Origin: Acidobacteriota bacterium
GTDB taxonomy: Bacteria; Acidobacteriota; B3-B38; Guanabaribacteriales; JAGGZT01
Assembly (NCBI GenBank): GCA_021161905.1
Contig: JAGGZT010000053.1
Span: forward strand, 1-57,190
DNA length: 57,190 nt
Reading direction: 5' to 3'
Position numbers and translations under genes: made by a program. Below the pieces are notes generated by a model. That model made no database searches and was not told the origin of the DNA. It saw only the letters and a program-made list of their open reading frames with translations. Of this stretch, positions 1 to 57,190 are shown piece after piece. Numbering within the stretch: the stretch's first letter is position 1; each line of letters starts with the position of its first letter.

Positions 1-1
1 C

Positions 2-1276
2 TCCATTGCCAAACGGGTATTCGTTCCCAGAAGGGGGAGGGTAGAGCCTTTCCGGGCGGAACTGGGGGAGGTAGTGGACCCAGAATCGGGCGAGGTGATC
101 GATATCGCCCTTCTCACCTATTTCAAAGCACCCCGTTCCTACACCAAAGAGGATGTAGTCGAGATAAGTGCTCATGGGAGCCCGGTCGTCCTCCGAGAGA
201 TCCTCTCTCTTTTGATTAGGGAGGGGGCACGACTCGCCCAGCCCGGCGAATTCACCTACCGTGCCTTTATAAATGGGAGGCTCGATCTCCTCCAGGCGGA
301 GGCGGTAGCCGACCTCATTTCCGCCACCACGAAGAAACAGGCGAAATCAGCCTTAGCCAAACTATCGGGTGAGCTTTCATCGCGCATAAGAGAGGTGGAT
401 GAGCTTATGCTCGATCTCATCGCCCGAGCGGAAGCGTCCCTTGACTTCTCCGAGGAGGAGGATGAATTTATAACCCAGAAGGAGCTTTTGGAAGGGCTTC
501 GTCTTCTTGCTCGTCGGGTAAGGGAACTCAAGGAGGCGATGAGCCGGGGTCGACTTCTCAAGGAGGGGATAGCCCTTGCCATAATCGGGCGCCCCAATGT
601 CGGCAAGTCCAGCATTTTCAATAGGTTAGTCGAAAAGGAGCGGGCGATAGTTACCGAGATCCCCGGCACCACCCGTGATGCCTTGGCGGAGGAGGCGGAG
701 ATAGAGGGAATCCCCATAAGGTTTGTCGATACCGCTGGCATTGCCTCTCCCCGCAACCGGCTCGACGAGGAGGGGATGAAGCGCTCTTTGGCTGCCACCT
801 CGGAGGCGAAGCTAATCCTTGCTGTGTTCGATTCCTCCGAGCCCCTCACCCCGGAGGACGAACGTATTCTCTCCCTTCTTAGGGACAAGGAGGCTCTTTT
901 GGTGGTGAACAAGAAAGACCTCCCCCTGGCGCTTGATCTTTCTCGCCTTAAGACCCTCTCTGAGGGGAAGAAGATGGTCCGCACCTCGGCGAAGACCGGT
1001 GAGGGGATAGAGGAGTTAAAGCGAGAGATAGCCTCCTTCTTCAGTGAGGGCTTTTCTGGGGATCTCATCCTCGCCGGCTTGAGGGAGCTCGAGATAGTCT
1101 CCGATGTGGAGGAGGGGGTAGCTTCTGCCCTTTCGGCAGCGGAGGAGGGGGAGGGAGAGGAGATCGTTCTTGTCGATCTCAAGCAGGCGTTTTCCCGGCT
1201 CGGGGAGCTCACCGGGAGGAGCCCGGTGGAGGATGTACTCCATACCATCTTCTCCCGCTTCTGCATCGGGAAGTGA
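2..1276 (+). CDS. mnmE: tRNA uridine-5-carboxymethylaminomethyl modification GTPase MnmE (5' end cut by window)
   Basis: MnmE works with MnmG to modify U34 of certain tRNAs at the wobble position. The reading frame is open from the window edge, and residues homologous to MnmE run upstream of the first possible start (GTG at 74), so the true start lies outside the window, probably about 30 residues back. Visible are the N-terminal tetrahydrofolate-binding domain ([10 protein letters not shown]), the G-domain motifs [17 protein letters not shown] and NKKD, and the C-terminal CIGK with the family's conserved Cys. It leads into mnmG with a 4-base gap, the usual order near replication origins. Confidence 0.96.
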
Positions 1277-1280
1277 AACG

Positions 1281-3167
1281 ATGACCGCCTTTTCTTCAGA
1301 ATACGATATCGTGGTAATCGGGGCGGGCCATGCGGGTTGTGAGGCGGCACTCGCCTCTGCTAAGCTTGGTTATGCCACCGCCCTTTTCACCATCAACTTG
1401 GAGACAGTCGCCCAGATGTCCTGCAATCCAGCGATAGGGGGACTGGCAAAAGGACAGCTCGTCCGGGAGATAGACGCCCTCGGCGGGGTGATGGGGAAGG
1501 TGATCGACGCCACCGGCATCCAGTTCCGCCTTCTCAACAGGAGCAAGGGGGAGGCGGTCCAAGCGCCGAGGGCACAGGCGGACAAGGTGGAATATCGCCT
1601 GCTGATGAAGAGGACCCTTGAGGAAGCGGAGAACCTCCATCTATATCAAGCTGAGGTGGCGGAGATACTCGTATCCGGGGGGAAGGTTCTCGGAGTAGCT
1701 TTAAAGGACGGAGAGCGGGTAAAGGCAGGGGCGGTCATCGTTACCACCGGCACCTTCCTGAACGGATTAATCCACATTGGGCTCACCTCCTACCCCGCGG
1801 GAAGGGCGAATGAACCTCCCTCTTGCGAGCTTTCTCAATCCCTTAAACGGCTCGGGTTTGAGATGGGTAGGCTCAAGACCGGCACTCCTGCCCGGGTGCT
1901 CAAGGACAGCATAGACTTCTCCAAATTCGAGCCTCAGGAAGGGGACCCGGATCCCGTTCCCTTCTCCTTTGAGACGGAGAGGATAGATCGTCCCCAGGTC
2001 CGCTGTTATCTCGGCCATACCAACCCTGAAGTCCACCGGGTGATAAAGGCGAACCTCGACAAATCCCCTCTTTATTCAGGGAGGATCGTGGGTATCGGTC
2101 CCCGGTATTGCCCCTCGATCGAGGACAAGGTGGTCAAGTTCCCGGATAAGGAGCGTCATCAGGTCTTCCTCGAGCCGGAGAGCCTCCATTCGAACGAGAT
2201 CTATCTCAACGGAGTCTCGACCAGCCTTCCCGTCGCGGTGCAGAGGGAGTTCCTGAGGCGGATCCCTGGGCTGGAAGACCTGGTGATTATGAGGCCGGGA
2301 TATGCCATAGAGTATGACTTCGTTCAGCCTACTGAGCTTTTCCCTTCGCTCGAGACGAAGCGGGTCTCCGGGCTCTTCTTGGCTGGGCAGATAAACGGGA
2401 CATCGGGTTACGAGGAGGCGGCAGCACAGGGGCTCATCGCTGGGATAAACGCGGTTCATAAACTCAAGGGGAAACCACCCCTCGTCCTTTCCCGGTCCCA
2501 AGCCTACATTGGGGTGTTGATAGATGACCTGGTCACGAAGGGGGTGGATGAGCCCTATCGGATGTTCACCTCCCGGGCGGAATATCGTCTTCTCCTTCGG
2601 GCAGACAACGCTGATGCCCGGCTTACCCCAATCGGCTATGAGATCGGTTTGATCTCCGAGGAGCGATACGAACGTTTCAGAAAGAAGCAAGAGCGGATCA
2701 AGAGAGCCCTTTTCATTCTCGAGAAGGAAAAGACGAAGGGTGATCATCCCTTGGGAGAGGGGAGGAGTTTCAAAGAGCTCCTGAGGCGTCCCGAGATTAA
2801 ACTCCTCAAGATTGTCTCAGAGCTTCCCCGGTTTCCTTCGCTGACCGTTGAGGAGATGCGCCGGGTGGAGGCAGAGGTGAAGTACGAGGGGTATTTGAAG
2901 AGGCAGGAAAGGGAGTTGGCGCGACTCTCCCGACTTGAGAAGCGGAAGATACCACCAGGTTTTCCTTTTGGAAAGATCCCCGGTCTCTCCCGGGAGGTGG
3001 TGGAGAAACTTTCTCGAGTCCGTCCCCTCACTCTTGGTCAGGCAAACCGGATCCCGGGGATCACCCCGGCGGCGATCGCCATTATCGATATCTATTTGGA
3101 GAAATGGAGGAAGGATGGTACCCTTCAAAAAGTTGCTGGAGGAAGAGGGAAAGAGGATCGGGCTTGA
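1281..3167 (+). CDS. mnmG: tRNA uridine-5-carboxymethylaminomethyl modification enzyme MnmG (GidA)
   Basis: FAD-dependent partner of MnmE in wobble-uridine modification; 628 residues, normal for the family. The FAD-binding motif [10 protein letters not shown] lies about 10 residues from the start, and the [33 protein letters not shown] and [12 protein letters not shown] signatures follow. I chose the ATG at 1281 because the longer frame from 1170 would overlap the conserved end of mnmE and adds residues foreign to the family. There is no strong Shine-Dalgarno sequence, so translation is probably coupled to mnmE. The 3' end overlaps rsmG by 53 bases. Confidence 0.97.
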
Positions 3168-3744
3168 GCTTCCTCCAGAGGTTTTGGAGAGGAGTGATCG
3201 TTATTACCGCCTTCTGGCTGAGTGGAATCAGAAGGTGAGCCTTACCTCGATAGTGAAGGAAGAGGAGGTGGTTCGCTACCATTTCCTGGAGGGCTTTTTC
3301 CTCGCCCAATTCCTTCCGGGGAGGGGGAAGATGGTCGATGTGGGAAGTGGGGCTGGTTTCCCTGCTCTTCCTGCGAAGCTTCTCCTTTCTAAAATGGAGC
3401 TCATTTTGGTTGAGCCGGTGATGCGGAAGGTATTGTTCTTACGAGAGGTGGTGCGAGCGCTTTCCCTTTCCTCGGTCGAGGTTTTTCGGGGGCGGATGGA
3501 GGAATTGTCCCACTTCTATCGCGATTTGCAGGCTGATGTGGTTACCTCCCGTGCTTTGGGACGATATGACGCGTTTTTTTCTTTTTGTCGGCAGGCGCTC
3601 TCCCCTTCGGGGCGGGCTATCCTTTTTGTATCCGAGCGAGGGCGTCGCGATCTAAGTTCTTCTACATCGGGTTTTAGCCTCGTTCAAGAGGTTCAACTTC
3701 CCACCAGGAGGAGGGGTTTTCTCCTTTTTTTCTCCCCGGGTTAG
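3115..3744 (+). CDS. rsmG: 16S rRNA (guanine-N7)-methyltransferase RsmG (GidB)
   Basis: SAM-dependent enzyme that methylates N7 of a guanine in the 530 loop of 16S rRNA. The 209-residue product has the family glycine-rich SAM motif [16 protein letters not shown] and the later TSRALG segment. The ATG at 3115 gives the normal family length; the longer open frame back to 2935 only shadows mnmG. The gene starts inside mnmG, which implies translational coupling. Its stop codon (3742-3744) directly abuts a parS site. Confidence 0.94.
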
Positions 3745-3760
3745 TGTTTCACGTGAAACT
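3745..3760. promoter_or_regulatory. parS centromere-like site bound by ParB
   Basis: The sequence TGTTTCACGTGAAACT contains the perfect 14-base palindrome GTTTCACGTGAAAC (3746-3759). It is within one or two bases of the established bacterial parS consensus TGTTNCACGTGAAACA. It starts immediately after the rsmG stop and lies about 70 bases before parA, a classic parS location. No second CACGTG-centred copy was noticed in the window. Confidence 0.93.
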
Positions 3761-3831
3761 TTTGCTTGTCTCTCATCCCCCTTTTTGTTATCTTAAAAGG
3801 GGCAGGTAAGGATCTTCCACACTATGAGATT

Positions 3832-4617
3832 ATGGGAAAGATAATCGCGATCGCTAACCAGAAAGGAGGGGTGGGGAAGACCACCTCGGCGGTGAACCTT
3901 TCGGCTGCTCTGGCAGTTGCCGAGCGAAGGACGCTCCTGGTTGACATCGATCCCCAGGCAAATTCCACCTCGGGGCTCGGGTTCACCCCCGATCCTACCC
4001 GGAGAAGCATCTACGATGCCCTTCTCCTCCAAGCACCGGTTGAGGAGCTCATCCTCGATACCGAACTTAAGTTCCTAAAGCTTCTCCCATCGGAAAAGGA
4101 TCTGATAGGGGCGGAGGTAGAACTCCTTTCCCTCGAGAAGCGCGAGTTCATTCTGAAAACGATCTTGGAGAAGGTGCGGTATAACTTCCATTACATCGTT
4201 ATCGATTGTCCTCCCTCCCTGGGTATCCTCACCATAAACGCTTTGGCTGCCGCCGATTCCCTGCTCATCCCCCTTCAGTGCGAGTATTACGCCTTGGAAG
4301 GTTTGTCCGAGCTGATGCGCACCCTAACTCGGGTGAGAGAGGGGCTTAATCCTCACCTGAAGATAGAGGGGATACTATTTACTATGTACGATGAAAGGAC
4401 CAACCTGTCCCAGCAGGTGATGGAGGAGGTACGGAATTACTTTAAGGGGAAGATATTCAGAACAATTGTCCCCCGCAATGTCCGTCTAGGAGAGGCGCCC
4501 AGTTTCGGGAAGCCTATAATCCTCTATGACCTTAAATCGAAGGGAGCAATGGCATATCTCAATTTAGCCAAGGAAATCATCGAAAATGAAAAGGAAGGCA
4601 TTAGGAAGAGGGCTTGA
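3832..4617 (+). CDS. parA: Chromosome-partitioning ATPase ParA (Soj)
   Basis: Deviant-Walker ATPase that dimerises on DNA with ATP and moves ParB-parS complexes. The 261-residue protein starts [10 protein letters not shown], carries the deviant Walker A KGGVGKTT, the switch segment [14 protein letters not shown] and Walker [11 protein letters not shown] chose ATG 3832; a TTG at 3766 would add an unrelated leader running close to parS. There is no long N-terminal DNA-binding domain, so this is the chromosomal (type Ib/Soj-like) form. Its last 32 bases overlap parB. Confidence 0.96.
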
Positions 4618-5437
4618 CGCCTTAATCCCGAGGCGGCAGACCGCGGAAGGCGGGAGACCGTTTGAGGTCGATATAGACCTTATCTCTCCCAACCCCTATC
4701 AGCCCCGGGATAATTTCGACGAGACGAAAATAGAGGAGCTCGCTCGCTCAATAAGAGCCAATGGAGTGATCCAACCCCTTCTCGTCCGTCCCATCAAGGG
4801 AGGATATCAGCTAATCGCTGGAGAACGGAGATGGCGAGCGGCTCAGCTCGCTGGATTACTTAAGGTCCCGGTGGTAATTCGGGAGGTGCCCGACGACAAA
4901 TTACTCGAGCTCTCCTTGATCGAAAACATCCAGCGGGAGGAATTGAACCCGATAGAGGAGGCAAAGGCTTACCAGCTTTTGGTAGACCAGTTCGGCCTCA
5001 CCCAGGAGGAGATCGCCAACCGGGTGGGTAAGGATCGTTCTTCGGTTGCCAATTACCTTAGGCTTCTAAAACTCCCTCCGGAGGTGCAGAGTGAGTTGAC
5101 CCGGGGAAGGGTAACTATGGGACACGCTCGGGCTCTTCTTGGACTTGAGGAGAAAGAGCTCCAACTCGCTTTGCTCACAGAGATAATCAAACGAGATTAT
5201 TCGGTGAGAGAGACCGAACGGGCGGTGAAAAGGTTAAAACGGGGGGGGAAGAGGAAGAGAGAGTCGATATTCGATCCCTTCATCGCCGAGATCGAAGAAC
5301 GCCTTTCTCGGACCCTTGCCACCAAGGTGGAGGTGAGGAAGGAGGGGGCGAAGGGGAGGATCGTCGTCCATTTCTACTCCCGGGAGGAGCTCGATCGTAT
5401 CCTCGATCGACTCCTTTCTTCTGGGGATAATCGCTGA
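4586..5437 (+). CDS. parB: Chromosome-partitioning protein ParB (Spo0J)
   Basis: CTP-dependent DNA clamp that loads at parS. The 283-residue product begins with the typical [14 protein letters not shown] leader. It then shows NPYQPR, a [12 protein letters not shown] arginine box (the CTP-binding region) and [15 protein letters not shown], followed by the helix-turn-helix [21 protein letters not shown] and a C-terminal dimerisation domain. The cognate parS is about 0.8 kb upstream, so the whole ParABS system lies within 1.7 kb. Confidence 0.96.
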
Positions 5438-5461
5438 TATGTTCAGGTTAAAGGAGGGGAA

Positions 5462-5866
5462 ATGAAGTTCCGAGAGGAGGAGTTTGGAGAAATTGACGCT
5501 TTTATCGGGGAGAAGACGGTTATCGAAGGCACCCTTAAATTTGAAGAGACGGTGAGGATAGATGGTAAGGTGAAAGGGAAGGTCGTCTCTCAGCATTCCC
5601 TGGTGCTGGGAGAAAAGGGAAAGGTGGAGGGGGAGATCGATGTCGCTGTGGTTTCGATAAGTGGTGAGGTTCGAGGAAAGATAAAGGCTAAGAAGAGGTT
5701 GGAGCTTCTTCCTAAGGCGCGGGTTTACGCTGATGTCATCACCCCCTGTCTCCGGATTGAGGAGGGAGCCCTTTTTCAGGGAAGTTGTCAGATGGAACCT
5801 CCGCGAGGAGAGGTCTCCATCCCTGGACTTACATTCACCCCCATCAAGAGGGAGAAAGGGGGATAG
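5462..5866 (+). CDS. Bactofilin-family cytoskeletal protein
   Basis: Bactofilins polymerise without nucleotide into right-handed beta-helix filaments used as scaffolds for envelope growth and polar organisation. The 134-residue protein has the central run of short glycine-spaced strands expected for the fold (GTLKFEETVRIDGKVKGKV, then GEKGKVEGEI, GEVRGKI and ARVYADVITP) and the usual ending IEEGALFQGSCQM, flanked by short disordered tails. A strong GGAGG Shine-Dalgarno precedes ATG 5462. It sits 24 bases after parB, which suggests co-transcription and a link to parS positioning, as shown for Myxococcus xanthus bactofilins. Confidence 0.9.
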   Translation: MKFREEEFGEIDAFIGEKTVIEGTLKFEETVRIDGKVKGKVVSQHSLVLGEKGKVEGEIDVAVVSISGEVRGKIKAKKRLELLPKARVYADVITPCLRIEEGALFQGSCQMEPPRGEVSIPGLTFTPIKREKGG

Positions 5867-5937
5867 GGTAACCGCTAACTCCGGAGTCATAATCAGGGAG
5901 AGGGTCCTTTGCCGAGGTCAATGGTCAGGGAAGGGGG

Positions 5938-5966
5938 TTGATAGAGCTGGTGATCTGTTCTATAGT
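5938..5966 (+). promoter_or_regulatory. Sigma-70-type promoter for the ATP synthase operon
   Basis: TTGATA (5938-5943), a 17-base spacer and TATAGT (5961-5966) lie in the 133-base gap between the bactofilin gene and the first atp gene. The start site would fall near 5973, about 27 bases before the ATG at 6000, which is preceded by a purine-rich ribosome site. The gap also holds a 10-base palindrome ACTCCGGAGT (5878-5887) of unknown meaning. Confidence 0.7.
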
Positions 5967-5999
5967 AATAAAGCAAATAGCTTAAGGTAAAGGTGGGAG

Positions 6000-6425
6000 A
6001 TGTCGCTCGATTATTCGGTCTTCATCATCATCATTTTGGTATTACTCCTTATGTTTATCCTTGATCATTACCTCTTCAGTCCCCTCGTTGATATCTTGAG
6101 AAAGCGGAGGGAGATAGTAACCGAGGCAAGAAAGAAACGGGATGAGACCTTCGCCCGGGTAGAAGAGCTCCTTCGGTGCTATCGAGAGGAGATCGAGCGA
6201 GCGGAGGAGGAGGGGAAGGCAGTAAGGGAGGCTTTCCGAAAAGAGGGCGAGCGGATGAAGAGGGAGATAATCGAGCGAGCAAGGGAGAAGGCGGAGGAGA
6301 TGGTGGCTCGGGCGGAGAGGGAGCTTAGCGAGGAGGTCGCCCGTTCCCAAAGGCTTCTTGCCGTTGAGGGGAAACGGCTTTCCTCTGAATTGGCTGAGAA
6401 ATTATTAGGGATGAGAGGAAAATAG
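6000..6425 (+). CDS. atpF: F1Fo ATP synthase subunit b' (first b-type subunit)
   Basis: Peripheral-stalk subunit linking the membrane sector to F1. The 141-residue product has one N-terminal membrane helix (about residues 6-24, VFIIIILVLLLMFILDHYLF), the family-typical SPLVDILRKRRE turn and then a long Glu/Arg/Lys-rich coiled coil. A second b-type gene follows, so this genome has the b/b' arrangement known from cyanobacteria, alphaproteobacteria and several deep lineages. Which of the two should be called b' is arbitrary from sequence alone. Confidence 0.88.
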   Translation: MSLDYSVFIIIILVLLLMFILDHYLFSPLVDILRKRREIVTEARKKRDETFARVEELLRCYREEIERAEEEGKAVREAFRKEGERMKREIIERAREKAEEMVARAERELSEEVARSQRLLAVEGKRLSSELAEKLLGMRGK

Positions 6426-6475
6426 AATAACGAGGAGGAATTGAAAGGTGTTCCTTCTTGATTGAGGTTGGATGG

Positions 6476-6979
6476 ATGAGTGGATTCTGGCGGTTCCTGT
6501 TTGAGGGGGTTAACTTAACCCTCTTTTTATATTTAATTCACCGCTACTTATGGCATCGAGTGAAGGGGTACCTCGACAGAAGGGTAGCGAGGATGGAGGA
6601 GGAGCAGGAAGAGGCGGAGCTCGAGCTCGAGGGGGTTGCTGCTGAGCTTGAGGAGGCGAGAGCCCTTCTCACCCAAGCCACCTCGGAGGCGGCGGAGATA
6701 GTGGAATCGGCTCGCGAGGAGGGGAAGAGGATCTTGGAGGAGACAATTCATCAAGCGGAGGAAGAGGCGGAGAAGATCCTCTCTTCTGCAGAACGGAGGA
6801 TAGAGCGGATGTCCCTTGAGGCAAGGGTTGAACTTCGCACCTTCTTCGCCGAATTTGTGTTCAGGGAAACGGAGAGGAGGTTAAAGGGGAGATTGAGTCC
6901 GAAGGAGGATAGATATCTATTCTCCTCCTTCCTCAACAGGATGAAAGAGGAGAGGGATGTTCTCAAGGCGGCAAGCTAA
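6476..6979 (+). CDS. atpF: F1Fo ATP synthase subunit b (second b-type subunit)
   Basis: Second peripheral-stalk subunit: a hydrophobic N-terminal segment (FLFEGVNLTLFLYLIHRYLW) followed by a long charged coiled coil (EEEQEEAELELEG) and a C-terminal delta-contacting region. I prefer ATG 6476, with GAGG about eight bases upstream. The frame can extend six codons back to a TTG at 6458, which has a weaker ribosome site. The 3' end overlaps atpH by 23 bases. Identification rests on architecture and operon position, because b subunits are poorly conserved. Confidence 0.85.
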   Translation: MSGFWRFLFEGVNLTLFLYLIHRYLWHRVKGYLDRRVARMEEEQEEAELELEGVAAELEEARALLTQATSEAAEIVESAREEGKRILEETIHQAEEEAEKILSSAERRIERMSLEARVELRTFFAEFVFRETERRLKGRLSPKEDRYLFSSFLNRMKEERDVLKAAS

Positions 6980-7523
6980 GGAGTTCGCCCTTGCTCTTAT
7001 CCCCTTGGCTGAGGAGAGGGGGGTTGGGGAAAGGGTTGTTTCGGAGCTTTTATTCTTCTCCAAGCTTATCCAAAGAGAAGAGAAATTAAGGCGCTTTCTC
7101 GCTCATCCTGAGGTTATTTCCGATGAAAAGAGACGAATAGTAGGGGAATTGGCTAAAAAACTTTCTTTTTCTCCTATTTCCATCGCTTTTCTCAACCTCC
7201 TCATCCGGAAGAGGAGGGCGCATCAGCTTCCGCTCATCGCTGAGGTATATGCCGAGCTCCTCGATGAGAAGCGAGGAGTGGCGAGGTCTAAGGTGATAAG
7301 TGCCAGGAGGCTTACCAAGGAAGAGCGGGAACAGCTTTGCCTCCTGTTAGAGGAGGGTTTAGGGAAGAAGGTTAAGCTTGAGGCGAAGATAGACCCCTCC
7401 CTCATAGGGGGGGTGATGGTTATGGTTCGAGGTCTCCTTATTGATGGAAGTTTAAGGGGACAGCTTAATAGGATAAAGGAGAAACTGCTAAGGGGGGATA
7501 TAAGTGAAGCTGAACGCAGATGA
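6957..7523 (+). CDS. atpH: F1Fo ATP synthase subunit delta
   Basis: Delta (OSCP-like) joins the peripheral stalk to the top of the alpha/beta hexamer. The 188-residue protein has the helical N-terminal domain ([14 protein letters not shown]) and the conserved C-terminal stretch [21 protein letters not shown], the hallmark of the family. It overlaps the second b gene at its start and atpA by 20 bases at its end. Confidence 0.93.
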
Positions 7524-9028
7524 GCTATCAGAGTTACTCAAGAAGGAGCTTGCTTCCTACGAGATGAAGCTTGACATCTCGGAGGTGGGCACGGTTATAG
7601 CAAGTAGTGACGGGATCGCCCGAGTTTATGGGTTGGAGCGGGTGATGGCAGGAGAGCTGGTTAAGTTTCCTCAAGATGTTACCGGTATCGTCTTCAACCT
7701 CGAAGAGGATGAGGTGGGGGTGGTCATTCTTGGTGACCCAACCGCGGTGAAGGAGGGGGATATCGTCCGTCGTACGGGACGCCCGGTGGAGGTGCCGGTT
7801 GGGGAGCCCCTTCTTGGCAGGGTGGTCGATGCACTGGGTCATCCCCTCGATGGACGGGGCGCGATAAAGGCAAAGGAGTATCTCCCGGTGGAGCGAAGGG
7901 CTCCGGGGATCATAGATCGCCAGCCAGTCCATCAGCCCTTGATAACTGGGATCAAGGCGATAGATTCGATGATCCCAATAGGAAGGGGACAGAGGGAACT
8001 CATTCTTGGCGATCGGGGTATCGGCAAGACGGCGATAGTTATCGACACCATAATAAGTCAGAAGGGGGAGGATATCTTCTGCATCTATGTGGCGATAGGG
8101 CAGAAACGAGCCGATATTGCCCGTATCGTCAAGGTATTAAGGGAGGCTGGGGCGATGTCCTACACGACGGTGGTTGTTGCTTCGGCAGCGGATCCCGCCT
8201 CCTTCCGTTACCTTGCACCTTATGCCGGTTGTTCTATGGGGGAATACTTCCGAGATAAGGGTAAAGATGCCCTGGTGATCTATGATGATCTGACAAAACA
8301 TGCCCAAGCCTATCGTGAGCTCACCCTCCTTCTCAGGCGTCCTCCGGGGAGGGAGGCTTATCCGGGCGATATCTTCTATCTTCACTCCCGTCTCCTCGAG
8401 CGGGCAGCTAAGCTCTCTGAAGAGAAAGGAGGAGGTTCTCTTACCGCCATTCCTATTGTGGAGACCCAGGAGGGGGATATCTCCGCCTACATCCCCACAA
8501 ATGTGATCTCCATCACCGACGGACAGATATATTTGGAAACAGAGCTCTTCTATGAAGGGATAAGGCCAGCGATAAATGTTGGGCTATCCGTATCCCGGGT
8601 TGGCGGTGCAGCTCAGATAAAGGCAATGAAGCAGGTGGGGGGAAGGTTGCGCCTCACCTTAGCCCAGTATCGGGAGATGGAGGCGTTTGCCAAGCTTGGC
8701 GCTGAGTTACACATATCCACCCAGCTTCAGCTTACCCGGGGAAGGAGGCTTGTGGAGTTGTTGAAACAGGACCAGTACAATCCCATCCCGGTGGAGAAGC
8801 AGGTAGCACTCCTTTATGCGGGGATAAACGGCTATCTTGACGACCTGCCCCCCTCTGAGGTCGCCCTCTTCGAGCGGGAATTTCTCCAATTTCTGGAAAC
8901 CGAGGGAAAAGAATTTCTTCGGAGTTTATCGGAGAAAAAGGAGCTCACCCCCACCATTAAGGGGAAGTTGGATAAGCTCCTCGAGGAGTTCAAAGGAGAG
9001 TTTGTAAAGAAGCATAAGGTGGTCTCCG

Positions 9029-11319
<2,291 letters not shown>

Positions 11320-11322
11320 TCG

Positions 11323-11742
11323 ATGGGAGAGGAAGGGACGATAAGGCTCAAGATCCTTACTCCCGATGCCAGCTGTCTCGAAGAGGAGGTAAGCGGGGTG
11401 ATGGTGCCGGGGGAGGAGGGATATTTTGGTGTCCTTCCGGGCCATATTCCTCTTTTCAGTCGAGTAAAGCCGGGTCGCCTCACTTATTGGATGGGCAAAA
11501 GTATCAGACACTTTGCAGTAGGAGGAGGCTATGCTGAGGTGCTTCCCAATGCGGTAACCATCTTTGTCGATGTGGCAGAGCCGGGGGAGAGGATCGATAG
11601 AAAGAGGGCAGAGCTCGAATTACATCGGGCAGAGGAGATCCTTCTCCGAGAGAAGGATGAGGAAAAGAGAAGGAGGGCAGAGTATTCTCGGGCGAAGGCG
11701 CTTGCCCGGCTTGAAGTGGCAAAGTTGGTTAAAGGAGGCTAA
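11323..11742 (+). CDS. atpC: F1Fo ATP synthase subunit epsilon
   Basis: Epsilon couples and regulates rotation. The 139-residue protein has the N-terminal beta sandwich with VMVPGEEGYFGVLPGHIPL, the typical AVGGGYAEVLPNAVTIFVD strand and the C-terminal two-helix region rich in Glu and Arg. It is the last ATP synthase gene here; no a (atpB) or c (atpE) subunit gene is present in the window, so the Fo rotor genes must lie elsewhere. Confidence 0.93.
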   Translation: MGEEGTIRLKILTPDASCLEEEVSGVMVPGEEGYFGVLPGHIPLFSRVKPGRLTYWMGKSIRHFAVGGGYAEVLPNAVTIFVDVAEPGERIDRKRAELELHRAEEILLREKDEEKRRRAEYSRAKALARLEVAKLVKGG

Positions 11743-11748
11743 TCACGG

Positions 11749-12480
11749 ATGAGGGCGAAAGGGGAAAGTGCTGAGGAGACGATCGACGATATACTATGGG
11801 GCAAGCTTAAACTGATCCAGACGAAGGAGGGGTATCGGTTCTCGGTCGATGCTCTTATCTTAGCCGATTTCGTCGAGGTAAAGGCGCGGGATAAGGTGAT
11901 CGATCTTGGAACCGGGAATGGCGTCATACCTTTGCTCCTGGCAGTTAAGAAGAATCCCGCCTATATATTGGGGGTAGAGATCCAACCGAGGCTTTCCTCG
12001 CTTGCCAGGCGGAATGTGATCCTTAACAAGATGGAAGGCAAGGTGGAGATAAAAACGGGGGACTTCCGCGAGCTCGAACTGGGAAAGAGGTTTGAAGTAG
12101 TAGTCTCCAATCCACCCTATCTCCGTTCGGGGGCGGGAAGGACGAGCCCGGAACCGGAGCGGGCGATAGCAAGAAGCGAGATCTACTGTACTCTACCCCA
12201 ACTCATTGCCGCTGCCAGCCGTTTCCTTGCTCCGGAAGGGCGGTTTTATCTTATTTTCCCTGCTAAGAGGTTGTTTGAACTTATGCTCGAGTTAAGGCAT
12301 CAGGGGTTCGCTCCGGTGAAGATGCGGTTGGTCCATTCGAAGCCGAAGTTACCAGCCACTTTGGTTCTCCTCGATGCGAGAAAGAGGCCAAAACCTGAGC
12401 TTTCCATCCTTCCTCCGCTCGTTATATACAATGAGGATGGAAGTTACACTAAGGAGATGAACCGTATCTTCAGCCCTTGA
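11749..12480 (+). CDS. tRNA1(Val) A37 N6-methyltransferase-like protein (TrmN6/YfiC family)
   Basis: SAM-dependent methyltransferase of 243 residues. The SAM motif IDLGTGNGVIPLLLA is near residue 51 and the N6-adenine active-site motif NPPY at residues 121-124. The N-terminal DDILWGKLKLIQTKEGYRFSVD matches the COG4123 group, which includes the E. coli enzyme that methylates A37 of tRNA1(Val). Exact tRNA substrate is inferred from family only. A GGAGG ribosome site overlaps the atpC stop, and the 6-base spacing suggests it is the last gene of the atp transcript. Confidence 0.82.
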   Translation: MRAKGESAEETIDDILWGKLKLIQTKEGYRFSVDALILADFVEVKARDKVIDLGTGNGVIPLLLAVKKNPAYILGVEIQPRLSSLARRNVILNKMEGKVEIKTGDFRELELGKRFEVVVSNPPYLRSGAGRTSPEPERAIARSEIYCTLPQLIAAASRFLAPEGRFYLIFPAKRLFELMLELRHQGFAPVKMRLVHSKPKLPATLVLLDARKRPKPELSILPPLVIYNEDGSYTKEMNRIFSP

Positions 12481-12492
12481 TCCCTTCTTTGC

Positions 12493-12521
12493 TTGACAGT
12501 TTTCACTCCTTCTGTTATTTT
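12493..12521 (+). promoter_or_regulatory. Sigma-70-type promoter with extended -10, before the Wzm/Wzt genes
   Basis: A perfect TTGACA (12493-12498), a 17-base spacer and TATTTT (12516-12521), preceded by the TGn extension (12513-12515), lie in the 62-base gap before the ABC permease gene. The predicted start site near 12528 would leave a very short leader. This marks a new transcript after the atp operon. Confidence 0.72.
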
Positions 12522-12542
12522 TCTACCTTTGAAGGGTGAGAT

Positions 12543-13331
12543 ATGTTGGAGAATCTTAAGAACCTTTTTCGGTATCGGGTATTGGTGCTGAGTCTCGTTT
12601 CCCGGGAGCTAAAGGCGCGGTATCGGGGCTCGGTACTTGGTTTTTTCTGGTCGCTTCTCAATCCGCTTCTTCTCCTCCTCGTTTACAGCTTCGTTTTCTC
12701 GGTCGTCTTCCATCCAGCAAGGGCTGAAGGGATCGATCCTTATGCTCTCTTTCTCTTCTGTGGTATACTTCCCTGGACCTGGTTTTCCTCCTCCCTTCTT
12801 GAATCAGCGACGGTGCTAATAAACAACGGCAATCTGATAAAAAAGGTCCTCTTTCCTGCCGAGGTTTTCCCTGTGGTTTCGGTGCTTACCAATCTGGTTC
12901 ATTTCCTGCTGGCGCTTCCGGTGCTTATCTTCTTCCTCATCTATTACCACAAACCGTTTACCATCTATTGGCTTTTCTTTCCCCTTATCGTCTTCGTTCA
13001 GCTCGTCTTCACCTTAGGGCTTTCCCTTTTTATCTCTTCATTGAGCGTCCATTTCCGCGATATACGGGATCTGCTCGGCAACCTCGTCACCCTTTGGTTC
13101 TTCACCACCCCTATCATCTACCCGGCAAAGTGGTTGCCGGCAAAACTCCGCTTCCTCCTCGATTTCAATCCGATGACCCATATTATGGTGAGCTACCAGC
13201 GGACGCTGTTTCAGGGGGCGATGTTACCTTGGAAGAAGATGTTGGTGACCTTCCTCGTTTCCCTTTTGGTATTTTATGTGGGCTACTTCGTCTTTGACCG
13301 GCTGAGAGATAGCTTTGCCGAGGAGGTGTAG
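12543..13331 (+). CDS. wzm: ABC transporter permease for polysaccharide/O-antigen export (Wzm type)
   Basis: ABC-2 type permease of 262 residues with about six membrane helices and the family N-terminal signature SRELKARYRGSVLGFFWSLLNPLL. The central HFRDIRDLLGNLVTLWFFTTPIIYP segment is also typical of the Wzm/TagG group. It pairs with the ATPase encoded one base downstream to export a lipid-linked polysaccharide across the inner membrane. The exported sugar is unknown, and no glycosyltransferase genes are adjacent. Confidence 0.9.
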   Translation: MLENLKNLFRYRVLVLSLVSRELKARYRGSVLGFFWSLLNPLLLLLVYSFVFSVVFHPARAEGIDPYALFLFCGILPWTWFSSSLLESATVLINNGNLIKKVLFPAEVFPVVSVLTNLVHFLLALPVLIFFLIYYHKPFTIYWLFFPLIVFVQLVFTLGLSLFISSLSVHFRDIRDLLGNLVTLWFFTTPIIYPAKWLPAKLRFLLDFNPMTHIMVSYQRTLFQGAMLPWKKMLVTFLVSLLVFYVGYFVFDRLRDSFAEEV

Positions 13332-13332
13332 G

Positions 13333-14628
13333 ATGGAGGATGCGGCAATAATCGTAGAGGATCTCACCAAGTATTACCGGAAGTATTCCCGTCGCCATCA
13401 ATTTCAGACCTTAAAGAGCGCTATTGTCCGGGGGAGCATCTTCCGGGAGTTAAAACCGGCGGAGCGGATACTCGCCTTAGAGGATGTCAGTTTCACCGTC
13501 CCTAAGGGGAAGACGGTGGGGATCATCGGAAGCAACGGGGCAGGAAAGAGCACCTTACTCAAGATAATCGCCGGTACGCTCAAGCCCACCTCGGGAAGGG
13601 TGGAGGTACGGGGTCGAGTTTCTGCCCTTATCGAGCTTGGAGCTGGTTTTCATCCTGAGATATCGGGAAGAGAAAATACCTACATCAATGGGATAATGCT
13701 CGGCTTGAGCAAAAAGGAGATAGATAGGAAGTTCGATGAGATCGTTCGCTTCGCTGAGCTGGAAGATTTCATCGACCAGCCGCTTAAAACCTACTCCTCG
13801 GGGATGTACTTGAGGCTTGGCTTCGCCATTGCCATTAATGTCGATCCCGATGTTCTTCTCGTCGATGAGGTGATCGCGGTGGGGGATGAGTCCTTTTCCC
13901 GGAAATGCGTCGATAAGTTCAATGAGTTCCGCTGGCGGAAGAAGACCATTCTCCTCGTTACCCACTCCTTGGGTATGGTGACCAAGCTCTGCGATCAGGC
14001 GATCTGGCTCGATCGAGGGAGGATAAAGAGGATGGGGGATCCCCAGATGGTGGTCGATGCCTACCTCGCCGAGGTGGCAATGAAGGAAGAGGAAGAGCTT
14101 ATTCGCCTTCACGGTGAGGCGGCGAAGGAGGTTATAAGGAGGAAGAGGCAGGGGCTGGAGACCGATTTTGGGATGAGCCGTTGGGGCTCTCGAGAGGTGG
14201 AGATAGAGAAGGTGCGTCTGCTCGATTTTAAGGGTAAGGAACGCCATGTCTTTGTCTCTGGGGAGCCTATGGTGATCGAAATGGAGGTCTCCGCCCAAAA
14301 GAAGATAAAGGACTTCGTCTTTGGAGTAGGGATATTCAACGCCGAAGGGGTTTCCTGTTATGGTACAAATACCTATATCGAGAACTTCCAGCCGAGATCG
14401 CTTGGTCGGAGGGCAAAGGTGAGGTTCATTATCGATAAATTGAACCTGATCGAAGGAACCTATTATCTCGATGTCGCTGTCCACAAGGAGAACGGCTTCC
14501 CCTACGATTACCACCGACATCTCTACACCATAAGGGTCAATTCCCGGCTTAAGGATATCGGCATCTTTCGCCCAGACCATCGTTGGGAGTTTGAGGGCGA
14601 TCTTACCATCGAGCGTAGAGGGCGATGA
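13333..14628 (+). CDS. wzt: ABC transporter ATPase for polysaccharide export with C-terminal glycan-recognition domain (Wzt type)
   Basis: ATPase partner of the preceding permease. Walker A GSNGAGKST, signature YSSGM and Walker B VLLVDEVIAVGDESF sit in the first 240 residues. The C-terminal part (about residues 260-431) is a predicted beta-sandwich of the Wzt C-terminal type, known in some bacteria to read the modified end of the O-antigen before export. ATG 13333 follows an AGGAGG site; a longer TTG start at 13315 is less likely. The stop overlaps the next start as ATGA. Confidence 0.9.
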   Translation: MEDAAIIVEDLTKYYRKYSRRHQFQTLKSAIVRGSIFRELKPAERILALEDVSFTVPKGKTVGIIGSNGAGKSTLLKIIAGTLKPTSGRVEVRGRVSALIELGAGFHPEISGRENTYINGIMLGLSKKEIDRKFDEIVRFAELEDFIDQPLKTYSSGMYLRLGFAIAINVDPDVLLVDEVIAVGDESFSRKCVDKFNEFRWRKKTILLVTHSLGMVTKLCDQAIWLDRGRIKRMGDPQMVVDAYLAEVAMKEEEELIRLHGEAAKEVIRRKRQGLETDFGMSRWGSREVEIEKVRLLDFKGKERHVFVSGEPMVIEMEVSAQKKIKDFVFGVGIFNAEGVSCYGTNTYIENFQPRSLGRRAKVRFIIDKLNLIEGTYYLDVAVHKENGFPYDYHRHLYTIRVNSRLKDIGIFRPDHRWEFEGDLTIERRGR

Positions 14629-15101
14629 AGGAGAAGATACTCCCCCTTCCTGAGCTCATTCCCGTTCTTCAAGATGAGAGGAAGAAGGGGAGAAGTGTAG
14701 TTTTTACCAATGGTTGCTTCGATATTATCCACCCAGGGCATATTCGTTTCTTGACTCAAGCCAAATCGCTCGGTGATATATTGGTGATCGGGGTCAACTC
14801 CGATCCTTCAATAAGGAGGATAAAAGGAGAAGAAAGGCCGATAATCCCTCTTACCGAACGGCTTGAGCTCCTTTCCGCCTTCTACTTCGTTGATTACCTT
14901 ACCCCCTTCGATGAGGACACCCCGGAACGGGTCATCACCGCCATAAAGCCCGATGTTCTGGTGAAAGGGGGAGATTGGCGAAAGGAGGAGATAGTTGGCG
15001 CTTCCTTCGTCGAATCCTATGGTGGGCGGGTGTACTCCCTTCCCTATCATTCCGGCTACTCAACCACTGCTATTATCGAACGTATCCTCTCTTCGGGCTG
15101 A
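14625..15101 (+). CDS. rfaE2: D-glycero-beta-D-manno-heptose 1-phosphate adenylyltransferase (RfaE2/HldE C-terminal domain)
   Basis: Activates heptose-1-phosphate to ADP-heptose for lipopolysaccharide core or glycan synthesis. The 158-residue protein has the nucleotidyltransferase motif TNGCFDIIHPGHIRFL (HxGH), the GVNSDPSIRRIKG segment and VKGGDWRKEEIVG. It is a stand-alone domain; the kinase half (RfaE1) is not in the window. Coupling to wzt by ATGA overlap suggests heptose is part of the exported glycan or core. Confidence 0.92.
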   Translation: MKEKILPLPELIPVLQDERKKGRSVVFTNGCFDIIHPGHIRFLTQAKSLGDILVIGVNSDPSIRRIKGEERPIIPLTERLELLSAFYFVDYLTPFDEDTPERVITAIKPDVLVKGGDWRKEEIVGASFVESYGGRVYSLPYHSGYSTTAIIERILSSG

Positions 15102-15113
15102 GGACCTTTAAAA

Positions 15114-18100
15114 ATGAGGAGCGTTTTAGAGAGGTTCCTCAAAGAGGAATTTCTCGAGTTTTCAGAAGAGCTTCTTGGTAGAGGAAGGGTCTCCCTCTCT
15201 GGCTTTACCCTTACCGGAAAAGCTTTCTTCCTTTCTTTCCTTCTCAGGGAGCAGATGGATAAGGCTATTGTCCTCGTTTCCCGAGACGATGAGCGGGCAT
15301 ACCTTTTCTCTAAGGCGCTATCCTTCTTCCGGGGGATCATTCACAAAAGGGAGGTGGCGTTTTTCCCCTACTGGGATAAGGAACCCTACGAGATCACCCC
15401 GCCCCACCCCGATATCCTCCGTCGTCGGGTGGGAGTGCTCTTTCAGCTGCTTAAGAGCAAGGGGAAGGGAGTAATTTCTTTATCTCCTGGCTCTCTTATC
15501 TTTCCCACCATACCGCAGGAAGAGCTTTCTTCCCTTATCATCGTGCTTCGCAAGGAAGAGGAATTTCCCTTTTTAAAACTTCCAGAATTCCTCTCCCGCA
15601 TCGGCTATGAACGGGTGGATCTAGTGGAATCCCCTGGCGAGTTCGCCGTGCGGGGCGGGATTGTCGACATCTTCTCCCCCCTTTATGATGAGCCGGCGCG
15701 GGTGGAGTTCTTCGGCGAAAAGGTAGAGGGGATAAGGAACTTCGATCCCCGAACCCAACGGTCTCTCTCCCCAGTTGATGAGTTGGTGGTGATCCCGATG
15801 AGGGAGCTGGTGCTCGATAGTCTTCCCCCATCCCTTTCCCAGGGGAGCGCGGAGGCGTCTTATGCGGAAAAGGAGCTTTCCCTCTTTTTAGAGGATGGTT
15901 CTCTTCGCGATCTTATCTACCTCGTTCCCAAGGAGGATCGGGAGAGGCTCTCTTCCTATTTTTCCTCTCCCCTGGTTGTGTTTGATGAACCCGCCCTGCT
16001 TGAAGATGAGTTCGATCACCTGCGGTATCAATTCGCCCGGGGCTATGAACGGGCGGTTGCTGAAGGGAGGCATCCCCTTCCGCCGGAAGCACTTCTTTTC
16101 TCTCCTGAGGAGTGGCTTAATGGGAAGCCTCTCCTCGAACTAAGGGAGCTCGGTCCCCTCTCCGGGATCTCCTATCCCGATTTCTATTATCAGGGGGAGA
16201 GGGTGCCGAGCTATCGTGGTGATATCTCCCGGCTTGCCTCCGATCTCGCTAAGGCGAAGGACGAGGGGGTAGCGGTACTTATCGTTCTTGGTAGCGAGGG
16301 GGAGGGGGAACGGTTGTCCGAGCTTCTTTCGGAAAAGGGGCTTTCCCCCGTACTCGCCTCTCATTCCGATATCTTCGATTGTTTACTCCCCGGCACCATC
16401 GCCATCACCAAGGGGGAGCTGGTTGAGGGCATCCGTCTCCCCGCGTTAAACCTTCTCATTCTCACCTCGCGAGAGATCTTTCCTCCAGAGAGGAAAAAGG
16501 AGGTCCCAAGGAAGGGGAAAAGCGCCTTCTCTTTTTCCCTAAGGGAGCTCAGGGTGGGGGATTATGTGGTTCATGAGGAGCATGGCGTCGGCATCTTTCG
16601 AGGACTGACCAAGATGGAGCTTGGTGGAGAGGTGGCGGAGTTCATTGAGATAGAGTACCGAGGCGGAGACAAGCTTTATATTCCCTTCGATAAGCTTCAC
16701 TTAGTTCACAAGTATAGCTCCGGAGAGGGGGCGCCACCGCGGATTGACAAATTAGGGGGTAGCTCCTTCGCTAAGGTAAAGCGAAGGGTCAAACGGGCGG
16801 TGAGGGATATGACCCGGGAGCTTCTCAACCTTTATGCGGTGCGGAAGGCGATAAAGGGATATGCCTTCGGTCCCGACACCCCCTGGCAGAGGGAGTTTGA
16901 GGATGCCTTCCCTTACGAGGAGACTGAGGATCAACTGATCGCTATTGCTGAGGTGAAGCGGGATATGGAGGAGGAAAAGCCAATGGACCGACTCCTCTGT
17001 GGAGATGTTGGCTATGGTAAGACCGAAGTGGCGATGCGGGCAGCGTTCAAGGCGGTGATGGAGGGAAAGCAGGTGGCGGTACTTGTACCCACTACTGTAC
17101 TTGCCTTTCAGCACTTCCGTACCTTCAACGAGCGATTTCGCGCTTTCCCCATTCGGATCGAGCACCTTTCCCGTTTCAGGAGCAGGAAGGAGCAGAAGAA
17201 GATAGTAGAGGCGCTTGCCAAGGGGGAGGTGGACATCGTCATCGGCACCCATCGTCTTCTTTCAGCGGATGTTAAGTTTCGGGATTTAGGATTACTCATC
17301 ATCGATGAGGAGCAGCGGTTTGGAGTTGCCCAGAAGGAGAAGATAAAGAGGATGAAGAAGAAGGTGGATGTCCTCACGATGACCGCCACTCCCATTCCCC
17401 GAACCCTCAATATGGCGCTTGCCGGGGTGCGTGATCTCTCCATCATTGAGACACCGCCCAGGAACCGTCTCGCCATTCAAACGATAGTCGCCAAGTTCTC
17501 TCCCGAGTTGATACAGGAAGCGGTGGAAAGGGAGTTGAGGCGAGGGGGACAGGTCTATTTCGTCCACAACCGGGTGGAGACGATATACTCGATGGGAGAG
17601 TACCTCTCCCGCCTTCTACCCGGGGTAAAGATCGCCATCTCCCATGGTAAGATGCGGGAGCGGGACCTTGAGCGGACGATGCTTTCCTTCATCGAAGGAG
17701 AATATGATCTCCTCCTCACTACCACCATTATCGAAAACGGGGTGGATATTCCTCGGGTGAATACCTTGATAGTGAATCGAGCGGATCAATTCGGACTTGC
17801 TCAGCTCTATCAGCTGCGGGGGCGGGTTGGCAGATCCGATGTTCGCGCCTACGCCTATCTCCTCGTCCCCTCGGAGCGAGGACTGACGGAGCAGGCGAGG
17901 ATGAGGCTGAAGGCGATAAAGGAGTTCGCCGAACTCGGCTCAGGCTTCCGGTTAGCGGCGATGGATCTCGAGATCCGGGGGGCGGGAAATCTTTTAGGAC
18001 CAGAGCAACACGGGCATATCGAGGCGGTGGGTTTTGAGTATTATTGCCGTTTGCTTGAGGAAACGGCGCGGGAGCTTAAAGGGGAGAAGCTTCCTGAGGA

Positions 18101-18524
18101 GGTGAGCTGTAAAGTTAGCCTCAGGCTCGACATCCATATCCCAGAGGATTATCTACCCGATGCTAACCTCCGTTTAATTACCTACCGTAGGCTCTCTACA
18201 ATCCGGGACGAGGAGGAGCTTTCCTCCCTTGAGGCTGAGCTGAGGGATAGATATGGAAGGCCGCCCGAGCCAGTGAGGAACCTCTTAGGTTATGTCCGGC
18301 TTAAACTTCTTGGGGAGAGACTTCGTATCTCCTCGATAGACAGGGAAGGGGGAACCATCATCCTTAAACTCGCCCCCGACACCAAGGTGTCGCCGGATAA
18401 GCTCATTGCCCTCGTCTCCTCAGGGAAGGGGGAATTCTCCCCCTCTGGGGTGCTCAAGGTCCCTTTACCCGATGGGGCTTCTCCTATTTCCTTCGTACAA
18501 AAGCTGTTGCTCGAGCTTTCCTGA
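15114..18524 (+). CDS. mfd: Transcription-repair coupling factor Mfd
   Basis: Removes stalled RNA polymerase and recruits UvrA. The 1136-residue protein has an N-terminal UvrB-like module (FPYWDKEPYEITPPHPDIL, VRGGIVDIFSP), then a CarD-like polymerase-interaction domain (VGDYVVHEEHGVGIFRGL). RecG-like helicase motifs follow: Walker A GDVGYGKTEVA, DEEQ box, MTATPIPRTL and QLRGRVGRSD. The TRCF C-terminal domain ends the protein. Length and domain order are complete. A chain of PpiC, S4 and other genes follows almost without gaps. Confidence 0.97.
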   Translation: MRSVLERFLKEEFLEFSEELLGRGRVSLSGFTLTGKAFFLSFLLREQMDKAIVLVSRDDERAYLFSKALSFFRGIIHKREVAFFPYWDKEPYEITPPHPDILRRRVGVLFQLLKSKGKGVISLSPGSLIFPTIPQEELSSLIIVLRKEEEFPFLKLPEFLSRIGYERVDLVESPGEFAVRGGIVDIFSPLYDEPARVEFFGEKVEGIRNFDPRTQRSLSPVDELVVIPMRELVLDSLPPSLSQGSAEASYAEKELSLFLEDGSLRDLIYLVPKEDRERLSSYFSSPLVVFDEPALLEDEFDHLRYQFARGYERAVAEGRHPLPPEALLFSPEEWLNGKPLLELRELGPLSGISYPDFYYQGERVPSYRGDISRLASDLAKAKDEGVAVLIVLGSEGEGERLSELLSEKGLSPVLASHSDIFDCLLPGTIAITKGELVEGIRLPALNLLILTSREIFPPERKKEVPRKGKSAFSFSLRELRVGDYVVHEEHGVGIFRGLTKMELGGEVAEFIEIEYRGGDKLYIPFDKLHLVHKYSSGEGAPPRIDKLGGSSFAKVKRRVKRAVRDMTRELLNLYAVRKAIKGYAFGPDTPWQREFEDAFPYEETEDQLIAIAEVKRDMEEEKPMDRLLCGDVGYGKTEVAMRAAFKAVMEGKQVAVLVPTTVLAFQHFRTFNERFRAFPIRIEHLSRFRSRKEQKKIVEALAKGEVDIVIGTHRLLSADVKFRDLGLLIIDEEQRFGVAQKEKIKRMKKKVDVLTMTATPIPRTLNMALAGVRDLSIIETPPRNRLAIQTIVAKFSPELIQEAVERELRRGGQVYFVHNRVETIYSMGEYLSRLLPGVKIAISHGKMRERDLERTMLSFIEGEYDLLLTTTIIENGVDIPRVNTLIVNRADQFGLAQLYQLRGRVGRSDVRAYAYLLVPSERGLTEQARMRLKAIKEFAELGSGFRLAAMDLEIRGAGNLLGPEQHGHIEAVGFEYYCRLLEETARELKGEKLPEEVSCKVSLRLDIHIPEDYLPDANLRLITYRRLSTIRDEEELSSLEAELRDRYGRPPEPVRNLLGYVRLKLLGERLRISSIDREGGTIILKLAPDTKVSPDKLIALVSSGKGEFSPSGVLKVPLPDGASPISFVQKLLLELS

Positions 18525-18541
18525 TGTGTTATGTTAAGGCT

Positions 18542-19492
18542 ATGAGAAGGAGAATATTACTATCATTTCTCTTTTCCCTTCTTCTTGTTTGTTCCTTCTG
18601 TGGCAAAGAGCCTCAGGTAAGGAAGGAGGGGAAGCTCATCCTTGAAATTGGGGAGAGGAAGATATATTCTCCCACCTTTGAGAGCTTTGTCGCCTATAAT
18701 CTGGGGAAGGAAGATGTAAAATTGGATGACTATGTGAAGAGTAGGTTGTTAGACCACTTCATTGAAGAACAGCTCCTCCTCTTGGAGGCGAGGAAGAACA
18801 ATGTTCTGATAAGCAATAGCGAGCTCAAGGAGGCGATAAGGGCGATTGAGAAAGAGGCAGGCTCTCAAGGAGGGCATTTCACCAGAACATTCTATCAATG
18901 CCTGAGGGATGAGCTTACGGTGAAGAAGTACCTTTCCGAGTTCATCTTGGCGGACATCACTGTGGGTTACCAGGAGGTCAATGAGTATTACCTCGCCCAT
19001 CAGGATGAATTCGTTATTCCTGAAGAGGTGCGAGTAGCACAGATATTCCTTACCGATGAGAAGAAAGCGAAGCAGGTGTATCGGGAGCTCCGAGGAAATC
19101 CCAAGAAATTTCAGGAGCTTGCCAAAAAATACTCGGAGAGCCCCGATGCTACGCAGGGTGGAGAAATGGGTTATTTCCGGCGGGGTCAGCTTCCTCCGGA
19201 GTTCGAGCGGGCGATATTCCGGCTGAAACCCGGGCGGTTTACCAGGGTTATCCAGTCTCCTTATGGGTATCACATCTTCCTCCTTGAGGAGAAGAAAGAG
19301 GGGGGAAGGTTAAGCGAAGAGGAGGTGCGGGATAACATCCGCCTTAAATTATTACAGAAGAAGAGTGATGAGAGGCTGTCCCGTTATCTTAAGAAGCTGA
19401 AGAGCGTCACCCCCCTGAAGATCTATACCGAGAATCTTGGTTTTAAATATATCGCCCCAAGAAAGGGGGAAGAGCGAAATGAAAGCAAATAG
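18542..19492 (+). CDS. PpiC-type peptidyl-prolyl isomerase, probable lipoprotein
   Basis: Secreted parvulin-type foldase of 316 residues. A hydrophobic signal (RRRILLSFLFSLLLVCSFC) ends in Cys20, but the residues before it (Cys-Ser-Phe) do not fit the usual lipobox, so lipidation is uncertain. A SurA/PrsA-like helical domain is followed by the rotamase domain (about residues 163-250: EEVRVAQIFL, EMGYFRRGQLPPEFE, SPYGYHIFLLEE). I chose ATG 18542 with AAGG upstream; ATG 18524 would add six unlikely residues. It overlaps the next, related gene. Confidence 0.88.
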   Translation: MRRRILLSFLFSLLLVCSFCGKEPQVRKEGKLILEIGERKIYSPTFESFVAYNLGKEDVKLDDYVKSRLLDHFIEEQLLLLEARKNNVLISNSELKEAIRAIEKEAGSQGGHFTRTFYQCLRDELTVKKYLSEFILADITVGYQEVNEYYLAHQDEFVIPEEVRVAQIFLTDEKKAKQVYRELRGNPKKFQELAKKYSESPDATQGGEMGYFRRGQLPPEFERAIFRLKPGRFTRVIQSPYGYHIFLLEEKKEGGRLSEEEVRDNIRLKLLQKKSDERLSRYLKKLKSVTPLKIYTENLGFKYIAPRKGEERNESK

Positions 19493-20444
19493 GGTTTACC
19501 GATATTTTTCCTTCGTTTTTCTTCTGGTTTTTCTATTACAGAACACCCAGGTAGTGGAGGAGATAATTGCCAAGGTGAACGATCAGATCATTACTCGTCG
19601 TGCTTACGAGAAGAAACTTTTACCCTTGGAACGCCAGCTTTACCTCCGCTATTCCGGTGAGGAACTTGTGAAGAGGTTGAAGCAATTGCGGAAGCAGGTG
19701 CTAAATCAGATGATAGAACAGGCACTTATCAGCTATCAGGCGAGGATTAAAGGGATAACCGCCACCGAGGAAGAGGTTTTAGCGGTGATTGAGCGGATAA
19801 AGAAGGAGAATAAGATCAACTCTGACGAGGAGCTCGACCGCCAACTTAAGCTCGAGGGGACATCACTCGCCGAACTCAAGGAGGTGATCAAGAACAACAT
19901 CATTCAGCGGAAACTGGTAGAACAGGAGGTTTCCACCAAGATAGTGGTTACCAACCTTGATGTTCGCCGTTACTACAATGAGCACAAGAAGGAGTTCACC
20001 ACTGATGAAGAGGTTAGGATAAGTCAGATATTCATCCCGAGGAATAAGAGGAGTGATGAAGAGTTACTTGCCAAGGCGAAAACGATCAGAGAAAAGATAA
20101 AAAACTATCAAGACTTTGTCCTCGTTGCCTCAGAGCTTTCTGGGGAAGCTTCTCCCGATCTTGGTTACTTCAAGCGAGGAGAGCTGGCTAAAGAGCTTGA
20201 GAGGGTTGCCTTTTCCCTCAAGGTGGGAGAGATAAGTAAGCCGATCATTACCGAGAAGGGAGCTTTTATCATTGCGGTTACCGATAGGAAGGAGGCGCAG
20301 GTAAGACCTCTCTCTGAGGTAAAGGCGGAGATCCAGAGGAGGATTTGGCAGGAGAAGGCTCGGGAAGGTCTCAGGGAGTATATCGATAGGCTTAAGAAAT
20401 CGAGCTATATCGCCATCCTTCATGATCCCACGAAGGAGGAATGA
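19479..20444 (+). CDS. SurA-like periplasmic peptidyl-prolyl isomerase
   Basis: Second PpiC/SurA-type foldase, 321 residues, with an N-terminal signal or anchor (YFSFVFLLVFLL) followed by VVEEIIAKVNDQIITRRAYEK, the normal SurA N-terminal chaperone start. The parvulin domain follows (VRISQIFIPRN, DLGYFKRGELAKELERVAFSLKVGEIS). The presumed role is folding of outer-membrane or secreted proteins. ATG 19479 has a GGGGGA site eight bases upstream. It overlaps the preceding foldase gene, with which it shares architecture, probably through an old duplication. Confidence 0.9.
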   Translation: MKANRVYRYFSFVFLLVFLLQNTQVVEEIIAKVNDQIITRRAYEKKLLPLERQLYLRYSGEELVKRLKQLRKQVLNQMIEQALISYQARIKGITATEEEVLAVIERIKKENKINSDEELDRQLKLEGTSLAELKEVIKNNIIQRKLVEQEVSTKIVVTNLDVRRYYNEHKKEFTTDEEVRISQIFIPRNKRSDEELLAKAKTIREKIKNYQDFVLVASELSGEASPDLGYFKRGELAKELERVAFSLKVGEISKPIITEKGAFIIAVTDRKEAQVRPLSEVKAEIQRRIWQEKAREGLREYIDRLKKSSYIAILHDPTKEE

Positions 20445-20728
20445 GAAGGGAAGGCTCCGATGCCGGGATAAGGCTTGATCTTTTTCTCGCCCTTTCCCGG
20501 TTGATCAAGCGGAGGACCGTTGCGAAGAAAGCGTGCGAGGAGGGGATGATATTGCTGAACGGGCGAGAGGCAAAGGCGGGGCGGAAGGTGGTTCCTGGTG
20601 ACCTCATTACCGTCGTTTTCCCCCGAAGGAAGGTAACGGTGAGGGTAATGGAACTTCCCAAGAGGGGAGCGAGGTTGGGGGATGTGTTTCAGGTAATATC
20701 TGAGGAAGAGTGCAAGGAGGAACCTTGA
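20441..20728 (+). CDS. S4-domain RNA-binding protein (RqcP/Hsp15-like)
   Basis: Small 95-residue protein formed almost wholly of an S4 RNA-binding fold: RLDLFLALSRLIKRRTVAKKACEEG, then ILLNGREAKAGRKVVPGDLITV. The family includes Hsp15 (HslR) and Firmicute RqcP (YabO), which bind stalled 50S subunits in ribosome rescue. RqcP genes often lie near mfd and a PrsA-type foldase, as here. It starts with an ATGA overlap and has an AAGGAGG ribosome site. Confidence 0.85.
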   Translation: MRREGSDAGIRLDLFLALSRLIKRRTVAKKACEEGMILLNGREAKAGRKVVPGDLITVVFPRRKVTVRVMELPKRGARLGDVFQVISEEECKEEP

Positions 20729-20730
20729 GG

Positions 20731-21693
20731 ATGGCTAAGCTCTTCATCAAGGATTTTGTCCCTGACGAGGTGGTAACTACTACCCTGCTTGTGCGGAAAA
20801 AGGAATTGCCAAAGAAGAAGACAGGTGAGCCCTATCTCAAGGTGATCCTTACCGATAAGACGGGAACCATCACCGCAATGATGTGGAGCAATCCCGAAGA
20901 GGCGGCTACCGGCTTCAGCGAGGAGGATTTCGTTCGAGTTAAAGGGCAGGTTTCCCTATACAATAATCGGCTTCAGCTCGTGCTCCATAAGATAGAACGG
21001 ATACCTGAAGAGGAGATCGACCCTTTGGACTATCTCCCCACCACCTCTTACGATATTGAGGAAATGTACGGCGAGCTCCTCTCTATGATCAAGGAGATTA
21101 AAAACCCCCATCTTTCTAAGCTTCTCTCCCTCATTTTCTCCGATGATGAATTCGTCTCCCGGTTCAAGATCGCTCCAGCAGCAAAGAGTATGCATCATGC
21201 TTATTTAGGAGGTCTCCTTGAGCATACCCTATCGGTAGTTAGGCTTGCTTTAGCTGTTTCCCCTCTTTACCCGATGATCGATAGGGACCTCTTACTCACC
21301 GGTGCTGTGCTCCATGATTTAGGAAAGGTAAGAGAGATGCGGATCGGGAGCGACTTCAACTATACCGACGAGGGAAGACTACTTGGTCACTTGATGATCG
21401 AGCTTTTAGAGATAGAACGACTTATTGCCAACCTCCCGGATTTCCCCGAGGAGCTTGCCCTCCAGCTAAAACACATCCTCATCAGCCACCACGGAAATCT
21501 TGAATTCGGTTCACCAAAACGGCCAAAGACACTTGAAGCGTTGATCCTCTATTACTTGGACGATTTGGATTCCAAATTAAATGCTATGCTGGGGGCGATA
21601 AACGATACCGCCCTTACCGGTGATTGGTCTGGATATAATAGGCTTCTTGAGCGCTATATCTACCGGAAAAGACCCAACGAAAAGAGGGGATGA
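20731..21693 (+). CDS. OB-fold/HD-domain 3'-5' exoribonuclease (YhaM-like)
   Basis: The 320-residue protein joins an N-terminal OB fold (residues 1-95, VKGQVSLYNNRLQLVLHKIERI) to a metal-dependent HD phosphohydrolase domain. HD residues are visible at His165 (GGLLEHTLSV), His195-Asp196 (VLHDLGK) and the later ISHHG. This order matches YhaM/CBF1, a 3'-5' exonuclease acting on RNA and some DNA. I chose ATG 20731 over the upstream GTG 20710, which lies inside the S4 gene; a TTG at 20725 is a weaker alternative. Confidence 0.87.
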   Translation: MAKLFIKDFVPDEVVTTTLLVRKKELPKKKTGEPYLKVILTDKTGTITAMMWSNPEEAATGFSEEDFVRVKGQVSLYNNRLQLVLHKIERIPEEEIDPLDYLPTTSYDIEEMYGELLSMIKEIKNPHLSKLLSLIFSDDEFVSRFKIAPAAKSMHHAYLGGLLEHTLSVVRLALAVSPLYPMIDRDLLLTGAVLHDLGKVREMRIGSDFNYTDEGRLLGHLMIELLEIERLIANLPDFPEELALQLKHILISHHGNLEFGSPKRPKTLEALILYYLDDLDSKLNAMLGAINDTALTGDWSGYNRLLERYIYRKRPNEKRG

Positions 21694-21696
21694 GAT

Positions 21697-22563
21697 ATGG
21701 CACGTCGTCATCCTGATTGGCTTAAGGTCCGTTTCCCCAGTGGTGAGGAGTACCGGCGGGTGAAACTCTTACTGCGGAGGCTTCATCTCCATACCGTATG
21801 TGAGAGTGCTCGCTGTCCTAACATTGGGGAGTGCTTCAATCGCGGGGTGGCTACCTTTATGATCCTCGGTGATGTTTGTACCCGGAACTGTCGCTTCTGC
21901 AATGTAGAGAAAGGCGTCCCCTTACCCCTGGACCCTGAGGAGCCAAAGCGGGTGGCTGAAGCAGTGGTGAAGCTTAATCTCCGCTATGCGGTGATCACCT
22001 CGGTTACTCGGGACGACCTTCCCGATGGCGGTGCTGGCTTTTTTGCCGAGACGATAAAAATGATAAGAAAATATTCACCCTCAACCCGAGTAGAGGTGCT
22101 GATCCCCGATTTCAAGGGAGATCCTGAGGCGCTGGAGACCGTCCTTTCCGCTTCCCCCGATGTGCTCAATCATAACCTGGAAACGGTGAGAAGGCTCTAC
22201 CCCGAGGTTAGGCCCCAGGCGGATTACGAGCGTTCACTCGCTGTTCTGAAACGGGCGAAGGAACACGTCCCCTCTCTTCTCACTAAGTCTGGATTAATGG
22301 TTGGGTTAGGGGAGGATATCTCGGAGATAAAGGAGGCGATGGCAGATCTCCGGGAAACGGGATGCGACCTTCTCACCTTGGGACAGTACCTCCAGCCTAC
22401 CCCTTCTCATCTCCCCATTGCCCGCTATTACCATCCCGATGAGTTTAGGAAGCTCGCCAGAGAAGGGATGGAGATGGGGTTTTTGCATGTGGAGGCGGGT
22501 CCCCTTGTCCGCAGTTCTTACCGAGCAGATTTACAGTTTTCTCACCTGGATAGAGGTAAGTAA
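21697..22563 (+). CDS. lipA: Lipoyl synthase LipA
   Basis: Radical-SAM enzyme that inserts two sulfurs into octanoyl groups to make lipoyl cofactors. Both iron-sulfur motifs are complete: Cys35, Cys40 and Cys46 (CESARCPNIGEC) for the auxiliary cluster and Cys61, Cys65 and Cys68 (CTRNCRFC) for the SAM cluster. The C-terminal RSSYRAD motif carries the conserved Ser. No lipB or lplA lies next to it. It ends the plus-strand run that begins at the Wzm promoter. Confidence 0.96.
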   Translation: MARRHPDWLKVRFPSGEEYRRVKLLLRRLHLHTVCESARCPNIGECFNRGVATFMILGDVCTRNCRFCNVEKGVPLPLDPEEPKRVAEAVVKLNLRYAVITSVTRDDLPDGGAGFFAETIKMIRKYSPSTRVEVLIPDFKGDPEALETVLSASPDVLNHNLETVRRLYPEVRPQADYERSLAVLKRAKEHVPSLLTKSGLMVGLGEDISEIKEAMADLRETGCDLLTLGQYLQPTPSHLPIARYYHPDEFRKLAREGMEMGFLHVEAGPLVRSSYRADLQFSHLDRGK

Positions 22564-22585
22564 AAAAGAGGGCAAGATCGCCCTC
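22562..22585 (-). terminator. Intrinsic terminator of the minus-strand operon
   Basis: Read on the minus strand, a 6-bp stem GAGGGC/GCCCTC with a 6-base loop is followed by six T (complement of 22562-22567). It lies about 30 bases after the small membrane-protein gene and so closes that minus-strand operon. The T tract overlaps the lipA stop codon, so convergent transcripts meet here. On the plus strand no T run follows the stem. Confidence 0.75.
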
Positions 22586-22616
22586 CAAAAGTCTCCTCGT
22601 ATATTGGTTAGCTTTT

Positions 22617-22877
22617 CTACTTGAAATCTTCGCTGAACTTATAGGGTCTTCCAATGAAGGTGATCTGCTGGTTCTTTATCTTGTAGGCGTTTATTACCCC
22701 TCGTTGGGTGTTTATCAGCCATACGGTGCCTTTGCTTTCTACCGCGATCCACTCGCTATTGCCGCTTCCCTGAGCGTAAGCGATCACCGGCCGGGTGTAG
22801 CTGGTGTAGACCAAGGCAAGAAGCGCAAGTAGGATAAGGGTAAGTAGTATTTTGGTGGTTAAATCTACCTTTCCCAT
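22617..22877 (-). CDS. Small membrane-anchored protein of unknown function
   Basis: I do not recognise this 86-residue protein. It has one N-terminal membrane helix (ILLTLILLALLALVYTSY) and an extracytoplasmic tail with alternating strands (WIAVESKGTVWLINTQRGV, AYKIKNQQITFIGRPYKF). A strong GGGAGGGG ribosome site supports translation from ATG 22877. It lies 26 bases after uvrD on the same strand and before a terminator, so it is probably the last gene of that operon. Reality as a gene is likely; function is unknown. Confidence 0.75.
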   Translation of the reverse strand: MGKVDLTTKILLTLILLALLALVYTSYTRPVIAYAQGSGNSEWIAVESKGTVWLINTQRGVINAYKIKNQQITFIGRPYKFSEDFK

Positions 22878-22903
22878 TTCACCCCTCCCTTTTTATTTAG
22901 TCA

Positions 22904-25108
22904 CTAAAGCCTCTTTATTGGAGCATATTTTAACACAAATTTCTTCCTTCCTCGATTGGGGAAATAGACGGTTATCTTTTTCTCCTCTCCCTTTCCCTCC
23001 TCGTCGAGGACCACTCCCTCCCCGTATGTTTTGTGGATTACTCGACAGCCTGGAGCGATTTCTTCCTCTTCTTTTTCTTTAGGCAATTCTATCTCAATAC
23101 CTCTTTCGGCGAAGAACCGTTTTATGTTCTCTAAGCTCCCACCTTTCTCTTCTTTTCTTGGGGGAGTAGTTCTTCTCTCCTCCTCATCAGGGAGGTTGAT
23201 GAGCTCTGGGGGGATCTCGTTGAGGAAGCGGGAGGGATGGCGAAACTGATAACTCTCGAACACCCGCCTTCTTCCCGCTGAGGTGAGGTAAAGTTTCTTT
23301 TTCGCTCGGGTCATCCCCACATAGCAGAGCCTCCGCTCCTCCTCAAGCTCGTCCGGAGAATTGAGGCTTTTTGGATGGGGGAAAAGTCCTTCCTCCATCC
23401 CTACAAGGAAAACAACCGAGAATTCAAGTCCCTTAGCACAGTGAAGGGTCATTAACACCACCCTTGCTTCCTCTCCAAGATAGTCCTGATCCGAAGTGAG
23501 ATGAATCCGATCGAGGAACGAGGTAAGATCACCACCCTCGCTCTCCTCGAACTCCCGAGCAGCAACAATGAACTCCCTGATATTTGCGAGGCGGTCCTCT
23601 CCCTTTTCTCCCTCCTCGAGGAGATAGGAGGTATATCCGGATGCCTCAACCACCCTCCTTATCAACTTGGATGGAGGAAGGGTTTCGCTCTGTCTTCTGA
23701 GTTCTTCGATGAGGCTTACGAAGGAGCGAAGGGAGTGTTTCCCCCGGCTGGGAAGGGAGATCTCCTCAAGATGGTCTCGAATGGCGATGTAGAGGGGAAG
23801 TTTGTGGGAGGAGGCGAAGGAGGAGAGGACGGCGAAAGTCTTCTCCCCGATGCCCCGCGACGGGGTGTTTATCGCCCGTCTTAAGGCGATTTCATCATCG
23901 GGGTTTACCAGTAGGTTGAGATAGGCGGTTATGTCTTTGATCTCCTTTCGTTCGAAGAAGCGGAATCCGCCAATGATGGTATAGGGGATGCCCCTTCTCA
24001 CCAATGCTTCCTCGAACACCCGGGATTGGAAATTTGTTCGGTAGAGAACCGCTATCTCGGAGAAGGGAACCTTTCCCTTTAGCTGAGAGATCTTTCGGGC
24101 AACGAACTCTGCTTCCTCGAGTTCATCTCGCCCCTGAAAATAGCATATTTTCTCTCCTTCCTCATTATTAGTCCATAGATTTTTGCCCTTTCTCTTTTTG
24201 TTGTTCTTTATTAGGGCACCTGCAGCACTTAAGATCCTTTTGGTCGAGCGGTAATTCTCCTCGAGTCTTATCACCTTCGCTTCGGGGAAATCTCGCTCGA
24301 AGTCGAACACATTTCCTATCTCTGCCCCTCGGAAACGGTAGATGGACTGGTCCTCATCTCCCACCACACAGAGATTGCGATGTTTTCCTGCGAGTAGCCG
24401 TAGGATGAGATATTGGGGGCGATTGGTATCCTGGAACTCATCGACCAGGATATAGCGATAGAGTTCTTGATAGCGGGTTAATACTTCGGGAGAAGAATCC
24501 AGAAGATCAAGGGTTAGAAGGAGGAGATCGTCGAAGTCGAGGGCGTTTGCCCGTTTTAGTCGTTCCTGGTAGTGGGGAAATATCTTTTTTGTAAGTTCGT
24601 TTTTCGCCCCCGGGGGTAACGCTTCGATCGGGATCATTCGGTTTTTGAGCCAGCTTATCCTTGAGAGGGCTTCCCGAGGTTTTATCAAGGAGGGAGGGAT
24701 GCTCAACTCTCGCATAACCTCTTTCAACAAAGAGAGCTGGTCCTCTTCATCGTAGATAGCGAAATGGGAATTTATTGGGGAGTTAAGCTTTTCCACTTCA
24801 CATCTTAAAAACCGGGCGCAGAAAGAATGGAATGTGCCTATGAAAGGAAGGGATTTGAGAGAAACGAGCCCTTTTATCCGCTCCTTCATCTCGGAAGCGG
24901 CTTTGTTGGTGAAGGTAAGGGCGAGTATGTTTTCTGGGGGGACCCTTTCCTCTGAAAGGAGATAAGCGACCCGATAGGTAATCACCCGGGTTTTACCTGA
25001 GCCGGCACCCGCAAGCACCAGAAGTGGTCCCTCTGTGGTAACCACCGCTTCCCTCTGGGAGGGGTTGAGTTGAGATACGAGATCGAGCTCTGTCTTTCTT
25101 TTTGGCAC
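22904..25108 (-). CDS. pcrA: ATP-dependent DNA helicase PcrA/UvrD
   Basis: Superfamily 1A 3'-5' helicase of 734 residues used in nucleotide-excision repair, replication restart and mismatch repair. Motifs: LNPSQREAV (Q motif), GAGSGKT, LTFTNKAASEM, LVDEFQDTN, GDEDQSIYRFRGA, LEENYRST, TLHCAKGLEF and VGMTRAKKKLYL. The C-terminal GCRVIHKTYGEGVVL segment is the PcrA-type Tudor-like RNA-polymerase-binding domain. GTG 25108 has a GAGGGG site inside the end of the upstream clc gene, whose stop is one base away. Confidence 0.96.
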   Translation of the reverse strand: MPKRKTELDLVSQLNPSQREAVVTTEGPLLVLAGAGSGKTRVITYRVAYLLSEERVPPENILALTFTNKAASEMKERIKGLVSLKSLPFIGTFHSFCARFLRCEVEKLNSPINSHFAIYDEEDQLSLLKEVMRELSIPPSLIKPREALSRISWLKNRMIPIEALPPGAKNELTKKIFPHYQERLKRANALDFDDLLLLTLDLLDSSPEVLTRYQELYRYILVDEFQDTNRPQYLILRLLAGKHRNLCVVGDEDQSIYRFRGAEIGNVFDFERDFPEAKVIRLEENYRSTKRILSAAGALIKNNKKRKGKNLWTNNEEGEKICYFQGRDELEEAEFVARKISQLKGKVPFSEIAVLYRTNFQSRVFEEALVRRGIPYTIIGGFRFFERKEIKDITAYLNLLVNPDDEIALRRAINTPSRGIGEKTFAVLSSFASSHKLPLYIAIRDHLEEISLPSRGKHSLRSFVSLIEELRRQSETLPPSKLIRRVVEASGYTSYLLEEGEKGEDRLANIREFIVAAREFEESEGGDLTSFLDRIHLTSDQDYLGEEARVVLMTLHCAKGLEFSVVFLVGMEEGLFPHPKSLNSPDELEEERRLCYVGMTRAKKKLYLTSAGRRRVFESYQFRHPSRFLNEIPPELINLPDEEERRTTPPRKEEKGGSLENIKRFFAERGIEIELPKEKEEEEIAPGCRVIHKTYGEGVVLDEEGKGEEKKITVYFPNRGRKKFVLKYAPIKRL

Positions 25109-25109
25109 C

Positions 25110-26900
25110 TTACCCCTCTATGAGCGATCGTTTGGCAAGTGCCTGTTGGTAGGTACGGAGGATATCCCTCCTTCCCAATATACCTATCACCTTTCGCGAT
25201 CCTTTAGATTCTACCACCGGGATATGTTCGAAGTCTTTGATGCTGAAGGTTTCGAGGGCGGTAAGGAGATTAGCATCCTCAGGAATCGAAGGGACATCCT
25301 TCGTTTGAGCGATGTCTCGGGCTACCGCTTTCTCCCTTCTTCCTCCTCCTTTGCCTATGAACCGCTTTATTAAATCGTAGGAGACGATTCCGACGAGTCT
25401 TCCCTCTTTATCCACCACCGGTAATTGGCGGTAAGGGCTCTCAAGGAGGATACCCACCACTTCAGTGAAGGGAGCGTCCTCCGGTATCACCACCTTTGAC
25501 CCCGATAAGGCGTTCTTAACCAAAATCGAAGCAAGGATCGCCTCTTCCCTTCCTCGTTTAATATTGACCCCTCTACGGAGCAGTTTTAGGGTGTAGATGG
25601 AGGGTTCTTTCAGCCTTCTTGCTACCACAGTGCTTATTACGGCGGCAACCATCAGGGGGAGGATTATGGTATAGTCCCTGGTGAGTTCGAAGAGGATAAG
25701 AATAGCGGTTATTGGGGCGTGGGTCGTTCCGGCAACCAATGCCCCCATTCCTACCAGGCTGTAAGCCCCAGGGCTTGCTGTTATCGCGGGATAGAAATGG
25801 TGGAAAAACTCGCCTAAGCTACCCCCAAGCATCGCTCCGATGAAGAGAGAGGGGGCGAAGATACCTCCAGAACCGCCAGCACCGAGGGTGATCGAGGTAG
25901 CTACCACCTTTAGAAAGGTGAGGAAGAGGAGGAAGGTCAGAGTGAGCTTTCCGAAGAGAGCGAGGTCTATGGTCTCATACCCCACCCCGAAGATGTGGGG
26001 GAACTTGAGGCCTATTGCCCCGATGATCAACCCGCCGATCGCTGGTTTTATAAACTCGGGTATCTTCCCCATATTTTCAAATAGGTCTTCCGTCTTATAA
26101 AGGAGGGTGGTGAAGAAGACCGCTACCAAGCCTGCTGCTATTCCGAGCAGAGCGTAGAGAAAAATTTCGTAAGCACTTACCAGTCGGTATGAAGGAATGG
26201 AAAAGGCGGGTTGATTCCCGAGGTAGAAGTGAGCGATAACCGTGGCGGTAACAGAGGAGAGAACGATGGGGCTGAAGGTGTTGATACCGAAGTCCCCAAG
26301 GATGACTTCAAGGGCGAACATCACCCCAGCAATAGGAGCGTTAAAGGTGGCGGCTATCCCCCCCGCAGCTCCGCAACCCACCAGTGTCTTTCTCATCCTT
26401 TCGGACACCCGGAGGAATTGGCCTATGGCAGAGCCAGCGGAAGAGCCGATCTGAACGATTGGTCCCTCGCGCCCCACCGATCCTCCAGAACCAATGCAGA
26501 TAGCAGAAACGAGGATCTTCACCAACCCTACCCTGCCCCTTATCTTCCCTCCGCGAAGGGCTACCGCTTCCATTACCTCGGGAACCCCGTGTCCCTTTGT
26601 CTCCCGAGCGAGCTTGACGATGATCGGTCCAATTATAAGTCCGCCTAAAGCAGGAATGAGGAGAATGCGGTACCAGGGGGTTGAGACGAGGGTCCAAAGG
26701 AAGTTTTCTCCTGGTCCATAGAAAAGATTCTGGAAAAAGCGGATCAGAAGACGGAAAAGGACCGCCCCGTATCCACTAATAACCCCTATTGCTACCGCAA
26801 GTAAAGCCGCCCCCAGCTCTGGAGAGCGTCGAAACAGATGGTGGAAAAGTTTGCCCACCTTTATCCTGACAGAGCGAATCATCTCTTTCGATCCTTCCAT
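25110..26900 (-). CDS. CLC-family chloride channel/transporter with C-terminal CBS pair
   Basis: The 596-residue membrane protein has the CLC selectivity motifs KGHGVPEV (residues 102-109), GREGP with the gating Glu145, and GGIFAPSLFIG. Two CBS domains follow from about residue 460, which usually bind adenine nucleotides. At the position of the E. coli proton glutamate (Glu203) there is Val199 (FALEV), as in CLC channels rather than exchangers. ATG 26900 is the longest start; ATG 26882, with a GGAAGGA site, is a fair alternative. One base separates it from uvrD. Confidence 0.93.
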   Translation of the reverse strand: MEGSKEMIRSVRIKVGKLFHHLFRRSPELGAALLAVAIGVISGYGAVLFRLLIRFFQNLFYGPGENFLWTLVSTPWYRILLIPALGGLIIGPIIVKLARETKGHGVPEVMEAVALRGGKIRGRVGLVKILVSAICIGSGGSVGREGPIVQIGSSAGSAIGQFLRVSERMRKTLVGCGAAGGIAATFNAPIAGVMFALEVILGDFGINTFSPIVLSSVTATVIAHFYLGNQPAFSIPSYRLVSAYEIFLYALLGIAAGLVAVFFTTLLYKTEDLFENMGKIPEFIKPAIGGLIIGAIGLKFPHIFGVGYETIDLALFGKLTLTFLLFLTFLKVVATSITLGAGGSGGIFAPSLFIGAMLGGSLGEFFHHFYPAITASPGAYSLVGMGALVAGTTHAPITAILILFELTRDYTIILPLMVAAVISTVVARRLKEPSIYTLKLLRRGVNIKRGREEAILASILVKNALSGSKVVIPEDAPFTEVVGILLESPYRQLPVVDKEGRLVGIVSYDLIKRFIGKGGGRREKAVARDIAQTKDVPSIPEDANLLTALETFSIKDFEHIPVVESKGSRKVIGILGRRDILRTYQQALAKRSLIEG

Positions 26901-26923
26901 TGGGCTAACCTCGAAGTCGGCTT

Positions 26924-28753
26924 TTATTCTACAGTAACGCTTTTTGCCAGGTTTCGCGGTTGGTCCACATCGCAGCCACGGCGGATAGCGATGTAATAAG
27001 CGAGAAGCTGTAAGGGGATTGCGGTTAGAAGGGGTGAGAGGAGGTAATTTGTCTTTGGTATCTTGAGGACAAAATCCGCCCTCTTTTCAATCTCGGTATC
27101 CTCCTCGTTCGCCACCACAATGACTATTCCATTCCGTGCCCTTACCTCCTCGATGTTCCCCAGCATCTTCTCGTAGACCCGATCTCGGGGAGCGATAGCC
27201 ACTACGGGAAAGGCGCCGTCAATCAAGGCGATGGGACCGTGTTTCATTTCCCCTGCAGGATACCCTTCGGCGTGAATGTAGGATATTTCTTTCAGCTTCA
27301 ACGCTCCCTCAAGGGCAATGGGATAGTTTATCCCCCTTCCCAAGTATAAAAAGTTCTCAAAACGGAAGAGCTCCCGGGCAATAAGCTCGATCTCCTCCGC
27401 ATTAGCGAGGATATCTTCCATCTTTTTGGGGATGGTGGAGAGTTCGGTAAGTTCCCCTCTTACCCCATCTGAGGAAAGTATCCCCTTCGCTTGCCCAAGG
27501 TGAAGGGCAAAGAGGGATAAAGCGGCAAGCTGTGCAGTAAAGGTTTTGGTAGAAGCGACCCCAATTTCAGGTCCAGCATGGGTATAGATCACCCCATCTG
27601 CTTTCCTGGTTGCCATACTTCCCACCACATTGCAGATGGTGATTACCTTTGACCCCATCTTTTTGGCTAAATCCATCGCTGCCAAAGTATCCGCTGTCTC
27701 ACCGGACTGAGTTATGGCTATGGTGAGATCACTCTCCCCTGCTACCGGTTTCCGATAGCGGAATTCGGAACCATAATCGACCTCAACCGGTATCCGGGCA
27801 AGTTCCTCTATCATAAACTTCCCGCAAAGGGAGGCATGCCACGAGGTGCCGCAGGCAACGATGAAGATGCGATTTATTCCGGCGAGCTCCTTTCTCGAGA
27901 GGCCAATCTCGTCAAGGATCACCTCTCCCCGCTCGAGGGAGTATCGCCCGAGGATGGTATCCCTTACCGCTCGTGGCTGTTCGTGGATCTCCTTCTGCAT
28001 AAAATGGCGGTAGCCCCCCTTTTCCGCCATTACTGGATCCCAGTCTATATGTCGGGTCTCCTTTTTAATCTGTTCTCCTGAGAAGTTAATTACTCTTATC
28101 CCTTCTTTGGTTATAATGGTAAGTTCCCCGTCATCGAGGAAGATCACTTCCCGAGTATGAAAGAGAAGTGGCGGAAGATCGGAGGCGAGGAAATACTCCC
28201 CCTCTCCTATCCCGAGGACGAGAGGGGGTCCTTTTTTCACCCCGATGATCTTTCCTGGGTCACGAGTTGAAATCACCGCCAGGGCATAGACCCCAGCGAG
28301 TTTTTTGATGGCAGTGAGTACCGCTTCCTCAAGCGTTTCCGTAAAATTCTCCTCGATCAGATGGGCGATCACCTCGGTATCGGTCTCGGTTATGAACTTG
28401 TGCCCTCGGGAGGAAAGCTCTTTTCTCAATGAGAGGTAGTTTTCGATTATCCCATTGTGAACGACTACGATCTCCCCTCTGCAGTCGCGATGGGGATGGG
28501 CGTTTTCCTCCGACGGTCTGCCATGGGTTGCCCATCTGGTATGCCCCACTCCACAGGAGCCGGAAATGGGATTGCTTGTTATCAACTTCTCGAGGTTGGC
28601 GATTTTCCCTACACTTCGCCTCAACTCGAGCCCATTTTTCCCGATCACTGCTATGCCCGCGGAATCATACCCTCGATAGGCGAGGTGCTTCAATCCATCA
28701 ATGATGATGGGAACGGCATCTTTTTCCCCTAAGTATCCAATTATACCGCACAT
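26924..28753 (-). CDS. glmS: Glutamine-fructose-6-phosphate aminotransferase (isomerizing) GlmS
   Basis: First committed step of UDP-GlcNAc synthesis for peptidoglycan and lipopolysaccharide. The 609-residue protein begins MCGIIGYLG with the nucleophile Cys2, has LAYRGYDSAG and HTRWATHG in the glutaminase half, two SIS sugar-isomerase domains (ITQSGETADT) and the C-terminal LAKSVTVE with the catalytic Lys. Its start overlaps the glmU stop, so the two consecutive pathway enzymes are translationally coupled. No glmS ribozyme is expected or seen, since no untranslated leader is present. Confidence 0.97.
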   Translation of the reverse strand: MCGIIGYLGEKDAVPIIIDGLKHLAYRGYDSAGIAVIGKNGLELRRSVGKIANLEKLITSNPISGSCGVGHTRWATHGRPSEENAHPHRDCRGEIVVVHNGIIENYLSLRKELSSRGHKFITETDTEVIAHLIEENFTETLEEAVLTAIKKLAGVYALAVISTRDPGKIIGVKKGPPLVLGIGEGEYFLASDLPPLLFHTREVIFLDDGELTIITKEGIRVINFSGEQIKKETRHIDWDPVMAEKGGYRHFMQKEIHEQPRAVRDTILGRYSLERGEVILDEIGLSRKELAGINRIFIVACGTSWHASLCGKFMIEELARIPVEVDYGSEFRYRKPVAGESDLTIAITQSGETADTLAAMDLAKKMGSKVITICNVVGSMATRKADGVIYTHAGPEIGVASTKTFTAQLAALSLFALHLGQAKGILSSDGVRGELTELSTIPKKMEDILANAEEIELIARELFRFENFLYLGRGINYPIALEGALKLKEISYIHAEGYPAGEMKHGPIALIDGAFPVVAIAPRDRVYEKMLGNIEEVRARNGIVIVVANEEDTEIEKRADFVLKIPKTNYLLSPLLTAIPLQLLAYYIAIRRGCDVDQPRNLAKSVTVE

Positions 28754-30138
28754 CAGTCCTTCTTTTTCCTCCTTTTGAGAGCCCAGTCTTTTATTATCAC
28801 CTGCTTTGCCCTTCCAATGGCGAGGGCGTTCTCCGGAACATCGTGGGTTATGGTTGAACCAGCGCCAATATATGAACCAGCGCCGATCTTGATCGGAGCG
28901 ACGAGGGCGGTGTTGCTACCGATAAACGCCTCGGGACCAATTATCGTGGGGTGCTTGGAGACGCCGTCGTAATTGCAGGTGATGGTTCCCGCCCCTACAT
29001 TAACTCCAGGACCTACGGTGCTATCCCCCAGGTAAGAGAGGTGAGAGGCTTTACTCCCCTCCCCGATTTCGGAGTTTTTCACCTCTACAAAATTCCCTAT
29101 CTTGGCCTTCTCCCCGATCTTTGTCTCCGGTCTTATTCGGGAAAAGGGACCGATCTTAGCAGCACGGCCGATCTCCGCCCCCATTATCACCGTATTGGGG
29201 TAGATTGTTACCTCTTCGGCGGTAACTGTGTCCACAAGATAGGTAAAGGGATGAATTTCACTTCCTCTTCCGATGCGGGAGCGACCTCTTATAACCACGA
29301 AGGGGTGAATGATGGCATCTGGTTCCACGATTACCCCAGGTTCGATGAAGGTGGAGAGAGGATCGATAATGGTAGCCCCAGAAAGGGCAAGTTCGGTGAG
29401 GATCCGCTCCCGGAGGATCCTGGTAGCTGCTGAAAGCTCGATCCGATTGTTAACCCCAAGGGTCTCCTTAGGGTCAGGAGCAGGAAACAATCCTATCTTT
29501 TCTCCCCGTTTCTTCAAAAGGGGGAGGGCGTCGGGAAGATAGTATTCTCCCTGCTCATTATCCCGTTTTATCTCAGGGATTACGGTGAAGGGGTGAGGGA
29601 GGGAGAAAATATAGACTCCGGCGTTTACTTCCTTTATTCTTCTCTCCCCCGGGGTAGCGTCCCGCTCTTCGACGATGTGGGAAAATCCTCCTCCGTCGTT
29701 GCGAATGATCCGCCCGTAGCCAGTAGGGTCCTCAAGAACAGTGGTGAGTACCGTTGCCTTGTTTTTTTCTTTTCGGTGGAAGGAAAGCATTGCGGAGAGG
29801 GTTTCCCCTCGGAGAAGGGGGGTATCGCCGTTTACTACCATTAGTTCCCCCTCTTCATCCTCAAGGTAAGAAGAGAGGATGGAAAGAGCGTGGGCGGTGC
29901 CGAACTGTTCCTTTTGGGTGACAAAGGTGAGGGGGAAATCGGCAAATTCTTTTCTTACTTCTTCCTCGCCGGTTCCTACTACGACAAATAATCTCCTCGG
30001 AGAAAGATAGCGTACTGCTTCTATTACATAAAAAAGCATTGGTCTTCCCAGGATGGGATGAAGCACCTTAGGAAGAGCAGAAGACATCCTCTTCCCCTTC
30101 CCGGCTGCTAAGATGGCAACAGTGAGTTTCTTTCCCAT
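28753..30138 (-). CDS. glmU: Bifunctional GlcN-1-P acetyltransferase/GlcNAc-1-P uridyltransferase GlmU
   Basis: Makes UDP-GlcNAc. The N-terminal uridyltransferase domain shows ILAAGKGKRMSSALPKVLH, GTAHAL and NGDTPLL; the C-terminal left-handed beta-helix acetyltransferase has hexapeptide repeats and the conserved stretches RIRPETKIGEKAKIGNFVE, HLSYLGDS and NVGAGTITCNYDG. The length of 461 residues is normal. It directly precedes glmS, giving a two-gene amino-sugar module within a larger minus-strand operon. Confidence 0.97.
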   Translation of the reverse strand: MGKKLTVAILAAGKGKRMSSALPKVLHPILGRPMLFYVIEAVRYLSPRRLFVVVGTGEEEVRKEFADFPLTFVTQKEQFGTAHALSILSSYLEDEEGELMVVNGDTPLLRGETLSAMLSFHRKEKNKATVLTTVLEDPTGYGRIIRNDGGGFSHIVEERDATPGERRIKEVNAGVYIFSLPHPFTVIPEIKRDNEQGEYYLPDALPLLKKRGEKIGLFPAPDPKETLGVNNRIELSAATRILRERILTELALSGATIIDPLSTFIEPGVIVEPDAIIHPFVVIRGRSRIGRGSEIHPFTYLVDTVTAEEVTIYPNTVIMGAEIGRAAKIGPFSRIRPETKIGEKAKIGNFVEVKNSEIGEGSKASHLSYLGDSTVGPGVNVGAGTITCNYDGVSKHPTIIGPEAFIGSNTALVAPIKIGAGSYIGAGSTITHDVPENALAIGRAKQVIIKDWALKRRKKKD

Positions 30139-30157
30139 TCGGAGCTCCGGAATGTGG

Positions 30158-30835
30158 TTAATCTTTCTTTGTACTTCCGGTCAGCTTGATGAACTCCTTT
30201 TTCTCTCGAAGAGGGGCAAAGTCGTCCTCTTCCCGAGCGAGGATGCGGTTTGCTGGGTTAAGCTCTATTGCCCGTTTAAGGTTCTTAATCGCTTCCTTCT
30301 CCTTTCCCAATTGAGCATAAGCACCGGCTATAAGGTAGAGGATTTTTTCATTGTTTGGAGAGAGCCCAAGAGCTTTTTGGTAGTAAGAGAGGGCTTCTTC
30401 ATATTCCCCACGATTGCCGTGAATTATCCCTAGATAATAGAAATCCTCAGCGGTTTTAGGGGTGAATATCTCCTCTGAGAGTCGCCGGTCGCAGATGGTG
30501 ATGTAGGTCTTTGCCCGGTCGCAGATGCTTGCTCGCTCTGGGAACTCCTTGATTATCCGCTCAAACCGTTTTCTTGCCTCAGCGTACTCCCCCTCCCTTA
30601 GCTTGAAGAGCCCCTCTTCATAGAGGCAGAGCGCCTTGTCTTTTTCCTTGGGCTTTACCTCGGTCACCTTTTCCACCTCCTTCACTTTTTCCTTTCTCCG
30701 TAGCCCTAAGCGTCTTAATTTCGCTTCGATCGAGCGTTCGGTAGTATTGAGTTTCTCTGCAAGCTCTTTGTTGCTAAATTTCCTAAAATTTTTGCGGAGG
30801 AAGCGCTCTTCTTCCTCCGAGAAGACCTTAGGCAC
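30158..30835 (-). CDS. HTH (Myb/SANT-like) plus tetratricopeptide-repeat protein
   Basis: Unassigned two-part protein of 225 residues. Residues 1-45 (FSEEEERFLRKNF, SNKELAEKLNTTERSIEAKLRRLGL) look like a short tri-helical HTH of the Myb/SANT or GcrA-like kind. After a Lys/Glu linker come TPR units (ALCLYEEGLFKLREGEYAEA, FYYLGIIHGNRGEYEEALSY, YLIAGAYAQLGKEKEAIKNL). I chose GTG 30835, which has an AAAGGAAG site; the longer TTG at 30853 lacks one and would sit upstream of the predicted transcript start. There is no signal peptide, so it is cytoplasmic. Confidence 0.78.
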   Translation of the reverse strand: MPKVFSEEEERFLRKNFRKFSNKELAEKLNTTERSIEAKLRRLGLRRKEKVKEVEKVTEVKPKEKDKALCLYEEGLFKLREGEYAEARKRFERIIKEFPERASICDRAKTYITICDRRLSEEIFTPKTAEDFYYLGIIHGNRGEYEEALSYYQKALGLSPNNEKILYLIAGAYAQLGKEKEAIKNLKRAIELNPANRILAREEDDFAPLREKKEFIKLTGSTKKD

Positions 30836-30856
30836 TGTGATTCTTCCTTTCAATCA

Positions 30857-30888
30857 ATTATATTAACACACAAGGATAAGCGGTTCAA
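30857..30888 (-). promoter_or_regulatory. Possible promoter of the TPR-glmU-glmS-clc-pcrA operon
   Basis: On the minus strand a perfect TATAAT (complement of 30857-30862) lies 22 bases upstream of the preferred GTG start. TTGAAC (30883-30888) is the nearest -35-like sequence, but the 20-base spacing is long. The -10 is good and the -35 is weak, so confidence is moderate. Confidence 0.45.
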
Positions 30889-30894
30889 GAGCGT

Positions 30895-31407
30895 CTACTC
30901 CTTCTCCTCTTCCCCCTTTCTCCTGAGCTCAACCGCATAGTAAAGGGTGGGAAGAAGGAGAAGGGTGAGGATAGTGGAGGTAAAAGCGCCCCCTACTACT
31001 ACGGTGGCAAGTGGCCTCTGGATCTCGGACCCAGCGCCTAAGGAGAAGAGGAGTGGAGCCACCCCGAGCACTGTGGTCGCAGTGGTCATAAGGACAGGTC
31101 GCAGTTTTAACATCGCCCCGGTCTCTATCGCCTCGCGGAGAGAGACTCCCTTTGCTCGAAGCCTCAGAAAGTAGGACAGCATCACCGTTCCATCGAGAAC
31201 CGCGGTGCCGAATAGGGTGATGAATCCAACCAAAGCGGGCACACTCAGATAGATTCCGGAGAAGAAGAGGGCGAGTATCCCTCCTATGAAGGAGAAGGGG
31301 ATGGCTAAGATGACTAAGGAAGCCGCCTTTGCCGAGTCGAATAGGCTGTAGAGAAGGATGAAGATGAGGAGGATCGATACCGGGATGATGATGGAAAGCC
31401 GTTTCAT
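30895..31407 (-). pseudogene. RND pump remnant, C-terminal fragment
   Basis: Contains the last membrane helices (SIIIPVSILLIFILLY, VPALVGFITLFGTAVLDGTVML, MTTATTVLGVAPLLF). Homology extends upstream of the ATG at 31407 as PGYFVTFGGQFEHQKRAMKR, so the ATG is an internal codon of the ancestral gene and not a real start. Confidence 0.86.
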
Positions 31408-31453
31408 CGCTCGCTTCTGGTGCTCGAATTGACCTCCGAAGGTGACGAAGTAT

Positions 31454-32881
31454 CCCGGAGGTGAGCTCGTCCATCCTCTCCGCTATTGGCTGGCTGAACT
31501 CCATCAATATCCCCGGTATCTTATTCAGCCTCTCCCTCATCTTGTCGACCAGTTCAAACTTGGTCTTTGCTGTCTTCCATTCGCTCCTCGGGGCAAGTTC
31601 CACATAGCTCTCGGTGTTGTTCACCGATTCTGGACAGAGCCCTTTCTCTGCCCTCCCGATGCGGGAGATGACATGACGCACCTCGGGAAATTCGAGGAGT
31701 GCCTTCTCCACCTCTTTTGTGATAAGCACCGCTTCATTGAGGGAGGTGCTCGGTGCCATTGTTACTCGGAGATAGATAGAGCCCTCATCGAGGTAGGGGA
31801 GGAATTCAGTCCCGAGGAGGGGCGTTAGGAAGAGGACGATGACGAGGATGGAGCTGGCGATAAAAAGAACCTTCTTTCGTCCTCCAAGGACCCTGCCCAG
31901 AATGGGATGGTATACCTTCCTTGCTATCTCGAATAGGGGGGCTTTCCCCCTTTTTACCTTTCCCCTAAAGATAATACTGGTAAGTGCTGGGACCATAGAA
32001 AGAGAGAAGATGAGGGAACCTATCATAGCGAAGCTTATAGTATAAGCCATTGGAGAAAATAGCTTCCCCTCTATCCCCTGTAGGGTAAACAGGGGAAGGA
32101 AGACAACGATCAGGATGAGGTTGGCAAAGGTAATGGGTCTCGCTACTTCCTTTGCTGCTCGGGAGATGATCGAAAGGGGTGGTTCATCATTATTTTTGCT
32201 TAGATGGCGGATGATGTTTTCCACCATTACCGTAGGACCATCGACCAACATCCCGATGCCGATAGCAAGACCTCCCAGAGACATCAGGTTGGCGGAAAGC
32301 CCTATTCGTCGCATCAAAATGAAGGAAAGAAGAAGGGAGAAGGGAAGACTGGCGATGACGATAAGGGCACTTCGCACATTTCCTAAGAGGAGGAAAAGGA
32401 CAATGATCACCAGAATACATCCTATGAGAAGGGCGTTTCTTACAGTTGTTACGCACCGTTTTACTAATCCTGCCTGCTCATAATAAGGGACAACCCGCAC
32501 CCCCGGCGGGAGGATTTTGTTGATCTCAGCGACCTTGGCGTCGACCCTCTTTATCACCTCTGAGCTGTTTTCGTAGATTAGCTTCAACACTACTCCGGTT
32601 ACCACCTCACCCTTTCCGTCTCTGGTTACTACCCCCCGGCGGATAGCTGGTCCCACCACAACCTTAGCTACACTACGGAGATAGATCGGGGTGCCCTTAT
32701 TGGTGGCGAGAACGATGTTCTTTATGTCTTCTATATTTTCTATCATCCCGATCCCCCGGACGATATAGCTTCCTCCTACATCGATGTTGTTTCTCTTTAC
32801 CGCCTCGATCACCTGGTTTAGGGTTAGGTTATATTTTAAGAGGAGATTGGGATCTACCAGTATCTGATACTGCTTCTCCAT
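31454..32881 (-). pseudogene. RND pump remnant, central fragment
   Basis: Carries the first membrane domain with the RND helix-4 motif GIGMLVDGPTVMVEN and the second porter half up to MDELTSG. The open frame continues to 30929, but the residues after 31454 are out of frame with the pump and have no homology value. Confidence 0.88.
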
Positions 32882-32891
32882 ACCGCCGACG

Positions 32892-33428
32892 CTAATTACA
32901 TCGGTGACCCCCGGGAACGCTTCTAAGGATGTACTTCACCACCCAATCCTGAATCGTCCTTAACTGGATCAGATTATAACCTTTACCCTCGACGATATAA
33001 GAGTAAACTTGCCCCAAACCGGTGGTAATCGGTCCCATAACTGGAGGTTCAGCGAACCCTTCGGGGATATTGGTCTTCGCCTCCGCCAATCGTTGGAAGA
33101 CGAGTTGGCGGTCGAAATAGATATCGCTTTTATCATTGAAGTAAACCGTGACATAGGAGAGGCCAAACTTAGAAAGGGAGCGGATCTCCTTCACCCCGGG
33201 GAGCCCATTTAAGGAGACCTCTATGGGATAGGAGATAAACTGTTCTACCTCTTCGGTGGCGAGCCCAGGGGCTACGGTAAATATCTCTACCATTGCTGGG
33301 GTGACATCGGGGAAGGCGTCAATAGGGAGCTTCTCTGCAGAATAGATACCTAAAATGGCGATTATTCCAGCGATAAATAAGACCAAGAACCGTTCTTTTA
33401 GCGAAAAATCGATTGTCCTATCGATCAT
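32892..33428 (-). pseudogene. RND pump remnant, N-terminal fragment
   Basis: 178-residue open frame with the first membrane helix (LFIAGIIAILGIY), PIDAFPDVTPAMVEIFT and the start of the porter domain (FGLSYVTVYFNDKSDIYF). It ends in the foreign residues GGHRCN after the G5 frameshift. Confidence 0.88.
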
Positions 33429-33452
33429 TTGCCTCTCCTTGGATTTTATCGC

Positions 33453-33797
33453 TTAATGTTCGTGGGCGTGGAAACTTCCCTTTTCTTCCTCTGATTTAAG
33501 GATCAATGCCCGAGCGAACATTTCTATTTTGAGTTTTCCCTCGGGGTTTACTACCTCTACCCTTGCTTTCACCGTGCGGGTCTTCTCGTCCATCGTGGGG
33601 CTGATCGAGGAAAGTCGTCCGAGGAATTTTTCCTCGGGGTAGGCGGTTACCTTTACGATGTCCCTGTTCCCTACCTTTACCAAGGCTAAATCCTTCTCGT
33701 AGATATCCACCAGCACCCAAAGGATGGAGGTATCAGCGATCTCGAAGAGTTCGTCTTCCGGACTCACCACTTCACCCACTGCAGCATGTTTGCTCAC
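33453..33797 (-). pseudogene. Fusion-protein remnant, C-terminal fragment
   Basis: Encodes HAAVGEVVSPEDELFEIADTS and the beta-barrel/proximal end (ISPTMDEKTRTVKARVEVVNPEGKL), typical of CusB-like adaptors. The apparent GTG start at 33797 is an internal codon. Confidence 0.84.
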
Positions 33798-34153
33798 TAT
33801 AATGCCCGATATGGGGGTGGTAATAGGGAATATGGAGGGAGAGAAGGGTTGTCTGCCGAGATCTGTGCAATTTCAGCCTCGGTTAGTCCAAGAAGATGAA
33901 GTCGTTCATGGCAGGAGGTAAGGTCGATTTTCGCCTCCTGTAGAGCGGTCTCCGCTTCCAGTTTTTTCCTCTCGGGGATGATGTGATCGGCAAAGAGTTT
34001 AACTGCCCGTTGGTAATTTGCTCTGGCAAGTGAAAGCCGGGCTTTGCAGGCTAAGTAACGGGCTCTTGCTTCGCCGAGCTCAATGCTGTCGAAGAGGAGT
34101 AAAGTCTCCCCCTTTTTCACCTTATCCCATAGTTTTACCTTTACCTCAGCCAC
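33797..34153 (-). pseudogene. Fusion-protein remnant, lipoyl and hairpin fragment
   Basis: Encodes AEVKVKLWDKVKKGETLLLFDS followed by the alpha-helical hairpin, then leaves frame near 33840. The native continuation FPITTPISGIIV is in another frame. Confidence 0.82.
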
Positions 34154-34361
34154 CTTCCCTTTGATCCGGGGACGGATATGAGCGTCTGTTGCCGGGTTTG
34201 CTTATCCTCCCAGTAACCTCAATGTAATGGGCAAGCTCATGGTAAGAAACAGGCGTTACCTCCAGTTTGAGACTCTTTAGGACATCAGGGCGAACGGAGA
34301 ACGGCTCTCCAGATTTATGCGTCTTAACAGGGGGGACCCTCCTTGCCTCGGTCATTTTCAT
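34146..34361 (-). pseudogene. Fusion-protein remnant, second fragment
   Basis: Encodes LKLEVTPVSYHELAHYIEVTGRISKP, the first adaptor barrel strand. It then goes out of frame near 34195; a one-base change would continue it as ATDAHIRPRIKGKV. Confidence 0.78.
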
Positions 34362-34476
34362 AATGTCCTATTGCGGTAAAACCTGCCCCGTTCCTCTTAT
34401 GGTGAATGCCGAGATAACTGATAGTAATCAAGGAAATAGCCACCACTCCTATTATGGGTAAGAATTTCCCTTTCAT
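34324..34476 (-). pseudogene. Fusion-protein remnant, N-terminal anchor fragment
   Basis: 51 codons from an ATG with an AGGGGT site, holding the membrane anchor and stopping at TAA just after the C6 run. Dropping one C would continue it as GPPVKTHKSGEPF into the next fragment. Confidence 0.75.
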
Positions 34477-34495
34477 TGTTTTTACCCCTGCTGTA

Positions 34496-37378
34496 CTAAA
34501 ATTTGTTCCCGATCCAGAACGATGTTTTCCACCCCGGCTCTAAGCTTCGTAAGTCGGTTCTCCGGGCAAAGTCCCAGTGAAGTTCGAAGGGACCAAAGTA
34601 GAAATAGACCCCGAGGCCAAGCGACCCTTTAGCGTCTTTGAGCCGGAAATTACTGAAATCGAATGGCTTAAAATCTTGATTGTCGAACCAGGCACCACCT
34701 ATATCGAGGAAGAGACATCCTCTGATCCCCCGGAGGGAGAAACCGATGGGGAAGCGAACCTCGTCGACCAGGGGGAAGCGCAGCTCAAGGTTGGTGAAGA
34801 AGGCTCGGTTCCCAGAGAAAGAGAGGTAGGGATAGCCGCGGAGGGTATCGGTGCCGCCGAAATAGAAGATCTGTGGACTCTCGCCAAAACCCATCCCTCC
34901 AAATAGACGGAAGGCAAAGAGTGTTTGTGAGGAGAGCCGAGTATAATTACGGAAATCAACGGTTAGGTTGGTAAAGCCGAGGAATTGAGAGGAGAAAGGA
35001 GGGGCATACTCTACCGCAAGCCGATACCTCTTTCCTGCGAGCGGTCCGAAGAACTTGTACAAGGTGGTATCTCCCACCAAGGAGAGGCTGAAGGAGAGGT
35101 ATTTCCCTGAGACATAGTATTTTTCAAATTGCGCCATAACTTCGGGCTTATCTGCTATGAGGTATAAGGGGATATCGTAGACCCGATTGACGAAATTGGC
35201 AGAGAACTCTACCCGTCGGAACTTGCTAAAGGGATAGCTTCCATAGATCGACCCCCCTATCTGCTCGATAGCGAGGAGGCGGAGAATGATATTTTCCGGT
35301 CTCTGCTCAGCAAATCCAAACCCGGTATAAAAGAATGATTTGTAATCGAAGACGCTGAAGCCGTAGTTGAGCCTCTGCGCCTGGTTGAAGTAAGCGAAGC
35401 CCACATTGCGGTAGAAACTTCCATAGGTGCTATAGGTGAAGAGAAACCGGTTTTCTCCCAATATATCGGAGAAGCTTATCTGGGTGGAGGTGATTACAGT
35501 GCCGTTGGTCGCTACTGCCCCAGCGGCGGTTATCCCATCTATAAAGAAGCTTCTCCTTGCCTGTTTCTCTTTCTTCCTCTCATCGAGGGTAAAGGTAAGG
35601 GTTGGTGGTTTGAACCCGGAGACCTCCACCTTTTCTTCTTCCTTTTCCTTCGTCGCCATAAAGGAGCGGATGGGCTGGGTAAGCTTCATCCGGTAGAGGC
35701 GATAGCTTCCTCTGAAGTAGGAAGCATAGATCAGCTCGTTCCCTGCCTCATCTACAGGGCAGGGGGTGAAGGCACCACCGAATAGGTCGGTATACTGGTC
35801 TATCCGTCCAGTCGCAAGATCGTAGGTATAGATATTGTATATTCGGTATTGGTTGGAGATGTAGATTATCCTCTTGCCGTCCTTGGTGAATATCGGCTCG
35901 ATGTCGTCGAATTTTCCATAGGTGAGCTGTTTCTTCTCCTCCGGATTGTCCAGGGTGAAGGTGAAGAGTTTAAGGTATCCCTTAACGCTCGAGAGGTAAA
36001 CCACCCTTTTCCCATCGGGGGAGAAGATCGGGGAGTAATCGAAGAATTCATCATTGGTGAGGTTTCTCATCTCCCCGGTTACAAGGTTGATGAGGTAGAT
36101 GTCCCTTATCCCATTTTTGCTTCCGCTTATTAGAACCCTGCTTCCATCGGGGGAAAGAGCGGGGGATAGTGCTTGGTCCAGGGCGAGTTTCATCTTCTTC
36201 AATATCTTGCCTGAGGCGACATCGATGATGAACAAGCTCCGGGTATTCCCTGTCCTTCCGAGGAAGGCAATTCTTTCTCCATTAGCAGACCAAGAGATAT
36301 CCCTTCCTCCAGCGCTAGGAACGGTCATCTGCTCGGCAATGATGTACTCGTAATCGCCGGAGAAACCAGGAGTGAGGTCTTTGAACACTTTACCGTCCTT
36401 GGTGGAGAAGAGCAGGATATCGACATCGTCCTTATAAAAGGAGACGGCGGCGACGAGCTCTCCGGTAGGAGAGAGAGCGGGGGAGATGATCGGGGCGTGA
36501 AATTTAGGGTCGGTCACCCGTTTTCCATAGTCGAGAGGTTCCGCTTTGTTTACCAGCAAGGGGAGGTACTTCTTCCTCAGATGGCGACGGAATTCGGTGT
36601 AGAAATCCTCCATACTGAGATTGAAGGCTTCCTTTATTGCCCGTTTTATACCACGGAGTCCTGTTCCCGCCCGGCGGAGCTCCCAGACGAAAGAGCGGAG
36701 CCCATCTTCACCGAATCTTTCCTCAATAAAATCCCAGAAAAGCTGGCCCACGATATAGGAGGCGATAGGGTTAGTGGGGGATAGTTGCTTGAATGGGGGG
36801 ATGAGGTCGTTTGCCACCAGGTCGCGGACGATCATCTCATCCATCGAATCGAGGTTATTCGCCATATGCTCTGCCATCCCCTCAAGGAGCCAGCCTGGAG
36901 GGTTTGCTCTCGCCCGCTTCATAAAGTTGTTCTGGTAGAAGATATCGAATTGGAAGATGTGGGTGAGTTCGTGTACTACCAGCTTATACATCTTCTCTGG
37001 AGGATCATCCAAAGGGATGACCACTCGGTTTGCCATAGGCTCGGCGAAGCCCCCTACACCCTCGGGAAGGAAAATCGGCACCACATGCTGCTGTTCGAAT
37101 TCACCGTGGGTCTTGAAGAAGATAAGCGAAGCCCTTTCCGTCAGCTCGTAATTTAGCTTTTTACTCAGATATTGATAGGCGTTTTCGCTCCAGCCCACCA
37201 TATCATCGAGGAAGGCTTCCTCCTCAGGGTAATAGTAGATATCGAAGTGAGGTGCCTGATAAACCCGCCAATTGAACTTGGCATAATTTACTTTGTTTTT
37301 GCCAAACTCTTGGTTTAAGGTGGGCAAGCCGGTCGATACTATTATCAGCAATGTTAATAAGATGCTTACTTTTTTCAT
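34496..37378 (-). CDS. Outer-membrane protein joining a zinc metallopeptidase, TolB-like propeller and BamA-like barrel
   Basis: A 960-residue secreted protein with three recognisable parts. After a signal peptide (about residues 1-22) comes a peptidase-MA/gluzincin-like domain with HELTH at 136-140 and a second Glu in WLLEGMAE (166). Residues about 290-590 hold at least six PD40/TolB-type blades (ALSPTGELVAAVS, SPDGSRVLISG, SPDGKRVVYLSS, TKDGKRIIYIS). The last third is a surface-antigen/BamA-like barrel with FFGGTDTLRGYPYLSFSG and a terminal Phe typical of outer-membrane proteins. Function is unknown. It sits third in a minus-strand envelope operon. Confidence 0.85.
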   Translation of the reverse strand: MKKVSILLTLLIIVSTGLPTLNQEFGKNKVNYAKFNWRVYQAPHFDIYYYPEEEAFLDDMVGWSENAYQYLSKKLNYELTERASLIFFKTHGEFEQQHVVPIFLPEGVGGFAEPMANRVVIPLDDPPEKMYKLVVHELTHIFQFDIFYQNNFMKRARANPPGWLLEGMAEHMANNLDSMDEMIVRDLVANDLIPPFKQLSPTNPIASYIVGQLFWDFIEERFGEDGLRSFVWELRRAGTGLRGIKRAIKEAFNLSMEDFYTEFRRHLRKKYLPLLVNKAEPLDYGKRVTDPKFHAPIISPALSPTGELVAAVSFYKDDVDILLFSTKDGKVFKDLTPGFSGDYEYIIAEQMTVPSAGGRDISWSANGERIAFLGRTGNTRSLFIIDVASGKILKKMKLALDQALSPALSPDGSRVLISGSKNGIRDIYLINLVTGEMRNLTNDEFFDYSPIFSPDGKRVVYLSSVKGYLKLFTFTLDNPEEKKQLTYGKFDDIEPIFTKDGKRIIYISNQYRIYNIYTYDLATGRIDQYTDLFGGAFTPCPVDEAGNELIYASYFRGSYRLYRMKLTQPIRSFMATKEKEEEKVEVSGFKPPTLTFTLDERKKEKQARRSFFIDGITAAGAVATNGTVITSTQISFSDILGENRFLFTYSTYGSFYRNVGFAYFNQAQRLNYGFSVFDYKSFFYTGFGFAEQRPENIILRLLAIEQIGGSIYGSYPFSKFRRVEFSANFVNRVYDIPLYLIADKPEVMAQFEKYYVSGKYLSFSLSLVGDTTLYKFFGPLAGKRYRLAVEYAPPFSSQFLGFTNLTVDFRNYTRLSSQTLFAFRLFGGMGFGESPQIFYFGGTDTLRGYPYLSFSGNRAFFTNLELRFPLVDEVRFPIGFSLRGIRGCLFLDIGGAWFDNQDFKPFDFSNFRLKDAKGSLGLGVYFYFGPFELHWDFARRTDLRSLEPGWKTSFWIGNKF

Positions 37379-37397
37379 TTTGGTTGCCCCAAATTGC

Positions 37398-38099
37398 TTA
37401 AACGATTATATTTCTCAAAGCTTTAGAGGAGTATGGAGTGATTATCTCGAGAAACTTGGCGATTACCCTATTTAAGAGGTGGAAGTAAGCCTCACTCTTT
37501 GGTGGCGATGGCTCTCGATAGGTGATCTCCTGCTTCAATATATCCTGATAGATTGGCTTTCCTTTTGCCCCGTCGATGAGGTAAAGGGTGAGTTCCAATT
37601 GATGTCTTCTCTTATTCACCACCCGGGTTCCTTTAATCAACCGTTTGCTTACCGGATGACGGTAAACTACCTCCTCAAAGGCGGTAAACGGTTTGCTCTT
37701 GTAATCGATCTTGCCGAGAAGAATCAGGTCGGCTCCCGCTCTTAAGCTTAGCCTTCTCAGATAGTCAGGATTGGCTACGATCTCATCCACCTTCTTCGGA
37801 GTGAGCTCAAGGGGTTCTTGTACCACCAATTTTAGTTTGCTATGGCTTCTTAATGCCTGACGAAAATAACGGGCAGCTTCCTTTCCCAGATCGAATTTAA
37901 TTTCTTTCACCTTTCTCTCAGCGGCAAAGCCAGCGACGAGGATGGTTTTATACTTCTCTATCTTTAGCCGTTCCCGTTCCGGATGATCTATGGTAACCGT
38001 GTGATAGTAGGTGATGCAGGCGTTTAAGAGAAGAAGAAGGCATATCGGGAGAAGGAGTTTTAACACAGAAAAAAGGTTTTTCCCCTTTCCTTTATTCAT
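37398..38099 (-). CDS. Lipoprotein of unknown function, possibly CsgG-like
   Basis: 233-residue protein with a lipoprotein signal ending in the lipobox LLNAC (Cys28). The body has KTILVAGFAAE, a helix rich in charged residues, RAGADLILLGKIDY and LELTLYLIDGAKGKPIY. This strand pattern recalls the CsgG/FlgT-like fold, but I cannot assign the family with confidence. It overlaps the upstream TPR lipoprotein by 4 bases and lies 19 bases before the peptidase-propeller-barrel gene, so the three are very likely co-transcribed. Confidence 0.82.
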   Translation of the reverse strand: MNKGKGKNLFSVLKLLLPICLLLLLNACITYYHTVTIDHPERERLKIEKYKTILVAGFAAERKVKEIKFDLGKEAARYFRQALRSHSKLKLVVQEPLELTPKKVDEIVANPDYLRRLSLRAGADLILLGKIDYKSKPFTAFEEVVYRHPVSKRLIKGTRVVNKRRHQLELTLYLIDGAKGKPIYQDILKQEITYREPSPPKSEAYFHLLNRVIAKFLEIITPYSSKALRNIIV

Positions 38100-38455
38100 T
38101 TTTTCTCCCTCTTTTTTTCCTTCTTCTTCTCTATCTTTAAGTAGAATTCGCGAAACTCATTGTAGTTCTTCTTGATGATGGAGTTTCCCGGGTCGAGCTT
38201 TAAAGCGATCTGGTATTCCTTTAGCGCTTCTTCGTATCTGCCCGCATTTTCGTAAGCGATAGCGAGGTTGTTGTGAAATTTGGCGACATTGGGATATTTT
38301 TTCACCAATCGCTCCCAGTAGAAGGTAGCCTCCTTCCACAGCCCTCGCTGGGCGGCTTTCACGGCAAACTCGTTTTCCGGCGCTTTCATCCCGGCGGTAC
38401 AGGCAGAAAGGATGAAAGCCGCCCCCATCAAAATCCCAATAATCTTGAGATGCAT
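38096..38455 (-). CDS. Small TPR lipoprotein
   Basis: 119 residues: signal peptide with lipobox LSAC (Cys19), then two tetratricopeptide units (VKAAQRGLWKEATFYWERLVKKYP and KFHNNLAIAYENAGRYEEALKEYQIALKLDPGN) and a very Lys-rich end. TPR lipoproteins of this size usually act as adaptors for outer-membrane assembly machines. It is the first gene after the minus-strand promoter at 38493-38522. Confidence 0.86.
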   Translation of the reverse strand: MHLKIIGILMGAAFILSACTAGMKAPENEFAVKAAQRGLWKEATFYWERLVKKYPNVAKFHNNLAIAYENAGRYEEALKEYQIALKLDPGNSIIKKNYNEFREFYLKIEKKKEKKREKK

Positions 38456-38492
38456 TCCTCCCCCTCAGCCTTTGTCTGTTCCTTTGAGCTCA

Positions 38493-38522
38493 ATTATAAA
38501 TAAAATATAGAAAGGCTTGCAA
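38493..38522 (-). promoter_or_regulatory. Sigma-70-type promoter of the envelope operon
   Basis: On the minus strand TTGCAA (complement of 38517-38522), an 18-base spacer and a perfect TATAAT (complement of 38493-38498) precede the TPR lipoprotein start at 38455. The spacer is AT-rich. Confidence 0.7.
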
Positions 38523-38553
38523 GGATAGAATGTAAGATGTCTTCCGATTTGGC

Positions 38554-38582
38554 TTGACAGGGTAGCTCCTGCGGATTATAAG
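38554..38582 (+). promoter_or_regulatory. Sigma-70-type promoter of the dprA-topA-trmFO-xerC cluster
   Basis: TTGACA (38554-38559), a 17-base spacer and TATAAG (38577-38582) stand 22 bases before dprA. It is divergent from the envelope-operon promoter, with the two -35 elements only about 30 bases apart, so a shared regulator is possible. Confidence 0.75.
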
Positions 38583-38604
38583 ACAATAGATTTGAGGAAG
38601 AGTT

Positions 38605-39714
38605 ATGGAGAAGGAGGAGCTTTTCTATCTTCTTGCACTCTCCTTTGTTCCCGGAGTAGGAAGGGTGCTCTTCCTCCGATTGATCGAGTGTTTCGGTTCA
38701 GGTAAGGCGGTTTTTTCCGCCAAGAGGAAAGAGCTCAATCAAGTCCCAGGGTTAAGGGACGAGGCGAAGGAGGCGATAATACGCTTCGATGGGAAAAAGA
38801 AGGCGGAGGAGGAGCTTAGAAAGGTGGAAACCCTTGGTATCTCCCTTCTCACGATCCGGGATGAGGATTACCCTACTCTTCTTTATGAGATCCCGGATCC
38901 CCCACCGATCCTTTATATTAAGGGAAAGCTCCCTTCGGATGATGACCCTGCTCTGGCGATAGTGGGTACGAGAACTCCTTCCCGCTATGGGAAGAAGGTC
39001 GCTTCGGAGCTCAGTGAGGTACTTGCTTCTTTGGGAGTGGTTATCGTAAGCGGTCTTGCTCGGGGGATAGATGAAGAGGCGCATAAGGCAGCTCTTTCCG
39101 CTTCTGGAAAAACGGTGGCAGTTTTAGGAAGCGGGCTCGATGTGATCTACCCTCGAGAGAATAAACCGCTCGCCGAGAGGATCGCTGAAAACGGCGCGGT
39201 CATCTCCGAATTTCCTTTGGGGACCGCTCCTGAGCGAGGCAATTTCCCGGTGCGAAACAGGATCATAAGCGGATTATCATTGGGAACCTTGGTAATTGAA
39301 GCCTGGGAAAGGAGCGGTGCCTTGATCACTGCAAAGCTCGCCTTGGAACAGAACCGGGAGGTATTTGCCGTGCCGGGGAATATAGATTCAAGGATGAGCA
39401 TCGGGACCAACTACCTGATAAAGCGAGGGGCAAAGCTCGTTCAGTGCTCCGATGATGTCATTGAAGAGTTTCCCCCGAAGTTTAGAGATAGGTTGATATC
39501 GAAAGAGAAGGAGAAGCGGGAGCCTTTGCCAGATCTTTCCCCTGAGGAGGAAAGGGTTTATAATGAGCTTTCCCCGGTTGATCCTCTTCATATAGATCGG
39601 TTGGCGGAGGTGCTCGATCTTTCTCCTTCCTCCCTGCTTCCTCTTCTCTTGAGCCTCGAAATAAAGGGGCTCATAAGTCAACTTCCAGGTAATAACTATT
39701 TGAGGAAGAGGTAG
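38605..39714 (+). CDS. dprA: DNA-processing protein DprA
   Basis: Loads RecA on incoming single-stranded DNA during natural transformation. The 369-residue protein has an N-terminal helix-hairpin-helix/SAM-like part (FVPGVGRVLFLRLI), the extended Rossmann core with VGTRTPSRYGKK, SGLARGIDEEAH, VLGSGLDVIYPREN and FPVRNRIISGLS, and a C-terminal winged-helix domain. It ends directly at the topA start. DprA is widespread, so its presence alone does not prove competence. Confidence 0.95.
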   Translation: MEKEELFYLLALSFVPGVGRVLFLRLIECFGSGKAVFSAKRKELNQVPGLRDEAKEAIIRFDGKKKAEEELRKVETLGISLLTIRDEDYPTLLYEIPDPPPILYIKGKLPSDDDPALAIVGTRTPSRYGKKVASELSEVLASLGVVIVSGLARGIDEEAHKAALSASGKTVAVLGSGLDVIYPRENKPLAERIAENGAVISEFPLGTAPERGNFPVRNRIISGLSLGTLVIEAWERSGALITAKLALEQNREVFAVPGNIDSRMSIGTNYLIKRGAKLVQCSDDVIEEFPPKFRDRLISKEKEKREPLPDLSPEEERVYNELSPVDPLHIDRLAEVLDLSPSSLLPLLLSLEIKGLISQLPGNNYLRKR

Positions 39715-42111
39715 ATGGCTTCAAAGCTCGTTATTGTGGAATCACCTGCCAAGGCAAAGACGATAAATCGTTATCTCGGCAACGAGTTTATGGTAAAGGC
39801 ATCGCTTGGCCATATAAAAGATCTCCCTAAGAGCGAGCTCGGGGTGGATGAGGAGAAAGATTTCGCCCCCACCTATATCGTGATCCCGGAGAAGGAGAAG
39901 GTTCTTGCCGAACTCAAGAAGACAGCGGAGAGGATAAGGGATATATACTTAGCGACCGACCCCGACCGGGAGGGGGAGGCGATATCGTGGCATCTTTCCG
40001 AGGAGCTTACTGCGCCAGGAAAGAGGTTCCATCGGGTTCTCCTCCACGAGATCACCAAGAAGGGGGTTGAGGAGGCGTTTTCTCATCCTACCGAGATAGA
40101 CAGGAGAAAGGTCGATGCCCAGCAAGCACGGAGGGTGCTCGACCGATTGGTGGGCTATAAGATAAGCCCCCTCCTCTGGGAGAAGGTGAGGCGAGGCTTG
40201 AGCGCTGGGCGAGTGCAGTCGGTGGCCCTCAAGCTTGTCTGCGACCGAGAGCGGGAGATCCGTGCTTTTGTACCCGAAGAAAGCTGGTCCATAACCGCTG
40301 AGCTCTCTCATTCTGGCTCTCCGCCATTTCCCGCCAAGCTGCTTAAGAAGAAAGGAAAGACGCTAAAGTTAAAGACCAAAGAGGAGGCGGATAGGGTCAT
40401 CGCGGAGCTGAAGAACCTGCCTTTCGTCGTTTCCCAGGTGAAGATAGAGGAGAAGAAGAAGAACCCACTTCCCCCCTTCACCACCTCCAAGCTTCAGCAG
40501 GAGGCGTTTCGCAAGCTCGGTTTCCCTGTGAAGAAGACGATGATGCTCGCCCAGGCACTCTACGAAGGGAAGGATTTAGGGGCAGGGGAGCGAGTCGGTC
40601 TTATCACCTATATGCGTACCGATTCGGTCCGGGTGGCAGCATCCGCTGTAGCTGAGGCAAGGGAGTTTGTGAGGAGTTCCTTTGACTCCTCGTTTATTCC
40701 GGAGAAGCCGAATGTCTATAAGAACAAGAAGAATATTCAGGATGCCCACGAGGCGATCCGCCCCACCTCTGTCTTTCGGAGTCCAGAGGAGGTGAGACCC
40801 TATCTTACTAACGACGAGTATCGTCTCTATCGTCTCATCTGGCGGCGGTTTGTAGCCTCTCAGATGTCCCAGGCGCGTTATCTCGAACACACCATCGAGG
40901 TGGAAGCGGGTCCCTATCTCTTTCGGGCGACTGCTTCCAGGTTGGTCTTTCCTGGCTTTTTAGCCCTCTACAAGGATGAGAATGAGGAGGAGTTTATTCC
41001 CCTTCCTGAACTCACTAAAGGGGAGGAGCTTACCCTCATCTCCTTAACCCCGAAGCAACACTTCACCAAACCCCCTGCTCGCTATTCTGAGGGTAGCTTG
41101 GTCAAAGAGCTCGAGGAGAAAGGCATCGGTAGGCCCAGCACCTATGCGGTCATTATCTCCACCCTCCTCGACCGGGGTTATGTAGCCAAGGAGAAGGCTT
41201 ATCTCATCCCCACCGAACTTGGTTTCCTCGTTTACGATCTTCTTTCGGAGAACTTCAGGGACTTGCTTGATGTGGGCTATACCGCAAAGATGGAGGAGAA
41301 GCTCGATGAGGTGGAGGAGGGGAAGCTCAATTGGGTGGAAGCCCTTCGCGAATTCTATCAACGATTGAAGGAGGACCTTGCCCGGGCAGAGCGGGAGATG
41401 CGGGATGTGAAACGGGAAGTGATAGAGACCGAGGAGATCTGTCCCCTATGCGGTGCTAAGCTGGTAAAGCGGTGGGGGAGGTTCGGTTATTTCCTCGCTT
41501 GTTCTCGCTATCCGGAGTGTAAATATAGCAGGGAGATAGAACGAGCGGGGGAGACGGAGAATGCGAAGGAGCTCCTTAAGAAGAAGTGTCCTAAGTGCGG
41601 TTCCCCGATGACGGTGAAGCGGGGGAGGTTCGGTTATTTCCTCGCCTGCTCCAACTATCCGGAATGTAAGACCACGATAAAGCTCGTCAAGGATAAGGAG
41701 GGGAGGCTGATCCCGGTTGAGGATGAGGTTCTTGACGAGCGCTGTCCCATTTGTGGTGCCAACCTCGTTAAGAGAGTGGGAAGGTACGGTCACTTCATCG
41801 CTTGCTCCAATTATCCCAAGTGTACCTATATCAAGCCGAAGGAGACCGGGGTCTCCTGCCCTAAGGAGGGCTGTGGGGGGAAGATCGTAGAGAAGAGAGG
41901 AAAGAGAGGCAGGGTCTTTTTCGGCTGTAGTAATTATCCTAATTGTGATTTCACCCTTACTAAAAGACCCGTCCCAAAACCCTGTCCCAAATGTGGCTCG
42001 CCTTACCTTCTGGTAGAATCGGAAAAGGATGGGAAACGCCATCTAATTTGTCCCAATAAGTCCTGCGATTACGAGATGATGGAGGAGGAAGCGGGAAGGG
42101 AGAAGAAGTGA
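39715..42111 (+). CDS. topA: DNA topoisomerase I TopA with five C-terminal zinc ribbons
   Basis: Type IA topoisomerase that relaxes negative supercoils. The TOPRIM domain has VESPAKAKTINRYLG and DPDREGEA; the active-site Tyr is residue 299 in ITYMRTDS. From about residue 575 there are five Cys4 ribbons (CPLCGAKL, CPKCGSPM, CPICGANL, CPKEGCGGK, CPKCGSPY), more than the three of E. coli. It starts on the base after the dprA stop and overlaps trmFO by 4 bases. Confidence 0.97.
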   Translation: MASKLVIVESPAKAKTINRYLGNEFMVKASLGHIKDLPKSELGVDEEKDFAPTYIVIPEKEKVLAELKKTAERIRDIYLATDPDREGEAISWHLSEELTAPGKRFHRVLLHEITKKGVEEAFSHPTEIDRRKVDAQQARRVLDRLVGYKISPLLWEKVRRGLSAGRVQSVALKLVCDREREIRAFVPEESWSITAELSHSGSPPFPAKLLKKKGKTLKLKTKEEADRVIAELKNLPFVVSQVKIEEKKKNPLPPFTTSKLQQEAFRKLGFPVKKTMMLAQALYEGKDLGAGERVGLITYMRTDSVRVAASAVAEAREFVRSSFDSSFIPEKPNVYKNKKNIQDAHEAIRPTSVFRSPEEVRPYLTNDEYRLYRLIWRRFVASQMSQARYLEHTIEVEAGPYLFRATASRLVFPGFLALYKDENEEEFIPLPELTKGEELTLISLTPKQHFTKPPARYSEGSLVKELEEKGIGRPSTYAVIISTLLDRGYVAKEKAYLIPTELGFLVYDLLSENFRDLLDVGYTAKMEEKLDEVEEGKLNWVEALREFYQRLKEDLARAEREMRDVKREVIETEEICPLCGAKLVKRWGRFGYFLACSRYPECKYSREIERAGETENAKELLKKKCPKCGSPMTVKRGRFGYFLACSNYPECKTTIKLVKDKEGRLIPVEDEVLDERCPICGANLVKRVGRYGHFIACSNYPKCTYIKPKETGVSCPKEGCGGKIVEKRGKRGRVFFGCSNYPNCDFTLTKRPVPKPCPKCGSPYLLVESEKDGKRHLICPNKSCDYEMMEEEAGREKK
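41474..41645 (+). repeat. Direct repeat of 25 bases within the topA zinc ribbons
   Basis: Positions 41474-41498 and 41621-41645 are identical over 25 bases and encode the RGRFGYFLA-type core of ribbons 1 and 2. The second copy starts 147 bases (49 codons) after the first. Identity at synonymous sites suggests recent duplication or gene conversion between ribbons. Confidence 0.85.
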
Positions 42112-43415
42112 GGATAGTAGTAATCGGTGGTGGTTTAGCTGGTTCCGAAGCGGCTTGGCAGATAGCAAGGAGGGGGGGTGAGGTTGTCCTCTATGAGATG
42201 CGCCCCGAAAGGAGTACCCCTGCCCACAAAACCCCCTACTTGGCGGAGCTCGTTTGTTCCAACTCATTTAAGTCGGCTGATCCCTCAACGGCGAGCGGTC
42301 TTCTGAAGGAGGAGATGCGCCGGCTCGGCTCCCTGATAATGGAGGTGGCGGAGGAGGTGAAGGTGCCTGCGGGGACGGCGCTTGCGGTTAACCGGGTTGA
42401 GTTCGCCAAGAGGATAACTGAGCGAATAGAGAAGGATCCCCGGATAGAGCTCATTCGAGAGGAGGTGCGGGAGATACCCAAAGAGGGGATCGTCCTTATC
42501 GCTACCGGTCCCCTCACTTCGGATGCTTTGACTTCAGAGCTAATCAAGCTAACCGGGGAGGAGAACCTCTATTTTTATGATGCCATTTCCCCCATCGTTG
42601 ATGGAGGATCTATCGATAGGAGCATAGTTTTCCCCGCCTCCCGTTATGGAAAGGGTAAGGGCGATTATCTCAATTGTCCTTTTACCAAGGAGGAGTACCT
42701 CCGTTTTTATAAGGAACTTATAAATGCTGAGCTTGTCCCCCTTCGCCCCTTTGAGGAGGAGCGATTTTTCGAAGGATGTCTTCCCATCGAGGTTTTGGCA
42801 AAGCGAGGTGAGGATGCTCTCCGGTTTGGTCCTCTAAAGCCGGTTGGGCTGATCGATCCGAGGACGGGAAGGATGCCTTACGCAGTGGCTCAGCTCCGGG
42901 CAGAGGACAGGGAGGGAAGGATGTATAGCCTGGTCGGCTTTCAAACTCGGCTCAAGTTCCCGGAGCAAAAAAGGGTGTTTCGCCTCATCCCCGGGCTTTC
43001 CCAGGCGGAGTTCGTCCGCTTGGGGATGGTCCATCGGAATAGCTACATCAATGCCCCGAAGCTTCTTTCTCCCACCTTTCAGCTTAAGAAAGAGCCCCGG
43101 ATTTTCATCATTGGTCAGCTCTGCGGGGTCGAGGGCTATTTGGAATCAGGAGCATCGGGTTTGATCGGGGGGATAAATGCCTTGAGGAAAGCGATGGGAA
43201 AAGAGGCTATCGCCCCACCGAGAACCACCGCTATAGGCGCCCTCTCTCACTACATTGTGGAGGTAGATCCTGCGAACTATCAGCCGATGAACATCGTATT
43301 CGGTATCTTTCCCCCGCTCGCGAAGCATTACCGTAACAAACGGGCTCGGGTAGAGGCTTACCGCCTTAGGGCACTGGAAGATCTTACTTTATGGATGAAG
43401 GAGAACGGGTTATAA
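42108..43415 (+). CDS. trmFO: Folate-dependent tRNA (uracil-54-C5)-methyltransferase TrmFO
   Basis: Uses FAD and methylene-tetrahydrofolate to make ribothymidine at tRNA position 54. The 435-residue protein has the FAD motif GGGLAGSEAA at residues 7-16, then YEMRPERSTPAHKT, ELVCSNSFKS and the C-terminal GVEGYLESGASGLIGG. GTG 42108 overlaps the topA stop. With mnmE and mnmG this is the third tRNA-uridine modification gene in the window. TrmFO rather than SAM-dependent TrmA is typical of Firmicutes and several deep lineages. Confidence 0.95.
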   Translation: MRIVVIGGGLAGSEAAWQIARRGGEVVLYEMRPERSTPAHKTPYLAELVCSNSFKSADPSTASGLLKEEMRRLGSLIMEVAEEVKVPAGTALAVNRVEFAKRITERIEKDPRIELIREEVREIPKEGIVLIATGPLTSDALTSELIKLTGEENLYFYDAISPIVDGGSIDRSIVFPASRYGKGKGDYLNCPFTKEEYLRFYKELINAELVPLRPFEEERFFEGCLPIEVLAKRGEDALRFGPLKPVGLIDPRTGRMPYAVAQLRAEDREGRMYSLVGFQTRLKFPEQKRVFRLIPGLSQAEFVRLGMVHRNSYINAPKLLSPTFQLKKEPRIFIIGQLCGVEGYLESGASGLIGGINALRKAMGKEAIAPPRTTAIGALSHYIVEVDPANYQPMNIVFGIFPPLAKHYRNKRARVEAYRLRALEDLTLWMKENGL

Positions 43416-43423
43416 TTTGATTA

Positions 43424-44359
43424 ATGAAAGCTTTTGCCGAGATAGATGAATTCGTCCGCTACCTTAAAGAGGAGCGGAATTATTCGGAGCATACTGCCCG
43501 GTCTTATCGGGGGGACCTGAGGCAGTTTTTCTCTTACATAAATGAGAAAAGGAAGAAAGTCACCCCTCCCTCTCAAGTCACTCCAAGGATGGTGGAGGAT
43601 TACCTCGTCTTCCTCTACGAAGAGGGAGAAGCTAAGAGTTCAATGGCGAGGAAGCTTGCTTCCCTTCGTTCCTTCTTTCAATTTCTCATCAAGAGAGGGA
43701 GGATGACGGTAAATCCCGCCAAGGTGATCTCAAGCCCCCGACTTCCCAAAAGGTTGCCCAGCTATCTCACGGTGGAGGAGGTGGAGGAGCTCGTGGAAGC
43801 GCCTTCAACTACGGAGGAGCTTCGAGCGAGGAGCTTAGGGGTTCGGGATAAGGCGATCCTCGAGCTTCTTTACGCCACCGGAATGCGGGTTTCGGAGATA
43901 GTCTCGCTAAACCTCGACGATCTCGACCTGAGGGGAAGGAGTGTACTCGTTCGGGGAAAGGGGAAGAAGGAGCGCCTCATCCCCTTTGGAAGCGCTGCTT
44001 CCCGCGCGCTTCGGGGTTATCTTTTGCAAAGGAGGAATCTGCTTGGTGAATCAAAGGATGAGCCCGCTCTCTTCCTCTCGAAGAGCGGGAAGAGGCTTTT
44101 CCCTCGTGATGTTGCCCGGATAATCGCAAGATATGTGAGGAGGACATCGCTTAAAAAGAGGATTTCTCCTCACACCATTCGCCATTCCTTCGCTACCCAT
44201 CTCCTGAACCGGGGGGCTGATCTCCGTTTCATCCAGGAGTTCCTTGGTCATTCGAGTCTTGCTACCACTGAGCGCTACACCCACTTGAGCTTGGCAAAGC
44301 TCCGTGAGGTTTATGATAAAGCCCATCCGCGGGCAAAAAAGGAGGATGAAGGGAGGTAG
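43424..44359 (+). CDS. xerC: Site-specific tyrosine recombinase XerC
   Basis: Resolves chromosome dimers at dif. The 311-residue protein has the SAM-like N-terminal arm-binding domain (YLKEERNYSEHTARSYRGDL) and the catalytic set: Arg in ATGMRVSE, Lys in VRGKGKKER, HTIRH, LGHSSL and the nucleophile Tyr in TTERYTHL. The setting topA-trmFO-xerC-hslV-hslU matches the xerC locus of many Firmicutes, so it is a housekeeping Xer protein and not a mobile-element integrase. Confidence 0.92.
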   Translation: MKAFAEIDEFVRYLKEERNYSEHTARSYRGDLRQFFSYINEKRKKVTPPSQVTPRMVEDYLVFLYEEGEAKSSMARKLASLRSFFQFLIKRGRMTVNPAKVISSPRLPKRLPSYLTVEEVEELVEAPSTTEELRARSLGVRDKAILELLYATGMRVSEIVSLNLDDLDLRGRSVLVRGKGKKERLIPFGSAASRALRGYLLQRRNLLGESKDEPALFLSKSGKRLFPRDVARIIARYVRRTSLKKRISPHTIRHSFATHLLNRGADLRFIQEFLGHSSLATTERYTHLSLAKLREVYDKAHPRAKKEDEGR

Positions 44360-44362
44360 ACT

Positions 44363-45700
44363 ATGCTGGAAAGGTTTTTTCGTCTGAAGGAAAACGGTAC
44401 CACGGTATCTCGTGAACTCACCGCTGGTGCCACCACCTTTATGGCAATGTGTTATATCATTTTCGTTCAGCCGGTCATCCTTTCCGCTGCTGGAATGGAT
44501 AAAGGGGCGGTGATGGTAGCAACGGTTCTTTCCTCCGCTATCGCCACCTTGATAATGGGCTTTTACGCCAACTACCCCATAGCCCTTGCCCCGGCAATGG
44601 GACACAATTTCTACTTCGCCTTCACCGTGTGTGGGGCGGTGGCGATGGGTGGGTATGGTTACTCCTGGCAGGTGGCGCTTGGTGCCGTTTTCGTCTCTGG
44701 AGTGGTGTTCATCATTCTTTCCTTTTTTGGTTTCCGGGAGCTGATCGTCAACATCATTCCCCCCTCGCTTAAGTATGGCATTGCAGTGGGGATCGGACTG
44801 CTCATCGCCTTCTTGGGCTTCGAGTGGTCGGGGTTAGTGGTGGATACTCCGGGGACATTGGTCGGTTTGGGGGATATAAAGAGCCCGCCAGTGCTCCTTT
44901 CCCTGTTCGGATTGGGGTTGATCTTCGTGCTTTATCTTCTTCGGGTTCCAGGGGCGATAATCCTTGGGATGATAGGAACCGCCTTGGCAGGACTTCTCTG
45001 CGGTCTGGTGCATTATTATGGGATAGTGGCAAAACCTCCTTCTATCTCCTCTACCCTGTTCAAACTCGATATCGCCGGGGTCTTTCGGAGCGTTGATTTC
45101 CTGAGCATCGTCTTCGTCTTCTTCTTCCTCGATCTCTTCGACACGGTGGGAACACTGGTTGGGGTATCGGAGCAGGCGGGATTCCTCAAGGAAGGGAAAC
45201 TTCCCCGGGCGAGGCAGGCTCTTTTCTCCGATGCGGTGGGTACTGTATCCGGTGCCCTTCTTGGTACCTCGACAGTTACCAGCTATGTCGAAAGTGCCGC
45301 TGGGGTGGCAGCCGGGGGAAGAACTGGCCTTGCCAATGTCGCCACCGCGGTACTGATGCTTTTATCTCTCTTCTTCTATCCGGTGGTGGAGATGGTGGGT
45401 GGGGGTTATGAGATGGCAAAGGGGGTTACCCTTTATCCGGTGATCGCCCCAGCGCTCATTATGGTGGGTAGCTTTATGATAAGGGGGGTGAGGAAGATAA
45501 ACTGGGACGACCCAACTGAAGCATTTCCCGCCTTCCTCACGATGCTCGTTATGCCTCTTACCTTCAGCATCACCGAGGGGATTGCTTTTGGCTTTATCTC
45601 ACTCGCTTTTCTGAAGTTGATCACGGGTAGGGGAAAGGAGCTTCATTGGCTGATATATCTCTTCGCTTTTTTATTTGTCCTTCGCTATATCCTTACTTAG
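44363..45700 (+). CDS. AzgA-type purine (guanine/hypoxanthine or adenine) permease, NCS2-like
   Basis: Twelve-to-fourteen-helix nucleobase transporter, 445 residues. The N-terminal FFRLKENGTTVSRELTAGATTFMAMCYIIFV and the central DLFDTVGTLVGVSEQAGFL are diagnostic of the AzgA group, as is TSTVTSYVESAAGVAAGGRTGLA. The helix-3 motif reads APAMGHNFYFAF, where most relatives have APGMGLNAYF. Substrate cannot be narrowed within purines. It lies 3 bases after xerC and separates xerC from hslV, which has its own promoter. Confidence 0.92.
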   Translation: MLERFFRLKENGTTVSRELTAGATTFMAMCYIIFVQPVILSAAGMDKGAVMVATVLSSAIATLIMGFYANYPIALAPAMGHNFYFAFTVCGAVAMGGYGYSWQVALGAVFVSGVVFIILSFFGFRELIVNIIPPSLKYGIAVGIGLLIAFLGFEWSGLVVDTPGTLVGLGDIKSPPVLLSLFGLGLIFVLYLLRVPGAIILGMIGTALAGLLCGLVHYYGIVAKPPSISSTLFKLDIAGVFRSVDFLSIVFVFFFLDLFDTVGTLVGVSEQAGFLKEGKLPRARQALFSDAVGTVSGALLGTSTVTSYVESAAGVAAGGRTGLANVATAVLMLLSLFFYPVVEMVGGGYEMAKGVTLYPVIAPALIMVGSFMIRGVRKINWDDPTEAFPAFLTMLVMPLTFSITEGIAFGFISLAFLKLITGRGKELHWLIYLFAFLFVLRYILT

Positions 45701-45709
45701 GGCGGTTTC

Positions 45710-45738
45710 TTGACATTCCGCAAGGCGAGGATTATATT
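45710..45738 (+). promoter_or_regulatory. Sigma-70-type promoter of hslVU
   Basis: TTGACA (45710-45715), 17 bases, TATATT (45733-45738). The start site falls near 45745, before the strong ribosome site of hslV. It begins 9 bases after the permease stop and rules out upstream start codons for hslV. Confidence 0.78.
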
Positions 45739-45769
45739 ACATCATAAGTGGATGAAAGGAGGAGGTAAT

Positions 45770-46318
45770 TTGGCTTTTGATGGAGATTATCGATTTAGGG
45801 GGACGACCATCCTTTCTCTTCGCCATCAGGGGAAGGTGGTGATGGCGGGGGATGGGCAGGTGACCTTCCAGGATACAGTGATAAAGACTACTGCGCGGAA
45901 GATAAGGAAACTGTTTCACGATAAGGTGCTCGCCGGCTTTGCTGGTTCGTCGGCTGATGCCTTAGCCCTCTTTACCCGGTTTGAAGGGAAGCTCGAGGAG
46001 TACCGGGGAAATTTGGGAAGGGCGGCGGTGGAGTTAGCCAAGGATTGGCGGACCGATAGAACCCTTCGCCGGCTTGAGGCACTCCTTATCGTAGCGGATA
46101 AGGATAGCTCTTATCTTATTTCGGGAACGGGCGATGTCATCGAGCCGGATGATGATCTGCTTGCGGTTGGTTCTGGTGGGGCTTATGCTTTGGCAGCAGC
46201 GAAGGCGCTTCTCGCCCATACCGATCTTCCTCCCCGGGAGATAGCCCTTGAGGCGATGAAGATAGCTTCGTCGATCTGCGTTTACACCAACGACAATATA
46301 ACGATAGAGGAGTTGTAA
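45770..46318 (+). CDS. hslV: ATP-dependent protease peptidase subunit HslV (ClpQ)
   Basis: Threonine protease of the HslVU complex. The mature enzyme should begin at the first Thr of GTTILSL; Lys and Gly residues of GDGQVTF and ARKIRKLF are conserved. I chose TTG 45770 because AAGGAGGAGGT ends 4-5 bases upstream and the promoter lies further back. ATG 45752 would put the ribosome site inside the gene. From TTG the product is 182 residues with an 11-residue leader before Thr, longer than in E. coli or Thermotoga. Confidence 0.93.
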
Positions 46319-47710
46319 ATGACCATTCCGCTTCCGGGAAAACCACTTCCCGAGGATGAAACTGGGGTGTTAAAGGTGCTTGAGGGGGAGCTCACCCCAA
46401 AGGAGATCGTCGCCGAGCTTGATAAGTACATAATAGGACAGGACAAGGCGAAGAAGGCAGTGGCGATTGCCCTTCGCAATCGGCTCCGGAGGAAGAGGCT
46501 TCCGCCGGAGCTTGCTGAGGAGGTCTACCCCAAGAATATCCTGATGATTGGTCCCACCGGGGTGGGAAAGACCGAGATAGCGAGGAGGCTTGCCCGTCTT
46601 ACCAGATCTCCCTTCATCAAGGTGGAGGCGACCAAGTTCACCGAGGTGGGCTATGTGGGACGGGATGTGGAGTCAATGATCCGTGATCTCACCGAAATAG
46701 CGGTCAATATGGTACGGGAGGAAAAGAGAAAAGAGGTAAGGGAGAAGGCGGAAAAAAGTGCCGAAGAACGACTTATCTCCCTTCTCGTCCCCCCGGGGAC
46801 GGGCTTTTCCCCTGAGGATGAGGTAAGGGAGCGGGAGATAAAGGAAAAGATCAGAGAGCAATTAAGGGCAGGTTTTCTCGATGATCGAAAGGTAGAACTC
46901 GAGGTGACCGAGCGTTCCTTCCCCAGCTTCGAGATAATAACCAGCTCCGGCGTCGAGGAGATGGGGATAAACATCAAGGACCTCCTCCCCGGCTTTTTAG
47001 GGGGAAAAAGCAAACGGCGGAGAATGACGGTGAAGGAGGCGCGGGAGTACTTGATCAGCGAGGAAGAGCAGAAGCTCCTCGATATGGATGAGATAGCAAG
47101 GCTTGCGGTAAAACGGGTGGAGAATTCGGGCATCATCTTCATAGACGAGCTGGATAAGGTGGCGGGAAGGGAGAAGGGCTACGGTCCTGATGTCAGTCGG
47201 GAAGGGGTGCAGAGGGATCTCCTTCCTATAGTTGAGGGAACCACGGTTACTACCAAATACGGCTTGGTCAGAACCGATCATATCCTTTTCTTTGCTGCCG
47301 GTGCCTTTCATGTTACCAAACCGTCAGACCTCATCCCCGAACTTCAGGGGAGGTTTCCCATCCGGGTGGAGCTTGATCCCTTAGGAAAGAAGGAGTTCAT
47401 CCGCATCCTCACCGAGCCGAAGAACGCTCTGGTGAAGCAGTATACCGCTCTCCTTGCTACCGAAGGGGTGAAGCTTGTCTTCACCGACGATGCGGTGGAG
47501 CTGATAGCGGAGTATGCCGAGATGGTGAACGATCGCGCGGAGAACATCGGTGCGAGGAGGCTTCATACCATTATGGAGAAGCTTCTTGAGGAGATATCGT
47601 TCGCTGGTCCCGAACTCGCTGGCAAGGAGGTGACGATAGACGCCTCCTATGTGAAGAAGATGCTTGAGGATGTGGTTGCTGATGAGGATTTGAGTCGGTA
47701 TATCCTTTAA
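46319..47710 (+). CDS. hslU: ATP-dependent protease ATPase subunit HslU (ClpY)
   Basis: AAA+ unfoldase that feeds HslV. The 463-residue protein has [19 protein letters not shown], Walker [10 protein letters not shown], the pore motif GYVGRDVES, Walker [10 protein letters not shown] and the C-terminal tail LSRYIL that inserts into HslV. The intermediate domain (about residues 120-230) is of normal size. It starts on the base after the hslV stop. Confidence 0.97.
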
Positions 47711-47723
47711 GTTTCACTTTCTG

Positions 47724-49283
47724 ATGAGGATGGGTAAAAGAAGGGGGGTTTTTCTTTTTGCCGTTTTTCTGCTTTCTCTCCAGCTTGCCTGTGGCAAGAA
47801 GGGAAATCCACTCCCTCCGATAATAAGGAAACCCCTTTCTCCCTCTAAGCTCTTTGTTAAGGAGGTGGGGAAGGAGGTTTTTATCTCATTCCTTCTTCCA
47901 GCCAGCTACACCGATGGGGCATCGCTTGAGGTAAAAAAGGTAGAGGTCTATCGGGAGGTACTTCCTTTACCTTCGGATAATCCGGCGAAACGGAAAGCGG
48001 AGCTCTCCCGGCATTTGAAGAAGTTCAAAGGAAAAAGGTGGCGTTTGTTGGAGGGAAAAGAGCTTAAGAAAGCGCTCCTTAAAAGAAGGGTGTTTCTGAA
48101 GGATACCATTGACTTAAAAAAAGAGGGGGCTGTCGCCTATCTCTATGCGGTTCGAGTGGTGGACCCAAAGGGGAACAAGTCGTCTTTTTCCCGTCCTGTT
48201 TGTCTCATCCCTCGGTTGGTGGCAGAGCCACCAGCCGATCTTTCCGCCACGGTAGAGGAAAGTGAGATAAAGCTTGCCTTTTCTCCCCCGAAGAAGAACA
48301 TCGACGGCTCAAGCCCTCCCCTTTTTCTCGGATTTAATATCTACCGCCGGGAGGAAGGAGGGTTCCTTTATATCTCGCCCCGAAACTCAAAACCCTTAGC
48401 CTATCTCCCCAAGGGATGGAAGGTAAGTGGAGTGATCGGTTTATCCCGGAATGAGGAAGCAGGAAGAAAGATACTTTCCTTCATCACCGCTGAGGGTACC
48501 AAGGCGCTCATCACCAGGGAGATCGATCTTTCTTCGCTAAAAAACGCTCTTTCTGGGACAATTTCCGTCTCCTTTTCCGCCCGGGTGGTTGGAGAAGAGA
48601 AGGTGGTAGGGAGCTTTAGTTTTGAGGCAAGTCCTAAACCGAAAGAACCGTTTAAAGAGGAGAGGATTGAGTTCTCAAAGGATTTTTCCTCTTTTTCCTT
48701 CAACTGTAAGCTATATAAAGGACTTTCTCGATTGATGGTTAATATCACGCCGTCTCGCTCTCCCAATGGTTTTAGATTCGAGATCGCTGATTTCAAGGTG
48801 AGTTATCTTCCGGAGAAAGGAAAGGAGAAACTGCTCCTTAGCGACGAGATCGCTCTTCCCGAGAGGGTCGAATTCGCGGATAGAAGTTTTTCCTTCGGCA
48901 AGACCTATTACTATATGGTGCGATCGATATATTCGCTGGGGGGGATGATTTACGAGAGCCCGGATTCTGAGGAGCTTAAGGTAGTGGCGAAGGATACTTT
49001 TCCCCCACCTCAGCCTCAGGGTCTTACCGCCATTACCGGCGATGGAACGGTTCATCTTTCGTGGCAGAAGGTGGAAGCTCCCGATCTGATGGGCTATAAT
49101 CTCTACCGTAAGAGAAGAGGGGAAAAAGATTTTGTAAGGCTGAATGAAAAGCCGATTCTTGAGCCGATGTTTAATGATCGCAAGGTCCTGGTGGGAAGGG
49201 TTTATATCTACTTTGTAAAGGCGGTGGATAGGGCACGAAACGAGAGCAAGCGTTCAAGGGCGGTTATGCTGACGGTTAGATGA
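47724..49283 (+). CDS. Fibronectin-type-III-like lipoprotein with LptM-like N-terminus
   Basis: 519-residue lipoprotein of unknown function. Signal peptide and lipobox LQLAC (Cys23) are followed by GKKGNPLPP, close to the CG-KGPL-P motif of the small lipoprotein LptM (YifL) found before dapF in E. coli. The body looks like at least two fibronectin-III-type sandwiches (PPADLSATVEESEIKLAFSPP, LGFNIYRREEG; PQGLTAITGDGTVHLSWQKV, MGYNLYRKRRG, VYIYFVKAVDRARN). It lies 13 bases after hslU and 25 before dapF. Confidence 0.85.
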   Translation: MRMGKRRGVFLFAVFLLSLQLACGKKGNPLPPIIRKPLSPSKLFVKEVGKEVFISFLLPASYTDGASLEVKKVEVYREVLPLPSDNPAKRKAELSRHLKKFKGKRWRLLEGKELKKALLKRRVFLKDTIDLKKEGAVAYLYAVRVVDPKGNKSSFSRPVCLIPRLVAEPPADLSATVEESEIKLAFSPPKKNIDGSSPPLFLGFNIYRREEGGFLYISPRNSKPLAYLPKGWKVSGVIGLSRNEEAGRKILSFITAEGTKALITREIDLSSLKNALSGTISVSFSARVVGEEKVVGSFSFEASPKPKEPFKEERIEFSKDFSSFSFNCKLYKGLSRLMVNITPSRSPNGFRFEIADFKVSYLPEKGKEKLLLSDEIALPERVEFADRSFSFGKTYYYMVRSIYSLGGMIYESPDSEELKVVAKDTFPPPQPQGLTAITGDGTVHLSWQKVEAPDLMGYNLYRKRRGEKDFVRLNEKPILEPMFNDRKVLVGRVYIYFVKAVDRARNESKRSRAVMLTVR

Positions 49284-49308
49284 GTTAATAATTTTTTTAG
49301 GAGGGAGA

Positions 49309-50136
49309 ATGAAAGGGATTGAGTTTTATAAGGTCTCAGGGGGAGGGAACGATTTCATCGTCGTCGATAATAGGGAGGGTCAGCTTCCAAGGATTTTCTT
49401 GGCCTCTATTCCCGCTATCTGCACCAGGAGGTTCTCTCTTGGGTCAGACGGGGTGATCCTGATTGAACATTCATTGGATGCCGATATCAAGATGCGCTTC
49501 TTCAACCCTGATGGGAGTGAGGCGAAGCTCTGTGGCAATGGTATTCGTTGTTTAGCCCGGCTTGCCTATGAAGAGGGCTTTGTCTCTTCTCGCAAGATGA
49601 AGATAGAGACTACGGCGGGGATTATGGAAGCTGAGGTATCGGGGGAGATGGTACGGGTCAAGGTTCAGCCTCCTGCTCCTCCGTCACTTTTCCTCGTTCT
49701 CGATGTCGATGGAGAGCGGGTTGAAGGACATTATGTTGATGTCGGCGTTCCCCACTTCGTGGTGCCGGTTCTCGATCTCGATCGGGCTCCGGTGGTGGAG
49801 CTGGGAAGGAAGATTAGGCATCATAAGCATTTTGCCCCTGAGGGAACCAATGTGGATTTCGTCCATCCTGAGGATGAACATCATCTCCACCTCCGTATCT
49901 ATGAACGAGGGGTGGAGGAGGAAACCCTCTCCTCGGGGACAGGATGTCTTGCTGCTTCCTGCGTCTTTGCCGCTCTGGGCAAGGTTTCTTCCCCTGTTAG
50001 CTGTATTCCCCCAAGTGGGATAGTGAATATCATCGATTTCTCCTACGATGGGAGGGTGTTCCGGGATGTATTCCTTGAGGGAGAGACGCGGATAATTGCT
50101 AAAGGAAGACTTCTCCCCGACGCCTTCCTTGGTTGA
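49309..50136 (+). CDS. dapF: Diaminopimelate epimerase DapF
   Basis: Converts LL- to meso-diaminopimelate for lysine and peptidoglycan. The 275-residue protein has both catalytic cysteines, Cys75 (LCGNGIRC) and Cys213 (SSGTGCLA), and the substrate-binding FNPDGSEA and HFVVP segments. An AGGAGGGAGA ribosome site precedes ATG 49309. The N-terminal SGGGNDF departs slightly from the usual G-GNDF motif by an extra Gly in place of His or Leu. Confidence 0.95.
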   Translation: MKGIEFYKVSGGGNDFIVVDNREGQLPRIFLASIPAICTRRFSLGSDGVILIEHSLDADIKMRFFNPDGSEAKLCGNGIRCLARLAYEEGFVSSRKMKIETTAGIMEAEVSGEMVRVKVQPPAPPSLFLVLDVDGERVEGHYVDVGVPHFVVPVLDLDRAPVVELGRKIRHHKHFAPEGTNVDFVHPEDEHHLHLRIYERGVEEETLSSGTGCLAASCVFAALGKVSSPVSCIPPSGIVNIIDFSYDGRVFRDVFLEGETRIIAKGRLLPDAFLG

Positions 50137-50167
50137 TGTTTTTCTTTTGATTATTCCTCGAAGATAA

Positions 50168-50215
50168 GAACCCCTTTATGCTATAATTATCTCCTTTTAT
50201 GTTATTGAGGGGTTC
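50168..50215 (+). promoter_or_regulatory. Extended -10 promoter inside an inverted repeat, before the AGCS symporter
   Basis: A perfect TATAAT (50182-50187) with TGn extension (50179-50181) but no clear -35 lies between two arms of a 7-base inverted repeat, GAACCCC (50168-50174) and GGGGTTC (50209-50215). The arms flank the -10 and the start region, so an operator or a leader structure is possible. The whole gap is 110 bases; I see no glycine-riboswitch core in it. Confidence 0.55.
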
Positions 50216-50246
50216 AGTATCACTTAAAAACCAAAAGAGGTGAGGT

Positions 50247-51596
50247 ATGGAAGAGAGATTATCAGCCATCATCTCAGTGATAAGGGTTTGGGTTTGGGGT
50301 CCACCGATGCTTATCCTCCTTGTAGGGACCGGGATATATCTTACCTTGAGACTGCGGGGGCTTCAGTTCACCAAGTTGTGGCACTCTCTTTGGCTTGCCC
50401 TCGTAAAGAGGAAGGAGGATACCGAGGAGGCAGGAGATATATCCCACTTTCAGGCGCTTATGACCGCTCTTTCCGCCACCGTTGGTACGGGGAACATTGC
50501 GGGAGTGGCTACCGCGATCACCGCTGGAGGTCCTGGTGCCCTTTTCTGGATGTGGATAACCGGCTTCTTCGGAATGGCTACCAAGTACTCCGAGGCGGTG
50601 CTTGCGGTTAAATACCGTGAGGTGGATAAATTTGGGACGATGAGTGGTGGTCCGATGTACTACATTTCCAAAGGGCTCAACCTGCCCTGGCTGGGGGCGA
50701 TCTTTGCCATCTTCGCCTCCATCTCCGCCTTTGGCATCGGTAATATGGTTCAATCGAACTCGGTGGCGGATGTGGTTGAGGCTACCTTTGGCATTCCCTT
50801 TTGGGTGACCGGGCTCATCCTCGCCTTTGCCACCGGGCTGGTCATCATAGGGGGGATAAAAAGCATCGGCAGGGTGACGGGGACGCTCGTTCCCATAATG
50901 ATAATCTTCTATTTCGGCGCTGCTTTGTTGGTCGTCTTCATCAATTGGCGAATGATACCAGAGATATTTCGTCTCGTCATTACCAAGGCATTCACCCCGA
51001 CTGCTGCTGCCGGTGGTTTTCTTGGCGCTACCGTGATGCAGACGATAAGGATGGGGGTGTCCCGGGGGGTGTTCTCGAACGAGTCGGGTTTAGGTTCTGC
51101 TCCCATCGCTGCTGCTGCCGCCAAGACCAAGGAGCCGGTTACCCAAGCGCTTGTGTCGATGACCCAGACATTTATCGATACGATAGTTGTCTGCTCCCTA
51201 ACCGGATTTGTCATCCTCTCTTCCGGCCTCTGGACCTCGGGGAAAACCGGGGCAGAGCTCTCTGCTATGGCGTTTAATCAGGCACTTCCTCATGGTGTTG
51301 GTGCCTTGGTTGTTTCCATTGGTCTTATCCTTTTTGCCTACTCCACCATCCTTGGGTGGAGCTATTACGGAGAGAAGTCGATAGAGTACCTCTTAGGAGA
51401 AAGAGCGGTTTATCCCTACCGTTTCATATTCTGCGTCGTAGTGGCTATAGGTGCAGTAGTGAAGTTGGAGCTCGTCTGGAACTTGGCGGATGTGATGAAC
51501 GCTTTGATGGCGGTACCTAACCTGGTTGGTCTTCTCGGTTTGAGTGGGGTCGTCGCCTATGAGACGAGGCGCTATATTGAAAAGTATAAGATATAG
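50247..51596 (+). CDS. Amino acid:sodium symporter (alanine or glycine), AGCS family
   Basis: The 449-residue protein has the AGCS signatures [41 protein letters not shown] and [21 protein letters not shown], with about eleven membrane helices. Family members import alanine or glycine with sodium; the substrate here is not resolved by sequence. It has its own promoter and an AGGTGAGGT ribosome site, and it is 4 bases from the NRAMP-like gene downstream. Confidence 0.94.
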
Positions 51597-51600
51597 TTAG

Positions 51601-52812
51601 ATGAAAAAAGGAAAAGGGGGGTTAGGACCGGGATTGGTGGTTACCGCTGCCTTCATCGGTCCGGGGACAGTTACCACCTGCACTCTGGCAGGGGCAGGTT
51701 TCGGATATGCCCTCCTCTGGACGATGGTCTTCGCCACCGTCACCGCCTTCATCCTCCAGGAGATGAGCGGGAGATTGGGACTTGTCGCCGGAAAGGGGCT
51801 CTCTGAGGTGCTGAGGGAGCGTTCGCCCTCTCCAGTAGCAAGATACCTCACCATCTCGTTGGTGGTGTCAGCCATTACCTTCGGTTGTGCTGCCTTCGAG
51901 GCGGGAAACATCATCGGAGGTGCACTCGGTCTTTCGGCGATAACCGGGATCCCCCTGCGGTTCTGGGTTTTTCTTATCGCCATTTCTGCCTTTGTGCTCC
52001 TTTACCGAGGAAGCTACCTTTTGGTGGAACGTGTTCTCATTCTCCTCGTTTTCACGATGAGCCTCGCCTTCATCGCCACTGCGATCATCGTTAAGCCCGA
52101 TTTCCTCTCCATAGTCAGGGGAATAGTAATACCTCGTGTTCCTCATCAGTCTCTATATCTCATAGTGGCGCTGATCGGAACCACGGTGGTACCCTACAAC
52201 CTATTTCTTCATTCCTCGATAGCAAGGGAGAAATGGCAGGGGGCAGAGGAGATACCAGCGATGCGGCGCGATCTTGCTATCTCCATTGTGATCGGAGGTT
52301 TGATCTCGATGGCGATAATAATCACCGCCTCCGCCGCTTTCTTCGGCAGGAATGTTGAGATAAGGGGAGCGGGTGATATGGCTAAACAGCTCGCTCCCCT
52401 TCTTGGGAGATGGGCTAATCTCTTTTTCGGCATCGGGCTTTTTTCCGCTGGTATCTCCTCCGCCATTACTGCACCCCTTGCTGCTGCTTACGCCACCTCG
52501 GGAGCTTTGGGCTGGGAGCAGGGGACGAGGGAAAAGGGCTTCCGCTTCGTCTGGTTTTTCGTCCTTTTAGCTGGTGCTATCGTCTCCCTTACCGGGGTAA
52601 AACCCATTCCCGCGATCGTCTTCGCTCAAGCGGCAAACGGCTTTATACTTCCCCTCCTCTCCGTCTTTCTCCTCTTTTCGATGAATGATCGTGCTATCCT
52701 TAAGGGTAGAGTGAATAATCTTCTTCTGAACTTGGTGGGTGGGCTTATTGTAGGAATCACCTTTATTATTGCCGGCTTGAACCTCCTTCGGGCGTTTGGC
52801 TTTGGGAAATAG
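51601..52812 (+). CDS. NRAMP-like (SLC11-related) transporter with altered metal-site motifs
   Basis: 403 residues, about eleven helices, with the family FLHSSIARE stretch after helix 6. The helix-1 metal motif, DPGN in manganese/iron transporters, reads GPGT (residues 20-23), and the helix-6 motif MPHN reads VPYN (197-200). The coordinating Asp, Asn and Met are therefore absent. It belongs to a divergent SLC11-related clade whose substrate I cannot state; some such relatives move magnesium. It is probably co-transcribed with the AGCS symporter. Confidence 0.85.
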   Translation: MKKGKGGLGPGLVVTAAFIGPGTVTTCTLAGAGFGYALLWTMVFATVTAFILQEMSGRLGLVAGKGLSEVLRERSPSPVARYLTISLVVSAITFGCAAFEAGNIIGGALGLSAITGIPLRFWVFLIAISAFVLLYRGSYLLVERVLILLVFTMSLAFIATAIIVKPDFLSIVRGIVIPRVPHQSLYLIVALIGTTVVPYNLFLHSSIAREKWQGAEEIPAMRRDLAISIVIGGLISMAIIITASAAFFGRNVEIRGAGDMAKQLAPLLGRWANLFFGIGLFSAGISSAITAPLAAAYATSGALGWEQGTREKGFRFVWFFVLLAGAIVSLTGVKPIPAIVFAQAANGFILPLLSVFLLFSMNDRAILKGRVNNLLLNLVGGLIVGITFIIAGLNLLRAFGFGK

Positions 52813-52820
52813 GGGGAAAT

Positions 52821-54749
52821 ATGTGGATGCGGAGGATATTTATTATCAGCGGAGCGGTTTTTCCCCTCTTTGTTCTTTTGGTGGCGATCGCGGGTGGAAA
52901 GGGAAAACTTCCCCTCTATCTCTCTGAATTTGGACTTTTCCTCCTTATTCTTTTCGCAACCTACCTCGTAGGAGGAGAGTTTCTTTCCCGCTTTTTCCCC
53001 GAGCTCTCCTTTTCTGCGGGTGAATTACTCCTTTCTGCCATTGGACTTGGGCTTTTGTTCTTCTCTTTCCTTGGTTTTCTCTTGGGGATTTTTGGTCTTC
53101 TCTTCCGCCCGGTTCTTATCCTTTTGCTCGTTGTTTCTGTTCTCTATGTTCTAATAAAAGAAAGGGGAAAGGTGTTCGTACCCTTCTCTCAACTCCTCCT
53201 TCCGGAGAAGGAGAATCTCTTTTTCGCCTTGATCTTCCTCCTTATGGTAATTGCCAATCTTATCTCTGCTTTCAGCCCGGTGATCTTCTACGATGCTTTA
53301 GTCTATCATCTTGGTCTTCCTAAGGAATACCTTGATGCTCATCGGATATTCTACCTCCCCTACAATATGCACGGGAGCCTGCCCCAGGGAGGGGAGATGA
53401 TCTATCTCTTAGCCTTGATCCTGAAAAGTGGGGTGGTGGGGAAGTTGCTGAATGCCTTTTTCGGGTTCTTCTCTGCCCTTCTCCTTTATTTTATCGGAAG
53501 AAAGATCACTTCCTCGGACCGGGGCGGTTTTTTCCCCGCGCTACTTTTTTATTCCCTCCCCCAGATCTTTCTCCTTTCGACATTGGTGAATGTTGATCTC
53601 CTATCGTGCTTTGTTCTTCTTCTTTCTCTCTATTTCATCCTCCGTTTCCTCGCCGGGGATAAAAAGGCACTTTTTCTTTCCGCTCTTTTTTCCGGTTTTG
53701 CCCTCTCCCTCAAATATCAGAATGTCATCGGGGTTATTATCTTGGTCTTCTTCATCTTTTTACTCAAGAGGGAAAAAAGCTTTCGGAGGTGGAGGGCGGT
53801 GATGCTTTTTTTGGGGATTTCAGCGCTCATCCTTTCTCCTTGGTTGGTGAAGAATCTCATCCTTACTGGGAACCCGGTCTATCCCTTCTTCTATTCCCTG
53901 TTTGGGGGAAAGGATTGGGGGAAAGAAGAGGCATACTTCTTCTACCAGAGCCTGAGTGGAAGAATCGGAGGCAGTTTCAAGTTTCTTCCCTTCCTTGCCA
54001 CCTTCTTCGCCCTCCTCTCTCGCTGGGCGCAAATAGGGTTTCACCGGTTTATCATCCCGATTGCGGTTCTCCTCCCCTTTTTCCTCATAAAGAGGGAGCG
54101 TAATTTGGCTATCTTCGGCATCTTTGGGGTGGTGGAGCTCCTTTTCTTTTCCCTTCTTTCGGGGAATGTTGCCAATCTTTTCCGCTATGCTCTTTTTGCT
54201 TATGCCCTTTTATTCCTCTCCTTTGGTTCTTTCTTTGCCCGGTTTAGGCTTAAGAGGTTGGCGACCGCGGTTCTCATAATATTTGCCACCATAGATACCG
54301 GCTGGGGCATCGCCTTTCGCGAAACGCTGACCTCGAGCTACCGTGTGGTCTTCACCTCCCTTCCCCGAAGGGTGTATATAACCCAGTTCGTCCCCTCATA
54401 TCCTCTAATGGTGAAAGCAGGTGAGTTAGCCAGATCCGGGAAAATCCTCTTTATCGGAGAGACGAGGGCTTTTTATGCTCCGAAAGGAGCGATCGTGCCC
54501 TCCGCAAATAACGGACGCTACATTGTAAAGCTCATAGAGGGAGGGAAAGGGATCCCAGAGATAGAGAAAAGGCTGAGGTCGAAGGGGATCCGCTTTATCC
54601 TGCTCGATGTCCCTGAGTTGGCGAGGCTGAGAAGGGTCCTTGGTTACCTCAGATTTTCCTCGCCTAATGATGAGAAGCTCTTCTTGGATTATATCCGGAC
54701 CCGGAAGGCTATAGCCCGATTTAGGGATATATATCTTCTTGAAAGTTAG
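52821..54749 (+). CDS. GT-C type membrane glycosyltransferase-like protein
   Basis: 642-residue polytopic protein with about a dozen helices. The first large loop carries FYDALVYHLGLPKEYLDAHR, placing an acidic Asp and His as in ArnT/PMT-like GT-C enzymes that use polyprenyl-phosphate sugars. The later LTGNPVYPFFYSLFGG is frequent in this group. The C-terminal about 120 residues form a soluble alpha/beta domain (LFIGETRAFYAPKGAIVPS, KGIRFILLDVPE). Donor and acceptor are unknown. AGGGGG precedes ATG 52821. Confidence 0.78.
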   Translation: MWMRRIFIISGAVFPLFVLLVAIAGGKGKLPLYLSEFGLFLLILFATYLVGGEFLSRFFPELSFSAGELLLSAIGLGLLFFSFLGFLLGIFGLLFRPVLILLLVVSVLYVLIKERGKVFVPFSQLLLPEKENLFFALIFLLMVIANLISAFSPVIFYDALVYHLGLPKEYLDAHRIFYLPYNMHGSLPQGGEMIYLLALILKSGVVGKLLNAFFGFFSALLLYFIGRKITSSDRGGFFPALLFYSLPQIFLLSTLVNVDLLSCFVLLLSLYFILRFLAGDKKALFLSALFSGFALSLKYQNVIGVIILVFFIFLLKREKSFRRWRAVMLFLGISALILSPWLVKNLILTGNPVYPFFYSLFGGKDWGKEEAYFFYQSLSGRIGGSFKFLPFLATFFALLSRWAQIGFHRFIIPIAVLLPFFLIKRERNLAIFGIFGVVELLFFSLLSGNVANLFRYALFAYALLFLSFGSFFARFRLKRLATAVLIIFATIDTGWGIAFRETLTSSYRVVFTSLPRRVYITQFVPSYPLMVKAGELARSGKILFIGETRAFYAPKGAIVPSANNGRYIVKLIEGGKGIPEIEKRLRSKGIRFILLDVPELARLRRVLGYLRFSSPNDEKLFLDYIRTRKAIARFRDIYLLES

Positions 54750-54762
54750 AAAGGAGGCTTAG

Positions 54763-55896
54763 ATGGACCTTGCCAGACTGAGAAAAGAGTTCCCCGTGGT
54801 TGAGGAGTGCATTTACTTCAACAATGCCGCTATGGCACCGGTGCCCCTCTCGGTACGCCAGGCGGTAGCTGAGACCTATGTCGATCGAGAGATTCCGGCT
54901 GAGGTGAGGACGGAACGGCGTGAGGGGATGGAGCTGAGGGTGAGGGAGAAGCTCGCCCGGCTGATGAACGCCGAGACCGAGGAGATAACCTACATCACCA
55001 ATACCTCCGATGGGATAAACATCATCGCTTTAGGGGCGGAGATGGAACGAGGGGATAATGTGGTTATCCCTCACGGAGCCTTCCCCGCCTTGATCTATCC
55101 CTGGATGTGGCGGGCAAAGAGAGATGGGATTGAGATCCGTTTCGCTCAGCCAAAGGAGGAATATCGGGTTACCGAGGAGGATATCATCGCCAGGGTTGAT
55201 GAAAGGACAAAAGTGGTGGCGGTGAGTCATGTCAACTGGATGGATGGCTATCGCCTCGACCTTAAGAAGTTGGGGGAGTTCTGTGAGGAACGGGGCATCC
55301 TCTTTGCGGTAAATACTACCCACTCCCTTGGGGCGATGGTTATCGATGTGAAGAGAGAGAAGATATCGGCACTTTTTGCGAGCGCCTTCAAATGGCTACT
55401 CGCCCCAGCAGGGATCGGAGTTCTCTTTGTATCTAAGGATTGGCTTTCCCGGATAAAGCCAACCTATGTGAGTTATCTCGGGATGACCACCGAGATGGAA
55501 GATCTCTCCTACCGCTTTGAGTTCTGCCCCGATGCCGAGCGGTTCCGTACCGGCAATATAAATTATTTGGGACTGGCTGGCTTGAACCGTTCACTGGATA
55601 TCATATTCGAGTTTGGACCAAGAAAGATAGAGGAGCGGGATATCGCCCTCACCGAGATGATAGTCGAAGGGCTTGAGAAAAGAGGGTATGTGATAAGGAG
55701 TGCTCGGGAGAGGATACATCGTTCTTCCATCATCAATTTCAGCGGGAGGAATATCCCCGCCCTTTATGATCATCTCTTGAAGCATAAGGTGGTCGTCTCG
55801 AGGCGAGCTGATGGCATCAGGGTTTCTCCCCACTTCTATAATAGTGAGGATGAAGTGGAGCGGATGCTCGAGATAGTGGATGGATTTTCCAGCTAA
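54763..55896 (+). CDS. Class V aminotransferase-fold protein (cysteine desulfurase/isopenicillin epimerase-like)
   Basis: 377-residue PLP-fold protein. The N-terminal YFNNAAMAPVP, ITNTSDGINIIA and the PLP-lysine region FASAFKWLLAPAGIG (Lys210) fit class V. At the position of the Asp that contacts the PLP ring nitrogen the sequence is VNTTHSLG, with Asn184 instead of Asp and His187 where desulfurases have Gln or His. The active-site Cys loop of desulfurases is not evident. The substrate is unknown. An AAAGGAGG ribosome site precedes ATG 54763. Confidence 0.85.
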   Translation: MDLARLRKEFPVVEECIYFNNAAMAPVPLSVRQAVAETYVDREIPAEVRTERREGMELRVREKLARLMNAETEEITYITNTSDGINIIALGAEMERGDNVVIPHGAFPALIYPWMWRAKRDGIEIRFAQPKEEYRVTEEDIIARVDERTKVVAVSHVNWMDGYRLDLKKLGEFCEERGILFAVNTTHSLGAMVIDVKREKISALFASAFKWLLAPAGIGVLFVSKDWLSRIKPTYVSYLGMTTEMEDLSYRFEFCPDAERFRTGNINYLGLAGLNRSLDIIFEFGPRKIEERDIALTEMIVEGLEKRGYVIRSARERIHRSSIINFSGRNIPALYDHLLKHKVVVSRRADGIRVSPHFYNSEDEVERMLEIVDGFSS

Positions 55897-55916
55897 AAAA
55901 GGCTTAGCTGGTTTTT
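55889..55916 (+). terminator. Intrinsic terminator of the aminotransferase gene
   Basis: A perfect 8-bp stem CCAGCTAA/TTAGCTGG with a 7-base loop (55897-55903) is followed by TTTTT (55912-55916). The left arm contains the stop codon of the aminotransferase gene and the right arm lies within the last codons of the convergent endoQ gene. No T tract follows on the minus strand, so it acts on the plus strand only. Confidence 0.82.
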
Positions 55917-57134
55917 CTCTTCTTCTTCCGCTTCGCCGAATATCTCTATCTTGCCGAAGACGCCGTCATAGCCGGGAGTGATCTTGAGCCTCCCTTGCCG
56001 CACTTTTATGATCCCTTCAGCTATCTTTGGGTTGGTAGCTTTTCTTAGGTCTTCTTCCGGCACATCGAGAAGGATTTCGAACTCGGAGCCAAACCGGTTG
56101 ATCAATCGGAGGTATTCCTCCTCCACCCTTTTTGATTCCGCTCCTTGTTCATAGGCAGAAGCGATTATCTCGGCTAAGGGAACGAGATGGCGTGATGGTA
56201 TTGCACCAGGCGGGGTGTATCCTTCGGGTCTATCAGCGAGCTCCTCTACTCGGTGCATTACCCCGATGGTGAGCGGTTTTCCACAGACAGGGCAGATATT
56301 ATTATGCTTTATGCTCTCCTTGGGGGAGAAGAGAATGCCACAATTCCTGTGCCCATCATAGTGGTATTTCCCCTCCTCGGGATAAAACTCCACGGTGAAG
56401 AGAAAGGCTCGGCGATCGCGCTCCTTTATCGCCTCGAATATCCGGTAATAATCCGGTTCGCAATCGAAGACATTTGCCTCTCTGCCCAGCTTTTTGGGGG
56501 AATGGGCATCGGAATTCGAGATGAGGGAGACGGAATCGAGCGCCGAGACCCGCCAGTTCATCTCTGGATCGGAGGAAAGGCCAGTCTCGATGGCGAAGAT
56601 GGCAGAGCGAGCATCTCCAAAACACTCCTCAAGCGAATCGAAGCCGGAGTTCGAGCCGAAGACCGAGAACCAGGGCGTCCAGGCATGAGCGGGAACGATG
56701 ACGATATCGTCCGAGATATCCTTCATCATTTTGACGAGGTCAGAAGCGGGAAAGCCGAAGGTAGGACGGCCGTCGGATTCAAGCTTTCCGTAAGAATCGA
56801 GCTTTCTTACGATCCTATCGGCAAGGGCAAAGCTGGGGGCGAAGATGAGGGTGTGAATCTTCCTTAATTTCCCTCCCTGATGGTAGATATTGCTCACCTC
56901 AGTGGAGAGCATAAAATGGACCTTTCCTCCTTCCTTTAGGCGGAGGAGACCGCTTCCTGTTTCCTCAAGATGTTCCTTCAACTCAGCTAAATAGGCAGGA
57001 TGGGTGAAATCACCAGTTCCTACCAAGTTTATTCCCTTGAGCTCCGCATATCGAGCGATCTCAGGGACCTCCATCTCTTTGCTGGTCGCCCGGGAGTACC
57101 GGGAGTGTATGTGAAGATCAGCGATTATCCTCAT
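55893..57134 (-). CDS. DNA repair endonuclease EndoQ-like PHP protein with C-terminal clamp-binding motif
   Basis: EndoQ nicks DNA 5' of deaminated bases and abasic sites. The 413-residue protein has the PHP metal ligands DLHIHS (His8, His10), GDFTHP (Asp42, His45), STEVS, PAHAW and SNSDAH, then the EndoQ zinc site (HRNCGI with NICPVCGK). Its last five residues are QLSLF (409-413), matching the bacterial sliding-clamp motif. GAGGAG lies 12 bases before ATG 57134. It overlaps the convergent aminotransferase by 4 bases. Upstream, 57135-57190 shows no clear promoter. Confidence 0.88.
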   Translation of the reverse strand: MRIIADLHIHSRYSRATSKEMEVPEIARYAELKGINLVGTGDFTHPAYLAELKEHLEETGSGLLRLKEGGKVHFMLSTEVSNIYHQGGKLRKIHTLIFAPSFALADRIVRKLDSYGKLESDGRPTFGFPASDLVKMMKDISDDIVIVPAHAWTPWFSVFGSNSGFDSLEECFGDARSAIFAIETGLSSDPEMNWRVSALDSVSLISNSDAHSPKKLGREANVFDCEPDYYRIFEAIKERDRRAFLFTVEFYPEEGKYHYDGHRNCGILFSPKESIKHNNICPVCGKPLTIGVMHRVEELADRPEGYTPPGAIPSRHLVPLAEIIASAYEQGAESKRVEEEYLRLINRFGSEFEILLDVPEEDLRKATNPKIAEGIIKVRQGRLKITPGYDGVFGKIEIFGEAEEEEKNQLSLF

Positions 57135-57190
57135 CGGCTAAAAGCTCCTCTGATTATTAGACGGCTTCCCTTTTAGTGTAGCCCATCGAA

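Follow-up and report, generated by a model that had tools for sequence, protein, structure and literature searches.

Most of what is known about outer-membrane biogenesis comes from Proteobacteria. BamA and TamA handle their clients through POTRA domains, and an N-terminal extension of an Omp85 barrel normally faces the periplasm. A 'WD40-Omp85' subfamily of the Omp85/TpsB superfamily was named in 2014 by Heinz and Lithgow, who pointed to TolB as the nearest propeller and compared the arrangement to a fusion of BamA and BamB (PMC4104836). Relatives in the superfamily include the translocators FhaC and PlpD (PMC4104836). The BAM complex is also the site where the peptidase BepA works on LptD (PMC8423444; reviewed in PMC13067283). 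Other phyla have unexpected outer-membrane machines, as in the Bacteroidota, whose BAM complex has extra lipoproteins, one of them with a six-bladed propeller (PMC12578637). Here, we describe an Acidobacteriota locus in which an Omp85-type barrel is joined to both a propeller and a zinc peptidase and is encoded behind two small partner genes. The propeller-Omp85 class has thus been known since 2014; the peptidase and the partner operon are new relative to the open-access literature, in which no paper on the peptidase-propeller-barrel architecture or its operon was found.

The window is a stretch of 57,190 nucleotides from an Acidobacteriota bacterium (GCA_021161905.1, contig JAGGZT010000053.1), and the features discussed below are collected in Table 1. 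The first-pass annotation had placed a chain of 960 residues at the position of the main gene. Such an open reading frame exists there, with its ATG at 37378 and its stop ending at 34496, and the strand has now been corrected to minus; the plus strand of the interval contains no frame of 960 residues. The signal peptide proposed earlier was read from the sequence again, as one of the Sec type, and the mature chain starts near a conserved FGKNKVxY segment. An AlphaFold2 model of the whole chain, built on an alignment of 54 homologues (mean pLDDT 86.4, pTM 0.85), contains all three of the domains that structure prediction had been expected to reveal, in the order mixed alpha/beta peptidase, propeller, linker and barrel, the barrel strands spanning residues 611-956. 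Searched with Foldseek, this model matched TolB (6e-12) and BamA (6e-11).

Table 1. Features of the peptidase-propeller-barrel gene and its partner genes, in coordinates of the window
Feature	Position	Strand	Evidence
Main gene, peptidase-propeller-barrel protein	34496..37378 (including stop)	minus	960-aa ORF; Pfam; AlphaFold2 model; 41- and 55-sequence alignments
Signal peptide, residues 1-22	37313..37378	minus	Sequence reading; ...A-Q/FGKNK at the matching position in homologues; low pLDDT at 1-25
Gluzincin metallopeptidase domain, residues 23-290	36509..37312	minus	Domain-only model; Foldseek; profile matches of homologues
HELTH zinc-binding motif, residues 136-140	36959..36973	minus	H136, E137, H140 invariant in 79/79 and 41/41; on helix 127-148 of the model
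E166 in WLLEGMAE, candidate third zinc ligand	36881..36883	minus	Invariant in 79/79 and 41/41; on helix 162-173 of the model
Y208, candidate transition-state tyrosine	36755..36757	minus	Invariant; profile alignment with 3cia
Six-bladed TolB-like beta-propeller, residues 297-574	35657..36490	minus	PD40 1.2e-19; TolB structures 1.8e-16; Foldseek TolB 6e-12
16-stranded Omp85-type barrel, residues 611-960	34499..35548	minus	PF01103 5.8e-7; BamA-chain profile match 1e-7; Foldseek BamA 6e-11
LRGY, residues 846-849, Omp85 L6 hallmark motif	34832..34843	minus	R847 and G848 unchanged in all 55 aligned rows
Gene 2, 233-aa lipoprotein (LLNAC lipobox), FlgT_M/LpoB-like (TolB-N-like)	37398..38099	minus	FlgT_M in family members; upstream conservation
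Gene 1, 119-aa TPR lipoprotein (LSAC lipobox)	38096..38455	minus	TPR_2 7.9e-13; upstream conservation

In Pfam the window peptidase domain alone matched DUF6782, BSP and Peptidase_MA_2 weakly, the last (PF13485) at 16.1 bits against a gathering cut-off of 32.4, and there was no match to M48, the family of BepA. Profiles of relatives are more telling: Peptidase_MA_2 was matched in 29/41 homologues (best 9.4e-7), and 54 of 55 peptidase domains matched flagellinolysin, an HExxH enzyme. A gluzincin fold at residues 60-290 had been set in advance as a test of the first reading, and Foldseek with a model of the peptidase alone (pLDDT 86, pTM 0.85) returned gluzincins, the best PDB matches being the M9 collagenases ColT, ColG and ColH (1e-5), M1 aminopeptidases and lugdulysin. 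The domain has both the HExxH motif with a glutamate on a downstream helix and the predicted fold, and on these two features it groups with the gluzincins (clan MA, E subclan).

The zinc site, described at first as an intact HELTH with the glutamate of WLLEGMAE, is indeed preserved in the homologues aligned. H136, E137, H140 and E166, together with R118, D186 and Y208, are invariant both in a set of 79 proteins reaching down to about 34% identity and in a set of 41 that takes in far paralogues. In a profile alignment that is itself a weak match (E = 0.01), Y208 falls on the tyrosine of the YxxG helix of the M1 aminopeptidase 3cia. In M1 and M9 enzymes a tyrosine of this kind stabilises the transition state, which makes an active enzyme likelier than an inert one; judged from these residues, the peptidase is more likely active than inert.

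For the propeller and barrel, the earlier description of about six PD40 blades and a BamA-like barrel ending in Phe agrees with profile and model alike. The modelled propeller has six blades of four strands each, and PD40 was matched in all 41 homologues. The profile comparison that the first-pass annotation had proposed came out divided: PD40 and Omp85 match the window protein, while Peptidase_MA_2 and TolB stay below their cut-offs, the TolB profile TIGR02800 reaching 143.7 bits against a cut-off of 343. A barrel at the C-terminus had been the second test set in advance for the first reading, and the region was indeed modelled as a barrel that matches BamA; PF01103 lies above its gathering score over residues 639-938, and the domain was matched in 12/41 homologues. 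An L6 motif of the RG[YF] type is present in 114 of 119 homologues, and all 119 have an aromatic C-terminal residue, which is Phe in the window protein. Ahead of the barrel neither Pfam nor the AlphaFold2 model contains POTRA domains, and the same two sources gave no patatin domain in the protein. The OM_YaeT cut-off (TIGR03303) is not reached by the window protein; only a gene on contig C12 reaches it.

Canonical BamA, TolB, BamD and LptD are in fact encoded elsewhere in the genome, as profile searches show, and all matches to BamB in this genome fell below the cut-off. Since separate BamA, BamD, TolB and LptD are present, the window protein adds a further Omp85 system to this machinery rather than replacing it, and the ideas that it is the cell's BamA or TolB were rejected because both are encoded elsewhere. 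A role as a defence protein was likewise rejected, with no PADLOC match. Just downstream, at 30895-34476 on the minus strand, lie an RND pump of the heavy-metal-efflux type, matched as ACR_tran pieces, and its CusB/HlyD-like fusion protein, both split over several frames; either they are pseudogenes or the draft assembly contains frame errors here. Farther on, at 30158-30853 (minus), is a gene for a 231-residue TPR protein, whose weaker matches include YfiO and the N-terminal TPR of Slam, the surface lipoprotein assembly modifier.

What is new is that the main gene shares a conserved operon with the genes of two small secreted partners. In the window the TGA of gene 1 overlaps the ATG of gene 2 as ATGA, read directly, and the ATG of the main gene follows 19 nt after the end of gene 2. 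TPR_2 was matched in all 20 members of the gene 1 family. Gene 2 is more divergent: FlgT_M, whose fold we take to be TolB-N-like, was matched in 25/37 family members (best 5.1e-7) and LpoB weakly in 4, and the window member scores 17.8 bits against FlgT_M (PF16539), under the gathering cut-off of 31.2 (E 0.0039), so that we claim for it no more than a distant resemblance to the middle domain of FlgT. A simple pattern finds a lipobox in 24/42 homologues of gene 1 and 3/38 of gene 2; the latter, lacking one in most homologues, is usually soluble.

How stable is this arrangement? Among 78 related loci, drawn from the top 80 by score of 207 candidates (a sample in which close relatives are over-represented and contig ends truncate some loci), a gene 2 homologue lies directly upstream in 66; both partners are present as separate genes in 56, fused in one open reading frame in 7, and gene 2 stands alone in 3. 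The fusions in seven loci support the idea that the partners act together. A second sample comprised 35 orthologues, hand-picked among the matches from many families; 27 of them have both partners upstream. Four others have the TPR gene with a divergent secreted protein in the slot of gene 2, and what seemed a loss of gene 2 in these looks like divergence, the slot being occupied. The last four, forming one clade, have neither partner, with antisense-looking reading frames alone upstream; their partner genes were lost or moved. On the tree, two changes suffice to explain where the operon is present. Across 54 non-redundant loci the TPR protein and gene 2 are the only conserved neighbourhood families; a third conserved cluster was rejected, as it looks like antisense shadow frames of conserved genes. 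The partners remain 17-46% identical to those of the window across many families.

Relatives of the main protein are common in the phylum, as a survey of the kind suggested at the outset shows: 103 of 199 sampled Acidobacteriota genomes have a peptidase-domain match, mostly within an uninterrupted reading frame some 1000 residues long. The search of named genomes used a nine-row alignment, a single-protein query having matched nothing, and the closest relative in it is from candidate division B38 (58% identity), followed by Thermoanaerobaculia, Holophagales and others. A clade of paralogues (six sampled), which starts with FGRNKVQY, stands apart on a long branch with the full domain order and active site kept; all six lack both partners. 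Beyond Acidobacteriota, a search of plasmids gave one match, the plasmid-borne WP_118831798.1 of Salinibacter ruber, a peptidase-propeller protein of 633 residues with 28% identity over 568 columns. It shares the FGKNK start and the residues of the active site with the window protein and lacks the barrel. Its annotation as 'basic secretory protein-like' hides the propeller. The spread over Acidobacteriota, the partner genes and the 2014 recognition of the propeller-Omp85 class were all absent from the first-pass annotation.

What might such a protein do? We propose, tentatively, as the likeliest of the readings compared but at somewhat less than even odds, that the locus encodes an outer-membrane, periplasm-facing assembly and quality-control module with a built-in protease, additional to BAM. 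The protein would be exported and then held in the outer membrane by its C-terminal barrel. Because N-terminal extensions of Omp85 proteins normally face the periplasm, the peptidase and propeller would hang there, where both partners, the lipoprotein with TPR and the TolB-N-like one, could dock as recruiters. The propeller and partners would recruit clients, the barrel would insert them or pass them on, and clients that are stalled or immature would be cut by the zinc peptidase. A single module would then combine jobs that in E. coli belong to BamA (barrel), BamB (propeller), BamD (TPR) and BepA (peptidase). A stronger version, that this is a phylum-wide, self-contained Acidobacteriota machine, distinct from BAM and TAM, with a barrel as insertase, a propeller for docking and a zinc protease for proofreading in one chain and two operon-encoded partners, is possible but doubtful.

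The basis of the mechanism is the domain order, the predicted folds, the invariant active site, the conservation of the operon and the separate BamA, BamD, TolB and LptD. Beyond this, we infer outer-membrane insertion, periplasmic orientation, proteolytic activity, a physical complex and the clients of the protein. The action of BepA on LptD at BAM is an analogy in favour of the quality-control reading. Against the mechanism stand the missing POTRA domains, the want of a lipobox in most gene 2 homologues and the clades without the operon, namely the four orthologues and the paralogues, from which it follows that neighbouring partners are not a constant requirement. Moreover, the main protein is missing from about half of the sampled genomes and hence is no part of an essential core machinery. 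The first-pass annotation had already suggested an anchored processing or quality-control machine. Its three-domain anatomy and intact catalytic site stand on profiles, invariance and folds; the machine role is still something we infer, although the conserved pairing of the main gene with genes for a TPR lipoprotein and a TolB-N-like protein in one operon makes it somewhat more likely and suggests that the machine is widespread.

The main rival is a dedicated exporter or processor, in which the barrel would export a single specific substrate or a few of them (or else the peptidase, much as PlpD of type Vd secretion does with its patatin) and the peptidase would mature them, with no general quality control. 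The presence of FhaC and PlpD among the Omp85/TpsB relatives (PMC4104836) speaks for this idea. Secreted substrate-degrading enzymes (the collagenases and lugdulysin) are also among the nearest peptidase folds, and the barrel-less Salinibacter relative would be soluble. However, type Vd proteins have a POTRA between passenger and barrel and this protein does not, the conserved neighbourhood consists of the two partners with no substrate-like gene, and partners of periplasmic style (TPR lipoprotein, TolB-N-like protein) speak for a periplasmic site. On this evidence we consider a dedicated exporter rather unlikely.

It is less probable still that the propeller and gene 2 form an envelope-integrity or peptidoglycan scaffold of a Tol-Pal or Lpo-like kind, tying outer membrane and cell wall together, with the peptidase trimming envelope proteins. 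A genuine TolB is encoded elsewhere, Pfam gives no peptidoglycan-binding domain in any of the three proteins, and the resemblance of the window's gene 2 is weak; set against this are the closeness of the propeller to TolB and the FlgT_M and LpoB matches of the gene 2 family. The notion of an inert peptidase domain that merely binds clients or partners would account for the low PF13485 score, but it has to explain why zinc ligands, general base and candidate catalytic tyrosine are invariant in both protein sets and persist in the barrel-less Salinibacter relative, and we regard it as very unlikely. Finally, with a draft assembly of 72 contigs and frame-broken efflux genes next door, faulty assembly, a miscalled gene or a chance neighbourhood might be suspected of having produced the chain or the operon. 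Homologues refute this reading, the same full-length architecture recurring in dozens of independent genomes as open frames of about 1000 residues, with the partners conserved across many families, and its probability is negligible.

If the assembly and quality-control reading is true, the locus provides a unit for asking how a POTRA-less barrel machine takes its clients, and it bears on whether an Omp85 protein can have proteolytic proofreading built into it. The operon also gives a context for otherwise unnamed TPR and FlgT_M-like secreted proteins.

How, then, does the protein compare with known systems? Compared by the text description of PMC4104836, it has the barrel and POTRA-less propeller of WD40-Omp85, both being Omp85-type barrels with a TolB-like propeller in place of POTRA; that text mentions no N-terminal gluzincin or partner genes, and the 'metalloprotease' subfamily of the same paper is defined by PF00149, a different domain from the gluzincin found here. 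TolB of the Tol-Pal system, with its six-bladed PD40 propeller, is the nearest structure to that part of the chain, even though the score is far below the TolB equivalog cut-off. PlpD (type Vd) shares an enzyme domain N-terminal to an Omp85 barrel, but it combines a patatin with POTRA, whereas the window protein has a different enzyme, a propeller instead of POTRA and an accessory operon. BepA is an M48 peptidase with its TPR in the same chain; here the peptidase is an M9/M1-like gluzincin and the TPR is in a separate gene. There is also a parallel with BamA, BamB, BamD and BepA of E. coli, since the operon offers the same kinds of parts, an Omp85 barrel, a propeller, a TPR lipoprotein and an outer-membrane zinc peptidase; unlike in E. 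coli, barrel, propeller and peptidase are in one chain without POTRA, in a cell that has a separate BamA and BamD.
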